64,000 nucleotides of DNA from Bryobacteraceae bacterium (GTDB taxonomy: Bacteria; Acidobacteriota; Terriglobia; Bryobacterales; Bryobacteraceae): the NCBI GenBank assembly GCA_025980665.1, contig JAICXC010000001.1:62001-126000 (forward strand). The letters run 5' to 3'. Under the pieces are notes generated by a model. It saw only the letters and a program-made list of their open reading frames with translations, did not search any database and had not been told where the DNA came from. The position numbers were made by a program, and so were the translations under genes. Within the stretch, counting starts at the first letter, position 1, and every line of letters begins with the position of its first letter. Of this stretch, positions 1-64,000 are shown in pieces.

Positions 1-24
1 GGGGACAGACGACCTTCCCTTCCG

Positions 25-760
<736 letters not shown>

Positions 761-775
761 CCGGTATTCTATACA

Positions 776-1561
776 ATGTCAGCAATGAAGATGTGGCTGG
801 CGTTATTATTCGCGACGGCTGTCTCGGGACATCTGTCTGCCCAATGGCTGAATTATCCGACCGCGGGAATCCCGCGCACGAAGGACGGCAAACCTAATCT
901 CTCGGCGCCCGCGCCGCGAGCGGCGAACGGCAAACCGGACCTGTCGGGAGTGTGGCAGGCTGACGGTCAGACGTATTTCTTCGACTTGGCCGCCGGGCTG
1001 AAGCCGGAAGACGTGGCGATGCTGCCCTGGGCCAAGGAACTGCAACAGAAGCGCATCGATAACGAGCACGGGGACGATCCGCTGTCCCGTTGCCTGCCGC
1101 ATGGCGTTCCTCGCATCAATACGAATGGGTTGTTTCCGTTCAAGATTATCCAGACGCCGGGGCTGGTGGTGATCCTATATGAGCAATTGAACCTGTTCCG
1201 GCAGGTTTTTCTGGACGGGCGGACGCTGGCGAAGGATCTGAATCCGACGTGGCTGGGATACTCGACCGGCCGATGGGACGGCGACACGCTGGTGATTGAG
1301 ACGTCGGGATTGAATGGGAAGGCGTGGCTGGATACGCAAAAGAGCCGTCCAGCAACGGATGCACTGCATGTAACGGAGCGCTTCCGGCGGACGAATTTCG
1401 GGACGCTGGAGGTGGTAGCGACGATCAACGACCCTAAGACGTATTCCAAGCCTTGGACAACGACTCCACAGAAGATGTTCCTGCAGTTAAATACGGACAT
1501 CCTGGAATTCATCTGCAATGAGAATGAGAAGGACATTCCGCATATGACGGTGGGCAAATGA
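776..1561 (+). CDS. Secreted protein, expanded paralog family (motifs GDTLVIET, HVTERFRR, DPKTYSKPW, EFICNEN)
   Basis: ORF trimmed to the ATG at 776 that begins a signal peptide; shares motifs with five other ORFs in this window. Confidence 0.8.
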   Translation: MSAMKMWLALLFATAVSGHLSAQWLNYPTAGIPRTKDGKPNLSAPAPRAANGKPDLSGVWQADGQTYFFDLAAGLKPEDVAMLPWAKELQQKRIDNEHGDDPLSRCLPHGVPRINTNGLFPFKIIQTPGLVVILYEQLNLFRQVFLDGRTLAKDLNPTWLGYSTGRWDGDTLVIETSGLNGKAWLDTQKSRPATDALHVTERFRRTNFGTLEVVATINDPKTYSKPWTTTPQKMFLQLNTDILEFICNENEKDIPHMTVGK

Positions 1562-3219
1562 TACGTCCGCTGCTGCTGGCGTTATGGCTGGCAAGCGCGC
1601 TGTGGGCGCAATCGGACCTGATTCTCACGAACGGGAAAATAATTACGGTGGATGAGCGCTTTTCCATCGCACAGGCAGTGGCGATTCGGGGCGACCGTAT
1701 CGTGGCGACGGGGACGAATCAAGAAATCGCACAATTGGCGGGTCCGAACACTCGCAGGATCGACCTAAAGGGCAAGGCAGTGATTCCCGGGTTGATCGAC
1801 AACCACATGCATCTGCTGCGCGCGGCGGCAACTTGGGTGAAAGAGCTGCGTTTCGACGGTGTGGATTCGCGCAAGCGGGCGGTAGAGATGCTGCGTGCGC
1901 GGGTCAAATCGTCCGCGCCGGGCGAGTGGATTTACAACATCGGGGGCTGGGCACATCAGCAGTTCACGGACGATCCCAGACCATTTACGCGGGAAGAACT
2001 GGACCAGATCGCGCCGGGTAATCCGGTCGCGCTGCAGGAATCCTACTATCAGGTGTTCCTGAATAGCCGGGCGCTATCGATGCTGAAGATCGAAGCCGGC
2101 GCGCCGGATCCGGCTGAGTTCATCAAGGGATCGATACTGCGCGATGCCGCCGGAAAGCCGACGGGCGTGGTTCGGGGAGATATTGCGGGCACGCGGGTGG
2201 TGGCGAACAAGCTTCCGAGGGTCGCGCCGCAGCAGCTCGAAGCAAGCGCCAAGGCTATGGTGGGCGATCTGAATCGGGCGGGGCTAACATCGTTCGGCGT
2301 TCCGGGCTGTGACGCGGACGTCCTGACAATTTTCCAAAAGTGGAAGGCCGAGGGGCATCTGAATGTGCGGGTGTTTTGTTACAGCGGAGCGGCGGCCGGG
2401 AATCCCGAGGGGGTGGACCGTTCAATCCAGCAACTCGCACGGATGAAGCTGTTTCAAGGCGATAGTTATATCGACGATGTGGCTTTCGGCGAGAGCATAT
2501 ACTCGCCGCTGCATGATCCGATGTTCGCGCTGAAGTCGAATCCGCAGCCGGAGCAGCTCGAAGCGTGGCGGAAGATTGCGATGGCGATCGCGCAGGCGGC
2601 GCTGCCGTTGCACGTGCATGCCGAGCTGACGGATACGATCGACGCGTTTCTCGATCAGGTCGAAGCGGTGAACAAAGAGCATCCTATCAAGAATCTGCGC
2701 TGGGTGCTGGCGCACGTGAATCAGATCAATGCATCGCAACTCGAACGCATGAAGAAGCTGGGGATGTATGCGGCCGTGCATCCGTGGGCGGTCATTAATG
2801 GCGGGATTATGCACGAAGGCGACATATTGAATAAAGGCTTCGGTGACGGCGCGTACGATATGCCGCCGCTCGCGACGATCCAAAACAGCGGCATCGTGTG
2901 GGGACTGGGGACGGATGGGACGGCGGCGAATCAAACGCTGCCGTTCACGACACTGTCTTTCGCGGTCACGGGCAAGATGGCGGGCGGAACGAGGGTGATC
3001 CGGCAAACGATCAGCCGCGAGGATGCGCTGATCGCGCACACCCGCAAGAACGCCTATTTCGTTTTTCAGGAGAACAATCTGGGATCGATCCAGGCGGGCA
3101 AACTGGCGGACCTGGTCGTGTTGGATCGCGACTACCTGACGGTTCCAGCGGACCAGATCAAGGACATCCAACCGGTAATGACCATGGTGGGCGGCCGGGT
3201 CGTGTACGAAGCCCGGTAG
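1558..3219 (+). CDS. Amidohydrolase family 3 (YtcJ-like metal-dependent hydrolase)
   Basis: GKAVIPGLIDNHMH, HVHAELTD, GLGTDGTAANQ, GKLADLVVLDRDYL motifs; overlaps the upstream stop by 4 nt. Confidence 0.88.
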   Translation: MIRPLLLALWLASALWAQSDLILTNGKIITVDERFSIAQAVAIRGDRIVATGTNQEIAQLAGPNTRRIDLKGKAVIPGLIDNHMHLLRAAATWVKELRFDGVDSRKRAVEMLRARVKSSAPGEWIYNIGGWAHQQFTDDPRPFTREELDQIAPGNPVALQESYYQVFLNSRALSMLKIEAGAPDPAEFIKGSILRDAAGKPTGVVRGDIAGTRVVANKLPRVAPQQLEASAKAMVGDLNRAGLTSFGVPGCDADVLTIFQKWKAEGHLNVRVFCYSGAAAGNPEGVDRSIQQLARMKLFQGDSYIDDVAFGESIYSPLHDPMFALKSNPQPEQLEAWRKIAMAIAQAALPLHVHAELTDTIDAFLDQVEAVNKEHPIKNLRWVLAHVNQINASQLERMKKLGMYAAVHPWAVINGGIMHEGDILNKGFGDGAYDMPPLATIQNSGIVWGLGTDGTAANQTLPFTTLSFAVTGKMAGGTRVIRQTISREDALIAHTRKNAYFVFQENNLGSIQAGKLADLVVLDRDYLTVPADQIKDIQPVMTMVGGRVVYEAR

Positions 3220-4209
3220 TTACCCCTTTAGAAAAGCTTGCAACTCTGCCAGCGTTTCCTTGGGAGCGCTTTCCTGAAGGTTGTGGCTACCATCGACAGC
3301 CTTGCCGCTGACTTTGGTGCCTTCCTCCTTCCAGATGGCCAGGACATCATCGAACAAACGCGGATAAAGGCCTTTGCCCGCCCACAGCGCGAGCAGGGGG
3401 CAAGTGATCTTCTTCCCGGCCTTGATATCGTCGTGATCGATCTTCAGATCAACGGACGCCGAGGCACGATAGTCCTCGCACATGCAGTGCTCCATCTCGA
3501 ATTTCACGCGGTGGCGGGAGTACTCGCGCTGAACATCGTTGGTGATTCCCCTCTCCGCCTGGCGTTTCGCAGCGGCGACGAGGTCGTTTTCGGGGCCGGG
3601 CGCGGGCAACAGGTAAGTGAACCAATGCGGGTACCCGCGCACAAAATCGAGTGTGACGTGGGAGTAGAGATAGTGTGCCGGGACGATATCGAACACCGCT
3701 AACTTCAGCACACGGTCCGGGTGATCGATCGCCATTCTTCGTCCGACGCGTCCACCGCGGTCGTGGCCGACCATGCGGAACTGGCGGAAACCCAGGTGTT
3801 CCATGACCTCGACACCGTCGAGCGCCATGGGACGCTTGGATTGCTGGGAATGATCGGGCTTATCTGCGGGCTTGCTGGAGTCGCCGTAGCCACGCAGGTC
3901 GCATAGCACTAGCGTGTACTCCTTAGCCAGATCCGGAGCAATGATGCGCCATGTGATGAGCGAATCCGGAGCGCCGTGAAACAGGAGCACCGGCGGGCCC
4001 GAGCCCCCGATCAAGGTATTGATCTCGGCACCCGAGGTCTTGATGCGCTCGTTGCGGAAACCCTCCGGAAAAAACTTCTTCCATGCCGAGGTATCCTCTG
4101 TAGCGGCGGTATCCTGCGCGAGCGCGCGGGTGCCCGAGGCCAGCGCGGCTGCGCCGGCTACCAGGGCGGTATTCTGCAGCAAACTTCTTCGCGAAGTTTT
4201 TTCAGACAT
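3220..4209 (-). CDS. Alpha/beta hydrolase with Tat-like signal (haloacetate dehalogenase/epoxide hydrolase-like)
   Basis: RRSLLQ signal; LLFHGAPDS, GHDRGGRVGRRMAIDHPDRV nucleophile region. Confidence 0.85.
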   Translation of the reverse strand: MSEKTSRRSLLQNTALVAGAAALASGTRALAQDTAATEDTSAWKKFFPEGFRNERIKTSGAEINTLIGGSGPPVLLFHGAPDSLITWRIIAPDLAKEYTLVLCDLRGYGDSSKPADKPDHSQQSKRPMALDGVEVMEHLGFRQFRMVGHDRGGRVGRRMAIDHPDRVLKLAVFDIVPAHYLYSHVTLDFVRGYPHWFTYLLPAPGPENDLVAAAKRQAERGITNDVQREYSRHRVKFEMEHCMCEDYRASASVDLKIDHDDIKAGKKITCPLLALWAGKGLYPRLFDDVLAIWKEEGTKVSGKAVDGSHNLQESAPKETLAELQAFLKG

Positions 4210-4224
4210 GAATCGGATTCTCCC

Positions 4225-5565
4225 TTAGACCGCAATTGCTTCCAGTTTGAGCGGACCCGTACTGTCGCCCATCTTCTCGATCGGCACACCGGCCTTGTCG
4301 AGAATCGCAACGAGAAGGTTCGCCATAGGGGTGTCCATCTTGTAGTCGAGATGATAGCCGGTCTTAAATTTGCCGGCGAGTTTGCCGGCCAGAAGCACAG
4401 GCATATCGGAATGGCGGTGGAGGTTTCCGTTGCCCATGCCGCTGCCGTACATGATCAGGCTGTGGTCGAGCAGCGAGCCGTCGCCGTCGGGGGTCGCCGC
4501 CATCTTTTCGAGCAGATAGGCCAGCATCTGGACGTGATAGGTATCGATGCGGGCTTTTTGCGACATCAGTTCCGCGTCGTCACGATGATGCGAGATCAGG
4601 TGGTGCTGTCCGGGGATGCCGATCATCGGGTAGGTACGGCCGCTCAGCTCACGCGCCATGATCAGGCTGAATACGCGCGTCAGATCGGCGCGGTAGGCCA
4701 TGATCTGGAGGTCGAACATCAGCTTGGTGTGCTCTTCGAAACTGTCTGGAATTCCGACTGGGCGATCGGGCAGCTCGAAATTGTCGGCGGTCTTCGATTC
4801 GGTGCCTTGAATGCGCTGCTCGAGGTCGCGAACTGAATCCAGATACTCGCCGAGCTTGGAGCGGTCGCTATTGCCTAGACTACTCGCTAGGCCGCTGGCT
4901 TCTTCCATGACCGAATCGAGGATACTCCCGGCCTTCTTGGCGCGGGCGACGCGCTGAGCGCTGCTGCCGCCATCGCCGAACAGGCGCTCGAATATCACGC
5001 GGGGCTGATTCTCGGGCAGGTTGGGCGTAGACGGATTGCGCCACGAAACGGTATTGACGTAAAAGCAGTCACCGGAATCGCAGGAGCCGGCCGAGGCGGA
5101 ATCGACGGTCATCTCAATCGATGGGATCTGTGAGTTCTTGCCAAGCACTTGGGCCGCGAGCTGGTCCGCGGTGGTCGCAAGCTTCACTTCGACGCCGGGA
5201 CGAGTGCGGTCATAAGCATGAACGCCGGTCAACCAGGCGGCTGAAGCGCGGGTGTGATCGCCGCTGCCGTCGCCCTTGGTGTCGGCTTCGAGGTGCGACA
5301 GTCCGGTGAGAATATTGAATTGGCCGTTCAGTTTTTCAAGCGGCTTCAGGTTCGGCGTCAGCTCGAAACCCTGGCCGAGTGTGGTGGGCTTCCACTGGCT
5401 CCATATCACCCCGTGCGAAACATAAACCCATCCCAGGCGCGTAGTTGGCACGGTCGCTGCCGAAAGCGCGGGCATCATCGAATCCAACATGGGCAGCGCG
5501 AGGGAGGCTCCCAGCCCCTTCAACATCGTTCTGCGGGCCATTTTCTTTTTCGTGATGAACGTCAT
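4225..5565 (-). CDS. DUF1552 domain protein
   Basis: RRTMLKGLGASLALPMLDSMMPA leader, SHLEADTKGDGSGDHTR, MYGSGMGNGNLHRHSDMPVLLAG; partner DUF1592 gene overlaps by 4 nt. Confidence 0.9.
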   Translation of the reverse strand: MTFITKKKMARRTMLKGLGASLALPMLDSMMPALSAATVPTTRLGWVYVSHGVIWSQWKPTTLGQGFELTPNLKPLEKLNGQFNILTGLSHLEADTKGDGSGDHTRASAAWLTGVHAYDRTRPGVEVKLATTADQLAAQVLGKNSQIPSIEMTVDSASAGSCDSGDCFYVNTVSWRNPSTPNLPENQPRVIFERLFGDGGSSAQRVARAKKAGSILDSVMEEASGLASSLGNSDRSKLGEYLDSVRDLEQRIQGTESKTADNFELPDRPVGIPDSFEEHTKLMFDLQIMAYRADLTRVFSLIMARELSGRTYPMIGIPGQHHLISHHRDDAELMSQKARIDTYHVQMLAYLLEKMAATPDGDGSLLDHSLIMYGSGMGNGNLHRHSDMPVLLAGKLAGKFKTGYHLDYKMDTPMANLLVAILDKAGVPIEKMGDSTGPLKLEAIAV

Positions 5566-7952
5566 GGGTTTTTCCTTTCGGCTTTCACGGTTCTCATCTG
5601 GAAAGGAGCGCTCTTGACCACTCCTAACACCAGTGCATCGAATTTATAGTTGTTGGCGGCGGCCTCGCGGACGATTTTCCGCACGGCCGGTGCATCGAAA
5701 TACTGGACGTTGCGTCCGATGGCGTACATCAACAATTTCTGAGTCATCGCGCCGACGAATCTTTGCGGGTCGTTGAGAAGCAGCTGCTTGACGCCCGCCA
5801 GACCATCGACGACAGTTCCGTCGGGCAGTTTGCTCGATACGTCGATGGCGTTGGCGCCGTCATGATCGCGCCACTGGCCGACGGCGTCGAAATTTTCCAT
5901 GGCGAATCCGATGGGATCCATGCGCGCGTGGCAGTTGGCACAAGCCGGATCGGCGCGATGCTGCACCATGGCTTGGCGCAGGGTCAGAGGCTCGCCTGAT
6001 TTCGCGTTTTCGGTCTTAAGCGACGGGACGGTCGGCGGAGGAGGAGGCGGCGGCGAAGCGAGCAGATTCTCCAGAACGTATTTCCCGCGCAACACCGGTG
6101 ACGTGCGCGTCGAGTAGGAGGTCAGCAGCAGGATGCCGCCCTGTCCAAGAAGTCCGCCACGGGGACTGTCTTTCGGGAAGGTGACACGTTGGAATTCTGC
6201 CCCGCGAATATTGGGGATGCCGTAGTGTTTGGCCAGCCGCTCGTTGACGAAGGTGTAGTTGGCGGTCAACAGCTCCAGCACGCTGCGGTTCTCCCGCAGG
6301 ATACTGTCGAGAAATAACTGCGTCTCCTTTTCGAAGGACGCGCGCAGACCTTCATCGAACTCGCGGAATACGAACAGGTCGGGAGCCTTAACATCGACGT
6401 CGCGCAGGTAAAGCCATTGCGCGGCGAAGTTGTTCACCATAGATTCGGAACGCGGGTCGGCGAGCATGCGCTTGACCTGCTGGTCCAGAACCTCGGACTG
6501 TTTCAACTTGCCAGCTGCGGCGACGTTTAGGAGCTCGTCGTCGGGGATGCTGCTCCACAAGAAGAACGAAAGTCGCGACGCGAGTTCCAGATCGCTGACC
6601 GAGTGTACAGATCCGGGCGCCGCGCCGGCAGGATCGCGTTCAATTCGATAGAGAAATTGCGGACTGACCAGGAGGCGTTCGATAGCGCGCTGGATGCCGA
6701 GATCGAAATCCCGTTCCTTGCGACCATTGCTGTAGAACGTCAGCAGCGTGGCGACGTCGGCATCGGTGACGGGACGGCGGTACGCCCGGCGGGCCAGGGT
6801 CGAGAGAATTTGCTTGGCGCAGGCTGGCTCGGCCGCTGCATTCGTCGGGCGGCACGTGAAGATCCGCTGCCGGCTGGGCGTTTCGCCAGGGCCAGTCTGG
6901 TTAAACGGTCCGCGAATAGTAACTGCGGCGATGGCGGGCTGGGTTCCACGGCTGCGCTGACGGGGACGCAGAGTCGCTTCGTCCAGCGCTTCGGTTTTCT
7001 GAACGAACGTGACGCCGATCAAGCGGGGTCCGGCCTTCACGGCGATGCGGAAATCCGTGGGGGGTGCGCCGCCACGACTTCCTCGGCCACCAGCTCCGCC
7101 TCGTCCTCCTCGCCCGCCGGCAGCACCTACAGTCACGAGTTGCTTCCGCTCACCATCGACGGTGATTTCGAGTTGATGTGAGTCCCGGGCCCCACCAGCC
7201 AGCTCAACATTGATTTCATACTCGCCGTCGAGCGGGAAGTAGCTGCGAATGGCCGTTCCACCGCGAGTTCCGAAAGGCAGTTCTTCCACCTGCAAGTCCT
7301 GGGGTCCTTCGAGAGGCGTCCGATAGATGTTCACCATCACCGGCATGGCCGGATCGCCGACCGCAAGACGGCTGATCTTGGTAGATGCGTCCAGATAACG
7401 CTCCATGGTCGCTGGAGAAACGTACAGCAGATCGGCGATGTTGTCGAAACCGCTCGATCCATTGTCGGCCGGTAGCAGGAGCGTGTAGTCCATCTCCTTG
7501 GGCAGGTCGTCCAGGGCGAGAAGGTCGCGGATCGCGTTGTGATATTCCGTGCGCGTCAGGCGGTGCAGATTGGGCAGATCGCCCGGATTGGGTTTCGCAG
7601 CGGCGGCTCGGTCGAGCTCGGATTCGAGATACGTCGCGACCCGGTCGTAAGTGGCCGCATCAGGGCGTGGCATCGGCACCGGCGGCATGGACTTGGCCCG
7701 AAGCTGCTTGATGGCCCGTTCCCAGGTTTCGGCGTTATTGGAGACTTTGTCGAGGGTTCCCGGATCGAGGACAATGCCACCGGTTTTCAGGGCAGCACTG
7801 TGGCATCCGATGCAGTATTGTTTGATGGTGGCGATTGCCGCAGCGCTTGGAGGCGGTGGGAGAGGCGTTTGCGTCCGGCCGCTCGTGGCCAGGAAGAAAG
7901 TCCCCAGGACCGTGCCCGCCATCAACCACTTTGAGCTAATTTTTCCTGGCAT
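5562..7952 (-). CDS. DUF1592-type planctomycete-like cytochrome c protein
   Basis: N-terminal CIGCHSAALKTGGIVLD; LHRLTRTEYHNAIRDLL; C-terminal CANCHARMDPIGFAMENFDAVGQWR. Confidence 0.92.
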   Translation of the reverse strand: MPGKISSKWLMAGTVLGTFFLATSGRTQTPLPPPPSAAAIATIKQYCIGCHSAALKTGGIVLDPGTLDKVSNNAETWERAIKQLRAKSMPPVPMPRPDAATYDRVATYLESELDRAAAAKPNPGDLPNLHRLTRTEYHNAIRDLLALDDLPKEMDYTLLLPADNGSSGFDNIADLLYVSPATMERYLDASTKISRLAVGDPAMPVMVNIYRTPLEGPQDLQVEELPFGTRGGTAIRSYFPLDGEYEINVELAGGARDSHQLEITVDGERKQLVTVGAAGGRGGRGGAGGRGSRGGAPPTDFRIAVKAGPRLIGVTFVQKTEALDEATLRPRQRSRGTQPAIAAVTIRGPFNQTGPGETPSRQRIFTCRPTNAAAEPACAKQILSTLARRAYRRPVTDADVATLLTFYSNGRKERDFDLGIQRAIERLLVSPQFLYRIERDPAGAAPGSVHSVSDLELASRLSFFLWSSIPDDELLNVAAAGKLKQSEVLDQQVKRMLADPRSESMVNNFAAQWLYLRDVDVKAPDLFVFREFDEGLRASFEKETQLFLDSILRENRSVLELLTANYTFVNERLAKHYGIPNIRGAEFQRVTFPKDSPRGGLLGQGGILLLTSYSTRTSPVLRGKYVLENLLASPPPPPPPTVPSLKTENAKSGEPLTLRQAMVQHRADPACANCHARMDPIGFAMENFDAVGQWRDHDGANAIDVSSKLPDGTVVDGLAGVKQLLLNDPQRFVGAMTQKLLMYAIGRNVQYFDAPAVRKIVREAAANNYKFDALVLGVVKSAPFQMRTVKAERKNP

Positions 7953-8128
7953 TCAACGTTGGTATTATACAGCGCGGGCGCCGCGAAATCGAGCTAGCCC
8001 GCATCACCTGCATGCAGGAACTGGCTACTGGCCTCAATGTTACCTATCGACCGGTCAAGCTGTCAAGCTTTCGAGGGCCTTGTGCCCAACGACGCCCTAG
8101 GTTAAAATTGACCCCGGATACCTTTACT

Positions 8129-9727
8129 ATGACGACCCGTTTCGTAGCAGGCATGATGTTGCTGACAGGCGCGCTTTCAATCGGCGCTGCGACGGATACC
8201 ACTCTCATTGACGCGGTAAAACGAGGCGATACCGCGGGTGTTCGGGCGCTGCTGGCCAAGAAAGTCGACGTGAACGCGGCCGGCGTAGATACATCCACGC
8301 CGCTCGATTGGGCCGTGAAGTCCAACAATCTGGAAATGGTGAACCTGCTGATCGACGCGGGCGCGAACGTGAACGCCGAGACGCGATACAAGATTACGCC
8401 ACTGTCGCTTGCATGCACGAACGGCAATGCGGCCATTATCGAACAGCTCTTAAAGGCCGGGGTCGACGCCAACGGCACTTCAGAAGAAGGCCAGACCGCA
8501 CTGATGACGGCCTCCCGGAACGGCAAGGTGGAGGCGATCAAGATGCTTCTATCCCACGGCGCGAAAGTAAATGCAATTGAGCCTTACAAAGGCCAGAGCG
8601 CGCTGATGTGGGCAGCCGGCGAAGGAAACGCCGATGGCGCGGCCATCCTTATTGAGTTCGGCGGCGACGTAAAGGCGAAATCCAAAGCCGGATTTACGCC
8701 TTTGTTGTTCGCGGTGTTGAATAACCAGATTCCCGCGGTGAAGGTTCTGCTGGAGCATGGCGCGAACGTCGATGACAGAGCGATCGACGGCAGCACGACG
8801 CTGAACATGTCGATCATCAATGCTTATTACGACATGGCCTCAGTTCTTCTGGATTATGGGGCCAACCCCAACGTGCAGGATCTCAACGGAACGCCGCTGC
8901 ATTCGCTGGTGTGGATGCGGAAGCCGGGAACTTCCTGGGAAGCTGCGGCCACTGCTACCGATCCGATCACGGTGCCACGTCCGGCCGGACAGCGCGTTAC
9001 CGATCTTCAGCTGGCGAAGAAGCTGCTGGAGAAGGGCGCGGATCCGAACGCGAAGATTGCCTGGAAAGAAATGAAGATGGACAAGGGGCTCGGCACGACG
9101 AAGAATCCGCCCAACATTAATCTGGGCCGGCACTATATGAGCTTCGTCGGATCGACCCCGTTTTATAACGCGGCGCGCAATGGCGACCCGGCGATGATGC
9201 GGCTCCTGGTGGAACACGGCGCTGATCCGAAATTGGCCACGCCCCTCGGCGTCACGCCGTTGATGGCGGCGGCCTGCATCGACTATTACGAAGGCGAGAC
9301 GCCCGGGCCGCTTACCGGGGTTTCGGAAGCCGAACGGCTGGAAGCGGTGAAGCTGGCCGTCGAACTGGGGAACGACCTCAACGCGAAGACCCATCTGGGC
9401 GACTATCCGTTAGTGGGCACATCGGAATCCATGCTCGCGCATTATCCGGACAACTTTGACGAGCTGGCGGATCTCGGCACAGGCGACGCCCGCTGGGACG
9501 GCTTCACTGCATTGCACGGAGCCGTGCTGTGCAACCAGCCTTCGATCCTCCAATACCTGGTGGATAAGGGCGCGGATCCGACCATCAAGAGCAGACTGGG
9601 CTGGACGCCCTATACGCTCACGCAAGGCATCTTCATGGCGAACTCGAAAAAAGAATTCCCGGTGGCGGCGCAGATCCTGAAGAAGGCGATGGCTGAAAAG
9701 GGACAAACTGTCGCCAGCCGCGAATAG
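8129..9727 (+). CDS. Secreted ankyrin-repeat protein
   Basis: Signal peptide from ATG 8129; multiple ankyrin repeats (TPLDWAVKSNNLEMVNLLIDAGANVNAET and others). Confidence 0.9.
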   Translation: MTTRFVAGMMLLTGALSIGAATDTTLIDAVKRGDTAGVRALLAKKVDVNAAGVDTSTPLDWAVKSNNLEMVNLLIDAGANVNAETRYKITPLSLACTNGNAAIIEQLLKAGVDANGTSEEGQTALMTASRNGKVEAIKMLLSHGAKVNAIEPYKGQSALMWAAGEGNADGAAILIEFGGDVKAKSKAGFTPLLFAVLNNQIPAVKVLLEHGANVDDRAIDGSTTLNMSIINAYYDMASVLLDYGANPNVQDLNGTPLHSLVWMRKPGTSWEAAATATDPITVPRPAGQRVTDLQLAKKLLEKGADPNAKIAWKEMKMDKGLGTTKNPPNINLGRHYMSFVGSTPFYNAARNGDPAMMRLLVEHGADPKLATPLGVTPLMAAACIDYYEGETPGPLTGVSEAERLEAVKLAVELGNDLNAKTHLGDYPLVGTSESMLAHYPDNFDELADLGTGDARWDGFTALHGAVLCNQPSILQYLVDKGADPTIKSRLGWTPYTLTQGIFMANSKKEFPVAAQILKKAMAEKGQTVASRE

Positions 9728-10564
9728 TTAGTAACTCGCCCAGTCTTTTTCGAAACGGAATACTTCCTTAGCGGGAGGCAGCGGCGCTTGGGTTTCGATC
9801 CAACGCACGGGCTCCGCACCCACGTTCTCAAAGCTGTGGATGCAGCCTACACCGGTCCAGATCACATCGCCGGGACCTAGATCGTAAGTCTTTCCATCGG
9901 CGATCGCGCGTACCCGTCCACTGACGATCAGGTAGGACTCCTCAAAGGTGTGGTCGTGCGGATCGATCTTCGCACCCGGCATGTACTGGATCAGGAAGAG
10001 CGACTGATGGATCGCGCCGAAGGAACGGTCGACGAACATCTTGATGGCGACTCCGGTGGTCGGGTTGAATCCTTCCATCTGGGCGGGCGCGCCGGGGCGC
10101 GGCAATTGGGATTCGTCGAAGTGACCTCCGTGGGTATCGCCTGCGTGCGGAGCGAGCGCCTGACCGTTGAGAAAAAATGTATCCCGGCCATATTCAGGGA
10201 GACGGGGTTGGGGCGCCTGCATTTCGAGCCATTTCGCGGGCCGATCGCCAGGGTTGCTCCAGACATGTCGCCATTCATGATGGACTCCGGTGGGGATCAA
10301 TCCGTAGTGTCCCGGCTCCAGCGTATGGCTCTTCTCGCCAATCTGAAGAGTCACGTGTCCTTCCAGGATATAGAAGCTCTCCTCGAAGGAATGAAAGTGC
10401 GGCTGAATCTCGCCGCCTGGATCCAGGTAGCAGATTCCGACGCCCATGTGAACGGATCCCATCGTTCGATCGACATAGGTGGTCCGGCGGAACCCGGTGC
10501 TGTGCTGTTCGTAAGGCTTCGACGTGCGAGCTGCAGAGTCTTCAATTTTTGAAACGTGGTGCAT
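9728..10564 (-). CDS. Two-domain cupin protein
   Basis: Two cupin motifs: PHFHSFEESFYILEGHVTLQIG and DPHDHTFEESYLIVSGRVRAIADG. Confidence 0.85.
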   Translation of the reverse strand: MHHVSKIEDSAARTSKPYEQHSTGFRRTTYVDRTMGSVHMGVGICYLDPGGEIQPHFHSFEESFYILEGHVTLQIGEKSHTLEPGHYGLIPTGVHHEWRHVWSNPGDRPAKWLEMQAPQPRLPEYGRDTFFLNGQALAPHAGDTHGGHFDESQLPRPGAPAQMEGFNPTTGVAIKMFVDRSFGAIHQSLFLIQYMPGAKIDPHDHTFEESYLIVSGRVRAIADGKTYDLGPGDVIWTGVGCIHSFENVGAEPVRWIETQAPLPPAKEVFRFEKDWASY

Positions 10565-10593
10565 GCCAGTCTCCCATTGACTAAGATAGTTCT

Positions 10594-11817
10594 CTGCTAT
10601 CCAATCTCACAAGAACAGAACGACGAGCGTTCGTAGCGTGCGCGGGCGGCTGGGCGCTCGACGCGATGGACGTCCAGCTCTACAGCTTCGTGATTCCCGC
10701 GCTGATCGCGATCTGGGGCATCACACGGACACAGGCTGGCGAGCTCGGAACGGCGGCGCTATTGGTCTCGGCCGTAGGAGGATGGCTGGCAGGATGGCTC
10801 GCGGATCGCTACGGCCGGGTGCGAACACTGCAGGTAGCGATCCTGTGGTTCGCGGTATTCACATTTCTATCCGGTTTGGCGCAGAACTTCGAGCAATTGT
10901 TCGCGGCGCGCGCCCTGATGGGACTGGGCTTCGGGGGCGAATGGGCCGCCGGGGCGGTCCTGCTGGGCGAAGTGATTCGCCCCGAACATCGCGGGAAGGC
11001 GCTGGGCATGATGCAAGCGGGTTGGGCGGTTGGATGGGGGACGGCTGCGCTGCTCTACGCTTTCTTCTTTTCAGTGCTGCCGGCGGAGACCGCGTGGCGG
11101 GCGTTGTTTCTTGTCGGGATCGTACCGGCGCTAATGGTTTTCTTCGTACGGCGCTATGTCGAGGAACCAAAGGTGTATCTGGAAACGCGAGCGAAGCTTG
11201 CTACGGAAGGCGATCGCCCATCGGCGCTGGAAATTTTCCGTCCACCGCTGTTGCGAGTCACCGTGCTCGGAGGGCTGATGGGAACCGGCGCGCAGGGCGG
11301 ATATTACGCGGTCACCACCTGGCTGCCGACGTTTCTACGAACCGAGCGCAAGCTATCGGTGCTGGATTCCGCAGGATATCTCGCAGTATCGATCTTTGGA
11401 GCTTTCTGCGGCTACCTGGCCGGCGGTTTTCTGGCTGACAAGATCGGGAGGCGACTTACGTTTTTGGTGTTCGCGATTGGGGCGGGCGTGATCGCGGTGA
11501 CCTACACCATGGTCCCGTTCGGCGACACGGCGATGCTGGTGTTGGGATTCCCGCTGGGCTTCTTCGCGTCCGGAGTATTCAGCGCGATGGGTCCTTTCTT
11601 CACCGAGCATTTTCCGACGCGTGTGCGAGGGGTGGGCCAAGGGTTCGCCTACAACTTGGGTCGGGCAACGGGGGCGCTATTTCCAACGCTAGTGGGCTTG
11701 CTCTCGGCGAAGATGTCGTTGGGCGAGGCAATCGGACTCTTCGCTGGGCTGGCATATGCCACCATGGCTATTGCCGCGTTCCTATTGCCTGAAACGCGCG
11801 GCAAACTATTAACATGA
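10594..11817 (+). CDS. MFS transporter
   Basis: ATG-initiated ORF starts at 10666, but the frame is open upstream to CTG 10594 and encodes LLSNLTRTERRAFVACAGGWALDAMDVQ, resembling an MFS TM1 region. Confidence 0.8.
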   Translation: MLSNLTRTERRAFVACAGGWALDAMDVQLYSFVIPALIAIWGITRTQAGELGTAALLVSAVGGWLAGWLADRYGRVRTLQVAILWFAVFTFLSGLAQNFEQLFAARALMGLGFGGEWAAGAVLLGEVIRPEHRGKALGMMQAGWAVGWGTAALLYAFFFSVLPAETAWRALFLVGIVPALMVFFVRRYVEEPKVYLETRAKLATEGDRPSALEIFRPPLLRVTVLGGLMGTGAQGGYYAVTTWLPTFLRTERKLSVLDSAGYLAVSIFGAFCGYLAGGFLADKIGRRLTFLVFAIGAGVIAVTYTMVPFGDTAMLVLGFPLGFFASGVFSAMGPFFTEHFPTRVRGVGQGFAYNLGRATGALFPTLVGLLSAKMSLGEAIGLFAGLAYATMAIAAFLLPETRGKLLT

Positions 11818-12980
11818 TCCTGAGCAAAGAACGCATCCTGACGACCCATGTCGGCAGCCTGCCGCGCAATGAGACGTTGTCCGATCTGCTGGTCCGGCGT
11901 GAAGACGGCGAGGCGATCGATAAGGACCAACTTGCGCGCGAGATGGACCTCGCGGTGCATCGCGTGGTCGATAAGCAAGCCTCGGCCGGCATCGACATCG
12001 CCAACGACGGCGAACAGCAGCGTGTCGGGTTTCAGACTTATGTGCCGCAGAGGATGTCGGGATTCGCGGGCGAATCGAAGCGCCGCCGCGGTCGCGATTT
12101 CGAGGAATTCCCGGAGCTGGTCGCACTCCTGATGCAGCGTTTTCCGCACCGTAGCCGGATGCAGAATGCTCCCGAGGCGCAGGCTGAGCTGCATTATCTG
12201 GACACGGCTCCGATTGAGCAGGAGATCGCGCGACTGCAACGCGCCGCGGGCCCAGCCAACTTCGCCGAATGCTTCCTGACGGCTCCTTCGCCGGGAATCA
12301 TTTCGAGCACGATGCTCAATGCCTTCTACGATTCGCAGGAAGCTTATCTCTCGGCGATCGCCCGCGAGATGCGCAACGAGTACATGGCAATCCACAAGGC
12401 CGGGTTGCTGTTGCAGATCGATTCGCCTGACTTGGCCATGGACCGCTCGATGTTCTATCGCGATTTATCCGATAGCGATTTCGTCAAAGCGGCCGAGATG
12501 CACGTCGCGGCGATTAATAAAGGAATCGAAGGAATTCCGCACGATCGCGTTCGCCTGCATTGCTGCTGGGGCAACTGGGATGGCCCGCACATCCACGATG
12601 TGCCACTGGAGCTGATCCTGCCGGTGTTGTATCAGGCCAACGTAGGAGCGCTTAGTATCGAATTTGCGAATCCGCGGCATCAGCATGAATACCAGGCGCT
12701 GCGCCGATATCCTCTGCCGGATCACATGGTGCTGATCCCGGGAACCATAGACACGACAACGAACATCGTCGAGCATCCGCAGGTGGTCGCGCGGCGGATT
12801 CAGGAGGCGGTCGAGGCGGTAGGCGATCGCGAACGGGTGATCGCCAGCGCAGATTGCGGATTCGGAACGTTTACCGGTCGCGAATGGGTGATTGAGCCGG
12901 CCGTGTGGCTGAAGTTGAAGTCGTTGCGGGAAGGTGCGGATATCGTGTCGCGGGTGTTATGGGGGCGAAGCGCGGGCTGA
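11814..12980 (+). CDS. MetE-like cobalamin-independent methyltransferase family protein
   Basis: ILTTHVGSLPRN start; LHCCWGNWDGPHIHDVPL; ADCGFGTFTGREWV; ATGA overlap with the MFS gene. Confidence 0.85.
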   Translation: MILSKERILTTHVGSLPRNETLSDLLVRREDGEAIDKDQLAREMDLAVHRVVDKQASAGIDIANDGEQQRVGFQTYVPQRMSGFAGESKRRRGRDFEEFPELVALLMQRFPHRSRMQNAPEAQAELHYLDTAPIEQEIARLQRAAGPANFAECFLTAPSPGIISSTMLNAFYDSQEAYLSAIAREMRNEYMAIHKAGLLLQIDSPDLAMDRSMFYRDLSDSDFVKAAEMHVAAINKGIEGIPHDRVRLHCCWGNWDGPHIHDVPLELILPVLYQANVGALSIEFANPRHQHEYQALRRYPLPDHMVLIPGTIDTTTNIVEHPQVVARRIQEAVEAVGDRERVIASADCGFGTFTGREWVIEPAVWLKLKSLREGADIVSRVLWGRSAG

Positions 12981-12994
12981 ATGCCTGTGCCACG

Positions 12995-13339
12995 TTATTT
13001 CGGGATTTTCGGAACGGCCAGGTGGAAGATCTTCAGCGAGGATCCGTCGGCCGCCTGAAATGTCGCAGTCTCTGAAGGCCCTAGGTAGACGCCCATTCCC
13101 TTGGACACCTCGTGATCCTTGTTTTCGAGGTTAATGCTCCCCTTACCTTCCATTAGGTACAGGAGCTGGTGCTTATCGCTTGTCTCGGGTTTATATTTCT
13201 CGCCTGACTTGAGCCAGCGCAGCGTTCCGAGCACGTTCTTCGCCCCGGCGAGTTGCTCATTTAGGATCTCGGCGGCCTCGCCCTGCGGCATCTTCACGCG
13301 TGGGAGTTTGTTGGTATCGATGAATAGAGTCTTAGGCAT
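12995..13339 (-). CDS. Cupin-domain protein
   Basis: MPKTLFIDTNKLPRVKMPQGEAAEILNE...LLYLMEGKGSINLENKDHEVSKGMGVYLGP; upstream ORF extension judged non-native. Confidence 0.75.
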   Translation of the reverse strand: MPKTLFIDTNKLPRVKMPQGEAAEILNEQLAGAKNVLGTLRWLKSGEKYKPETSDKHQLLYLMEGKGSINLENKDHEVSKGMGVYLGPSETATFQAADGSSLKIFHLAVPKIPK

Positions 13340-13343
13340 GAGA

Positions 13344-13760
13344 TTAGGTTTGGATCCAGACGCGGCCATCGACGCGATTCCACTTGAGATCTTCGGGCGT
13401 GCCGTCAAGGATTGTGGTTACGAAGCGGTTGGGCGCCTGGAATTCGAAGTAGAACAGCGGCGATTCCGTGGCTCGAAGGCGGTGCGTCGCTTCGGCCGGT
13501 ATGAACACCATGTCACCCGGACTCACGTCGCGAATGCCTTCGGGAGTTTCGACGCTGCCCTTCCCTTCCATGATGAAGTAGAAGTGCTCGCAGTTTTCGT
13601 GGAGATGCAGCGGCGAGGCGGCTCCCTGCTTATAGCGCATGATTCCGGCCAGCATGTCGTCAATATGGGTGAGCTCTTTGTTGACGAAAAACGTGCGTTC
13701 ACGGCCGGGAACAGCGGAGACCAGCTTCGGCAATTCGTCCTCGTGGAAAATGTAGGCCAT
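13344..13760 (-). CDS. Cupin-domain protein
   Basis: MAYIFHEDELPKLV...PLHLHENCEHFYFIMEGKGSVETPEGIRDVSPGDMVFIPAEATHR. Confidence 0.82.
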   Translation of the reverse strand: MAYIFHEDELPKLVSAVPGRERTFFVNKELTHIDDMLAGIMRYKQGAASPLHLHENCEHFYFIMEGKGSVETPEGIRDVSPGDMVFIPAEATHRLRATESPLFYFEFQAPNRFVTTILDGTPEDLKWNRVDGRVWIQT

Positions 13761-13776
13761 AGGTCCTCCCGATATC

Positions 13777-15153
13777 TTAATTCTTGGGCCGATAGGCGAG
13801 CCGCGCAACCTCGGCGTACGGCACAGAGGCAACCGTGGCACGGATCTCAGCTTGCTGGTGACGCTCGACCGTAGGCTTCGTCGATCCGCGTCCTTGTTCA
13901 CCCCAGACGACCGTGACCTCGACGCCCGGATCACTGTGCTCGACATCGACCATGGCGAGCGAGATCATCGCGCGTTCGTTATACGTGTAACCCGTATAGG
14001 TCGAGACACCGATCGTCTTGCCGCTCTTCAACACTTTGTCGTACGGAAGTGTGGAGTAATTTGCCAAGGGCAGGTCGATGTATTTCTCAATATCTCCGCC
14101 TCCGTGGAACAAGGAACCGAATACGCGTTTGATATCCTCGCCGTTCCAGACCAGCGTTACTTTCTTACGCTTCTGGTTGCCGGCCATTTTTTCGAGGGCT
14201 GCGCGTCCGACAAACTCGTGATCGAATTTGACGAAAGATCCGTAGCCGAGATCGTAAGGAGTCAGGTAATAGTCGGTAATGTCGTTCGAATTGAAACTGC
14301 CTCCAAGCGACGCCATGGCTTCGTAGCTCTTTGCGGTGAGCCATTGCCGGTAAGGCTTCATTTCCTCGCCGGTGTAAATCGCGGGAAGGGGAGACGGAAT
14401 CCAACCCGATTCCAGGCAACTGGTCGGGTAGGTTCGGGCGCCGACTTGTCGAATCCCGAATTCCTTACCGGCTTCGACGATGGCATCGCGAACTTGTTCG
14501 GCGTGTTCCCAGGGACCGAACAGTTCCCATCCAGGTTGTCCGACCATCCCGTGACGCAAGGCGCGGACATCGCCGCCCGCGATCTGAAGGGTCTCCATAT
14601 TGAAGAATCGGATATCGGGGGCAGGCTTGCCGGTCACTTTCTCCATGACTTTCAGTGCGTGGGGGCCTTGCACCTGGTATCGGAATACTTTGCGGCGGCC
14701 CTGATTGATTGCAGATCGCTCGTCTTTTTCAGCTTTCGCTTTGTATCCACCCGTTTCGACATGGTACTGAACCCAGTTGGCGGCGGGGGGTCGGCCGACG
14801 AGATTGAATTTATTCTCGTCGAGATAAAACAGAATCGCGTCGCCGATCACGAAACCGTTGTGATTACAGGCGACAAACTGCTTGGCTTGGTTGACCTTGA
14901 AATTCTTGAAGGTATTGATACCTAGGCCGGAAAACACTTTGAGCGCATCGGGACCTTCGACATACAGATCCGTCATGTGGTGGGACTGGTCAAACAGCGC
15001 GCAGGTTTCACGCCAGGAACGCTGCTCGTCGCGCCAGTTGGTGAACTCGTGTTTGACAACAGGAAAGGCATAGGGCCCGATTTGCGAATTGCGCAACAGG
15101 TCGACCGGATTGCCGGCGGTTCGTATGACGTCTTCCAAGCTTAGGGAACTCAT
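13777..15153 (-). CDS. ligM: LigM-type (vanillate/3-O-methylgallate) THF-dependent O-demethylase, GcvT fold
   Basis: LLRNSQIGPYAFPVVKHEFTNWRDEQRSWRETCALFDQSHHMTDLYVEGPDALK and TCLESGWIPSPLPAIYTG closely match recalled LigM sequence. Confidence 0.8.
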   Translation of the reverse strand: MSSLSLEDVIRTAGNPVDLLRNSQIGPYAFPVVKHEFTNWRDEQRSWRETCALFDQSHHMTDLYVEGPDALKVFSGLGINTFKNFKVNQAKQFVACNHNGFVIGDAILFYLDENKFNLVGRPPAANWVQYHVETGGYKAKAEKDERSAINQGRRKVFRYQVQGPHALKVMEKVTGKPAPDIRFFNMETLQIAGGDVRALRHGMVGQPGWELFGPWEHAEQVRDAIVEAGKEFGIRQVGARTYPTSCLESGWIPSPLPAIYTGEEMKPYRQWLTAKSYEAMASLGGSFNSNDITDYYLTPYDLGYGSFVKFDHEFVGRAALEKMAGNQKRKKVTLVWNGEDIKRVFGSLFHGGGDIEKYIDLPLANYSTLPYDKVLKSGKTIGVSTYTGYTYNERAMISLAMVDVEHSDPGVEVTVVWGEQGRGSTKPTVERHQQAEIRATVASVPYAEVARLAYRPKN

Positions 15154-16316
15154 GATTGTCCTACCTTCTCCAGAGGCTGCTCGAGCGCGGCGGCCAAGTC
15201 GTTCAGAAATGCGGCGGCCTGGGCGCCATCGACGACGCGATGGTCGCTTGAAAGTGTGATCGTCATGATCGGACGGACAGCCGGCTGACCATGGACCGCG
15301 ACCACGCGATCCGTGATTCGTCCCACGGCCAGAACCGCGGCTTGCGGCGGCGTAATGATCGCTCTGAAAGCGTCGATCCCGAACATTCCAAGGTTGCTGA
15401 TGGTGAACGTCCCTCCGGCGATGTCGGTAGGCCGCAGACGGCCCGACTTGGCCCGAGCGGCAAGATCCTTGCGCTGGGTGGCAATTTCGGCGAGCGCAAT
15501 CGTGGACGCGTTGGAGATCACGGCGCTGACGACACCTTCAGGCACAGCGATCGCCAGCGAAATGTTTACGTCCGGGTTGAGACGAATCGCGCTGCCGGTC
15601 CAGCTCGCGTTCATCTTTGGATGATTGAGCAGCGTGCGGGCGACCAAAGCAATCAGCAAATCCGTATGCGTGAACTTGTCGCGACCGAGCTGCTCGCGTG
15701 CGGCATTCAACGCACTGGCGTCGACATCGCGCGCCAGGTAGAAGTGCGGCACCGTAGTCCAGCTTTGCGTGGTCCGCTCGGCCATGAGGCGCGCGATCGT
15801 GGTCAGAGATTCCGCGGGCGCGGGCACTTCGGCAGCTTTCAAGACATCGTCGCCGGTGATCTGTCCATCCGGGCCGGTGCCGCGGATTTTGGTGATGTCG
15901 ACACCTTTTTCTTCAGCTATACGGCGGGCCTTGGGCGAAATACGAGGCCCCCCGGAAGCAGCTCGGGGCGCAGCGGCGGGAGCCGGTGCCGATGATGCAG
16001 ACGTCGAAGCTGTCATCGGACGTGCCTGCTCGGCCATTACGCGCGACGCGGTATCAGTTTCGACGGGCGGCTGTTCCCCCGGCGCGACCAGCCAAGCGAT
16101 GATCTGACCCACAGGCACAACGTCGCCTTCGTGTGACCGAACGCCCGCTAGAATCCCGTCGGCTTGTGCTTCCAGCTCGAAAGAAACTTTGTCCGTCTCG
16201 ATTTCAAGAAGAGGTTCGCCCTTGACGACGTTATCGCCTTCCTTCTTGATCCAGACCAGAACTTTTCCGGTTTCCTGCGCCAGCTCGAGAGCCGGCATGA
16301 CCACGCTAATGGCCAT
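15150..16316 (-). CDS. 2-oxoacid dehydrogenase E2 (dihydrolipoamide acyltransferase)
   Basis: Lipoyl domain ETDKVSFELEA; peripheral subunit-binding RISPKARRIAEEKGVD; catalytic SSDHRVVDGAQAAAFLNDL. Confidence 0.92.
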   Translation of the reverse strand: MAISVVMPALELAQETGKVLVWIKKEGDNVVKGEPLLEIETDKVSFELEAQADGILAGVRSHEGDVVPVGQIIAWLVAPGEQPPVETDTASRVMAEQARPMTASTSASSAPAPAAAPRAASGGPRISPKARRIAEEKGVDITKIRGTGPDGQITGDDVLKAAEVPAPAESLTTIARLMAERTTQSWTTVPHFYLARDVDASALNAAREQLGRDKFTHTDLLIALVARTLLNHPKMNASWTGSAIRLNPDVNISLAIAVPEGVVSAVISNASTIALAEIATQRKDLAARAKSGRLRPTDIAGGTFTISNLGMFGIDAFRAIITPPQAAVLAVGRITDRVVAVHGQPAVRPIMTITLSSDHRVVDGAQAAAFLNDLAAALEQPLEKVGQS

Positions 16317-17663
16317 CTAGCTCGACACTCCCGCTTTTTCAACCTGAGCGCTTGCCTCAACCATTTCTACGACCCGTCTGCTGGGAGCTGGGTCGTGCTG
16401 GCGCGTGGTGGGTAGCGGTCCATCGACGGTGATGTATTGTGTGCCCGCGACAAGAAGTTTCTCGGCGGGGAATCGCGTGATCACTTCGTGACCCGTCTCC
16501 GTAACGACGATTTCTTCCTCGATTCGGGCCGCGCTCCAGCCGTCCTTTGAGGGCCAGAACGTTTCGAGCGCGAAGACCATGCCGGGCTTCAATTCGTAGG
16601 AATGCTCCAGCGAAACTAGGCGGCTGATCACCGGCTTTTCCCAGATCGCGAGGCCGATGCCGTGACCGAATTGGAGCGCGAAAGCGGCTTCTTCATTGGC
16701 GAATCCAAACTCCTGCGCCTTGGGCCAAACGGCGGCGATTTCGGCGGTCGTGCGTCCCGGGCGGATCAGAGAGATTGCGGCATCGAGATAATCGCGGCAG
16801 CGCGCGTAGGCATCGACCAGTGCCGGCGATCCGTAACCGATCGCGAAACACCGGTAGTAGCAGGTGCGATAGCCCATGTAGGAGTGCAGGATGTCGTAGT
16901 ACACCGGATCGCCAGGGCGCAGCACGCGATCGGAAAACACGTGCGGATGCGGGTTGCAGCGCTCGCCCGAAATCGCGTTCACACCTTCGACGTATTCCGA
17001 GCCCAGATCGTATAGGACCTTGCTCGCAAGTCCGACGGCTTCATTCTCACTGAAACCCGGCCGCATGGCGCGGTAAAGCTCCTCGTAAGCCGCGTCGACC
17101 ATCATCGCCGACGTATTGAGCAACGAGATCTCGTCCTGGGTCTTGATGACGCGCGCATCCGACATGAGCTGCTGGCCGTCGACGACCGTGATCCCTTCGC
17201 GCTGCAATGCGAACAGAATCGGGGGTTCCACTACGTCGATGCCCACGGGCTGCTTATGCAGACCGCGCATCTCGAGCTCGATTTTGATCTTGCGAGCGAC
17301 ATCTTCGGCGCGACCCATTTCCGGCGACATCGCGCCGCGCAGCAGCGAAATTCCCGCTCGCGAGCGATCACCGAGCCAGGGGCAATTCAGCTGATGATGG
17401 CGGGCCGCCGAGCCGAAATCCCATAGGATCGGCTCGTCGTTTTGCGGCAATAGCGTAAAACGGCTGATCTTGTCCTGCGCCCACGTGCCGATGTGCGTCG
17501 CGGTGAGGTAGCGCACGTTGTTCATGTCGAAGCACAGCAGCGCGCCCATCTCCGACTTGGCCAGCAGCGCCTTGGCGCGAGCAAGCCTCTCCGAACGGAG
17601 GCGGTCGAAGTTGATCCGCTCTTCCCAATCAACCGCCATCGTGCCGTGAGTTTTCAGAGCCAT
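16317..17663 (-). CDS. M24 peptidase-fold protein (Xaa-Pro aminopeptidase/creatinase/DddP-like)
   Basis: ALLCFDMNNVRYLTATHIG N-domain; FGHGIGLAIWEKPVISR and EEEIVVTETGHEVITRFP C-domain. Confidence 0.82.
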   Translation of the reverse strand: MALKTHGTMAVDWEERINFDRLRSERLARAKALLAKSEMGALLCFDMNNVRYLTATHIGTWAQDKISRFTLLPQNDEPILWDFGSAARHHQLNCPWLGDRSRAGISLLRGAMSPEMGRAEDVARKIKIELEMRGLHKQPVGIDVVEPPILFALQREGITVVDGQQLMSDARVIKTQDEISLLNTSAMMVDAAYEELYRAMRPGFSENEAVGLASKVLYDLGSEYVEGVNAISGERCNPHPHVFSDRVLRPGDPVYYDILHSYMGYRTCYYRCFAIGYGSPALVDAYARCRDYLDAAISLIRPGRTTAEIAAVWPKAQEFGFANEEAAFALQFGHGIGLAIWEKPVISRLVSLEHSYELKPGMVFALETFWPSKDGWSAARIEEEIVVTETGHEVITRFPAEKLLVAGTQYITVDGPLPTTRQHDPAPSRRVVEMVEASAQVEKAGVSS

Positions 17664-17664
17664 A

Positions 17665-18663
17665 TTATTTTCCGCAGAGTGCTAATGCAGCTTCGCATAC
17701 CGTGCGTTCCGTCGGAACGGTTGCATCTTCGAGAGGAGGCGAGAACGGAATCGGCACGTGCATCGCGCCCATCCGCTTCACCGGAGCTTCCAGATCGAAG
17801 AACGCATTTTCCTGGATCATCGCAGCGAGCTCCGCCGTTACACCATAGCGCCCGTAGCCTTCATCAACTACAATCACCCGCGAGGTCTTCCTGGCGGAAT
17901 CGATCAACGTCTTTTCGTCCAGCGGCCACAGCGTGCGCGGATCGACCACTTCCGCGCTTACACCGTGCTCTTCGAGCAGCTTCGCGGCGCCCAACGCGAC
18001 TTGCACCATGCTGCTCGTCGCAATGATGGTGATATCGTCGCCGGCGCGCTTTACATCCGCCACGCCTAGAGGAATCGTGTAGTCGTCCTCGGGCACAGGA
18101 CCTTTGAGCTTGTACATCATCTTGTCTTCGTAGAAGACCACCGGATTGTCGTCGCGGATCGCGGATTTCAGCAATCCCTTGGCGTCGTAGGGCGTCGACG
18201 GCATCACGACTTTCAGTCCGGGAATGTGACAGAACCACGCGTGCAGCGATTGCGAATGCTGCGCGGCCGACCGGCGTGTGGCCCCGAGCGTGGTCCGCAG
18301 CACCATGGAGCATTTCCACTTGCCGCCCGACATGTAATGGATTTTCGCGGCCTGGTTCGCCATTTGGTCCATGATCAAACCCGCGAAATCACCGAACATG
18401 ATGTCCACGACCGGGCGCATGCCGGTCATTCCGGCGCCGACGCCGATGCCGGTGAAGCCGGCTTCCGAGATCGGCGTATCCAGCACGCGGTCGGTTCCAA
18501 ACTCCTGAACTAAGCCGCCGAGAACCTTGAACGCGGTGCCGGCTTCGGCTACGTCTTCGCCCATGATGAAGACCCGCGGATCGCGCCGCATCTCTTCCGC
18601 GAGAGCTTCGCGGACGGCTTCACCCAGCGTCAATTCGCGGACAGCTACAGCGGTCTCAGGCAT
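17665..18663 (-). CDS. 2-oxoacid dehydrogenase E1 beta subunit
   Basis: VFIMGEDVAEAGTAFKVLGGL; EVVDPRTLWPLDEKTLIDSARKTSRVIVVDEGYGRYG. Confidence 0.92.
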   Translation of the reverse strand: MPETAVAVRELTLGEAVREALAEEMRRDPRVFIMGEDVAEAGTAFKVLGGLVQEFGTDRVLDTPISEAGFTGIGVGAGMTGMRPVVDIMFGDFAGLIMDQMANQAAKIHYMSGGKWKCSMVLRTTLGATRRSAAQHSQSLHAWFCHIPGLKVVMPSTPYDAKGLLKSAIRDDNPVVFYEDKMMYKLKGPVPEDDYTIPLGVADVKRAGDDITIIATSSMVQVALGAAKLLEEHGVSAEVVDPRTLWPLDEKTLIDSARKTSRVIVVDEGYGRYGVTAELAAMIQENAFFDLEAPVKRMGAMHVPIPFSPPLEDATVPTERTVCEAALALCGK

Positions 18664-19630
18664 ACACGTCTTGCTCCACCTCGTCGACGTTCGGATATGG
18701 CGCGGCCATGGCGAACTGCACGGCCTTCTCGATCTCGGCTTTTACTTCCGCCTGGATCCGGCCCAGCGCGGCGCGGTCAGCGATGTTCTGAGAGAGGATC
18801 GCTTCGGTCGCAACCTTGATAGGATCGCGCTCGGACTTCCAGGTCTGCTCTTCCTGCTTTGAGCGATAGTATTCGCGACTGATATCGCCCACGTGGTGTC
18901 CCATGAAGCGATACGTATTCGCCATTAGGAATGAGGGCCCCTCGCCACGGCGCGCACGTTCGGCCAAACGTTGGGTGACGGAGTAAACGGCCCGCACATC
19001 CTGACCGTCGACGCTTTCAGAGGGCACGCCAAATGCGGGACCTCGCGCCAGAATATCGCCAGCCGCCGCTTCCGAGACATGCGTGTACTCGTTGTACATG
19101 TTGTTCTCGCACACGTAGATCACCGGCAGCTTCCAGAGCGCGGCCATGTTCATCACTTCGTAGACCACGCCTTGCCCCAACGCACCTTCGCCGAAGAAGC
19201 AGACAGTCACGCGGCCGTTGCCCAGCCGCTTCGACGAAAACGCGGCGCCTGTCGCGATGCCCGCGCTGCCGGCGACGATTGCGTTGGCTCCCAGGTTGCC
19301 CGTATCGGGATCGGCAATGTGCATCGAGCCGCCCTTGCCTTTGCAATATCCCGCTTCTTTGCCTAGCAGCTCGGCGAACATGCGGTCGATAGCCGCGCCT
19401 TTGGCCAGGCAATGCCCGTGGCCGCGATGCGTGCTGGTGATGTAATCGTCCGAGCGGAGCGCTTCGCAAACGCCCACGGCGATGGCTTCCTCTCCGATAT
19501 AGAGGTGAGCCAGACCGGGCATCAGAGCGCGCGTGTAGAGGTCGTTGACCTGTTCCTCGAACAGACGGATCATCACCATGCGCCGGTACATGCGCAGAAG
19601 TAGTTTGTTATCGATGGCCACGTCGCTCAT
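18656..19630 (-). CDS. 2-oxoacid dehydrogenase E1 alpha subunit
   Basis: HRGHGHCLAKGA; GKGGSMHIAD; thiamine-diphosphate motif FFGEGALGQGVVYEVMNMAALWKLPVIYVCENN. Confidence 0.93.
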   Translation of the reverse strand: MSDVAIDNKLLLRMYRRMVMIRLFEEQVNDLYTRALMPGLAHLYIGEEAIAVGVCEALRSDDYITSTHRGHGHCLAKGAAIDRMFAELLGKEAGYCKGKGGSMHIADPDTGNLGANAIVAGSAGIATGAAFSSKRLGNGRVTVCFFGEGALGQGVVYEVMNMAALWKLPVIYVCENNMYNEYTHVSEAAAGDILARGPAFGVPSESVDGQDVRAVYSVTQRLAERARRGEGPSFLMANTYRFMGHHVGDISREYYRSKQEEQTWKSERDPIKVATEAILSQNIADRAALGRIQAEVKAEIEKAVQFAMAAPYPNVDEVEQDVYA

Positions 19631-20508
19631 TTACTTACTCCAGACATTCGCGCGAGCACTTCAAACACGATGGCGAAATCTTTCTTCGCCAGGCCCATGC
19701 CTCGCGCAGCCGTCAGCATTTCATTGGTCGCGGCGGTGGTCGGCAAAGGCACGTCCACTTGGCGGCCCAACTCCAATGCTAATAGCATATCCTTCTGCAT
19801 CAGGTTGACATCGAACCAGGCGTCTTCGGGCATTTTTAGCACGAACGGACCTCGATATTGGACCATAGGCGACCCGATGACGCTATTGATCATGACGTCG
19901 ACCGCGGTCTCGCGCGGGATACCGCTTTTCTCCGCCAGCAGCACGCCTTCAGAGAACGCCAGCATCTGGACCGCGAGACTCAGATTCATCGCGATCTTCA
20001 TGACCAGCGCCTTGCCATTGTCCCCTACGTGGGTCACTTTGGGCCCGATGTCGAGCAGTACGGGCTTCACGCGCTCAAAGGTCTCAGCGCGGCCCCCGAC
20101 CATCACCGAAAGCTTGCCCTGCTTGAGGGTCACAGGGCTTCCTGAAACAGGCGCGTCCACCATGTCGGCGCCCTTTTCTCGAACGCGAGCGGCAACAGTC
20201 CGGCTGACCTCGGGACTCACCGTGCTCATGTCCACCAGGAACTTGCCAGAGCTGAAACCCTCCAGCATTCCAGTAGGTCCTTCGAATATATCTTTGAGGG
20301 CGGCGGAGTTGGTGACCATGGAGAAAGTGACGTCGGCTGCCGCGGAAACCGTGCTCGGCGAGTCCGCCCACTTCATGCCGAGGTCGATCAACCGCTGCGC
20401 TTTCGATTTGGTGCGATTGTAACCGGTAACTGTGTGGCCTTTGTCCAGGAGGCGAACGACCATCTCACTGCCCATCACGCCCAAGCCGACAAACCCCAAA
20501 TTCGCCAT
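19627..20508 (-). CDS. Beta-hydroxyacid dehydrogenase (3-hydroxyisobutyrate dehydrogenase family)
   Basis: NLGFVGLGVMGSEMVVRLLDKGHTVTGYNRT; DAPVSGSPVTLKQGKLSVMVGG. Confidence 0.9.
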   Translation of the reverse strand: MANLGFVGLGVMGSEMVVRLLDKGHTVTGYNRTKSKAQRLIDLGMKWADSPSTVSAAADVTFSMVTNSAALKDIFEGPTGMLEGFSSGKFLVDMSTVSPEVSRTVAARVREKGADMVDAPVSGSPVTLKQGKLSVMVGGRAETFERVKPVLLDIGPKVTHVGDNGKALVMKIAMNLSLAVQMLAFSEGVLLAEKSGIPRETAVDVMINSVIGSPMVQYRGPFVLKMPEDAWFDVNLMQKDMLLALELGRQVDVPLPTTAATNEMLTAARGMGLAKKDFAIVFEVLARMSGVSK

Positions 20509-20530
20509 CGTTCTAGTCTAACGCCGATGG

Positions 20531-21895
20531 CTATTTAATCCATACCGTCTTGGCGTTCATGAATTCTCGGATTCCGTGAACCCCGAGTTCGCGCCCATGG
20601 CCGGAATGTTTGACGCCGCCGAAAGGAATACGGGTATCCGACGCCACCATCTGGTTGATAAAGACCATTCCCGCGTCGATCTCATTCGCGAAACGTTCGC
20701 GCTCGGCGGGATCGTTGGTCCAGGCACTGGCCCCCAGGCCGAAGCGGCTGTCATTGGCGACCTGAATCGCCTCATCGACATTCTTCACTCGGAAGACGCT
20801 GGCCACGGGACCGAACAATTCTTCGCGGTAGGCTGGCGACTCCTTGGGGATGTTCGTAAGCACCGTGGGAGCGTAGAAGCTTCCTGGGCGATCGGCCGGT
20901 TTCCCGCCGGTCAGAACGCTTGCCCCGGCGGCGACGGTCTTCTGCACGTCCGCGTGCAGCGTGGCGACGGCGTCGGCGGATGCCAAGGGGCCGAGCTCGG
21001 TTTCGGGTCGCATTGGATCTCCGATCTTCAGTGCTTCCATGCCCTTCACAAACGCGCGCTCGAAGGCATCGGCGATTTGTTCCGCGACGATGAAACGTTT
21101 GGCTGCAATGCAGGACTGCCCGTTGTTCACGATGCGCGCCTTGACGGCGGTGGCAACGGCGTCGTCCAGGTTCGCGCTGGGCATCACGATGAAGGGGTCG
21201 CTTCCGCCCAGTTCCAGGACGACTTTCTTAACGTTTTTTGCGGCGGACACGCCGACCTGAATGCCGGCTCCCTCGCTTCCCGTGAGCGTGGCTGCGGCGA
21301 TGCGGAAATCGGTGAGGACGCGATCCACCTGGCTCGCGCCGATGAGCAGCGTCTGGAACGCACCCTCGGGAAATCCCGCGCGCAAGAGGATCTCTTCGAT
21401 CTTGAGCGCGCACTGCGGAACGTTCGAGGCGTGCTTTAGCAGGCCGACATTCCCCGCCATCAAGCCTGGCGCGATGAATCGAAAAACCTGCCAGAACGGA
21501 AAATTCCAGGGCATCACGGCCAGGATCACCCCGAGAGGCTGATATCGGACGTAACTGCGGCTGGCGGTGGTTTCCACCACTTCGTCAGCCAGAAAGCGCT
21601 CCGCGTTCTCGGCATAGTAGCGGCAGGCAGTCGCGCACTTGGCGGCTTCGGCAATCGCCGATGAAAGCGTTTTGCCCATCTCCATGGTCATCAGGCGACC
21701 CAACGCGTCTTTATCGGCTTCGAGAATATCCGCGGCCTTGCTCATCATGCCGGCGCGATCGGCAAACGACAGCTTGCGAAACTTGGGGAACGTCTCCGCG
21801 GCGGTCTGAATCTTAGCTTCTACCGCCGCATCCGATAGCGGCTCAAAGGTTCGAAGCAATTCTCCGGTGGCGGGATTAGCGCTCGCGATGGCCAT
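20531..21895 (-). CDS. gabD: NAD(P)-dependent aldehyde dehydrogenase (succinate-semialdehyde dehydrogenase-like)
   Basis: ELGGSDPFIVMPSANLDDAV; NNGQSCIAAKRFIV; LFGPVASVFRV; GGVKHSGHGRELG. Confidence 0.88.
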   Translation of the reverse strand: MAIASANPATGELLRTFEPLSDAAVEAKIQTAAETFPKFRKLSFADRAGMMSKAADILEADKDALGRLMTMEMGKTLSSAIAEAAKCATACRYYAENAERFLADEVVETTASRSYVRYQPLGVILAVMPWNFPFWQVFRFIAPGLMAGNVGLLKHASNVPQCALKIEEILLRAGFPEGAFQTLLIGASQVDRVLTDFRIAAATLTGSEGAGIQVGVSAAKNVKKVVLELGGSDPFIVMPSANLDDAVATAVKARIVNNGQSCIAAKRFIVAEQIADAFERAFVKGMEALKIGDPMRPETELGPLASADAVATLHADVQKTVAAGASVLTGGKPADRPGSFYAPTVLTNIPKESPAYREELFGPVASVFRVKNVDEAIQVANDSRFGLGASAWTNDPAERERFANEIDAGMVFINQMVASDTRIPFGGVKHSGHGRELGVHGIREFMNAKTVWIK

Positions 21896-21947
21896 GGTGA
21901 TCAGTATACGTTCTCAGTTTGTAGCTCTTGCTATTCTTGTGGGAATC

Positions 21948-22796
21948 ATGGGCCCGAAGGGTGATCCAAAAAACGTAGCTAGCAGCCCTAAAGCCGCGGG
22001 TGGCGTGAACTATCACACCCATACGGGTCATAACGATCTGGCGGCGATGTGCCTCATCGTGGGCGCACCGGGCCGCGCGGACATGATCGCCGAGAAGTAC
22101 CTGAAAACGTCGCGGCGCTTTTCAAACGATGCACGCGGACTGGTTTCGCATACGGGAAAATATCGCGATATCGAAATCTCAGTGACTACCTCGGGCATGG
22201 GCGGCCCCTCGATGGGCATCGTGCTTCCGGAAGCGGTCCAGAGCGGCGCGCGGATTTTCATACGCGTCGGCTCATGCGGGAGCTTGATCCGCGAATCAAA
22301 GATCGGCGACGTGATCATTCCCACGGCAGCCATTCGATTCGACCGGACCGCGGACGATTGGGCCCCGCCCGAGTATCCCGCCGTCGCCGACTGGCGCGTG
22401 GTCAGCGCGCTGTATCGCTCGGCGCAGGCGAAAGCTCCAGGCCGATTTCTCACCGGCGTCGAATGCACCACCAGCGATTTCTATACGGGCCAGGGCCGGC
22501 CGAACCTGTTCGGGATTGTCCCTGAACGCATGAAGGAGCGGCATCAAGAGGTCCTGCGACTCGGAGCAGCTTGTTACTCCATGGAGGCATCGGATTTGTT
22601 CGTGTGGTGCGGGACGGAAGGCGGCGGCTTGCCCGCGGGCGCGATCAACGCGGTTTTCGCGAATCGGCACACCAACGAATGGGGCATAGCCGGCGAGGAA
22701 CTGGCGGCGGAGATCGCACTGGACGCGCTAGTGAGCCTGTCTGAGGACGTAAGCCTAGCCTCGTATCTCTCACGCGAACGCCCCAAGTATGCTTGA
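21948..22796 (+). CDS. Nucleoside phosphorylase (uridine/purine type)
   Basis: YHTHTGHNDLAAMCLIVGAPGRADMIA; GMGGPSMGIVLPEAV; RVGSCGSL; SMEASDLF. Confidence 0.85.
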   Translation: MGPKGDPKNVASSPKAAGGVNYHTHTGHNDLAAMCLIVGAPGRADMIAEKYLKTSRRFSNDARGLVSHTGKYRDIEISVTTSGMGGPSMGIVLPEAVQSGARIFIRVGSCGSLIRESKIGDVIIPTAAIRFDRTADDWAPPEYPAVADWRVVSALYRSAQAKAPGRFLTGVECTTSDFYTGQGRPNLFGIVPERMKERHQEVLRLGAACYSMEASDLFVWCGTEGGGLPAGAINAVFANRHTNEWGIAGEELAAEIALDALVSLSEDVSLASYLSRERPKYA

Positions 22797-23523
22797 GTTT
22801 TTGGCGCAAGCTCAGTCGTACGCGCGTCCGGTGCTGACGAACCTCCGCGTAGGCGCGGTGGTGCGCGGCACGTCAGGCGCACTGCACCTGGGAGCGAATA
22901 TCGAGTTCGCCGGGCAAAGTCTCAATCAGACCGTACACGCCGAGCAAGCGGCCTTGGCGAGTGCGTTCATGCACGACGAGCCTCGTATCGAAGCGATCGC
23001 CGTTAGCGCGCCCCCATGTGGTCACTGCCGCCAGTTCCTCTACGAGTTTGCCGAGGGGCGCGATATCGAGATCCTATTGCCGGGGCAAGCCGCGACGGCG
23101 CTTTCGATTTTGCTGCCGCACCCCTTCGGCCCCCGCGATCTGAATATCACACAAGGTCCGCTCTCACGGACAAAGATCGCGATTCAGGAGGTGGAGGACA
23201 ATGTAGTGCAGGCCGCCCGCTACGCCGCCGCGAACGCGTATGCGCCGTATTCCAACTCCCCCTCGGGAGTCGCGATACGCTCACGCCGCGGAAACGTTTA
23301 TCGCGGGTCGTACATCGAAAACGCCGCTTTCAACCCGAGCCTGCCGCCGCTGCAAGTTGCCCTGGTCTCAATGGCGACGGCGAATGAGGAGTTCAACGAT
23401 ATCGCAGAGGTGGTTCTGGCCGAGGCCGGCAACAATTCCATCAGCCAGCTCAGTGCGACCAAATCGATGCTGACAGCGATTGCGCCTCGCGCGGAGTTCC
23501 GGCTACTTCCACGCGCCAAGTAG
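22789..23523 (+). CDS. cdd: Cytidine deaminase, two-domain type
   Basis: Zn motif HAEQAAL...PPCGHCRQFLYEF; degenerate second domain AANAYAPYSNSPSGVAI; overlaps the upstream CDS by 8 nt. Confidence 0.88.
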   Translation: MLEFLAQAQSYARPVLTNLRVGAVVRGTSGALHLGANIEFAGQSLNQTVHAEQAALASAFMHDEPRIEAIAVSAPPCGHCRQFLYEFAEGRDIEILLPGQAATALSILLPHPFGPRDLNITQGPLSRTKIAIQEVEDNVVQAARYAAANAYAPYSNSPSGVAIRSRRGNVYRGSYIENAAFNPSLPPLQVALVSMATANEEFNDIAEVVLAEAGNNSISQLSATKSMLTAIAPRAEFRLLPRAK

Positions 23524-23979
23524 CCGCCGCGTGAGCACCAATTGGCCGATGTGATATGCGTTGTGATCGGCCATCAGCAGCGCCTCGCGCAAGATTGTCT
23601 GCCCGTCGCCGTGCGGAATGGGAGCATACAGATCCGTGGCATCGGCCGCCACCAGCTTGCGCATCGCTTCCAGGTCAGCGTTGAACGCGCGCACGCTCTT
23701 GGCCCAGGCCTTGTCATTCGGCGGAGTCTTGGATTTCGGCCAATAGCCTGACGGCCATTCGGGCGACACATGCTTCGGATTGCGGCTGAATTCCAAAATG
23801 TCCGATTGCGCGATGCGCAAGTGTTCCAGGATTTCCCACGGCGAATGCTCGGCGCCCTTGGGTCTTTTTCCGCGCAAGGAAGCCGGTAGGCCCTTGACTG
23901 CGGCGTCGAACGTCACGTGCGCTTGCCCCCCAGCTAAGAGCTTTACTAAATGTTCCCGAACAGGTTTATCATTTGCCAT
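23503..23979 (-). CDS. DinB-family protein
   Basis: REHLVKLLAGGQAHVTFDAAVKGLP; PWEILEHLRIAQSDILEFSR; LREALLMADHNAYHIGQLVLTRRLLGAW. Confidence 0.85.
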   Translation of the reverse strand: MANDKPVREHLVKLLAGGQAHVTFDAAVKGLPASLRGKRPKGAEHSPWEILEHLRIAQSDILEFSRNPKHVSPEWPSGYWPKSKTPPNDKAWAKSVRAFNADLEAMRKLVAADATDLYAPIPHGDGQTILREALLMADHNAYHIGQLVLTRRLLGAWK

Positions 23980-24862
23980 ACGTTTCCTTTAAGAATTCAG
24001 CGGCCACTTGCGATACCGGGCGATGCTCGGCGTCCACTTGATAGTTGAGTTGCTGCATGGTTTGATTGGTGAACTTTCCCGACAACTCTTGGAGGGCCTC
24101 GCGCATGCCAGGAGTGTCGCGCAGCCGGTCTTGCGACGCGACGATCGAAACCTGATACGGCGGAAAGGCATGTTTGTCGTCCGCCAGAACCTTGAGAGCG
24201 AGCTTCGATAACAATCCGTCGGTGGCGTTGGCCGCGATCATGGTCACCTGATTCCCTCCGAGCGCTTTGTATAGCAGGCCGAGATCCATGGTCTGTGGAC
24301 TTCCCGTCCAATGCAGATGATACGTCCGATCCAGCGCCGCCAGTCCATCTGGCCGCTGCTGAAACTCGTATCCGACGCCCAGAGCCCACGGAGTGTTGAC
24401 CATCGCAGCGTTCGTCAGATTTTCCAAATGCTTCGCGCGAGCATCGGCGCCCTTCACGACCATGGCAAAACTATTATCGATGCCGAGCGGATCCATCCAC
24501 TCGATTTTGAAGCGCTTCGCATATTCGGATCGAACGTGGGCCAGGACACGTGCCGGATCGTTGTCGGGAGGGTCTTTCAAAATCGCGGTGAGGGCTGTGC
24601 CGGTGTATTCAGGATAGACGTCGATCTCCTGATTGACCAAGGCTCCATGTGCTAACAGGGTGCCGCCCAGATTCAATTGCCGGTTCACTTTCTGATGCAG
24701 ACGATGTTCCAGATGCTGTGCGATGATCTCGCCGAGGATTACCTGTTCCGTGAAGTTTTTCGATCCAACGCGGATACCCCGATTGCTGACGGTCCACAAA
24801 GCCAGCGCCGCGATCAGGGCGACCACCAGAGTCAGACCGACGATAATTTTCGTTCGACCCAT
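23969..24862 (-). CDS. Osmoprotectant-type ABC transporter substrate-binding protein (OpuBC/EgtU family)
   Basis: VGSKNFTEQVILGEIIAQHLE; LGGTLLAHGALVNQEIDVYPEYTGTALTAIL. Confidence 0.88.
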   Translation of the reverse strand: MGRTKIIVGLTLVVALIAALALWTVSNRGIRVGSKNFTEQVILGEIIAQHLEHRLHQKVNRQLNLGGTLLAHGALVNQEIDVYPEYTGTALTAILKDPPDNDPARVLAHVRSEYAKRFKIEWMDPLGIDNSFAMVVKGADARAKHLENLTNAAMVNTPWALGVGYEFQQRPDGLAALDRTYHLHWTGSPQTMDLGLLYKALGGNQVTMIAANATDGLLSKLALKVLADDKHAFPPYQVSIVASQDRLRDTPGMREALQELSGKFTNQTMQQLNYQVDAEHRPVSQVAAEFLKETYGK

Positions 24863-25452
24863 CCCAATCCCCAGTCTGCAGCGAGCGCGATCAGCGCGGC
24901 CGGCACAGCTCCTGCAAGAATCTGCACCGTATCCACGGACGCGACGCCTCGAAAAATAAAAACGCCCAGCCCGCCACCGCCGATTGCTGCGGCAATGGTG
25001 GCGGTCCCGATCGTGGTAACCGTCGCGACTCTGATCCCCGCCATGATAGTCGGCGCCGCCAGAGGGATCTGGACTTGACGTAGCAACTGTCCGTCCGTCA
25101 TCCCCATCGCAATGGCGGATTCACAAACCGCGGCTTCCACACCCAGAATCCCGACCAAAGTATTACGCAGGATCGGAAGCAGAGCGTATAGCACTAGAGC
25201 CACGATCACGGTTCGTTTGCCTATGCCACCTATGAACGGAATCGGGATCAAGAAGCCGAACAACGCCAGGCTAGGGATGGTCTGCATGATGTTCGAGAAT
25301 CCAAGCAACCAGGGGCGCGCTGCACGATGGCGCGTCAAGTAGATTCCCAGCGGCACACCGATGGCGATGGCGAACACCATCGCATTCAGTACCAGGAGCA
25401 GATGCTCCGCCGTAAGCTGGAGGATATCGCCCCACAGGTCTGAGCGCATCAC
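24832..25452 (-). CDS. Osmoprotectant-type ABC transporter permease
   Basis: ILQLTAEHLLLVLNAMVFAIAIGVPLGIYL; MQTIPSLALFGFLIPIPFIGGIGKRTVIVALVLYALLPILRNT. Confidence 0.9.
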   Translation of the reverse strand: MMRSDLWGDILQLTAEHLLLVLNAMVFAIAIGVPLGIYLTRHRAARPWLLGFSNIMQTIPSLALFGFLIPIPFIGGIGKRTVIVALVLYALLPILRNTLVGILGVEAAVCESAIAMGMTDGQLLRQVQIPLAAPTIMAGIRVATVTTIGTATIAAAIGGGGLGVFIFRGVASVDTVQILAGAVPAALIALAADWGLGWVERKLSSV

Positions 25453-25461
25453 TAATTTGTA

Positions 25462-26190
25462 TCAGTTGTCGAGGACTGCCAGAAAAGCGCGCGCTTCGTC
25501 GCACTGTGCCTGCCGGAATTCCTGCGGCGGCGCCAGCACTTCCAAGCGTCCTTCCGACAGCAGCGCGATTTTGCTTGCGAGCAGCAGGGCTTCGCGCACA
25601 TCGTGGGTCACAAAGATGGAGGTCTTCTGAAAATCCTCGCGCAGGGTCAGGAACTGGCGCTGCAATTCCAGCCGCATGACCGGATCCAGAGCGCCGAACG
25701 GTTCGTCGAACAGCAGAACGGGCGGATCGGCCGCCAATGCGCGCGCCACACCGACTCGCTGGCGTTGCCCGCCGGAAAGCTGCCGGGGATAGCGCGATCG
25801 GAACTCGATTGGAGGCATCCCGACTTTTTGGAGAAGCAAGTTCACGCGCGTCTCGATATCCGACGTACTCCAGCCTTCCAGTTTGGGAACTAAGCCAACG
25901 TTATCGCCGACGGTGAAGTGAGGAAACAATCCGACTTCCTGGATCACGTAACCGATTCGGCGACGCAGCTGGATCGGATCCCAATCGGTGGTCGCGCGAC
26001 CGTCGACCAAGACCTGTCCCTTGGTCGGGAAGAGCATACCATTGATCATCTTGAGCGCAGTGGTCTTGCCCGATCCACTGCGACCCAGAAGGACGAGCGT
26101 CTCACCCGCTTCTACGCCCAAACTTAGGTCCCGGAGAATCGGTTTCCCCGCGATCTCGTAAGAGACGGCGCGAAACTCGACCAGCGCCAT
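25462..26190 (-). CDS. ABC transporter ATP-binding protein (glycine betaine/osmoprotectant type)
   Basis: Walker A LLGRSGSGKTTALKMINGM; signature LSGGQRQRVGVARALAADPPVLLFDEPFGALDPV; start set at MALVEFRAVSYEIAG. Confidence 0.93.
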   Translation of the reverse strand: MALVEFRAVSYEIAGKPILRDLSLGVEAGETLVLLGRSGSGKTTALKMINGMLFPTKGQVLVDGRATTDWDPIQLRRRIGYVIQEVGLFPHFTVGDNVGLVPKLEGWSTSDIETRVNLLLQKVGMPPIEFRSRYPRQLSGGQRQRVGVARALAADPPVLLFDEPFGALDPVMRLELQRQFLTLREDFQKTSIFVTHDVREALLLASKIALLSEGRLEVLAPPQEFRQAQCDEARAFLAVLDN

Positions 26191-27158
26191 TAACTCACCA
26201 CAAAGAGGCTTTCGGCAAAAGGCCACTCATGGTCGATCCACTGCGCTTCGCATCGGAATCCTGCGATCTCGGCCAGGCGGGCGATCTCATCGTGAGAATA
26301 CTTGTGGCTGTTCTCGGTCCAGATCGTTTCACCGGCTTCGAAAGCGATCTTAAGATCCGCGGCATGGATGGTTACGATTTGCTTGCGCAGAGACTGCAGG
26401 TGCATCTCGACGCTCCCGGTTTCGGAATTGAATCGCGCCAGATGACGGAACTGGGTTAGGTCGAAATCCGCATCCAGCTCCCGGTTGATACGGACCAAAA
26501 GATTCAGATTGAACGCAGCAGTGATTCCCAGCGGATCGTCATAGGCCTGGATGAGCTGGGAAACTGATTTTTCCAGGTCCGTACCCAGAAGCATCGCATC
26601 GCCGGGTTTTAGAATCATCCGGACATTGCGGAGAAAGTTGATGTCCGCTGGATGGCTGAAATTGCCGATGGTGCTTCCGAGAAAGAGCACCAGAATACGC
26701 TGGCCATCGCGCCTGCGGGCAGCCACCTCCAGCAGGCCATCGAGATACTCACGTTCCAGGCCGACGATGCCGACCGAATCGATATCGGCCAGCTCACGGC
26801 GGCAAACTGCCAGCGCAGCCGACGAAATCTCGATAGGGAAATAATACGTATGCCGGCGGCGGGAGAGCGCTTCCAGGATCCAGCGAGTCTTCGTGCCGCT
26901 TCCGCTGCCAAGTTCGCACAGCACGACATCGCCCGCGATGCGCTCCACGATTTCGCTGGCGTGTCCTCGAATGAGCCGTTCATCCGCGCGCGTTACGCCG
27001 TATTCCGGAAGCTCGGCGATCACTTCAAAGAGCTTCGACCCGATCGTATCGTACAGATATTTCGAAGGCAATTCTTTTTGCCCCGGTTTGGTAAGCCCGT
27101 TTCGTATGTCTGTGGCAAATTCGCCCGCCGCTCTCGCTACGATGGTGCTTGTTCGCAT
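26190..27158 (-). CDS. egtD: EgtD-like L-histidine N-alpha-methyltransferase
   Basis: LTKPGQKELPSKYLYDTIGSKLFEVIAELPEYGVTRADERLI; CELGSGSGTKTRWILEAL; FLGSTIGNFSHPADINFLRNV. TAATG overlap with the ABC ATPase start. Confidence 0.93.
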   Translation of the reverse strand: MRTSTIVARAAGEFATDIRNGLTKPGQKELPSKYLYDTIGSKLFEVIAELPEYGVTRADERLIRGHASEIVERIAGDVVLCELGSGSGTKTRWILEALSRRRHTYYFPIEISSAALAVCRRELADIDSVGIVGLEREYLDGLLEVAARRRDGQRILVLFLGSTIGNFSHPADINFLRNVRMILKPGDAMLLGTDLEKSVSQLIQAYDDPLGITAAFNLNLLVRINRELDADFDLTQFRHLARFNSETGSVEMHLQSLRKQIVTIHAADLKIAFEAGETIWTENSHKYSHDEIARLAEIAGFRCEAQWIDHEWPFAESLFVVS

Positions 27159-27190
27159 AAATAGCCTTTATTTCGCCCGTCTCGTTTAGA

Positions 27191-28474
27191 TCAACTCGCG
27201 CAACGGAATCCGGCGTACACGTAGGGATAGTGGGGTTGGAACCAGTTCCGGAACGTCCGCCGCAGCATACTTCGATCCGTGCGAAGCGAGCCCCCTTTCA
27301 TCACAAAATGTTTGCCATCGAAAAAATTGGCAGAGTAGCCCTCGTAGAACGGGAACGCTTGGAACCCCGTGTACGGTTCAAAGTGACTCGAGGTCCACTC
27401 CCAGCCGTTGGCCAACAGGCCGTCCAAGCCGAACGCGCTTCGCGCACGCGGGAAAGCATCGACGGGCGCCGGATCCCAGCGCTCGAAGTCGAAATACCCA
27501 TGCTGTGATCCCGGTGTTTCCGAACCCCAAGGGAAGCCTTCTTCGGAGCTGTAGGCCGCCCTTTGCCATTCGGCTTCGGTCGGCAAACGCCTGCCGGCCC
27601 AACGAGCGTATGCGGAAGCCTCGGCATGGCTCACGTAAACCGGCCAGGACAGCGGCAACGGGATTTCATCGAACATCGTCCGTAGATGCCAGGAATCGCT
27701 CGCGCGTTTCCAAAAGGCTGGATGGGAAACATTCTGGGCTGACTTCCATTCCCAGTCAGCGGGTGTCCACAGGCTTGGATCGTGATATCCGCCCGCCCGC
27801 AGGAAATTGAGGAATTGACCGTTCGTAACTTTGTAGCGGTCAATGGAGAATCCCGGAACGCTGACCGATTGGGCTTCGTATTCGTTGTCCCACCCGAAGT
27901 CGGCGTCATCGCGAGAAAGGCCCAGCGTAACGCTCCCTGCGGGGATTTCGATAATCTCGGGCGATGGTTGATCGCGCTCAGGCACATCGGCCTGCGCGTG
28001 GCGGATTTTCTTTTCGAGCGGTAACTGGTGAAACATGTATGCCAAAGTCTCGGCATGCATCAGCCGATGTTCGATCGCCGTGTTCAATAATATTTCCGGA
28101 ACAGGGTTGCTTTCTAACAGGGAATCGAGCGCCTCGCGCACACGCGCTGCATAGCGCTGGACATCCTCCAGTGCAGGCCAGTCCGACGGCTGATCGGAAG
28201 GCAAACCGCCATCCACTGGATCGATGCCAAACGCGAAAAGCCGGTCCAGATTCTCATCGAACGGGCGCAAGCTGCACTGCGACCGCAGCAGGTTCCAATC
28301 GAAGGCTTCCAAATGGCCGATGTAGAAAACAATGCGATGCCGCTCCGGGATAGGCCGATCATACTGCGAATCGGGCTTGACGATCGCAAACAGCTTATCG
28401 GTCTGCGCGCGGGCTTGATCCAGACGCTCCAGCAGGAGCCGATAGCTTCGGAGCGTGTCTTGTGCGGCAAGCAT
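27191..28474 (-). CDS. egtB: EgtB-like ergothioneine/hercynine sulfoxide synthase (DinB + FGE domains)
   Basis: Iron ligand motif HRLMHAE (HX3HXE); FGE-sulfatase domain DRYKVTNGQFLNFLRAGGY, RRLPTEAEWQRAAY, GWEWTSSHFEPYTGF, YVYAGFRCAS. Confidence 0.93.
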   Translation of the reverse strand: MLAAQDTLRSYRLLLERLDQARAQTDKLFAIVKPDSQYDRPIPERHRIVFYIGHLEAFDWNLLRSQCSLRPFDENLDRLFAFGIDPVDGGLPSDQPSDWPALEDVQRYAARVREALDSLLESNPVPEILLNTAIEHRLMHAETLAYMFHQLPLEKKIRHAQADVPERDQPSPEIIEIPAGSVTLGLSRDDADFGWDNEYEAQSVSVPGFSIDRYKVTNGQFLNFLRAGGYHDPSLWTPADWEWKSAQNVSHPAFWKRASDSWHLRTMFDEIPLPLSWPVYVSHAEASAYARWAGRRLPTEAEWQRAAYSSEEGFPWGSETPGSQHGYFDFERWDPAPVDAFPRARSAFGLDGLLANGWEWTSSHFEPYTGFQAFPFYEGYSANFFDGKHFVMKGGSLRTDRSMLRRTFRNWFQPHYPYVYAGFRCAS

Positions 28475-28480
28475 AATGTG

Positions 28481-29869
28481 TCAGTTACTCGCGGCCAGCG
28501 GTTTTAGCTCGCCCAACATAGTCGGAATCAGTTCGGACACCGTCGGGTGGATATGCATGGCCCTCTGGATCACCGTGTATGGCTTGTCAGCATACATCAC
28601 ATCAAGGATGGAGTGAATCGCCTCATCCCCGCCCGTCCCGAGAATCGCCGCCCCCATGATCCGCTGCGTGCCCGCATCTATAAGAACCTTCATAAAGCCC
28701 AGCGTTTCGCCCTTTTCCACCGCACGCCCGACTTTGGTCATGGGACGCATACCCATCAACAACTTCCGTCCGCTGGCCCGAGCCTCCGTTTCCGTCATTC
28801 CGGCGCGTCCCAACGGCGGGTCGATGAACAGAGCATATGTCGGGATTCGGTCGCTGACTTTGCGAGCGTCATTGTCCAACAGGTTTGCGGCGACAATCTC
28901 GAAATCGTTATACGACGTGTGGGTAAATCCGCCTTTGCCGTTGCAATCGCCCAGAGCCCAGATACCTCGCACGTTGGTGCGGAGCTGATCGTCTACTTCG
29001 ATGTATCCACGGGTATCCATCGAAACTCCGGCCTTTTCGAGTCCCAGATCGTCGGTATTGGGGCGTCGCCCAACCGCGATCAATACGTGGGAGCCGCAAA
29101 TCTCAGAGCTTAAGCCAGCCGTCTCGATGCTCGCAACGGTCTCGTCACCGAAGCGCGAAAAGCTCTTGCATTTCGTGCCGAGGCAAACCTGGATGCCTTC
29201 ACGCTGTAGGATGTCCAGAATCGCCGCAGAAATGTCCTCATCTTCTCGTGAAATCAGCCGAGTCCCATTTTCGACAATCGTAACCTCGCTGCCGAAGCGG
29301 CGGAACATCTGGCCGAATTCCAGACCGATATAGCTGCCGCCCACAATGATCAGATGCTTAGGAAGAGAATCAAGATGCATCATTGAGCTGTTGGTGAGAA
29401 ACGATATTTTATTCAGCCCGGGGATGGGAGGAACTACCGCGCGTGCGCCCACGTTGAGGAAGATTCTCTCGGCGGTCAAACGCGCATCACCGACGCTCAC
29501 TTCGTTGGCCGATTCGAACCGGGCGTGGCCCTGATACACCGTACACTTAGGCATTTTTCTAAGCCCGGATTCCACGCTTTGATTTGACTGGCCCGAGATC
29601 GCGTCCTTTCGCTCCTTGACGCGTTTCATGTCGATGGTCGGAGGGGTGCCGGTCACGACGCCGAACTCCGCCGCGCGGCTGGCGAGATGCGCCGCATAAG
29701 CATTGGCGACCATGGCTTTGGTCGGAATGCAGCCCGTATTGACGCAGGTCCCACCAAAAAGCCCGCGCTCAATGATCGCGACCTTCTGCCCGGCATCAGT
29801 CAGGCGCTTGGCCAAGGGCGGCCCAGCCTGTCCGGTGCCAATAATAATGGCTTCGTAAGGGATGCTCAT
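28481..29869 (-). CDS. FAD-dependent pyridine nucleotide-disulfide oxidoreductase (MerA/Lpd family)
   Basis: IIIGTGQAGPPLAKRLTDAGQKVAIIERGLFGGTCVNTGCIPTKAM redox-active CX4C; dimerisation motif AMHIHPTVSELIPTM. Confidence 0.9.
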   Translation of the reverse strand: MSIPYEAIIIGTGQAGPPLAKRLTDAGQKVAIIERGLFGGTCVNTGCIPTKAMVANAYAAHLASRAAEFGVVTGTPPTIDMKRVKERKDAISGQSNQSVESGLRKMPKCTVYQGHARFESANEVSVGDARLTAERIFLNVGARAVVPPIPGLNKISFLTNSSMMHLDSLPKHLIIVGGSYIGLEFGQMFRRFGSEVTIVENGTRLISREDEDISAAILDILQREGIQVCLGTKCKSFSRFGDETVASIETAGLSSEICGSHVLIAVGRRPNTDDLGLEKAGVSMDTRGYIEVDDQLRTNVRGIWALGDCNGKGGFTHTSYNDFEIVAANLLDNDARKVSDRIPTYALFIDPPLGRAGMTETEARASGRKLLMGMRPMTKVGRAVEKGETLGFMKVLIDAGTQRIMGAAILGTGGDEAIHSILDVMYADKPYTVIQRAMHIHPTVSELIPTMLGELKPLAASN

Positions 29870-29974
29870 GGCTTGATTTCCCCGGACGTGGGGCAGATCT
29901 CCATTATCATCCTTTGAGTCCAGACCGGTTGCCTCGCGGGACCGCCTACGTTAGGATTCAGCCTAGGGGAACAG

Positions 29975-32317
29975 GTGCCGAAAAGTCTGTGGATCGCCGC
30001 TGCTGTGCTGTTCGGAGCTATTTGCTCCGCCCAAGATCGGCAGCTGGTGGACCGATACTGCATCACTTGCCACAACCAGCGCCTCAAGACCGGCGGCCTC
30101 ATGCTGGATACGTTGCACCTGGCGAAAATTCCCACCGACGCCGAGACCTGGGAAAAAGTAGTTCTGAAGCTGCGCACCGGCGCGATGCCTCCTCCCGGGA
30201 TGCCGCGTCCAGATGCCGAGGCGACACACAAATTCGTTTCCTTGATCGAGGCCCGGATCGACAGCGCCGCACAGGCCAAATCTTACGCCGGCCGTCCTCT
30301 GCTTCACCGCATGAATCGAGCTGAATATGCCAACGCCATCCGCGATCTGCTGGGCCTAGATGTGGATGCAGCCAGTCTCTTGCCTCCTGACGATTCGGCC
30401 TACGGGTTCGACAACATTGCTGATGCCCTGGGCTTTTCACCGTCGCTTCAGGAGCGTTATCTGTCGGCGGCGGCGAGCATCAGCGCGCTGGCCATTGGCG
30501 ATCCGAACGTGAAACCGGCCGGTACGACGTTCCGGATTCGCCAGGACCTCTCACAGAACCAGCACATCGAAGGCCTTCCGCTGGGAACAATGGGCGGAAT
30601 TTTGGTGCATTACAATTTTCCGCTCGACGGCGAATACGAGTTTCAAGCCAAACTGTATCGGACCAACCTGAACATCATGCGCGGCCTGGAATTCGCCCAC
30701 CAGGTGGAGTTCACCGTGGGCGGCCAGCGGATTCACCTCGCGAGCATCGGTGGTCCAGCCGACCTGGCGTCAATGTTCGAAAAACCCACCGAGACGGGTG
30801 ACGCGGTGGATGCCCGGTTGCGCGTGCGCGTGAAAGTGAAAGCGGGTCCTGGCGATGTCACGGCGGCCTTTCTCGAAGGTCCGCAGGTCCAGCGGCCTGA
30901 CCGGCTCCAGCCATTCCAGCGCAGCTCTACCGACAATTTCGACTGGAGCGGGTGGCCGCATATCCAGACGCTATCGATCACCGGTCCCTTTAATGCAACT
31001 GGTCCCGGGGATACGCCCAGCCGCCGCCGGATTTTCGTGTGTCACCCCGACAAAGCGACTTCGGAATCGGCCTGCGCGCGGAAGATTCTCGCCGCGCTGG
31101 CTCGCAGGGCGTACCGGCAGCCCGTGAGTGATACGGATCTTACCCGGATTTTGAGCTTCTACGAAACCGGACGGCAGAACGGCGGATTCGAAGGCGGAAT
31201 CGAACTGGCGCTTGAGCGTATCCTCGCCAGCCCGAAGTTTGTTTTGCGCGTCGAGAAAGACGCGCCGAACGCGGCGCCCGGATCGGTCTATCGAGTGAGC
31301 GATCTAGATCTGGCTTCGCGTCTGTCTTTCTTTCTATGGAGCAGCATTCCGGATGACGAGCTACTCACTCTGGCCGCCGCAGGCAAACTACGTGATCCAG
31401 CAGTGTTGCGACAGCAAACACTGCGAATGTTAGGCGACCCGAAGTCGCATGCTCTGGTCAGTAACTTCGCCGGACAGTGGCTGCAATTGCGGAATGTGCG
31501 TAACGTCCTGCCAAACTCGGACGATTTCCCGGATTTCGACGATAACCTCCGGCAGGCGTTCCAACGCGAAACTGAGTTGTTCTTCGAGAGCATCCTCAAC
31601 GAGGATCGCCCGGTGCTGGATCTTCTTACGGCGGACTATACCTTCCTCAATGAACGCCTGGCAAGGCATTACGGAATCACCGGAATTTACGGGAGTCAGT
31701 TCCGCCGCGTCACTTTGCACGACGATTTCCGCCGCGGATTGTTGGGGCAAGGCAGCATCCTGGCGTTGACCTCGCACGCGGAGCGAACGTCTCCCGTGGT
31801 GCGTGGCAAGTGGATCCTGGAGAACATTCTGGGGATGCCGGTGCCGCCGCCTCCGCCCGATGTTCCTCTGCTCAAAGAGAATAAAGACCGGGAGAAACCT
31901 CTCACCATGCGCGAGCAGATGGTGGAGCATCGCGCCAATGCCGTATGTGCGAGCTGTCACAAGACCATGGATCCCATCGGGCTGGCGCTGGAGAATTTCG
32001 ACGCGGTGGGAGCGTGGCGCACGCGGGACGCGGGTGAATCGATTGATGTTTCCGGGGAACTAGCCGATGGAACCAAGGTGAACGGTGTGGTCGATCTGAG
32101 GAACGCGATAGTGAGCCGTCCCGAAATGTTCGCCGGAACGATGGCTGAGAAGCTGTTGATCTATGCGCTGGGCCGAGGGCTGGACTATCGCGATATGCCG
32201 GCGGTGCGCGGAATCGTTCGCGAGGCGGCTCAGAATAACTATAAAATGTCATCTTTGATTCTGGGCGTGATTCGCAGCACGCCATTCCAGATGCGTACGA
32301 CAATAGTGAAGGACTGA
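29975..32317 (+). CDS. DUF1592-type planctomycete-like cytochrome c protein
   Basis: CITCHNQRLKTGGLMLD; LHRMNRAEYANAIRDLLGLDVDAASLLPPDDSAYGFDNIAD; CASCHKTMDPIGLALENFDAVGAWR. Confidence 0.92.
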   Translation: MPKSLWIAAAVLFGAICSAQDRQLVDRYCITCHNQRLKTGGLMLDTLHLAKIPTDAETWEKVVLKLRTGAMPPPGMPRPDAEATHKFVSLIEARIDSAAQAKSYAGRPLLHRMNRAEYANAIRDLLGLDVDAASLLPPDDSAYGFDNIADALGFSPSLQERYLSAAASISALAIGDPNVKPAGTTFRIRQDLSQNQHIEGLPLGTMGGILVHYNFPLDGEYEFQAKLYRTNLNIMRGLEFAHQVEFTVGGQRIHLASIGGPADLASMFEKPTETGDAVDARLRVRVKVKAGPGDVTAAFLEGPQVQRPDRLQPFQRSSTDNFDWSGWPHIQTLSITGPFNATGPGDTPSRRRIFVCHPDKATSESACARKILAALARRAYRQPVSDTDLTRILSFYETGRQNGGFEGGIELALERILASPKFVLRVEKDAPNAAPGSVYRVSDLDLASRLSFFLWSSIPDDELLTLAAAGKLRDPAVLRQQTLRMLGDPKSHALVSNFAGQWLQLRNVRNVLPNSDDFPDFDDNLRQAFQRETELFFESILNEDRPVLDLLTADYTFLNERLARHYGITGIYGSQFRRVTLHDDFRRGLLGQGSILALTSHAERTSPVVRGKWILENILGMPVPPPPPDVPLLKENKDREKPLTMREQMVEHRANAVCASCHKTMDPIGLALENFDAVGAWRTRDAGESIDVSGELADGTKVNGVVDLRNAIVSRPEMFAGTMAEKLLIYALGRGLDYRDMPAVRGIVREAAQNNYKMSSLILGVIRSTPFQMRTTIVKD

Positions 32318-33636
32318 TGCGGCGGATATCCATATCGCGTAGATCCGTACTCCGGGGCGCCGGCTCGGCCATCGCCTTGCCGTTCCTGGATGCGATGGTT
32401 CCAGCGTTCACCCCGCAAGCCAAAGCCGCCGCAATCCCCTCAATGCGGTTCGGCGTGGTTTACATTCCCAACGGCGCGATCATGCAGCAGTGGACTCCGA
32501 AAACCGTCGGCTCGGGGTTCGAATTCACTCCGATCCTGAAGCCCCTGGAGCCATTCAAGGACTCGCTGGTGCTGATCAACAACCTTACGCGTTCCCACCC
32601 TGGCAGCGTAATCGGCGACCATGCCGTAAGCTGCGCAGGATTTCTCACAGGCGTGTGGCCCAAGCGGACGGAAGCCGAGGACGTGCTGGCGAACACCACC
32701 ATCGACCAGGTGGTGGCGCAGAAGATTGGACAGGACACGCCGCTGCCGTCGCTGGAACTCGCCACGGAAGACTTTACTGGCTACGTAGGAGCTTGCTCGC
32801 CCGGATTTAGCTGCACCTACATGAATACGATTTCGTGGAGGACGCCGACAACTCCGCTGCCGATGGAGACCAACCCGCGCGCGGTCTTCGAACGCCTCTT
32901 TGGCGCGGCGGGGTCCGCGGCGGAACGCCGCGCAAGAATGGTCACGCAGCGCAGCATTCTGGATTCGATCGCCGAAGACGCAAACGATCTGCAGCGCACT
33001 TTGGGCGGCCGCGATCGCGCGCGCGTCAGCGACTATCTGGACAACGTCCGCGAAATCGAACGGCGGATTCAACGGGCGGAGGCTCAGCAGCATCTCTCTG
33101 AGACCGCTTTGGAAGCCCCCGTAGGAATTCCCGAATCCTTCGAAGAGCACGTCGGCCTGATGTTCGACCTGATCGCGGCGGCGTACCAGGCTAATGTGAC
33201 CCGCGTGTTCACCTTCATGCTCTCGCGCGAACTCAGCCAGCGGACGTATCCGCAACTGGGTGTAAGCGAGCAACACCATTCCGTCTCGCATCACCAGAAC
33301 AAGGCCGACAAGATGGCGCAGGTGGTGAAGATCAACACGTACCACGTCGGATTGTTCGCGAAGTTCCTGGAGACGCTGCGTCGCACCGAAGATGGGCCTG
33401 GATCGCTGCTGGACCAGTCGCTCATCTTTTACGGCGCGGGCATGGGCGATTCGAATGGTCATGCCACCGATCCTCTGCCGGTGGTCGCCATGAGCGGAGG
33501 CCTGAAGGGTCACCGCCACATCGAGCTTCCCAAACGGACTCCGGTCGGCAATCTATGGCGCACCGTGGCGGCGAAGTACGACACTCCCATCGAGCACTAC
33601 GGCGACAGCACAGGGCTAGTCGATGATCTCTTCTAA
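32317..33636 (+). CDS. DUF1552 domain protein
   Basis: RRSVLRGAGSAIALPFLDAMVPA; FYGAGMGDSNGHATDPLPVVAMSGG; adjacent DUF1592 partner. Confidence 0.9.
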   Translation: MRRISISRRSVLRGAGSAIALPFLDAMVPAFTPQAKAAAIPSMRFGVVYIPNGAIMQQWTPKTVGSGFEFTPILKPLEPFKDSLVLINNLTRSHPGSVIGDHAVSCAGFLTGVWPKRTEAEDVLANTTIDQVVAQKIGQDTPLPSLELATEDFTGYVGACSPGFSCTYMNTISWRTPTTPLPMETNPRAVFERLFGAAGSAAERRARMVTQRSILDSIAEDANDLQRTLGGRDRARVSDYLDNVREIERRIQRAEAQQHLSETALEAPVGIPESFEEHVGLMFDLIAAAYQANVTRVFTFMLSRELSQRTYPQLGVSEQHHSVSHHQNKADKMAQVVKINTYHVGLFAKFLETLRRTEDGPGSLLDQSLIFYGAGMGDSNGHATDPLPVVAMSGGLKGHRHIELPKRTPVGNLWRTVAAKYDTPIEHYGDSTGLVDDLF

Positions 33637-35005
33637 ATGCGTGCTCCTGCTTCTCGCCGCGCTGGCATTCACACTTGCGGCGGCGGACGACCCAGACGGA
33701 ACCACTCCACTGCACTGGGCGGTTCGCGCCAACGACGTGGAGGCCGCGCAGCGTCTGCTTCACTCTGGAGCGAATCCCGATGCCGCGAATCGCTACGGTG
33801 TGACTCCCTTATCGCTGGCTGCCGAAAACGCCAGCGCCCCATTGATCCAGATGCTCTTACAGGCCGGAGCGCACCCCACTGACGCGATTCTCATGACTGC
33901 GGCGCGAACTGGGGACGCCGAAGTCGTAAGGATGCTGCTGGCCCGCGGCGCGGACGCGAATGCACGCGAAAGTTCGCTGGGCGAAACTGCGTTGATGTGG
34001 GCCGCGGCGGAGAATCATCCGGAAGCGGTGCGGGCGCTGATCGAGCACGGCGCGGATCCCAACACACGATCCGACAAGCTGGTTTACTCGAAAGACCGAT
34101 TCGGCCTGGAAGGTGTCACCACCATCCTGCCTCACGGGAGCTGGACGGCGTTGATGTATGCCGCGCGGCAAGGATCACTTGAAGCCGCTCGGGCACTAGC
34201 GCAAGCGGGAGCCGACCTGAATCTCGCCGATCCCGACGGAACCACGGCGCTGCACCTGGCGATCCTCAACGGGCACTTCGACACGGCAGGCATGCTCGCC
34301 AAGAAAGGCGCCGCCCCTAACATCGCCGATGTCACTGGTATGGCTGCGCTGTATGCCGCTGTCGACATGAGTACGCTGGGCGAGATCTATGGCCGCCCGG
34401 GCCGCAAATCCACCGACCAACTCAGCGCCGTGGATCTGCTGCCGATTCTGCTCGCCCACGGCGCGAATCCCAACGCTGCCCTGAAATCGCCTACGCTCAC
34501 TCGCGCCCACACACCCGGCGAACCCAGCTTGGCCGAAGGGACCACGCCTCTGATGCGCGCCGCCAAAAACGGCGACGTCGCCGCGATGCGCGTCCTGATG
34601 GCTCATGGCGCGGACGCCTCGCTGAAGCAGAAAAACGGAACTACCGCTCTGATGCTCGCGTCCGGCGTTGGACGCGGCACGGGAGTTTTCGCGAAGGATT
34701 ACGCGACCGAAGCGGAACTACTCGCGGCTGTGAAGTTCCTGGTTGAATTAGGTGTCGATGCGGGCGTCGACATCAACGCAGCTAACGACGCGGGCCAGAC
34801 GGCGCTGCATATCGCCGCGCAGGCATCCGACGGCATCGTGAAGTACCTGGTGGAACACGGCGCCAATCTCGATGCGAAAGACAAGCAGGGCCGCACCGCG
34901 CTCGATGTCGCCATGGGAAAAGGTGTGCGGGCCCGTATCGGCGGCGAGCCGACAATGCGCGAAAGCACTGCGGCGCTCCTGCGGCAGTTGATGTCGTCAC
35001 GCTAG
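33623..35005 (+). CDS. Secreted ankyrin-repeat protein
   Basis: Signal peptide and repeated ankyrin motifs (DGTTPLHWAVRANDVEAAQRLLHSGANPDAAN); overlaps the DUF1552 stop. Confidence 0.9.
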   Translation: MISSKCVLLLLAALAFTLAAADDPDGTTPLHWAVRANDVEAAQRLLHSGANPDAANRYGVTPLSLAAENASAPLIQMLLQAGAHPTDAILMTAARTGDAEVVRMLLARGADANARESSLGETALMWAAAENHPEAVRALIEHGADPNTRSDKLVYSKDRFGLEGVTTILPHGSWTALMYAARQGSLEAARALAQAGADLNLADPDGTTALHLAILNGHFDTAGMLAKKGAAPNIADVTGMAALYAAVDMSTLGEIYGRPGRKSTDQLSAVDLLPILLAHGANPNAALKSPTLTRAHTPGEPSLAEGTTPLMRAAKNGDVAAMRVLMAHGADASLKQKNGTTALMLASGVGRGTGVFAKDYATEAELLAAVKFLVELGVDAGVDINAANDAGQTALHIAAQASDGIVKYLVEHGANLDAKDKQGRTALDVAMGKGVRARIGGEPTMRESTAALLRQLMSSR

Positions 35006-35067
35006 CCTTTACTCATCCGCCCCAACGCTAGATGAGAACATGCTTGCTACAATAGCCGGGGTTCCAC

Positions 35068-36267
35068 GTGCTTGCAATTATAAAGAGAGTTTTGCTGTTC
35101 GCTTTCTGCGCCGCGCTCCACGCTCAGATTCTGGCCGATGGCCACGTACACATCACCAACCGCGTGTACTGGGAAGGCATCGATCCGTGGAAACCTCAGC
35201 CCGTGGGCCAATTCGATTACGCCCGAGCCCGCAGCGGCGGCGTCAACTTCGTCATCGAGAACATCGCGCCTTACGGCTACAACACCTATAACACCACCGT
35301 AAAGCACGCCGGACGTCTGATCGAGACGTTTCATCGGACGCTCGAAGCGCATCGCGACCAGATGGAGCTCGCGCTCACTTCCGCCGATGTGCGGCGCATC
35401 GTCGCCAGCGGAAAGATGGCCGTGATGCTCAGCATCGAAGCCGGGTTCGATCAGGAGGGCGATATCGATATCCTGCGGCTCTGGTATCGTCTGGGCGTTC
35501 GCGTGATCCAGTTTTCGAGCCAGGTGACGACGGCCTATGCGGACTCCTCGGTGCGTGGCGGCGTCAAATGGTCCGGCATCAATGAGAAAGGCCGCCGCCT
35601 GATCGCGGAGATGAATCGGCTTGGCATGCTGATCGATATTTCCCATGCAACGGAAGCCGCGCAGCGCCAGATCATCGCGGCTAGCAGCGCTCCCGTGGTC
35701 GCCAGTCATGTGGCTCTGCGCGCGATATGTTCCAATCCAGCTAATCTTTCCGACGACGTCCTGCGCGCTTTGATAGCAAAGGGCGGCATGATCGGGATCC
35801 ACAGCGCGGCCGAACAAATCGGGCAGCGGTATTACGATTGGTCGCGCGGCAAGCGTTCAATTCCCGTGAATGGCGTTACACGCGAGCAAATTCTTTTCGC
35901 GGAGCTCTCATTGATTCGCTCACCGAATCAGGATTATGGCGAGTACATCGACGCGCTGGACGCGCAACAGGGTGACCGTTGGCGTCGTTTCTATTCCCAG
36001 CCCTGGCACGAATCGCCCGAAGGCGAAGCTCTGGTTCCGTCACTTGATGATTGGGTCGCTCACGTTGCGCACGCCGTTGCGATCGGTGGCCCGAAGAGTG
36101 TGGCGATTGGATTGGACCTAACCCACGCACGCAGCACGTTGAAGAATTTCGATGCCAGTCACTATCCCGATCTCGTAGAGGCCCTGCGCAAACACAATCT
36201 GGCAACGCCTGAAATTCTCGGCGAAAACTGGTTGCGCGTGCTCGACTCGGCGAAGGCTCCCAACTAG
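35068..36267 (+). CDS. Secreted membrane dipeptidase (peptidase M19)
   Basis: ADGHVHI; VMLSIEAGFDQEGDIDILRLWYRLGVRVIQFSSQ; LGMLIDISHATEAAQRQIIAASSAPVVASH. Confidence 0.88.
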   Translation: MLAIIKRVLLFAFCAALHAQILADGHVHITNRVYWEGIDPWKPQPVGQFDYARARSGGVNFVIENIAPYGYNTYNTTVKHAGRLIETFHRTLEAHRDQMELALTSADVRRIVASGKMAVMLSIEAGFDQEGDIDILRLWYRLGVRVIQFSSQVTTAYADSSVRGGVKWSGINEKGRRLIAEMNRLGMLIDISHATEAAQRQIIAASSAPVVASHVALRAICSNPANLSDDVLRALIAKGGMIGIHSAAEQIGQRYYDWSRGKRSIPVNGVTREQILFAELSLIRSPNQDYGEYIDALDAQQGDRWRRFYSQPWHESPEGEALVPSLDDWVAHVAHAVAIGGPKSVAIGLDLTHARSTLKNFDASHYPDLVEALRKHNLATPEILGENWLRVLDSAKAPN

Positions 36268-37182
36268 ATGCGAAATGCGCTGCTCCTTTTTCTCCTGTTC
36301 GCGGCGACGGCTGGCGCGCAGATCAAGATCGCCGTCAACTCCACCACCATCGAATCGGCTCCCATTTTTCTGGCTGAGCGAATGCCCGGCGTGCAGATCG
36401 TCCCGGTCCCCAACGGTCGCGTGGCCATGGAGCAACTGTTGCGTGGCAGTGTCGACGCGGCTACGGGATCAGAAACGCAGATGCTTCTCAACTCGATCGC
36501 CGAGCCGGGAATTCGCATCGTCCTTACACTCGCCGAAGCGCGTTATCGCATTATCGCTCGGCGCTCCACCGGCATTCGCCGCGTTGAAGATCTTCGCGGA
36601 AAGAAAGTGGCCGCAACCGTCAACACTTCGTCGCAATACTTCTTGCGGGAGATGTTGCGCAAAGCAGGACTATTGCTTGAAACAGATATCCACTTCGTCA
36701 ACCTGGAGGGTCCCGATATGCCTGCGGCCCTTAAGCGAGGCGATGTGGACGCAGTGGCGATTTGGGAACCTCACGCGGAAAACTCGATCGAGGTCCTGGG
36801 GAGCGAAGCTGTGGTGTTGGAGAATTCGTCCGTCTATCGCGAACGATTCAACCTGAACACCACGACCAAGGTCTTGCAGGACCCCGACAAGCGCCGCGCG
36901 TTAGTGGACTTCCTCCGTGTGGTTCTAGGTGCTTCTGATCGTGCGCGAAGCCACGCAGGCGAGACTCAAATGCAACTGGCGCCATTCATTAATACGCCAG
37001 CCACGACCATCGCGCACGTCTGGAACCAATTCCGTTTCCCCGCCAATCTTCCCGGCGATCTTCCGGACGTGCTCGGGAACGTGGAGATCTTCATAGCAGC
37101 CGTTCAGCATCGGCAGCCTCGACCACAGGCCGATTTGGTCACGTTAATCGACTCCGGCCCTCTCGCGGAAGCCCGCCCTTAA
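36268..37182 (+). CDS. ABC transporter substrate-binding protein (NMT1/SsuA-like)
   Basis: Signal peptide; RVEDLRGKKVAATVNTSSQYFLREMLRKAGL; ALKRGDVDAVAIWEPH. Confidence 0.85.
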   Translation: MRNALLLFLLFAATAGAQIKIAVNSTTIESAPIFLAERMPGVQIVPVPNGRVAMEQLLRGSVDAATGSETQMLLNSIAEPGIRIVLTLAEARYRIIARRSTGIRRVEDLRGKKVAATVNTSSQYFLREMLRKAGLLLETDIHFVNLEGPDMPAALKRGDVDAVAIWEPHAENSIEVLGSEAVVLENSSVYRERFNLNTTTKVLQDPDKRRALVDFLRVVLGASDRARSHAGETQMQLAPFINTPATTIAHVWNQFRFPANLPGDLPDVLGNVEIFIAAVQHRQPRPQADLVTLIDSGPLAEARP

Positions 37183-37904
37183 CGGCCCGCGTCCTCGCAG
37201 ATATATTCGAACATTTCGCCGTCGGCGATCCACTTCGAGGCCGTCGTCTCGGTGATGGTCCATTTGCCGGACCACGATTTCGTATATGCGCCGGGATCGT
37301 CTACCGTAACTTCGTACGACAGCGTTTTCAGGTTCGGGCGCGAGATGCGTTCAACCAGGTGGAGCTGTGAGGTGTTCGGAAACGCCCCCACGGCCCACAT
37401 CTTTTCATTAAAGCCCACCGAATCGATCACCAGAGTGTCGCCCTCCCAGTGGCCGATCGAGTGGCCCAGGTAGGTCGGTCGGACGTCCTCACCCTGAGGA
37501 TGCATGCGGCCGTCCATGTATATTACGCGCCAGGAGTGCGGTCCGGCCATATTCAGGATGAAAATGCTCTTTAGCTCGGGGACATCTACGATCTCAAATC
37601 CGGGTGCGTTGAGAAATGCCGGGCCGGGCGCTGCCTTGCAATCGACCAGCGGCGAGTCTTGCGAGAAGGTGGCAGTGCGGTATTCGTAAACGGCTTTGGC
37701 CCACGGTTGAAAGGGCACGTCATTCGCGCGGGGAAAACCGCCCAGGCCGGGACGGACTTCCCAATACCCTTTCTTGCCGGGTACCGATCCCAAATTCACT
37801 TTGCCATCGGGCCAGCGCGGAGTGGGCTCCGGCGGCTGTTTTGCTTGGCCGAAAGAAACCATCGGCAATAGGGCAATGAAGGCGGCCGCGATTCTCACCG
37901 TCAC
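37179..37904 (-). CDS. Secreted protein, expanded paralog family
   Basis: WPDGKVNLGSVPGKKGYWEVRPGLGGF; LGHSIGHWEGDTLVIDSVGFNEKMW; YEVTVDDPGAYTKSWSGKW; YICEDAGR. Confidence 0.8.
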   Translation of the reverse strand: MTVRIAAAFIALLPMVSFGQAKQPPEPTPRWPDGKVNLGSVPGKKGYWEVRPGLGGFPRANDVPFQPWAKAVYEYRTATFSQDSPLVDCKAAPGPAFLNAPGFEIVDVPELKSIFILNMAGPHSWRVIYMDGRMHPQGEDVRPTYLGHSIGHWEGDTLVIDSVGFNEKMWAVGAFPNTSQLHLVERISRPNLKTLSYEVTVDDPGAYTKSWSGKWTITETTASKWIADGEMFEYICEDAGR

Positions 37905-38300
37905 CTACCTCGTTGGCAGCTTCTGACCGCTCTCCGTGATGAGAGACGTTGTCTGCATTGCGCCGACCCAGGCATTCTTGGCATCCTTGGCGACCGCCGC
38001 GCCCTCGATTGTGATCTTGTCGCCGATCTTCACGGTGTCGCGCTTCCACCCGCCGCGCGTCAAAGCGTAGGGCGGACCCAGCTCGAAACGGAGCTCCTTG
38101 GTCATACCACTCTCGTCTTTCACGTTGAAGAAAATGTAGGCGTGCGGATTCACCCAATCCACTTTGGTGACGAATCCGGTTAGAGTCGCGACTTTATTGC
38201 CGTCGTATTCGGCCTCAAACGAGTGATGCGCCGCGGCGGGCTTGACTGCCACTAACATCAGACCGAGCCCTATCAGTGAAGCGATTGCGTTGACTCTCAT
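37905..38300 (-). CDS. DUF6152-like secreted protein
   Basis: AHHSFEAEYDGNKVATLTGFVTKVDWVNPHAYIFFNVKD. Confidence 0.8.
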   Translation of the reverse strand: MRVNAIASLIGLGLMLVAVKPAAAHHSFEAEYDGNKVATLTGFVTKVDWVNPHAYIFFNVKDESGMTKELRFELGPPYALTRGGWKRDTVKIGDKITIEGAAVAKDAKNAWVGAMQTTSLITESGQKLPTR

Positions 38301-39403
38301 TTGTAGCTCTCCTTACCAGATAATGTAGCCTCGACGTTTTCCTCGCAGAAATATTCCTGAATCTCTTCGTTTGGAACCCACTGTATGTTCCAGCCGCCGT
38401 TCCACGGGTGCGTGTAGGTCCGTGGATCGTCCACAGTCACCTCATACTTCAACGTGTCGAGATCCGGCCTGGTGAAGCGTTCGGTCAAATGCAGGGCTTC
38501 GGTGTGCGGAAGGCCGCCATTGGCGAACCAGAAATGCTCGTTGAAGCCGACCACGTCAACTATCAAGGTGTCCTTATCCCATTTTCCCACCGAATTGCCA
38601 TAGTACCCGCGCACGACCTCGTCGGCCTGCCCTTGCGGACGGCCGTCTGTAAAGATGACACGCCAGTTTCGATCCGCGCCACCGAGCAGCACCAGGATGC
38701 GGCCCAGCTCGCGCTGTTCGATGAACTGAAAGCCATTCGGCATTTGGAACTGCCGCGGTCCCCCTGGCGGAAGGCAGCGCGTCAGAGGATCATCCTTCAA
38801 GAGAGTACGCTGACGATACTCGTACACCGACTTAGCCCACGGTTGGAAGGGAGCCACTCGATCCACGTCGGAGAGGTTCTTTAGGAGGCCTTCATCGTTC
38901 ATCGTGATCTGGCCAGCGGTGCGATCGACCAAAGCGTTTGCGCTCGGCGCATTCCAATATCCTTTTTTGCCGGGAGGGGGCCCCAGGCGAACCTGACCAT
39001 CGGGCCAGCGCGGGGTTGGCTCATGCGCCGCAACAGCGGCCGGTTTCTTCGGCACGGCTACGAAGAGTCTCTTGCCTGTTTTCGCGAGCGTCACCGATTT
39101 CGCGAAAGCCTGCCTGCGAGGCTCGCGTGCCGGGATGCCCTCCACGTTGACTGTATCGCCGATGCGCAGAGAATTCCGCGTCCAGCCGTCCTTCTCAAGA
39201 TCCAGCGGATTGCCGAATTCCAGCGCCCAGTTGGCGACCGTCCCTGCGGCATCCTTCACGTTTATAAAGAGAAATGCGTGGGGATTCGCCCAGTCGATCT
39301 TGGTGACGCTGCCCGTCAGCTTCACCTGCCGCGAGCTGTCGTAGGTCGTCGCGCTCTGCGCGAACGCGCTCACGGCGACCAATAGAACGTAATAGGGCCT
39401 CAT
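38297..39403 (-). CDS. Fusion of a DUF6152-like N-terminus and the expanded secreted family C-terminus
   Basis: N-term VKLTGSVTKIDWANPHAFLFINVKD; C-term WPDGQVRLGPPPGKKGYWNAP, YYGNSVGKWDKDTLIVDVVGFNEHFW, YEVTVDDPRTYTHPWNGGW; ATGA overlap with the DUF6152 gene. Confidence 0.82.
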   Translation of the reverse strand: MRPYYVLLVAVSAFAQSATTYDSSRQVKLTGSVTKIDWANPHAFLFINVKDAAGTVANWALEFGNPLDLEKDGWTRNSLRIGDTVNVEGIPAREPRRQAFAKSVTLAKTGKRLFVAVPKKPAAVAAHEPTPRWPDGQVRLGPPPGKKGYWNAPSANALVDRTAGQITMNDEGLLKNLSDVDRVAPFQPWAKSVYEYRQRTLLKDDPLTRCLPPGGPRQFQMPNGFQFIEQRELGRILVLLGGADRNWRVIFTDGRPQGQADEVVRGYYGNSVGKWDKDTLIVDVVGFNEHFWFANGGLPHTEALHLTERFTRPDLDTLKYEVTVDDPRTYTHPWNGGWNIQWVPNEEIQEYFCEENVEATLSGKESYK

Positions 39404-39409
39404 TGTCCG

Positions 39410-39784
39410 CTAGTCCCGCGTAATCTTGAAATCACCTTTCGTCGATGCCTGAGTCCACGTGCCCTTAATGGTGCGATGGTACGACCCGAGATCCTCCAGC
39501 TTGCCCTCGGCTGAAATGTGCATCTTATTCTTCGTATCCGCCTCGATCCGAACCGTCCAAGTGGCAGGATCCACGAAAACGCTGGTGATCGGGATGGAAT
39601 CCGGGCCCGGATTGATCAGGCCGGTGACGTTCTTGCCGTCCCAATTCAACACGAAGGTGACTTGGTTGCGTTGGGTCGACGTCGCACCCCAATCTCCGGA
39701 CCAGGTTCCCGTCAATGGGTGGCCCTGCTGGGAAAATACCGGCGCGCATATCGCCATGCAGGCCAAGAACAAGGCTCGTTTCAT
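39410..39784 (-). CDS. Secreted hypothetical protein
   Basis: MKRALFLACMAICAPVFS signal; GTWSGDWGATSTQRNQVTFVLNWDGKNVTGLINPG. Confidence 0.75.
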   Translation of the reverse strand: MKRALFLACMAICAPVFSQQGHPLTGTWSGDWGATSTQRNQVTFVLNWDGKNVTGLINPGPDSIPITSVFVDPATWTVRIEADTKNKMHISAEGKLEDLGSYHRTIKGTWTQASTKGDFKITRD

Positions 39785-39862
39785 GAATCCAAGATATAGC
39801 GCTACTCGCGCTCTGAGCGCAAGGGACTGCTGCCTGATAGACTGTAGTCGTTCTGAAGGAGG

Positions 39863-40903
39863 TTGTTCATGAACTATCGCCTTCTCGCCCTCGCGGCCGG
39901 ACTCTTAACCGCGTCCTTCGCGCAAACCGTCCGACCCGCTGCACCTGCGCTCAGATCGGCGAAGAAAGCCTACACGCCTCCCAAGACCCCCTGGGGCGAT
40001 CCCGACCTCCAGGGAAACTGGCCGGCGCAGTTCAACATCCCCATGCAGCGCGCGGGGAGTGTGAAAGACAAAGAGGTTCTGTCAGACGAAGAGTTCGCGC
40101 AAACCGAAGTGCATGCGGCGCAGCAATCCGCGAGTATCCAGAAGCAATACGAGAATCAGATCACGATTAATCCGCCGCTGTACTGGAGTGAAGGCGGCAA
40201 GAGGACCAAGCAGACTTCCGTAGTGGTCGATCCTCCAGATGGACGCATACCTCCCATGACTCCACAGGCTCAGAAGATTGTCGCGGCAGAACGCGGTGGG
40301 CTCGGACCCGGGCAGCATTTCCCGGACAAGGTCGACTCCTGGGAAGATTTCGACTACTACAGCCGCTGCATCACGCGCGGGTTCCCGGCGACGATGCTCT
40401 ACACGGTCTATAACTTCGGTAACGACATCATCCAGGCTCCGGGATATGTCGTGATTCGCAGCGAAATGGTGCATGAACAGCGGGTGATCCCGTTAGACAA
40501 TCGCAAACACGTGGGCAAGGACATCAAGATGTACATGGGGAATTCGGTCGGCCACTGGGAGGGCAACACGCTTGTGGTCGAGACGACCAACCTGCGTCCT
40601 GAATCGGGTGCAGGCGGTCGCTACACGGACGCCGCGAAAATCGTCGAACGCTTCACGCGTACCGCGCCCGATGAACTGACGTGGGAAGCCACCATCAGCG
40701 ATCCGAACGTGTGGACCAAGCCGTACACGCTTCGGTATCCATTCAAGCTCGACCCCGAATATCACTTATACGAATACGCCTGCCACGAAGGCAATTACAT
40801 GATGCTGGACGCGCTCACGGCAGCCCGGCAACTGGAAGCTCAGGGTCAGGATACGAAAGTGGTCCGCGGTGAGGCTGGCGGCCCGCTTCCTGGAACGCGT
40901 TAA
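39863..40903 (+). CDS. Secreted protein, expanded paralog family
   Basis: TPWGDPDLQGNWPAQ; YMGNSVGHWEGNTLVVETTNLRPES; YEYACHEGNYMM; SD GGAGG upstream. Confidence 0.82.
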   Translation: MFMNYRLLALAAGLLTASFAQTVRPAAPALRSAKKAYTPPKTPWGDPDLQGNWPAQFNIPMQRAGSVKDKEVLSDEEFAQTEVHAAQQSASIQKQYENQITINPPLYWSEGGKRTKQTSVVVDPPDGRIPPMTPQAQKIVAAERGGLGPGQHFPDKVDSWEDFDYYSRCITRGFPATMLYTVYNFGNDIIQAPGYVVIRSEMVHEQRVIPLDNRKHVGKDIKMYMGNSVGHWEGNTLVVETTNLRPESGAGGRYTDAAKIVERFTRTAPDELTWEATISDPNVWTKPYTLRYPFKLDPEYHLYEYACHEGNYMMLDALTAARQLEAQGQDTKVVRGEAGGPLPGTR

Positions 40904-41875
40904 CTAGGGAGCTAGGGACGCTGCATACGCCGCGATGGCGATCATGTCATCCTCGGTCAGCTTCTCGGCGACCTTCTTCATCTGCGCGCCAGCCGTGCTG
41001 CTATTCGCGCCGGTCTGAAAATTGTAAAGCTGCCGGACGATGTAGATCGGATGAATCCCCGCCAGCCGCGGCACATCGCCCAGGCCTTTGAGTCCCTCGC
41101 CGTGGCAGATTTCGCAAGCGATGGTCTTGCCGGAGCCGCCGGTTTTAACCAGGGTCTCGCCCTTCTTGATGCTACCCGGTGGGACATAGGCGATGAATCC
41201 CGAATGTGGATCGCGGCTTTCGACTCTCACTGGATCCTGCGGCAAGGTGACGATGCGATTGCCGATCGGCTCGGTCCCGCCTCCCGTCAGCGCGAAGCGC
41301 ATGCGTCCGCCGTTGACCCAGGTTTTCGGCACCGTCTGTGCTTCTTCGACCTTGTACCAGACGGCCGGCTTCAGCGCCGCGAAAAACTCGACGGCTTTGC
41401 GCATGTCTTCGTCCGGCAAGCCTTTGGCGATCGCATTCATCCGCGCGGCACGCTGCGACGGCTCGTAGACCATGGGATCTTTGCGAGCGCCGCTCTTGAA
41501 ATCCTGCATCTGCCGCAGGAGGTACGCCACCGGTAGGCCCGCGAGCATAGCGGACTCCGGATGTCCATTCCCCGACATCAGATGGCAGGATCCGCAGGCT
41601 TGCACCTGGAATCCATGCTCCACGATCCCAGGTAGCGGTGCATGTTCCTGCGGAAACCAATCCGGCGGATTGAGCTGATCGTCGATTTGCGCCTGGGTGT
41701 AGGATTTGGTGCTCCCCGGCAGCCGCTTCACCTCTTTCGCATCGCCCGCGGGCGGAGGATTTTTATCAGGCACGGGGTACGCCCACGTGAGCTGCGCGGA
41801 TTGTTGCGGGAGCGCCGCCGCCACGTAGAACGAAAGCAAACCAGCTAGTATCAAGACCAAATGCTTCATGAACAC
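40904..41875 (-). CDS. Secreted di-haem c-type cytochrome
   Basis: Two CXXCH motifs: CGSCH and CEICH; tandem cytochrome c domains. Confidence 0.88.
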   Translation of the reverse strand: MFMKHLVLILAGLLSFYVAAALPQQSAQLTWAYPVPDKNPPPAGDAKEVKRLPGSTKSYTQAQIDDQLNPPDWFPQEHAPLPGIVEHGFQVQACGSCHLMSGNGHPESAMLAGLPVAYLLRQMQDFKSGARKDPMVYEPSQRAARMNAIAKGLPDEDMRKAVEFFAALKPAVWYKVEEAQTVPKTWVNGGRMRFALTGGGTEPIGNRIVTLPQDPVRVESRDPHSGFIAYVPPGSIKKGETLVKTGGSGKTIACEICHGEGLKGLGDVPRLAGIHPIYIVRQLYNFQTGANSSTAGAQMKKVAEKLTEDDMIAIAAYAASLAP

Positions 41876-41923
41876 CCTCCAAGATGATTTTGAACTATAT
41901 CATCTAACGAAGGCGTTGGGAAA

Positions 41924-42784
41924 CTAGTGACCGAAGGTATCGCAACTGGAGACCTGACCGGAATTTAGACCGGTCTGAAACCATTGAGTGCGCTCGCGCG
42001 ATGACCCGTGTGTGAAACTCTCCGGACTGACGCGGCCGGTTGCCATCTTCTGAAGGCGGTCGTCTCCCACGGCCGCGGCTGCCTGGAGCGCGGCCTGCAC
42101 GTCACTCTGGTCGACGATTTTGCGTTGCTCGGTCGACATTGCCCAGATACCGGCGAAGCAGTCGGCCTGGAGTTCCAGGCGGACGGATAGCGGATTCGCC
42201 TCGCGCGGATCACTGGACCGCATACGCTGCACCCGGCTTTCGATGCCCAAGATCTTCTGCACGTGATGTCCGATTTCGTGGGCGATGACATACGCCTGCG
42301 CGAATTCCCCGGGAGCCCCAAAGCGTCCCCGCAACTCGTCGAAAAAGCCTAAGTCGAGGTACACTTTCTCGTCGTCAGGGCAATAGAAAGGTCCTGTGGC
42401 GCTCTCCGCCTGCCCGCAAGCGGAATCGATTGAGTCGCGGAACAGCACTAGCTTGGCGTGCCGATACTGCGTGCCACCTTGCGCGGGTAGTAATTTCTGC
42501 CAGGTTGCCTGTACATCATCCAAAACAAACGAGACAAACTGCACCTCCGTATTTTCTGCGGCAGTAGACTGAGGCGTAGACGTCGCCACGGGGCTGGCAG
42601 AATCGGAATCGCCTAGAAACAGAGTGAAAAGATTGCGATGGAATAACAGGCTCAGAACGAGCAGAACAAGAGCTCCCCCGATACCGATGTGACGTCCGCC
42701 GAAGCCCATCCCCGAAAATCCGCCACCGCCTTCGCTGCGGCGATCCTCAACGTCGTCACTGATTCCGCCTGGCTTCCATTCCAT
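41924..42784 (-). CDS. Neutral zinc metallopeptidase (YpfJ family)
   Basis: MEWKPGGISDDVEDRRSEGGGGFSGM start; zinc site AYVIAHEIGHHVQKILGI; RLELQADCFAGIWA. Confidence 0.9.
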   Translation of the reverse strand: MEWKPGGISDDVEDRRSEGGGGFSGMGFGGRHIGIGGALVLLVLSLLFHRNLFTLFLGDSDSASPVATSTPQSTAAENTEVQFVSFVLDDVQATWQKLLPAQGGTQYRHAKLVLFRDSIDSACGQAESATGPFYCPDDEKVYLDLGFFDELRGRFGAPGEFAQAYVIAHEIGHHVQKILGIESRVQRMRSSDPREANPLSVRLELQADCFAGIWAMSTEQRKIVDQSDVQAALQAAAAVGDDRLQKMATGRVSPESFTHGSSRERTQWFQTGLNSGQVSSCDTFGH

Positions 42785-42859
42785 ACGGCAGGGACGAGCA
42801 ATCGACGGTCCAATGTGAGGGCGACTAGTCGCGGCTCCCAATTTCATAGAATTAGGACA

Positions 42860-45283
42860 ATGTCGGTCCTGCAGGACATCCGAATCGCTACACGGATATT
42901 CCGGCGCACGCCCGTTCCGACGGGAATCGCTCTCCTGTCGATCGCGCTGAGTGTGGGCGCGACGGCCGTCGTCTTCGCCGCGATCAAATCGGTGTTGATC
43001 GATCCGCTCCCATATGCGCACGCGGAACAGCTGGTGCAGTTGGGCAGCGAATTCCCCCAGATGCAGGAGCAAGCGACTAGCGACTGGATCGTTTGGAATG
43101 ATACCCGTGAGCTGGATCGAAGGACGCGCACGCTCGAATCGACAGGCGTGTACAGCAACGCCATTTTCGATCTTGCAGGCGATGCGACTTCGACACCGGA
43201 AGCGCTGTACGGCGTACGGATGAATGCGAACTTGTTCCGAGTTCTGGGTGTCTCGCCGATGCTCGGACGCAACGTCCTTCCGGAAGAGGATCAACCCGGC
43301 CACTCGGACGTAATAATCCTGAGCTACGGCCTATGGGCGCGACGGTTCAACTCGGACGATTCCATCGTAGGCCGGAACGTGACAGTCAATGGACACTCTT
43401 GCCTCGTGGTCGGCGTCATGCCGCCCGATTTCGACTTTCCACTTCGCAGGCAAGCGGCTCATACGCCTTCTCCGTACAGGGATTTCTGGGCAGCGCCGTT
43501 CAACACGCCGGCTAATCCGAATGCGGCACTTGGCGCCGTGGCAAGGTTGCGACCGGGAGTGACGTTGACCGAGGCGCGCCAGGACCTTGCTTCGATCAGT
43601 GAGACGCTCAGCCACGATTTTCCCGAAACCAATCGCGACCGTACTCTTCGCTTAAACTTTGTGCGCGACCGGACCGTCGGAATCGCCACCAACGGTCTGC
43701 TGCTGCTGATGGCCGCCGCTGTGCTGTTTATGCTGATCGGATGCGCCAATGTTGCCAATCTGCTGCTGGCGCGCGGGCTTGCCCGGCAGCGCGAAATCGA
43801 CGTGAGGCTCGCGATCGGTGCGGGACAAATCCGGATCGTCCGCCAGCTCCTTACCGAAAGCTGCCTGCTGGCGCTGCTGGGCGGACTTGCCGGCTATATC
43901 CTGACTGCAGCGGCGTGGAAGATCCTGCCGGCCCTGTCTCCGGTAAACATTCCCCGGTTGGCTGCCGCGCACGCGGATGGGACGATCTTCGGGTTCGCTC
44001 TTGCGCTAGCGGTCGTCAACGGAATCTTGTTCGGCATTGCGCCCGCGCTTCGCCTGACCCGCGGAAAAGTGATCGCGATCGGCGGATTTGGCACTCGCGG
44101 CGCGGCATCCGGAAGACCCGACCGTACGCGATCCTCACTGGTCGCAGCCGAGGTGGCCATTTCCGTCGTCCTGGTGGTGATCGGCGGGGAACTCCTGACC
44201 AGCTTTGTGAAGTTGATCCGCGCCGATCCCGGCTTCCAGGCGGATCGCATTCTGGCCTCGGTGGTGCTGCCCGCTCGCGAGCGATACCCCGATCCCGCAC
44301 AACGAGCGTTGTTCTACAAGCGAATTCTGGATTCGGTGCGCGCGCTTCCTGGGGTCGAAAGTGCGGGAACCGTGGATGCACTCCCCTTTAGCGGCGAGAA
44401 TAACGGCGGATACGTGAGTGCCGCAGAAGGGACAAAGATCGAGGGAGAAATAGACGACGTGGGCGGCGAGTATCTCCAAACCATGGGCGTCCGTCTCCTT
44501 GAAGGCCGCTGGTTCCGCGAAGAGGAGATGGCCGACTCAAATGACTCTGCGATCGTGAATGATTTTATCGCCGCGCGCTTGTGGCCAGGCTCCAGCGCCC
44601 TTGGACAGCGAGTCTGCGTCTATTGCACGCCGGAGAATCCGAACAACTGGAAGCGTGTCATTGGAGTCGTCTCCAGCGCGAGCCACGCCGCACTGAACGA
44701 AGCGGCCAAGGGAAATGTTTACCTGGCGGCTGGAGCCATGCGGAATTCCTCTTTCGTGGTTGTACGCACCCAACGGCCCACGGGAGATCTGGAAAAAGCA
44801 ATTCGGCGAACCATCGCGGCGATCGACCCAAATCAGCCCGTGTTCCTCAGCACCACGATGACGGCTCTTATCGCCGACTCGGTTGCCGATCGGCGATTCA
44901 TCATGATGCTGCTCGCGGTGACGGCCGTCCTGGCACTGACCATGTCGGCCGCCGGCGTTTACGGGGTGATTTCGTATACCACTTCGCGGAGAACACAGGA
45001 AATCGGGGTCCGTGTGGCGGTCGGTGCGATGCCCTGGGACGTGCTTGCTTTAATATTCCGCCAGGGCTTCCTGACCGTTGCGATCGGGCTTACGATCGGA
45101 CTCGGGTTTGCGCTCCTGGCCATGCATTCTCTACGTAGTTTCCTACCTGGCCTGGAGTCCGCGAATCCGGGGCAACTTTGGATTGCCACCGGCCTAGTTG
45201 CGTTGACCGCGGGGATCGCCTGCTGGATCCCCGCGCGCCGTGCCGCCAAGATCGACCCGATGTCCGCCCTGCGGCAAGAGTAG
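42860..45283 (+). CDS. MacB/FtsX-type ABC permease (ADOP-like, no ATPase alongside)
   Basis: LQDIRIATRIFRRTPVPTGIALLSIALSVGATAVVF; two FtsX-like halves; C-term PARRAAKIDPMSALRQE. Confidence 0.88.
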   Translation: MSVLQDIRIATRIFRRTPVPTGIALLSIALSVGATAVVFAAIKSVLIDPLPYAHAEQLVQLGSEFPQMQEQATSDWIVWNDTRELDRRTRTLESTGVYSNAIFDLAGDATSTPEALYGVRMNANLFRVLGVSPMLGRNVLPEEDQPGHSDVIILSYGLWARRFNSDDSIVGRNVTVNGHSCLVVGVMPPDFDFPLRRQAAHTPSPYRDFWAAPFNTPANPNAALGAVARLRPGVTLTEARQDLASISETLSHDFPETNRDRTLRLNFVRDRTVGIATNGLLLLMAAAVLFMLIGCANVANLLLARGLARQREIDVRLAIGAGQIRIVRQLLTESCLLALLGGLAGYILTAAAWKILPALSPVNIPRLAAAHADGTIFGFALALAVVNGILFGIAPALRLTRGKVIAIGGFGTRGAASGRPDRTRSSLVAAEVAISVVLVVIGGELLTSFVKLIRADPGFQADRILASVVLPARERYPDPAQRALFYKRILDSVRALPGVESAGTVDALPFSGENNGGYVSAAEGTKIEGEIDDVGGEYLQTMGVRLLEGRWFREEEMADSNDSAIVNDFIAARLWPGSSALGQRVCVYCTPENPNNWKRVIGVVSSASHAALNEAAKGNVYLAAGAMRNSSFVVVRTQRPTGDLEKAIRRTIAAIDPNQPVFLSTTMTALIADSVADRRFIMMLLAVTAVLALTMSAAGVYGVISYTTSRRTQEIGVRVAVGAMPWDVLALIFRQGFLTVAIGLTIGLGFALLAMHSLRSFLPGLESANPGQLWIATGLVALTAGIACWIPARRAAKIDPMSALRQE

Positions 45284-45287
45284 GCGA

Positions 45288-45434
45288 TCAGCGGCCGGCA
45301 ACGGGCTTGCCGCAACCGCACTGGCAATTCGTCTCCTGGCAGCGGCATTCGTTCTTCGGGCAACCGCAGGAACACGTCCCACATCCGCAGTTACACTTTC
45401 CGGAATTCTTAGTCTCATTCTTTACGTTGGTCAT
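45288..45434 (-). CDS. Metallothionein-like 48-aa cysteine-rich protein
   Basis: Absent from the supplied ORF track. Translation: MTNVKNETKNSGKCNCGCGTCSCGCPKNECRCQETNCQCGCGKPVAGR*, 11 Cys in 48 aa mostly as CXC; SD AAGGAG 7 nt upstream of ATG. Confidence 0.82.
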   Translation of the reverse strand: MTNVKNETKNSGKCNCGCGTCSCGCPKNECRCQETNCQCGCGKPVAGR

Positions 45435-45484
45435 TGTCTTTCTCCTTATTTCTTTCCAGCGCTCTCTGCGCTTTCACTGAGGCT

Positions 45485-45510
45485 GACGGACATTCCCCCG
45501 AAACATTACA
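45485..45510 (-). promoter_or_regulatory. Candidate ECF-type promoter for the metallothionein-like gene
   Basis: Reverse strand TGTAAT-N16-CGTC, 50 nt upstream of the metallothionein-like ATG; resembles ECF -35/-10 architecture. Confidence 0.4.
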
Positions 45511-45535
45511 GTCCGTGGAGCGTGTTAGGCTGAGC

Positions 45536-46135
45536 GTGGTGGCAACCACTTCAGAATCATCAGCTTCGCTCACTCCAGAGGCGATCCAGCGCTTGGTGGA
45601 ACATCACCGGCAGTTCCTGGCATTCCTCCAGACTCGGGTCGAATCGCGCGCCGCCGCCGAAGACATTCTGCAATCGGCATTTGTAAAGGGCCTGGAGCGC
45701 GGCGCTGAAGTGCGCGATGAAGAAAGCATCGTGGCATGGTTTTACCGGGTGCTTCGGAACGCCGTGATCGATCACTATCGCCACCGCGCCTCCACCGAGC
45801 GCGCGATGGAAGGCTGGGGCAAGGAATTTGTCGCACACGAGGCTCCCGAGGTGGAGCTCAAAGACGAGATCTGCCAGTGCGTTTCCGGATTGCTCGATAC
45901 ACTCAAGCCTGAATACCGGGACGCCCTGCGGATTATCGATCTGGATGAGGGCAGTTTGAATGACCTAGCGAAGAAGGCGGGAATTACTTCGGGGAACGCG
46001 GCCGTTCGAGTGCATCGGGCTCGCGAGGCTCTGCGTAAGCAGGTTCGGGTCGTGTGTGGAAGCTGTGCGGAGCACGGTTGTCTCGATTGTCACTGCAAAG
46101 CTGACGGATCGGGTTGCGAACCGCACAAGTCTTGA
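45536..46135 (+). CDS. ECF sigma factor with cysteine-rich C-terminal tail
   Basis: ECF body (RAAAEDILQSAFVKGLERG, WFYRVLRNAVIDHYRHRAS, LKPEYRDALRIIDLDEGSLNDLAKKAGITSGNAAVRVHRAREALRKQ) plus tail CGSCAEHGCLDCHCKADGSGCEPHKS and linker CQC. GTG start preferred. Confidence 0.88.
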   Translation: MVATTSESSASLTPEAIQRLVEHHRQFLAFLQTRVESRAAAEDILQSAFVKGLERGAEVRDEESIVAWFYRVLRNAVIDHYRHRASTERAMEGWGKEFVAHEAPEVELKDEICQCVSGLLDTLKPEYRDALRIIDLDEGSLNDLAKKAGITSGNAAVRVHRAREALRKQVRVVCGSCAEHGCLDCHCKADGSGCEPHKS

Positions 46136-46148
46136 TACACTTGGCGGG

Positions 46149-46946
46149 TTACTTGCCGACCAGATGCTTCAGATCGGCGTTATTCTCCTGGCAGATATAC
46201 TCGAACGGTTCCATGCCGGGGTGGAACAGGATATTCCAGCTCGTGGTCCACGGCTTGGAATACGCTCCGGGATCTTCAATGGTCGCTTCGTAATGCAGAA
46301 TCAGCTCATTTACGCGCGTGAAACGCTCGATTACGTGGAGCTGCTCCGTATGCGGATGTCCCGCTGCGTCCACCCAGCTTCGATCATTCAATCCGGTGAC
46401 ATCGACCACCAGCGTGTCTCCCTCCCAGCGGCCGATCCCTTCGCCCAGGTAGGTAGGATTTAGCTTGTCCGGAGGCGTGTGCTTCCGCCCATCCATGTAA
46501 ACGACTCGCCACATGTGCGCACCGCCTTCAAAAACAAACAGAATGCGGTTGGGCATCTGGTAAATCTGAAACGGGAAGGAGGTCGCATACATGCGCGGGA
46601 TTCCCGAAGGAAGACAAAACCCCTCGGGATCGTCTTTCGTGACGTTGGCGTTGCGCTGATCGTACGCCGCTTTGGCCCACGGAAGAAAAGGAACGTCGAC
46701 CTTCTTCTCCGGCTGCGCGGTGCCAGCGAAACCGCCTCCAGTACCGGCCATGTCTCCCACGCCTGGAGGTTCCCAGGATCCCTTGTCGTTGCCGAGGTCG
46801 GGATGTCCGTCGGAAAGACGCGGCGACGGTGGGATATTCTTCCGGGTGAGTGCGGCTGCTACCTTCTTTCCATCGAAATCCTGCGCCGTTCCTAATCCGT
46901 GACCGACGAAGACTGCGGCGAGCATTCCCAAGAAACAACGTCCCAT
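46149..46946 (-). CDS. Secreted protein, expanded paralog family
   Basis: YLGEGIGRWEGDTLVVDVTGLNDRSW; HVIERFTRVNELILHYEATIEDPGAYSKPWTTSW; YICQENN; signal peptide from MGRCFLGMLAAVF. Confidence 0.82.
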   Translation of the reverse strand: MGRCFLGMLAAVFVGHGLGTAQDFDGKKVAAALTRKNIPPSPRLSDGHPDLGNDKGSWEPPGVGDMAGTGGGFAGTAQPEKKVDVPFLPWAKAAYDQRNANVTKDDPEGFCLPSGIPRMYATSFPFQIYQMPNRILFVFEGGAHMWRVVYMDGRKHTPPDKLNPTYLGEGIGRWEGDTLVVDVTGLNDRSWVDAAGHPHTEQLHVIERFTRVNELILHYEATIEDPGAYSKPWTTSWNILFHPGMEPFEYICQENNADLKHLVGK

Positions 46947-47017
46947 GCCCACCTCCTCCGCATCATCATAGTTCAGCTGACTGAAGGTGTATACTGATCC
47001 GCAGCCTGGAGGAGACC

Positions 47018-48514
47018 ATGCGTAATTCCCTGCTGATTCTCGGGTGCATCGCTTCACCCGCATTCGCGGCCTCATGCGAAAGTCTCGCGTCGCTGGCGTT
47101 GCCGAACACCACCATCACATCGGCGCAGATCGTGCCGGCGGGACAATTCTCGCCACCTGGACCGGCCGGAAAAGGCAAGGGCGCCAACGCCTATAAGGAC
47201 CTTCCCGAATTTTGCCGGGTGGCAGCGACGCTCAAGCCCTCCAGCGATTCCGATATCAAGGTCGAATTCTGGCTCCCGACGTCGAATTGGAACCGCAAGC
47301 TGCAGTCGGTCGGCAATGGGGGCTGGGCAGGTGTGATCAGTTATTCCGCCCTCGCGGATGCGGTCAAAGCCGGCTATGCGGGCGCGTCCACGGACACCGG
47401 ACACGTGGGCGGCAGCGGAAGCTTCGCCCTGGAGCATCCCGAACAACTGATCGACTTTGGCTGGCGCTCCGAGCATGAGATGACCCTCAAGGCTAAGGCC
47501 ATCGTTCAGGCATTCTACGGCAGCGCCCCGCGGCTTTCGTATTGGAACGGCTGTTCCACCGGCGGGCGGCAGGGACTGAAAGAGGCCCAGAAGTTTCCGG
47601 ACGATTACGACGGCATCATCGCCGGCGCACCCGCCAACCGCACGGCAATCTCACTGTGGATCGCGTTCGCTGTGCTGAAAGATCCGGCCAGTTACATTCC
47701 GCCCGCCAAGTATCCCGTGATTCACCAGGCCGCGCTGGCCACGTGCGACCTGCGCGATGGGGCCAAGGACGGACTCATCGAAGATCCCACCAGGTGCAAG
47801 TTCGATCCCAAGGTGCTGCTTTGCAGGAACGGCGACGGTCCGTCATGCCTCACTGCGCCGCAAGTGGACGCCGCCAGGAAAATCTACAGCGCGGCGACCA
47901 ATCCCCGGACCGGGCAAGTACTGTTTCCATCGCTCGCGCCTGGAAGCGAGCTGAACTGGGGCATCCAGGCGGCCGGGCCCGATCCTTCGGCCAACATCTT
48001 CGACCATTTCAAGTACGTGGTCTTCAAGAATCCCGCCTGGGACTGGAAGACGTTCGACTTCGATAAAGGCCTCGCATTGGAGGATCAGCCGGAAAACGCG
48101 GTGATGAATGCAACCGATTCCAACCTCAAGCCGTTTTTCGCGCACAACGGAAAGCTGCTCATTTATCACGGCTGGGCCGATTCGAACGTCTCTCCGCTGA
48201 ACACCATCAAGTACTACAAGAGTGTGGTGGATACGTTGGGCGGCGCGTCCAAGACATCGAACAACGTGCGGTTGTTCATGGAACCGGGTATGGGTCATTG
48301 TGGCGGTGGCGAAGGACCCAACGTTTTCGATAAAGTGAGCGTGCTCGAGCAGTGGGTGGAACAGGGCAAGGCGCCGGAGAAGATCATCGCGTCGCACAGC
48401 ATCGCCGGCAAGGTGGATCGCACGCGTCCACTGTGCCCATATCCACAAGTCGCGAAGTACAAAGGCTCGGGGAGCATTGACGAAGCGTCGAACTTCGCTT
48501 GCCAGCTACCATAG
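47018..48514 (+). CDS. Tannase/feruloyl esterase family protein
   Basis: EFCRVAATLKPSSDSDIKVEFWLPTSNWNRKLQSVGNGGWAG; YWNGCSTGGRQGLKEAQKFPDDYDGIIAGAPA; YHGWADSNVSP. Confidence 0.9.
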   Translation: MRNSLLILGCIASPAFAASCESLASLALPNTTITSAQIVPAGQFSPPGPAGKGKGANAYKDLPEFCRVAATLKPSSDSDIKVEFWLPTSNWNRKLQSVGNGGWAGVISYSALADAVKAGYAGASTDTGHVGGSGSFALEHPEQLIDFGWRSEHEMTLKAKAIVQAFYGSAPRLSYWNGCSTGGRQGLKEAQKFPDDYDGIIAGAPANRTAISLWIAFAVLKDPASYIPPAKYPVIHQAALATCDLRDGAKDGLIEDPTRCKFDPKVLLCRNGDGPSCLTAPQVDAARKIYSAATNPRTGQVLFPSLAPGSELNWGIQAAGPDPSANIFDHFKYVVFKNPAWDWKTFDFDKGLALEDQPENAVMNATDSNLKPFFAHNGKLLIYHGWADSNVSPLNTIKYYKSVVDTLGGASKTSNNVRLFMEPGMGHCGGGEGPNVFDKVSVLEQWVEQGKAPEKIIASHSIAGKVDRTRPLCPYPQVAKYKGSGSIDEASNFACQLP

Positions 48515-48552
48515 GGGTGGCATTCGGATCGATATCGGAGGAGTTGATTTCT

Positions 48553-49095
48553 ATGCGAAATAAATGGTTATTCCTGCTTTCGCTGGCGGGAGCCGCTCTG
48601 CTCTTGACGCGGGCGACACTCACCGCACAGGAAAGATCGGCGTCACCGATTCTTGCCGCGCCGAGTCCCACGTTCTCATTCGGAATGATCGGACTTGGCA
48701 CGGGCCAGACGGCCCGGCTCAACGTAGTCAACCTGGTGCGGATCGCTCCGCCCATCGCGGTTTCCATCGCCCAGATCCCCTGCAAAGTGGACCTGAATCT
48801 TTACGATGGCCAGGGAAAGCTGATCAAGCAGAAGACCGTCGCGAACCTGGGTTTCGGGCAGGCCGATTTTCTCGATCTGGCCCGTTCGGAGCTTAGTACC
48901 ACAGCGGCGCACGTGGATGTCAGCGGCGTGGTGAAAGTGGGATCCACCCAGTCTTTCTTCTGTAACGTAAGCGCCACGCTCGAGGTTTTCGACAACGTTA
49001 CCGGCGTGACCACGGCGATTCTGGCGAATGCGAATACTTCGCCGGGATTCATCTTCCCCGTGCTTTCCCTGCTCCCGCCAACCACGCAGCAATAA
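48553..49095 (+). CDS. Secreted hypothetical protein
   Basis: MRNKWLFLLSLAGAALLLTRATLTAQ signal with an upstream purine-rich SD (ggagga). Confidence 0.7.
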   Translation: MRNKWLFLLSLAGAALLLTRATLTAQERSASPILAAPSPTFSFGMIGLGTGQTARLNVVNLVRIAPPIAVSIAQIPCKVDLNLYDGQGKLIKQKTVANLGFGQADFLDLARSELSTTAAHVDVSGVVKVGSTQSFFCNVSATLEVFDNVTGVTTAILANANTSPGFIFPVLSLLPPTTQQ

Positions 49096-49099
49096 GTCT

Positions 49100-50908
49100 C
49101 TACTCCAGCGCGAACACCCACACCGAGCCGCCATCCGGCATAGGCGGAACCTCGCCTGGGAACAATCGGCTCATTGTATTCACCTCTCCGCCGGCATCCT
49201 GACCCCAGCCCGCCAACACGGCGATGTATTGCTTCCCGTTCACCGAGAAAGAAGTCGGCGGCGCCTCGACGCCCGAACTCATGGGGAACTCCCACAGCAG
49301 TTTTCCGGTGGCCGCGTCGAAGGCATGGAACTTACGATCGGCGGTCCCTCCACTGAAGACCAATCCACCGCCGGTGGCAAGCATCGATCCCCAATTCGGC
49401 GAGCGCGCGTAGTTGTGGGTCCACACCTCCTTGCCGGTATCGACGTTCCAGGCCTGGACTTCGCCAAAGTGATCGGCGCCCGGCACGATCAACGGAGGAA
49501 AGCCGCCTTGAATGCCGACGAATCCTCTGCCCGGCGTGTAAGTGACATTCGGAGCGCCGCCGTTGTGCCCGCAAATATTGTTATTGGCCGGGATGTAGAT
49601 CATCCGCGTCTTAGGACTGTACGAAATCGGCGGCCAGGTCTTGCCGCCATGGACGCCGGGACAAAATTCGGCCGGTGCGTTGGTGCCGGGTTTGTGCGCC
49701 GGATCGATATCGGGACGGCCCGTACCCGGATCGACGCTGCGGATGACGTTGTTGAAGACGTATGGCTTGCCTTCGACAAACTTGATCGGGCCGGCGCTGC
49801 GTTCCAGAAACCATAGGTAGCCGTCGCGCGCCACATCGATCAGGCCCTTGATGGTGCGCCCATTGCGCTGGTAGTCGACCAGAATAGGCGGCGACACTTC
49901 GTCGTAATCCCACGAATCGTTCGGATGGTATTGGTGATACCCCTTGATGGCTCCCGTCGCGACGTCGAACGCGATGGTCGACGCAGTATACAGATTGTCG
50001 CCGGGCCGATTGTCGCCAATCGTCGGGCCACCGTTGCCGGTGCCGAAAAACGCCAAGTTGGTCTCGGGATCGTAGTTCCCGGTGACCCACACCGGAGCGC
50101 CGCCGGTTTTCCATTGATCTCCGCCGGCGGGCCAGGTTTCACTGCCGGGCTCTCCAGGAGCCGGAACGGTGAATGTGCGCCACACCTCTTTGCCGGTCTC
50201 GGCATCAAAGGCCGCCACAAAGCCGCGGATTCCGTATTCGCCGCCGGAGCATCCTACCAGGACCTTTCCATCCGCGATCAGGGGAGCGAGCGTACTGTAG
50301 TATCCGGATTTGTTATCGGCGATGGGAGTGCTCCAGACTTCGGCGCCGGTCTTGGCGTCCAATGCGACGAGAACCGCTTCACCGGCCATGACATACACTT
50401 TGTCGCCGTACAGAGCCACGCCACGATTCACTTCATGGGGTACGATCGAACCCTGAGGACGCGGCCTGCGATAGCGCCAGAGGATCGTGCCGTTGGTGCC
50501 ATCGAAAGCGATCACCTGATTGAAAGGCGTAGTGATGAACACGACTCCGTTGTTCACTACCGGGGCCGATTCGTGGGCGCGCCCTTCCCCAGTCGTGGAT
50601 GACCACACCAGCTTCAGCCGGGCCACATTTGCAGGCGTTATTTGGTCGAGCGGGCTGTAACCCCAGCCGTCGTAAGTTCGACGGATCATGGGCCAATTGC
50701 CATCTTCCGGCTTCAACAGGCGCTCCTTGGTAACGGGCTGGTAGTTTTGCAGGATCGCAGGCATCGGCGGTGGCGGACCTGCGTTGCCCTTCTGCTTGCC
50801 TCCGGCTTTACCGCCCCCTTTATCCTGTCCTGCAGCGATCGGGATAAAGAATGCCGGAACAAACGCGGCGATCACCACCGCCGCGAAGAATAGTTTGGAC
50901 TTGAGCAT
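49100..50908 (-). CDS. PQQ-dependent quinoprotein dehydrogenase
   Basis: NWPMIRRTYDGWGYSPLDQITPANVARLKLVWS; repeated beta-propeller W motifs such as TGAEVWSTP, TGKEVWRTF, TGKLLWEFP. Confidence 0.9.
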   Translation of the reverse strand: MLKSKLFFAAVVIAAFVPAFFIPIAAGQDKGGGKAGGKQKGNAGPPPPMPAILQNYQPVTKERLLKPEDGNWPMIRRTYDGWGYSPLDQITPANVARLKLVWSSTTGEGRAHESAPVVNNGVVFITTPFNQVIAFDGTNGTILWRYRRPRPQGSIVPHEVNRGVALYGDKVYVMAGEAVLVALDAKTGAEVWSTPIADNKSGYYSTLAPLIADGKVLVGCSGGEYGIRGFVAAFDAETGKEVWRTFTVPAPGEPGSETWPAGGDQWKTGGAPVWVTGNYDPETNLAFFGTGNGGPTIGDNRPGDNLYTASTIAFDVATGAIKGYHQYHPNDSWDYDEVSPPILVDYQRNGRTIKGLIDVARDGYLWFLERSAGPIKFVEGKPYVFNNVIRSVDPGTGRPDIDPAHKPGTNAPAEFCPGVHGGKTWPPISYSPKTRMIYIPANNNICGHNGGAPNVTYTPGRGFVGIQGGFPPLIVPGADHFGEVQAWNVDTGKEVWTHNYARSPNWGSMLATGGGLVFSGGTADRKFHAFDAATGKLLWEFPMSSGVEAPPTSFSVNGKQYIAVLAGWGQDAGGEVNTMSRLFPGEVPPMPDGGSVWVFALE

Positions 50909-50984
50909 GAGTGTAACTCCTGTTTCGTGGTCTTTAGAATAGACTACCTTGACGCACGTCCGGAAAGCGCATATACCGCTAGAG

Positions 50985-51260
50985 CAGACCCACGAAAACC
51001 ATAGTTGCCTTGGCCCTTGTAATTGATACGGCCCTCTGCGCGACGCCTCCGCGGCCGATCAGAATGTACGTGTTCGACGATCGTGCACCGGCCCGGAACG
51101 CTTCTCTGGGAGACCGGACTTAAAGATGCCGTCTACAATCGTTCCGAAGGCGGCGGCGCGAAGCATGACAAGATCGACAAGTCACTCAAAAGACAGTTAG
51201 CAGCGGTCGGCTATCAACCCAAGGCGATTTCTCACTTGCACGGCGATCATTCGGGAAACG
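50985..51260 (+). pseudogene. Metallo-beta-lactamase-fold hydrolase remnant
   Basis: MYVFD then PGTLLWETGLKDAVYNRSEGGG...LKRQLAAVGYQPKAISHLHGDHSGNAN; truncated after the HXHXDH motif. Confidence 0.55.
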
Positions 51261-51289
51261 CAAACAATACGCCGCTCGACGTGGAGCGC

Positions 51290-51560
51290 CCCAAAAGCCG
51301 AGCGCGATTATATATTCGGGCCCGACTGCTGGAAGCCCTTGTGAACCGCGTCCGATAGACCTTGTCGGGTTCGCTGAAGTAACGAAGCCGGTCGCCATAG
51401 CCTTTGAAAATTTCGATGGTGCGTCCGTCGACTCACCGTCCATTACGATGTATTCGATATTGGGATAATCCTGGCTCAGTACGCTTTCGATAATTCGGGG
51501 AAGGTACGCCTCCATGTTAAAGGTAGGCCGTTACGATGCTGATCAGCGGCAGACCCGAAG
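51290..51560 (-). pseudogene. GT2 family glycosyltransferase remnant
   Basis: PLISIVTAYL / MEAYLPRIIESVLSQDYPNIEYIVMDGESTD / GRTIEIFKGYGDRLRYFSEPDK / SDAVHKGFQQSGP across shifted frames. Confidence 0.6.
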
Positions 51561-51599
51561 CGTCCACAACGTGCTATCGAATCACTGCGCAGTGAGCTT

Positions 51600-51810
51600 G
51601 ATTAGGCTGAGCATGTATTGATCGTAGATATTTCCTGATGAGAGTGCTGTCCCTGTTGCGACCCATCACGCCCTTGGGTGCGTCCAGATCCTTATTGTTC
51701 TCGATAAAACCCATGCCGCCCATATTGGCAGCGAAATTGTAGACCTCGCTGGCCCTTTCGGCGGCCCGCTCGCAGTTCTCCTTCAGGTTCAGATCGGCCT
51801 GTTAAACCCG
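51600..51810 (-). pseudogene. NAD-dependent sugar epimerase remnant (GDP-mannose 3,5-epimerase-like)
   Basis: NLKENCERAAERASEVYNFAANMGGMGFIENNK followed by non-homologous sequence. Confidence 0.55.
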
Positions 51811-51956
51811 CGCGCTCTGGTACCCAGGATGAGATCCTGTTCATCGTCAAGGGTCAATGTAGTATGGCCCGTTCGGGTTTTGTTTCATTGGCGCTCACTG
51901 CTAGACTAAGGAATACTTCCGTAATACTTCATCCAGGGTTGGGCGGGCTCATCCGA

Positions 51957-53591
51957 TTGCGAGTAGCTCTTCTCCAGATAAATCCGATCGCCGGGGACCT
52001 GAAAGGGAACGCCTCGCAGATCACTCGCGGTGTACGATCGGCGCAAGCGCTTGGCGTGGATCTGGTGGTGACGCCGGAGCTCGCGCTGATGGGCTACCTT
52101 CCGCGCGATCTCCTGATGAGCAGTGGCTTCGTGCAACGCAGCTGCCAGATGCTTGCCTCCCTGGCCACGGAACTAAAGGACGCTCCCCCGGTACTGGTGG
52201 GAGCCGCGACGCCGAATCCCGCCGACATTGGGCGGCCGCTATTTAATAGCGCGATTCTGCTTCGCAACGGGACCACCGGACCCGTATTCCACAAGACCCT
52301 GCTGCCCACCTATGATGTCTTCGACGAAGATCGCTACTTCGAGCCGGGACGCGCGCCGGGGATTCTCGATCTGAACGGTTTTCGTCTGGGCATCAGCATC
52401 TGCGAAGACGTCTGGAACGATCGGGATTTCTGGAAGCGCCGACGTTACCATCATGATCCGATTGATGAACTGGCTCAGGCCGGTGCGCAAGCCATCGTCA
52501 ATCTTTCCGCGTCGCCTTTCACCGTTGGCAAGGAAGAGCTGCGCGAAAAAATGCTCGGACAGATGGCCCGCAAGCATGGACTTCCCTTAGCTTGGGTCAA
52601 CCAGGTCGGCGGCAATGACGATCTCATTTTCGATGGGCGCAGCGGCGCATTCAGCAGGCAAGGCCGCCTGTTCGCACGGGCCAAGGGATTTGCCGAAGAT
52701 CTAGTGGCGGTGGATCTCACTTCCGAAACCGGCACCATCGCGACAGATGACTTCACGCCGGAGACGGAAATCTGGAACGCGCTGGTCCTGGGAGTGCGGG
52801 ATTACGCGCGCAAGACTCATTTCAAGAAGGTGTTGCTGGGACTCTCGGGCGGCATCGATTCGGCGCTGACCGCGGCGATCGCCGCTGATGCCTTAGGCCC
52901 GGAGAACGTGCTCGGTGTCATGATGCCGTCGCTTTATTCGAGCCAAGGCAGCGTGGACGATTCGTTGGAATTGGCTCACAATCTGGGTATCCAGGTTTTG
53001 CAACTGCCGATCTCCCCCATCATGGAAACCTACGAGAAAACTCTAGAGGGAGCGTTCAAAGGTCACAAGCCCGACGTCACGGAAGAAAACATCCAATCCC
53101 GGATTCGCGGCAACCTGCTGATGGCCCTGTCCAACAAATACGGCGCGCTGTTGTTGACTACGGGGAACAAGTCCGAACTGGCGGTGGGATATTGTACGCT
53201 GTACGGAGACATGAACGGCGGATTGGCAGTGATCGCGGATCTTCCCAAAATGATGGTGTATCGCGTCTCGCGCCACCGGAACCAGCGAAAAGCCGACATT
53301 CCGGAATCGACGCTGACCAAGGCTCCATCAGCCGAACTACGGCCGGATCAAACCGATCAGGATAGCTTGCCGCCTTACGAAGAGCTCGACCGGATTTTGG
53401 AATTGCATATCGAAGGCTGCCAATCCGCGGAAGAAATCATCGCGCAAGGCTTTAACGAAGAAACAGTCCGTAAGGTCCTCCGGCTGGTTCGGAATGCGGA
53501 GTTTAAGAGAAAACAGGCCGCGCCGGTACTGAAAGTGACATCCCGCGCTTTCGGAACCGGGTGGCGAATGCCAATTGCTCGCGGGGAATAA
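51957..53591 (+). CDS. nadE: Glutamine-dependent NAD+ synthetase
   Basis: N-terminal nitrilase domain LRVALLQINPIAGDLKGN; synthetase motif LLGLSGGIDSALTAAIAADALG; TTG 51957 fits the family start, although the track ORF begins at 51864. Confidence 0.9.
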   Translation: MRVALLQINPIAGDLKGNASQITRGVRSAQALGVDLVVTPELALMGYLPRDLLMSSGFVQRSCQMLASLATELKDAPPVLVGAATPNPADIGRPLFNSAILLRNGTTGPVFHKTLLPTYDVFDEDRYFEPGRAPGILDLNGFRLGISICEDVWNDRDFWKRRRYHHDPIDELAQAGAQAIVNLSASPFTVGKEELREKMLGQMARKHGLPLAWVNQVGGNDDLIFDGRSGAFSRQGRLFARAKGFAEDLVAVDLTSETGTIATDDFTPETEIWNALVLGVRDYARKTHFKKVLLGLSGGIDSALTAAIAADALGPENVLGVMMPSLYSSQGSVDDSLELAHNLGIQVLQLPISPIMETYEKTLEGAFKGHKPDVTEENIQSRIRGNLLMALSNKYGALLLTTGNKSELAVGYCTLYGDMNGGLAVIADLPKMMVYRVSRHRNQRKADIPESTLTKAPSAELRPDQTDQDSLPPYEELDRILELHIEGCQSAEEIIAQGFNEETVRKVLRLVRNAEFKRKQAAPVLKVTSRAFGTGWRMPIARGE

Positions 53592-53822
53592 AATGACGCG
53601 AATAGAACCGATGAAAATTTCGATTATCGGCTCGCGGCGAAGCCCATCCAGATTCTCGAAAACGAATAGGTTCTGCAGTGGGGCATGCCGCAGTTTCACC
53701 CGCTTTTGATGTTCTCTCACCGTACGCAGGCCGACCGGAACCTGGGTTCGCAATCGACAAAGTCCCTGGCGCCCATCTATTTCATAGATGGACTTCAAGC
53801 TGGGTGCACCCTAGGCTAGAAC

Positions 53823-54794
53823 TTAAGCCGTCTCCCGTTCCCGGATCGTCAGCGCGCTAGCCAGCGCGAATTTCGCGATTTCATCCTTCCGCAGAAACAC
53901 CACACCGGGATGGCGCTGGGCGTAAATGATGAAATCCTCGATCACGCGCATGCGCGACGCCCGTCCGGCAACGCGATCATGGGCGCTCACGGAAATCATT
54001 CGGCGCTTGTGCGCGGATTCCTCATAGAGCGCATCGAACTCGGCTTTGAGCTCGCCCGCAAAATCGCTGCACGTGCGCCAGCGATTCTCGAAGTTTTGAA
54101 GATCGTTGAGCTGAAACGTGTAAGGGACCACCACGAACGGCTTGCTCTTCACCGCGATCACGAAGGGTTCGTCGCGGCTCAAATCGTCGGTGTGATACAG
54201 GAACCCCAAATCCTGCAGGATCCCGAACGTTTCCGGCGTGGCTCGCATGCCAGGCGCGTTAAACCCGATGGGTCGCGTTCCCGTGGCCCGCTCGATAGCC
54301 TGAACATTCGCCTGGTACGAAGTTCTCTCTTCGAAAGGCGTCTTGGCGTAGATCGGTTCCCAGGTGTGACCGTGCGCCGCCGGCTCGTGCCCCCTCTGAA
54401 CGATCTCCTTCGCCAGAGCCGGATGCTTCTCGACAGCCATGCCGACCATGTGAGAGGTTACCTTGACCCTACGCCGGTCGTACATGTCGAGCAGACGGGG
54501 AATGCCTTCCTTGAATCCGTACTCGTACCATTTCTCTGTCGGTAAGTCCGGATATCTGGGATCCAGAACACCCCATGGTCCGTTGGCGCCTCGATCGGCC
54601 TGGGCGCCAGCTTCCATTTGCAAGGAGAGCGAGATCACGAATCGAGCTCCGCCCGGCCAGAAGTCCTTCCGGGCAGTATTCTTATCTGGAGCTGCAGAGG
54701 ACTTCCCGCCGCCTTGCCCGGGGGCTTGCCCCTTTGCCGCACCCATAGCGAAGCCTAGAGCTGTACTTCCCTGCATAAACCGTCGTCGATCCAT
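53823..54794 (-). CDS. Polysaccharide deacetylase family protein (PuuE-like)
   Basis: MDRRRFMQGSTALGFAMG leader; GHEPAAHGHTWEPIYAKTPFEERTSYQANVQAIERATGTRPIGFNAPGMRATPET. Confidence 0.85.
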   Translation of the reverse strand: MDRRRFMQGSTALGFAMGAAKGQAPGQGGGKSSAAPDKNTARKDFWPGGARFVISLSLQMEAGAQADRGANGPWGVLDPRYPDLPTEKWYEYGFKEGIPRLLDMYDRRRVKVTSHMVGMAVEKHPALAKEIVQRGHEPAAHGHTWEPIYAKTPFEERTSYQANVQAIERATGTRPIGFNAPGMRATPETFGILQDLGFLYHTDDLSRDEPFVIAVKSKPFVVVPYTFQLNDLQNFENRWRTCSDFAGELKAEFDALYEESAHKRRMISVSAHDRVAGRASRMRVIEDFIIYAQRHPGVVFLRKDEIAKFALASALTIRERETA

Positions 54795-54824
54795 ATGGCC
54801 TCCCGCTTCGGTATTATTACGCAC

Positions 54825-55805
54825 ATGCGAACTCGAATGACGTACGGCCTCCTGCTTGCGATCACGTCCGTTTCCGGCCAAGCCCCGCCACAAGCCGGCC
54901 GAGGCGGAGGGGGGGCCGTACGAGTCGCCCCGCCCGCGCGGATCGTAACTTTCACCGTGCAACCAGCCTCAGTTCAGGCGGGACAACCCGTTACCCTGGT
55001 CTGGGCGGCGGAAAATCCTAACGCGACCACTATCGACCAAGGCATCGGCCGCGTGACCGCCCGAGGCAGCCGCCAAGTGTACCCTACAGCAACTACTAGC
55101 TACACGCTGACAGTTACCGGTCCGAACAATGCAACCTTGACCAGCTCCGTGAAGGTAACCGTGACCGGGGACAAAGCGACCGCAACACCGTCCGCTCCGG
55201 CGGGTCTTCGCGTGGATCTGAATGGAGTGTACGGCTTCGCGGGCGTCCGCGGCGCGGAACCGCCTCCCTTGAAGCCCGGCGCGGAGAAATTCAGGATCGT
55301 GCGAGGTCCCGACGACGTTCGCGGCACCACTACCCTGGGCACCGATTGCAAACCGTTGGGAGTGCCGCAATCCTTCGTGACTCCCTACCCGTTCCAGATC
55401 GTACAAACCCCCAAGCTCATCCTGATGGTCTTCGAGTATCCCAACGCGATCCGCTTCATTCCCACGGACGGACGGGCTCACCCAGTGGACCCGGATCCCA
55501 CTTGGATGGGAGATTCGGTCGCCCATTGGGAAGGCGACACGCTAGTGGTGGATACCATCGGCTTTAACGACAAAACCGAAGTCAGTGGCTTTATGCACAC
55601 CGAAAGTCTGCACGTCGTGGAACGGTTTCGTCGCCTCGAGAACGGCTCGCTGCAGTACGACGTCACTGTGGAGGACCCCAATGTCTTCACCCGCCCCTGG
55701 GTCTTGCCCACCAGGACTCTTCCTTTCCGGCCGGAGCTCGAAAGAGTCGACGAATTCGTGTGCGAAACCTCGAAGGACTACGACAAACTGTTCAACAAGA
55801 AGTGA
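54825..55805 (+). CDS. Secreted protein, Ig-like domain plus expanded paralog family domain
   Basis: N-term FTVQPASVQAGQPVTLVWAAENPNATTIDQG...TTSYTLTVTGPN; C-term WMGDSVAHWEGDTLVVDTIGFNDKTEVSG, HVVERFRRLENGSLQYDVTVEDPNVFTRPW. Confidence 0.8.
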   Translation: MRTRMTYGLLLAITSVSGQAPPQAGRGGGGAVRVAPPARIVTFTVQPASVQAGQPVTLVWAAENPNATTIDQGIGRVTARGSRQVYPTATTSYTLTVTGPNNATLTSSVKVTVTGDKATATPSAPAGLRVDLNGVYGFAGVRGAEPPPLKPGAEKFRIVRGPDDVRGTTTLGTDCKPLGVPQSFVTPYPFQIVQTPKLILMVFEYPNAIRFIPTDGRAHPVDPDPTWMGDSVAHWEGDTLVVDTIGFNDKTEVSGFMHTESLHVVERFRRLENGSLQYDVTVEDPNVFTRPWVLPTRTLPFRPELERVDEFVCETSKDYDKLFNKK

Positions 55806-55817
55806 TAAGATCCCCGT

Positions 55818-56279
55818 ATGAAACTTTTATCTATTCTCTTTGCCTTGACCCTGCTGTTCGCCATGTTTCTGGTGGCTGCCGATCCGGAAGGATACGCTCA
55901 GTACAGCACCGCCGACCTGAAAACCCGCGTGGACGCGGCCAAGCCCGATGACCATAAGGTCCGGATGAATCGCGTGGGAAGTTGGGGCAATCACTCCCTG
56001 CTCGCCATACGGCGCGACGGCGATGGCGAAGCGGAAGTGCACGAATCGCAGGTGGACGTGATTTTCGTGAAGTCGGGCGAAGGGACTTTGGTCCTCGGCG
56101 GAACCGTGGTTGATCCACGCACCACTGGACCCGGCGAGATTCGTGGGAAATCGATCACCGGGGGCGTCAGTAAGAAAATCGCCGCCGGCGACGTCATCCA
56201 TGTGCCCGCCAAAATTCCGCACCAGATGCTAGTCCCCAAGTCACTGACCTTCGAGGTCGTGAAGGTGGACAGCAAGTAG
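55818..56279 (+). CDS. Secreted cupin-domain protein
   Basis: Signal peptide; EVHESQVDVIFVKSGEGTLVLGGTV...VIHVPAKIPHQMLVP. Confidence 0.82.
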   Translation: MKLLSILFALTLLFAMFLVAADPEGYAQYSTADLKTRVDAAKPDDHKVRMNRVGSWGNHSLLAIRRDGDGEAEVHESQVDVIFVKSGEGTLVLGGTVVDPRTTGPGEIRGKSITGGVSKKIAAGDVIHVPAKIPHQMLVPKSLTFEVVKVDSK

Positions 56280-57317
56280 TTACTTCTTACCGCGTTCGTC
56301 CATCCATGCGTAAATGCGCCGGACGCCCCGCGCGTCGGCGCCCGGACCCGTGATCTGCGGGAAATCTTTCGCGTGGGACGTGAGATCGACGCGAGTGGCC
56401 GCTTGATCTGCGGTTAATCCTTGAGCGCGCAGGTCGGCGACCTTCTTCGTGATGTCAGAAAGGTAGCCCTGAAACGCCGTAATCAGGCCCTTGTCGCCGA
56501 AAGGAGCGCCGTGACCGGGCAGTACCAGCGCAAAATCCAGATTCTTGAGCGCGCCTAGCGTGGTCACCCATTCATCGAAGAACGCGTCGCCCATGTAGGC
56601 GAGCCGGCTTTCCATTAGATCGCCGGTGCAGACGATCCGCTCGCGCGGCAGGAACACCACCGTGTCGCCGCCGGTGTGGCCACGTCCTAGAAAGAGAAGC
56701 TGGATTTCCCTCGGACCTTTGTACAGCACCATCTTCGACGAATATGTGACGTTCGGCGGGGTAGGTTTGATCTCCTTCAATTGATTCAAAGAGGTTTGAG
56801 CCGCGGCTAAATCCCTCTGCAGCGCCGCCTTCTTCTGCGTGTCTTTTTCCGTGGCGATCTGTTTGGTCAGGGCATCTATGCGGGCCGGCACAGCAGTCTT
56901 TTGGGACGTGATGAAGGGTTCCCGATTCAGCACGTCGAATGTCGTGATGGCCATCCGGACGTAGTCGTGCGCGATGATCTGCACCTCCGGACCGAACACC
57001 GAATTCCCGTCGGTATGATCGTAGTGAAAATGTGTATTGACTACAGTGCGCACCGGCTTGTTGGTAATCACTTTGATATCGTCGAGGAATGCACGCGCGG
57101 CAGCGGGGGTGGTTCCGTCGTCCACCAGCAGCACATCCTGGTCATTGACGATCACAACATTGTTGCTGCCGAAGCCTCCGGTGGCATAGTAAACGCCGTC
57201 GGCAACCTTTTCGAATTTGTAGGTCTTGCCTTGTGTGACAGGATAAACCTGGGCTATCGCTAGCGGAAGCAGCGCCAACAAGCCCGGCGCAAGAACTGCA
57301 ATTGTGGCGGCTCTCAT
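56280..57317 (-). CDS. Secreted metallo-beta-lactamase-fold hydrolase
   Basis: VVNTHFHYDHTDGNSVFGP zinc motif; LFLGRGHTGGDTVVFLPRERIVCTGDL; LVLPGHGAPFGDK. Confidence 0.9.
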   Translation of the reverse strand: MRAATIAVLAPGLLALLPLAIAQVYPVTQGKTYKFEKVADGVYYATGGFGSNNVVIVNDQDVLLVDDGTTPAAARAFLDDIKVITNKPVRTVVNTHFHYDHTDGNSVFGPEVQIIAHDYVRMAITTFDVLNREPFITSQKTAVPARIDALTKQIATEKDTQKKAALQRDLAAAQTSLNQLKEIKPTPPNVTYSSKMVLYKGPREIQLLFLGRGHTGGDTVVFLPRERIVCTGDLMESRLAYMGDAFFDEWVTTLGALKNLDFALVLPGHGAPFGDKGLITAFQGYLSDITKKVADLRAQGLTADQAATRVDLTSHAKDFPQITGPGADARGVRRIYAWMDERGKK

Positions 57318-57318
57318 C

Positions 57319-57693
57319 TCAGTACTTCAACTCAATCCGGATCGCGTGCGACGGAGTTGTGCCGATGTTCTTGACGGTATGCACGGTTTCATCCGACCAG
57401 GAAGCCGTAGCCGCCTTCCTCTCACCCACGGTTCTCTTGCCGTCTTGGGATATTTGTTCGTTGGTGTAAGTATTCACGTACACCACGACGCCGTGGCGGT
57501 GCCGATGCAGCGGCTCGGTCACGCCCACTGGAATTTGATCGTCGATCACCCGGACGAATTGGTTTTCGAGAATCAGATGCTGCGTATCCTTGCAGACCTT
57601 CAAGGAATCGAGCGGGTCATCCGCTGCCTGGGGCCACGCCACTACAGCCACTGCCAGACAGAACATCACGGCGATAGCGATTCTAGTCTTCAT
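57319..57693 (-). CDS. Secreted small protein, cupin-like
   Basis: Signal peptide; VRVIDDQIPVGVTEPLHRHRHGVVVYVNTYTNEQ. Confidence 0.7.
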   Translation of the reverse strand: MKTRIAIAVMFCLAVAVVAWPQAADDPLDSLKVCKDTQHLILENQFVRVIDDQIPVGVTEPLHRHRHGVVVYVNTYTNEQISQDGKRTVGERKAATASWSDETVHTVKNIGTTPSHAIRIELKY

Positions 57694-57713
57694 GGCCTTC
57701 CAGTATATGTGCT

Positions 57714-58592
57714 TTGACGTTATATGGCCACGGTGACCCCCCGTGGTTGGTACGCCTGATCCACAAGGCAGGCCATCGCCTTAGTTCTGGCTTAAATCGG
57801 GCGCAGAAACAATTGGCCGCGTTTGTGCATCTACGAAGCGCAGTGACTGTGTCCGCGCGGAGGAGTATCGTGCACGAAACAAGCCAGTTGAGGTGGGCGC
57901 GAAGGCTGGCCGTGGTCTGCTTGGCGATCGGTTCATTGCCGGCCGCGTTCTCGCAGGCTTCGGAGACCTTCGTTAATTCTTCGACTTCCGCTACCACCAC
58001 ACAGCCAGCGGACAAGATGGACTTGATCGATAAGGTCCTCGGCATGGTTGGGCCGGCCGAACCTACAACGTTGACCCAGAAGGACCGGTTTCAGATATAT
58101 CTGCTGAGCGTCGGAGGACCTGTACCGCTGCTCGGTGAAGCCGCCGGTGCAGGCATCAGTCAATGGAAGAATACTCCGCCCGAATGGGGTCAAGGATGGG
58201 GCGCATACGGAGAACGCTACGGAAGCAACCTCGCGTACAACGGCATTCGACAGACCATTACTTACGGAGCCTCCATCGCCCTTCACGAAGACACCCGGTA
58301 TTTCGCCTCGGGAAAGCATGGAGTATGGGCCCGTACTGGATATGCGATTCTCAGCACCTTTACCGCACGCCATCCCGATGGCCGGCAGAGCTTTTCGTAC
58401 TCGAGTGTGGGTGGGGTGATCGGCGCGAGCGGGATCGCTAGCATCTGGGGGCCGAGAAGTTGGCAGGGCTTCAATAATATCGCGGAAAACGCCGGTATCT
58501 CTTTCGGAGCAACTGCGGCCCTCAACGTCGCTCGGGAGTTCTTGCCCGACCTTCTCCATCGTCCTCGTCCGGAAAACTCAAGCGGTCACTAG
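57714..58592 (+). CDS. Hypothetical secreted/outer-membrane-associated protein (start uncertain)
   Basis: Long ORF with hydrophobic leader LAVVCLAIGSLPAAFSQ; native start may be an internal GTG near 57846-57870. Confidence 0.6.
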   Translation: MTLYGHGDPPWLVRLIHKAGHRLSSGLNRAQKQLAAFVHLRSAVTVSARRSIVHETSQLRWARRLAVVCLAIGSLPAAFSQASETFVNSSTSATTTQPADKMDLIDKVLGMVGPAEPTTLTQKDRFQIYLLSVGGPVPLLGEAAGAGISQWKNTPPEWGQGWGAYGERYGSNLAYNGIRQTITYGASIALHEDTRYFASGKHGVWARTGYAILSTFTARHPDGRQSFSYSSVGGVIGASGIASIWGPRSWQGFNNIAENAGISFGATAALNVAREFLPDLLHRPRPENSSGH

Positions 58593-58629
58593 CTAACCCG
58601 AACGGCCCGGTGCGTGCCCTGACACTCCC

Positions 58630-59084
58630 ATGAGGACACATATCACCGTTACGGGAGCCGTGCTGGCCACGCTTCTCTTCACCTATTCCGCCTTAGCCTG
58701 GGACCATAGCGCCTTGAACGGCACCTGGACCTGGTCCCCGCCAGCAGCGATTTTGCGGGCCAGCCCGTGGTTCAAACTGGCACCGTGACGATCAACGAAC
58801 GGCAGGGCATCACCGTAGTCTCTCGAAGTTTCGTCTACACAGGAACCACCGAGACAGTCTTCTACAGCGACAGCACTGGCAACAGCGGAAGCAGCACCAC
58901 AGTTCACACCGGCAAGAACCTTAAGACCAAGACCAAATGGGATGACGGCGTTCTGAAGGTGACCACCACGCAATCCGGTGCCGTAACTCTCGAAAGCTAT
59001 AGCCTTGCCGCGGATGGCACCATGTCGGTCAGTGTCCTCAGGCCCGAGCACCATCTGATCACCCTCGTGTTCCATCGCCAATAG
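58630..59084 (+). pseudogene. Secreted hypothetical protein disrupted by one frameshift
   Basis: ATG 58630 gives MRTHITVTGAVLATLLFTYSALAWDHSALNGTWTW; a +1 shift near 58732 gives LVPASSDFAGQPVVQTGTVTINERQGITVVSRSFVYTG, continuous to 59084. Confidence 0.6.
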
Positions 59085-59123
59085 GCCAGACGATTGCTCT
59101 CTTGCCAGCTAGGAGAAAAAATA

Positions 59124-59417
59124 ATGGCCCGTTTCTGGAATACTACGCTACTAGGGGCTGCCCTGATCGCCCCGTTGGCAATATCGCCCATCGCGATGCA
59201 CGCCGCCGATCACAAGAACGCTCGCACCTACCACGATAAAGCACACAATGACGACCACCAGTGGAATGGTCAAGAAGACAAGGCGTACGGCATGTGGGTA
59301 AAAGAGAATCATCGCAAAGGTACCACTTTTGCGAAGCTCAAAGTCAACGATCAACAAGCCTACTGGGGCTGGCGTCACGAACATTCAGACGCCCTCCTCA
59401 ATATCAACATTCGCTAG
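59124..59417 (+). CDS. Small secreted His-rich hypothetical protein
   Basis: MARFWNTTLLGAALIAPLAISPIAMHAADHKNARTYHDKAHNDDHQWNGQEDKAYGMWVKE; SD aggag upstream. Confidence 0.65.
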   Translation: MARFWNTTLLGAALIAPLAISPIAMHAADHKNARTYHDKAHNDDHQWNGQEDKAYGMWVKENHRKGTTFAKLKVNDQQAYWGWRHEHSDALLNINIR

Positions 59418-59443
59418 TCTCGATGGCGCGCGAGGATAGCGCG

Positions 59444-61522
59444 CTACTTGGTGTCGGGCAACGCGAAGACGTAAAGCGCGTTGCCATTCGCCGGATGATG
59501 AACGTCCGGAACAACCACCGCCGGCACCTGCCGCGGGCTGCCACCGTTCAATCCTGTGGTCACCGCGATGTACTGCTTCCCGCCCGCTGTGAATGACACC
59601 GGAAAGCCCTGCACCGAAGTAGGCAGGCGAGTCCGCCACAACTCCACCCCGGTCTTTACGTCGATCGCGCGGAACACGCGGTCCAGATCGCCCACGAAGG
59701 CCACGCCTCCTCCAGTCGATAACACCGCCGTAAGAAAAGGCGCGCGCTGCGTCACCTTCCAGAGTTCCTTCATGGTATTCACGTCATACGCGGCGAGCTT
59801 GCCGACGTTTCCGCCGGATCCGGGCATCTCAAAGAAGCGCCTGTTAGCCGACGTCCCGCCCGCGCCTTCCTGAAAATCCGTCTTACGCCCGAACATTTCC
59901 ATGCAGGTCTGGCTTAGAGGAATAATGAGCTCGGCCGTTCCCGGGTGATAACTCATCGCCTGCCAGTTGTGCCCGCCTTCCGTCGAGGGACACGACGCCA
60001 CCCAGGTTTCCGGACTCTGCTCGACAATGTCGTTGCGATAATACACCTCGCCAGTCTTCTTATCGATACTGTCGAAGACGTTCTGGAAGACCGTTTCTTT
60101 ATAGTCCAGAAACTTGCCGGTCTTGCGGTCGAGCTTCCACAGAATCCCGTCCTTGCCGATAGTAAAAACCAGATTCTGCCCGCCCGCATCCACTAACACC
60201 CGCTCGTACACAGTATCCAGATCGAGCGATTCGCCAGGCACGTGCTGGAAATACCAGGCCAGCGATCCATCCTTCGGCCTCAAAGCGAGCGTTGAACCGG
60301 TATACAGCGCGTTGCCGTTGGTGTTGCGGATCGCGCGCATCCACGGCTTCGGCTGCGCCACACCCCAATAAAGCAGATCGAGCCCGGGATCGTAGCTGCC
60401 GGTGATCCAGGTGTCGCCGCCCGCGCGCAACAGGTTGGACAACTTACCCCAGGTGTCGCCGCCTGGAGTGCCCTCGCGCGCGACTGTTTCGAATTTCCAC
60501 AGCTGCTTGCCGGTTTGCGCGTCGTAGGCGCTGATAAAGCAGCCGGTCTCCTTATACCGATCACACCCGCCCATCCCCTGGATAACCTTGCCTTGGACAA
60601 TCAGTGGACCGCTGGTGTTGCCGTATCCTTTCGCGGGATCCGCGATGCGCGTTTCCCAAACCACTTTGCCGCTGCGCGCCTCTAGTGCGAGCAGCCTTGA
60701 GTCGGTGGTTGCGAAGTACACCTTGTCCCGATACAGTGCGAGGCTGCGGATCGCGCCCAGGCCGTTCGAGAGATCCGGGCCGATACGGTTTTCCCAGATC
60801 AGCTCGCCGGTACGCGCATCCAGCGCCTGAATGATGTTCCCGGGGTTCGCCAGAAACATGACGCCGTTGTGGACGATAGGCGTGGGCTCGTTGGCGGCGG
60901 TGCTATCGTTCATCGCCCACGACCACACCAACTGAAGCTGCTTAACGTTGCCCGTGTTGATCTGAGTAAGGGGGCTGTGGCTCCAGGCCTGGTAGTTGCG
61001 GCGAATCATGAGCCAATCGCCTGGATCGGGATCGCGCAGCATGGCATCCGTCACAGGAACATAATTCTTCACCTCACCCGTCACAGTGATGCCCTTGGGT
61101 CCCGAAAGAACGGCAGCAGCCTGCCCGCCCGCTTGCAGCGCGATGGCCGGGCGCCCGGTTGCCACCGAGCGGATGGTAATCGTCGAGCCCGCCGTCAGCG
61201 GCTGGGCGCCCGGCGTGTCTCCATTCGCCGCGAGTATGAACGCCGCTAGATTGATCGAGGCTGCGTCATCCAGGCTGCCAGGATTTGCGGGAGGCATGGT
61301 GGTACGGATCGTGGCGATTAGCTCACGCGCCGTGCGCGTTCCCCACCCTCCCATAAAGTTCGCTCCGGCAAGTTGGGGCCCTTCGCCGCCGCCCAAATCC
61401 GTCGCATGACAGCTCGCGCAGCGAGTCTGAAAGAGGGTACGTCCGGCTTCGGCCTGCTGCGTCGTCTGCGCAATAGCCGCGCTTGCGGCGATCATCCCCA
61501 ACCAGACTGATCGATTCTTCAT
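59444..61522 (-). CDS. PQQ-dependent dehydrogenase with N-terminal cytochrome c domain
   Basis: [53 protein letters not shown]; propeller motifs; start set to [14 protein letters not shown]. Confidence 0.9.
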
Positions 61523-61570
61523 GGCAGCCCCCCGATCATGTTGACACAAATCGTGTAATACTGGTTCGCC

Positions 61571-61843
61571 ATGGATATCCATAGCATTCTTGCGGAGCTG
61601 CGCTCCGAGAAAGACCGCCTCGAGGAGGCGATTTTGACCATCGAACGGCTCGCCGTCGGCAGCCTGACGAAACGGCGGGGGCGGCCCCCCAAGTGGATTG
61701 CAGAAGCCAAAGCGGACGCGGATCCCTTGGCTGGTCTGGCGATAAAGAAAAGACGCCGGTTTAGTGCAGCCACTCGCAAACGCATGGCGGCATCACAACG
61801 CAAGCGATGGGCGTCGCGGAGAGCCACCGCGCTAGCGGCCTGA
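61571..61843 (+). CDS. Small basic hypothetical protein (possible DNA-binding)
   Basis: [52 protein letters not shown] is AT-hook-like. Confidence 0.6.
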
Positions 61844-62013
61844 ACACGGTCGGCCTCTGCTCCGATTGCGAGCATGCGCGAATTATTCGCTCCGACCGGG
61901 GTAGCATCTTCTACCTTTGCCGGCTGTCGGCGACGGATCCGAGTTTTGCGAAGTATCCTCGACTGCCCGTATTGAGCTGTCCCGGCTATCAACAAAAACC
62001 GGCTGATGCCTAG
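61807..62013 (+). CDS. Small Cys-containing hypothetical protein
   Basis: LCSDCEHARIIRSDRGSIFYLCRLSATDPSFAKYPRLPVLSCPGY; four Cys suggest metal binding; native start may be internal. Confidence 0.65.
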   Translation: MGVAESHRASGLNTVGLCSDCEHARIIRSDRGSIFYLCRLSATDPSFAKYPRLPVLSCPGYQQKPADA

Positions 62014-63236
62014 CCGACATCGGCCGGCTTTAGCTTCGGAACCAGGAGATGAATCACCAGCAGCGCCAGCAGGTAAGCCGAGCTGGCCATCACAAACAGC
62101 GGCACGTAACTGCCGGTGAACTGCAACAGGAATCCGGTGAAGGTCGCGACCATCATGCCTGCGACCGCGCCTCCAAACCCGCCGATTCCCACCACAGAGG
62201 CCACAGCTCCGCGTGGAAATGTGTCCGAGGCCAGCGTGTACAAGTTGGCCGACCAGCCCTGATGCGCTGCGGCAGCCAAACCAATCAGTGCCACCGCGAC
62301 CCACAAATTTCGCGCCTTAGCCGCAAATACGACCGGAACTACTGAACACGCGCAGATCAACATCGCGGACTTGCGGGCTCGATTCGCTCTCCAGCCGCGT
62401 TTGATAAACGCTGCGGCCATCCAACCGCCCGCGATGCTGCCGCAATCGGCCATGAGGTAGATCGCGACCAGCGGCGGGCCGATATCGGTCAGCGTCAACC
62501 CATGTTCGCTGTTCAGAAACTTTGGCAGCCAGAATATCAGGAACCACCACACCGGGTCGGTGATGAATTTACCGAGCAGAAATGCCCAAGTTTGGCGATA
62601 GGCGAGCAGATGCGCCCAGGAGATTTTGGACGTCGACTCCGCTTCATCGTCTTGGACTGGGTCTTGGACTGGCGCCCACGCCCGGCGGTAGATCGTCAGC
62701 CAGGCGATCAGCCATGCCGCGCTCAAGAATCCCGTGAACAAAAACGCCCAGTGCCATCCGAGCCGCAACGTAATCCATGGAACCACCAGCGGAGCCACGA
62801 TCGCGCCCACGTTCGATCCGGAATTGAAGATGCCGGTCGCCAGCGCTCGCTCCTTACGAGGAAACCACTCGGCCACAGTTTTGATCGCAGCCGGGAAGTT
62901 CCCGGCTTCGCCCAGACCCAGCGCGAAACGCGCAGCCGCGAATCCGATCACCGATTGCACCAGCGCATGGCTCATCGCCGCCATGCTCCAGATGGAAATA
63001 GCGATGGCGTAACCGATTCGCGTGCCAAGGCGATCGATCACACCACCGGCAACCAATAGCCCCACCGCGTACGCGGCTTGGAACGAACTCACGATGTAGC
63101 CATACTGAATCTCGTTCCAGCCGATGATGGATTGCAGATATGGGGCGAGCACGCCCAGCACCTGCCGATCCACGTAGTTAATGGTCGTGGCGAAGAACAG
63201 CAGGGCGCAGATCCTCCACCGGTATCCGGATTTCAT
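62010..63236 (-). CDS. MFS transporter (hexuronate/ExuT-like)
   Basis: INYVDRQVLGVLAPYLQSIIGWNEIQYGYIVSSFQAAYAVGLLVAGGVIDRLGTR; GLGEAGNFPAAIKTVAEWFPRKERALATGIFNSGSNVGAI. Confidence 0.9.
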   Translation of the reverse strand: MKSGYRWRICALLFFATTINYVDRQVLGVLAPYLQSIIGWNEIQYGYIVSSFQAAYAVGLLVAGGVIDRLGTRIGYAIAISIWSMAAMSHALVQSVIGFAAARFALGLGEAGNFPAAIKTVAEWFPRKERALATGIFNSGSNVGAIVAPLVVPWITLRLGWHWAFLFTGFLSAAWLIAWLTIYRRAWAPVQDPVQDDEAESTSKISWAHLLAYRQTWAFLLGKFITDPVWWFLIFWLPKFLNSEHGLTLTDIGPPLVAIYLMADCGSIAGGWMAAAFIKRGWRANRARKSAMLICACSVVPVVFAAKARNLWVAVALIGLAAAAHQGWSANLYTLASDTFPRGAVASVVGIGGFGGAVAGMMVATFTGFLLQFTGSYVPLFVMASSAYLLALLVIHLLVPKLKPADVG

Positions 63237-64000
63237 GTCATGCGCCCGTACAGCGGCTGCAGCGCCGGATACAACGCGCGATATACCTCGTGCGCCCGCG
63301 CATACAACGCCGACTCAGCCGCGCGGGGCTCGACCGAATCTGCCTCTCGAATCGTCGCCGCGCAGGCTTCGGGAACCGAAGCATACTCGCCCGTCCCCAC
63401 CATCGCCAGCAATGCCGCGCCGTAGGCCGAGCCCTCCTGCGTTTCCAGGCGCGCGACCCGTTTGCCGAATACGTCGGCCAGGATCTGCCGCCAGAACAAA
63501 CTGCGTGCGCCGCCTCCCGAAGCTCGCACCGACGATACCGCAACGCCCAACTGCTCGACCACGTCCAGACCGTCTTTTTGGCTGTAGGAAACACCTTCGA
63601 TCACCGCTCGGATCAGGTCCGCTCGTGTGTGTTTGGCCGTGAGGCCGATCCATCCGCCTCGGGCCTGCGCGTTCAGATGTGGCGTGCGCTCACCCATCAG
63701 GTACGGAAGCCAGAACAGTCCCTGCGATCCCGCGGGCGCAGCCGCGGCTTCCTCGGTAAGCGAATCGTACGTCGCGCCGGGAGCAAGTTGGTTGCGCAGC
63801 CATTGCAGGCTCAGCCCCGCGCCCTGCGTGACGCCCATGACGTGCCACTTGTCGCGCACCGCGTGGCAAAACGTGTGCACCCGACCCTGCGGATCGTAGG
63901 CGACCTTCTCCATATGCGCGAACACCACCCCCGACGTTCCCAGCGTGCAGGAAACCACGCCCGACTCGACGATTCCATTGCCCACCGCGCTCGCCGCCTG
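63233..64000 (-). CDS. FGGY carbohydrate kinase C-terminal part (gluconokinase/xylulokinase-like), truncated by window edge
   Basis: VSCTLGTSGVVFAHME; WLPYLMGERTPHLNAQARGGWIGLTAKHTRADLIRAVIEGVSYS; RASGGGARSLFWRQILADVFGK; open to 64000. Confidence 0.88.
   Translation of the reverse strand, partial: QAASAVGNGIVESGVVSCTLGTSGVVFAHMEKVAYDPQGRVHTFCHAVRDKWHVMGVTQGAGLSLQWLRNQLAPGATYDSLTEEAAAAPAGSQGLFWLPYLMGERTPHLNAQARGGWIGLTAKHTRADLIRAVIEGVSYSQKDGLDVVEQLGVAVSSVRASGGGARSLFWRQILADVFGKRVARLETQEGSAYGAALLAMVGTGEYASVPEACAATIREADSVEPRAAESALYARAHEVYRALYPALQPLYGRMT

Follow-up and report, generated by a model that had tools for sequence, protein, structure and literature searches.

The locus

We have analyzed a 64,000-nucleotide stretch of DNA from a soil-dwelling Bryobacteraceae bacterium, the whole of which we term the window. 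Two of its genes stand head-to-head, a cysteine-rich mini-protein on the minus strand and an ECF sigma factor on the plus strand, in the order given by the original prediction. The features are as follows.

45288..45434, minus strand: 48-aa cysteine-rich mini-protein, metallothionein-like (from the ORF list; homologues beside or promoter-linked to CorE-like sigma factors; dN/dS below 1)
45442..45447, minus strand: Shine-Dalgarno sequence AAGGAG of the mini-protein, 7 nt before the ATG (read from the sequence)
45483..45510, minus strand: predicted CorE-like sigma promoter TGTAATGTTTCGGGGGAATGTCCGTCAG (fixed spacing; found before 54 of the 55 peptides at the loci that yielded the motif; sole strong site in the genome)
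45536..46135, plus strand: CorE-like ECF sigma factor (Pfam Sigma70_r2 and r4_2; start set by comparison with relatives)
45872..45880, plus strand: C-Q-C motif in the sigma2-sigma4 linker (read from the sequence)
46055..46117, plus strand: C-terminal cysteine-rich domain CGSCAEHGCLDCHCKADGSGC (from the sequence; spacing compared with CorE and CorE2)

The sigma factor

The ECF sigma factor comprises only the sigma2 and sigma4 domains, matching Pfam Sigma70_r2 and Sigma70_r4_2 above cut-off. Alignment with relatives places its start at GTG 45536, giving 199 aa, or at GTG 45539, giving one residue fewer, and not at the upstream TTG 45434 of the mechanical ORF list; the stop codon ends at 46135. 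The C-Q-C pair of the linker and the cysteine-rich C-terminus, both noted in the original prediction, are present, and the cysteines of the tail are spaced C-x2-C-x4-C-x2-C-x-C-x6-C.

CorE-like sigma factors, some of them in Acidobacteria, are already known (PMC3107203). CorE of Myxococcus xanthus, formerly ECF44, is now placed near the ECF238 group (PMC3107203, PMC8999054), and its tail cysteines are 181, 184, 189, 192, 194 and 206 (PMC3107203). The CxC linker is a CorE-like signature which, together with the cysteine-rich tail, is essential for the activity of both CorE and its relative CorE2 (PMC8999054). The window sigma factor shares with CorE the CxC linker, the tail C-x2-C-x4-C-x2-C-x-C and the lack of an anti-sigma factor. 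It has the equivalents of the four invariant cysteines (181, 184, 192 and 194) and of Cys189, so that the first five cysteines are spaced as in CorE, and the comparison with CorE originally drawn holds good. CorE2 of M. xanthus, a sensor of Cd and Zn (PMC8999054, PMC9023288), has the same architecture, but its tail reads CC-x3-C-x2-C-x-C, in which the second cysteine sets the metal specificity (PMC9023288); this extra cysteine is absent from the window tail. Given the CorE spacing, the CxC linker and the absence of the CorE2 cysteine, the window sigma factor is, by sequence, a copper-type member of the CorE-like group.

No anti-sigma gene had been seen adjacent to the sigma factor, and clustering the neighbours of 38 sigma loci revealed no such small gene that recurs; the principal partner to do so is a P1B-ATPase.

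The mini-protein

The mini-protein gene starts with ATG and encodes 48 aa, of which 11 are cysteine and none is histidine or aromatic; the translation is exactly that predicted, and the Shine-Dalgarno sequence originally noted is present. Small, cysteine-rich, with CxC motifs and free of aromatic residues, the product has the sequence traits expected of a functional metallothionein. Among the window's ORFs of 18-80 aa no other has 10 or more cysteines within 30 residues, and no ORF in this size range reached that number in ten shuffled windows. The 5.04-Mb genome contains no second strong match to it. The reading frame is kept in relatives from two sister species, for which dN/dS against the window sequence is 0.12/0.84 and 0.30/1.33, and 17 of the 27 differences in the closer pair fall at third codon positions. 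Judged by these substitutions, the mini-protein is under purifying selection.

The mini-protein matches no Pfam or NCBIfam model up to E=1, and when eight relatives were scanned there were only two sub-threshold matches, both to Metallothio_2 (E 0.04 and 0.8). The window mini-protein and the tested relatives thus belong to no model of either collection above cut-off, and membership of a known metallothionein family there is ruled out for the window mini-protein. Against PDB sequences there were only weak similarities, all to iron-sulphur proteins (best E 0.014), the method being uninformative for cysteine-rich peptides.

MymT, the mycobacterial copper metallothionein, is a small cysteine-rich cytoplasmic protein of ~50 aa that is made in response to copper under the control of a copper-sensing repressor. 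The window mini-protein is likewise small, cysteine-rich and about 50 aa long, with no sequence relation shown, but it is paired with a sigma factor rather than controlled by a repressor. SmtA and BmtA (Pfam Metallothio_Pro) are small cysteine-rich metal-binding metallothioneins of bacteria whose CxC motifs recur in the mini-protein; the latter differs in having no histidine and no Pfam match.

Linkage across the Acidobacteriota

A homology search with the mini-protein in 200 genomes of the family found homologues in 10, of which nine also have the sigma factor. The sigma factor itself is present in 27 of the 200, and its co-occurrence with the peptide has p = 4e-8 in a Fisher test that, like those below, treats related genomes as independent. 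Homology to the mini-protein alone overlooks many members, and searches based on the sigma factor and on the promoter yield far more. Starting from the sigma factor, we gathered 93 loci across the phylum Acidobacteriota. Cysteine-rich ORFs, defined as at most 80 aa with at least 6 cysteines within 30 aa, number 46 in the 65 kb lying within 350 bp of the sigma genes, against 18 in 954 kb of flanking sequence, and are thus ~37-fold denser near the sigma factor. A cysteine-rich ORF of 22-68 aa is found at 55 of the 93 loci, a count that takes in promoter-linked copies lying farther off or falling narrowly below the cut. The original prediction would have fallen had the ORF or its frame not been conserved beside related ECF genes, and the comparison at this scale speaks in its favour.

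The order of the genes is variable. The divergent arrangement is found in the window and in about a dozen relatives, while at ~31 loci the peptide lies upstream of the sigma factor on the same strand, often as a form of only 22-28 aa such as MKCNSCECGEVCVCVVCGCKRNA. Elsewhere the peptide lies downstream of the sigma factor, at 89, 629 and ~4700 bp, and once it is convergent. That the linkage persists despite this rearrangement argues for function. The distant mini-proteins are too diverse in sequence to prove common descent, and may be analogous rather than homologous. The 22-28 aa forms resemble the short copper metallothionein of the fungus Neurospora, ~25 aa with 7 cysteines in a CxC pattern; that protein is eukaryotic, unlike the forms found here, and the likeness is probably convergent. 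Outside the Acidobacteriota, where the sample consists of plasmid records, six plasmid-borne relatives of the sigma factor from Alphaproteobacteria and Nitrospirota have no linked peptide, and some share the promoter spacing described below.

Copper-responsive leader peptides exist elsewhere, and where the mini-ORF directly precedes the sigma gene on the same strand it might be read as a metal-sensing leader governing how the following gene is translated, rather than encoding a functional product. We regard this as very improbable. In the window and in relatives the mini-ORF is divergent and ends 5 bp from a convergent gene, so that nothing lies behind it. Downstream, convergent and other-contig copies have a promoter of their own, and the encoded sequence is under apparent purifying selection. 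The divergent and unlinked copies rule out a leader as the general role of the peptide.

A promoter of fixed spacing

The sequence TGTAA[G/T]...CGTC is seen by eye upstream of most of the peptides. In the window the predicted −35 element TGTAA lies at 45510-45506 and the −10 element CGTC at 45488-45485. Over the 93 loci TGTAA and CGT stand 17 nt apart 87 times, compared with 1-12 occurrences for each of the other distances (12-23). TGTAA-N17-CGTC precedes 54 of the 55 peptides whatever their orientation, within a consensus of about TGTAAKGTTT-N12-CGTCAGC; since the motif was discovered on the very loci that give this count, the spacing and the blind search described below are the more independent supports. 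In the operon forms the promoter lies upstream of peptide and sigma factor together. The window promoter faces the mini-protein only, so that the motif leaves expression of the sigma gene itself unexplained, and this counts against our preferred explanation.

We scanned 200 whole genomes of the family with the strict pattern TGTAAKGTY-N13-CGTCAG, allowing one mismatch and ignoring both sigma factor and peptide. There are 27 matches in 20 genomes, compared with 6 for the reversed pattern. The sigma factor is present in 19 of these 20 genomes (p = 2e-19, Fisher), and in the one without it, G059, there is a peptide near a contig end. About half of the matches (13) lie upstream of cysteine-rich mini-proteins. 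Cupredoxin genes follow six matches, P1B-ATPase genes two, and the gene of a 55-aa protein containing CC and CCCH one. Of the other five matches, four precede a DUF4177 protein, a protein of 135 aa that ends in CCCH, a truncated sigma factor and an ORF interrupted by a contig end, and one is unexplained. Two mini-proteins, G033:C5 and G023:C481, were found by the promoter alone on contigs other than that of the sigma factor, and the sigma loci of these genomes (L120 and L133) have no linked peptide. The promoter is therefore predictive of the peptide even without linkage to the sigma gene. Strict sites are few in each genome: one in G119, two each in G186 and G089, and exactly one in the 5.04-Mb genome of the window, where this sole strong site precedes the mini-protein. 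Regulon size is here counted from strong sites only.

Several individual sites deserve mention. A perfect strict match at L199 (G190:C47:7544-7571) has no obvious metal gene or cysteine-rich ORF downstream, and may be due to chance or mark an unknown target. At L197/L136 (G171:C29:2187-2597) the promoter directly precedes a sigma factor without most of region 2, possibly through deletion or misassembly. At L081 (G186:C20) a second perfect promoter lies 643 bp past the sigma gene on the opposite strand, before a 194-aa protein with DUF4177-type repeats that is possibly a second sigma target in that species.

The brevity of the mini-ORF and its lack of a Pfam or NCBIfam match might be expected of a chance or spurious reading frame. 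Such an origin is scarcely credible, and is ruled out by the recurrence of the mini-ORF, the ~37-fold enrichment near the sigma factor, the linked promoter, purifying selection and the Shine-Dalgarno sequence. The original prediction that the sigma factor drives the peptide gains support from the fixed-spacing promoter that precedes the peptide in every arrangement, and from its occurrence as a single strong site in the genome; the mini-protein is probably switched on by the putatively copper-sensing sigma factor encoded beside it.

Copper genes in place of the peptide

Reading ~5 kb to each side of the sigma gene, we find a P1B-ATPase at 25 loci, and 23 of these 25 carry the Cu(I)-type signature in their last transmembrane segments. 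All 25 are preceded by the motif, on their own strand and at a distance of no more than 3.5 kb. Some other loci without the peptide have a cupredoxin. The two partners avoid each other: of the 93 loci, 54 have the peptide only, 24 the ATPase only, 1 both and 14 neither (p = 2e-11, phylogeny ignored). At 13 loci there is neither a peptide nor a nameable promoter-linked copper gene, and these count against our preferred explanation. In a quickly built sigma factor tree, with the tail excluded, the distribution of the peptide requires at least eight changes, and the labels are clustered. Two genomes, G012 and G171, each have two such sigma factors, one beside a peptide and one not; the second sigma locus of G012 has a cupredoxin operon with a TGTAA-N17-CGTC promoter.

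The exchange can be seen within a single genus. In a sister species (L046, G089:C3:111000-123000) the sigma factor is 61% identical to that of the window and has no cysteine-rich metallothionein-like neighbour; in its vicinity is a multicopper oxidase that includes a CusF domain. The two strong promoter sites of that genome are located before a Cu(I)-ATPase gene and before the 55-aa protein with CC and CCCH. The window's genome has a Cu-ATPase that is 70% identical to that of the sister species, with no TGTAA-N17-CGTC upstream, and hence copper is argued from the relatives and not from the window's own genome.

A terminal CCC(H) recurs among the motif-preceded proteins. The 135-aa protein at L125/L202 (G192:C86) ends in CCCH, and the ATPases at L060, L067, L068, L176 and L182 begin MCCC. 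This terminus may be a copper-handling tag. On a plasmid of Candidatus Manganitrophus (L111, CP114563.1), TGTAAC-N16-CGTC occurs at 3715 and 3771, between a CorE-like sigma factor and an operon that runs on to a copper P-type ATPase; as this is a member of the Nitrospirota, the promoter code may extend beyond the Acidobacteriota.

Cysteine-rich peptides can bind any soft metal. The same module might accordingly respond to Zn, Cd or another soft metal in place of copper, as Cd and Zn are what CorE2, a close relative in M. xanthus, responds to (PMC8999054, PMC9023288). We think this rather improbable, because the sigma tail lacks the CC that sets the specificity of CorE2 and the alternative targets of the promoter are copper genes.

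Discussion

Our preferred interpretation, which we consider likely, is that a copper-activated CorE-like sigma factor and a mini-metallothionein form a two-gene metal-response module. By analogy with CorE, copper would bind the cysteine-rich C-terminal domain and the CxC of the linker, enabling the sigma factor to act with RNA polymerase. The holoenzyme would recognize the TGTAA-N17-CGTC seen before the divergent mini-gene, and the product would be a cytoplasmic peptide of 48 aa whose thiolates take up surplus copper, probably in Cu(I) clusters. By buffering the metal the peptide would also draw it off the sigma factor, closing a negative-feedback loop. In the window's genome the peptide would be the only strong target, with Cu(I)-ATPase, cupredoxin or multicopper-oxidase loci taking its place in sister lineages. 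The best reading of the sequences is that the mini-metallothionein replaces efflux as the output of the sigma factor.

Alternatively, the chief role of the peptide could be feedback: as a thiol peptide that strips metal or binds the sigma factor, it would shut the sigma factor off rather than serve as a detoxifying store. No anti-sigma gene recurs beside the sigma factor, peptide and sigma factor share a promoter and operon in many lineages, and the window's genome offers no strong target besides the peptide, all of which would suit such a role. Yet the copies unlinked to a sigma factor, and the exchange with copper-efflux genes as the target of the promoter, fit an effector better, and we consider a mainly regulatory role unlikely. 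The two roles are compatible.

The proposed module of sigma factor and mini-metallothionein is close to CorE in some respects and distinct in others. Relatives of the window sigma factor sit at Cu-ATPase and multicopper-oxidase loci, like the targets of CorE. The strong target of the window sigma factor is, in contrast, a cysteine-rich mini-protein, and no such peptide is mentioned for CorE in the accessible text of PMC3107203 and PMC8999054. Unlike that of CorE, the regulon apparently comprises one strong site in the genome. The sigma family is already known; what appears to be new is the linked cysteine-rich mini-proteins and the TGTAA-N17-CGTC promoter. A literature search, confined largely to openly available papers, found no report of a cysteine-rich mini-protein linked to a CorE-like sigma factor, and an earlier description is possible.

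How general is this arrangement? We think it fairly probable that unannotated minimal metallothioneins of 22-68 aa are a dedicated output of CorE-like sigma factors throughout the phylum, down to sigma factors with a single target, and that lineages have repeatedly swapped sequestration for copper efflux while keeping the promoter code. Copper-sensing sigma factors have so far been known for driving efflux and oxidase genes, and the present one has as its partner the gene of a putative mini-metallothionein. A sigma factor with one strong target has an unusually small regulon, and offers a tidy system in which to study how a cysteine-rich tail switches RNA polymerase on. The sigma factor and its promoter also lend themselves to the question of how sequestration gives way to efflux, and efflux to sequestration, during evolution, and TGTAA-N17-CGTC provides a simple handle, having located peptides elsewhere in genomes without use of the peptide sequence. 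The same pairing and promoter in dozens of related species suggests a widespread and unrecorded bacterial means of mopping up copper. Gene finders may pass over so small a gene, and the whole phylum may therefore hold metal-buffering proteins that have gone unrecorded.
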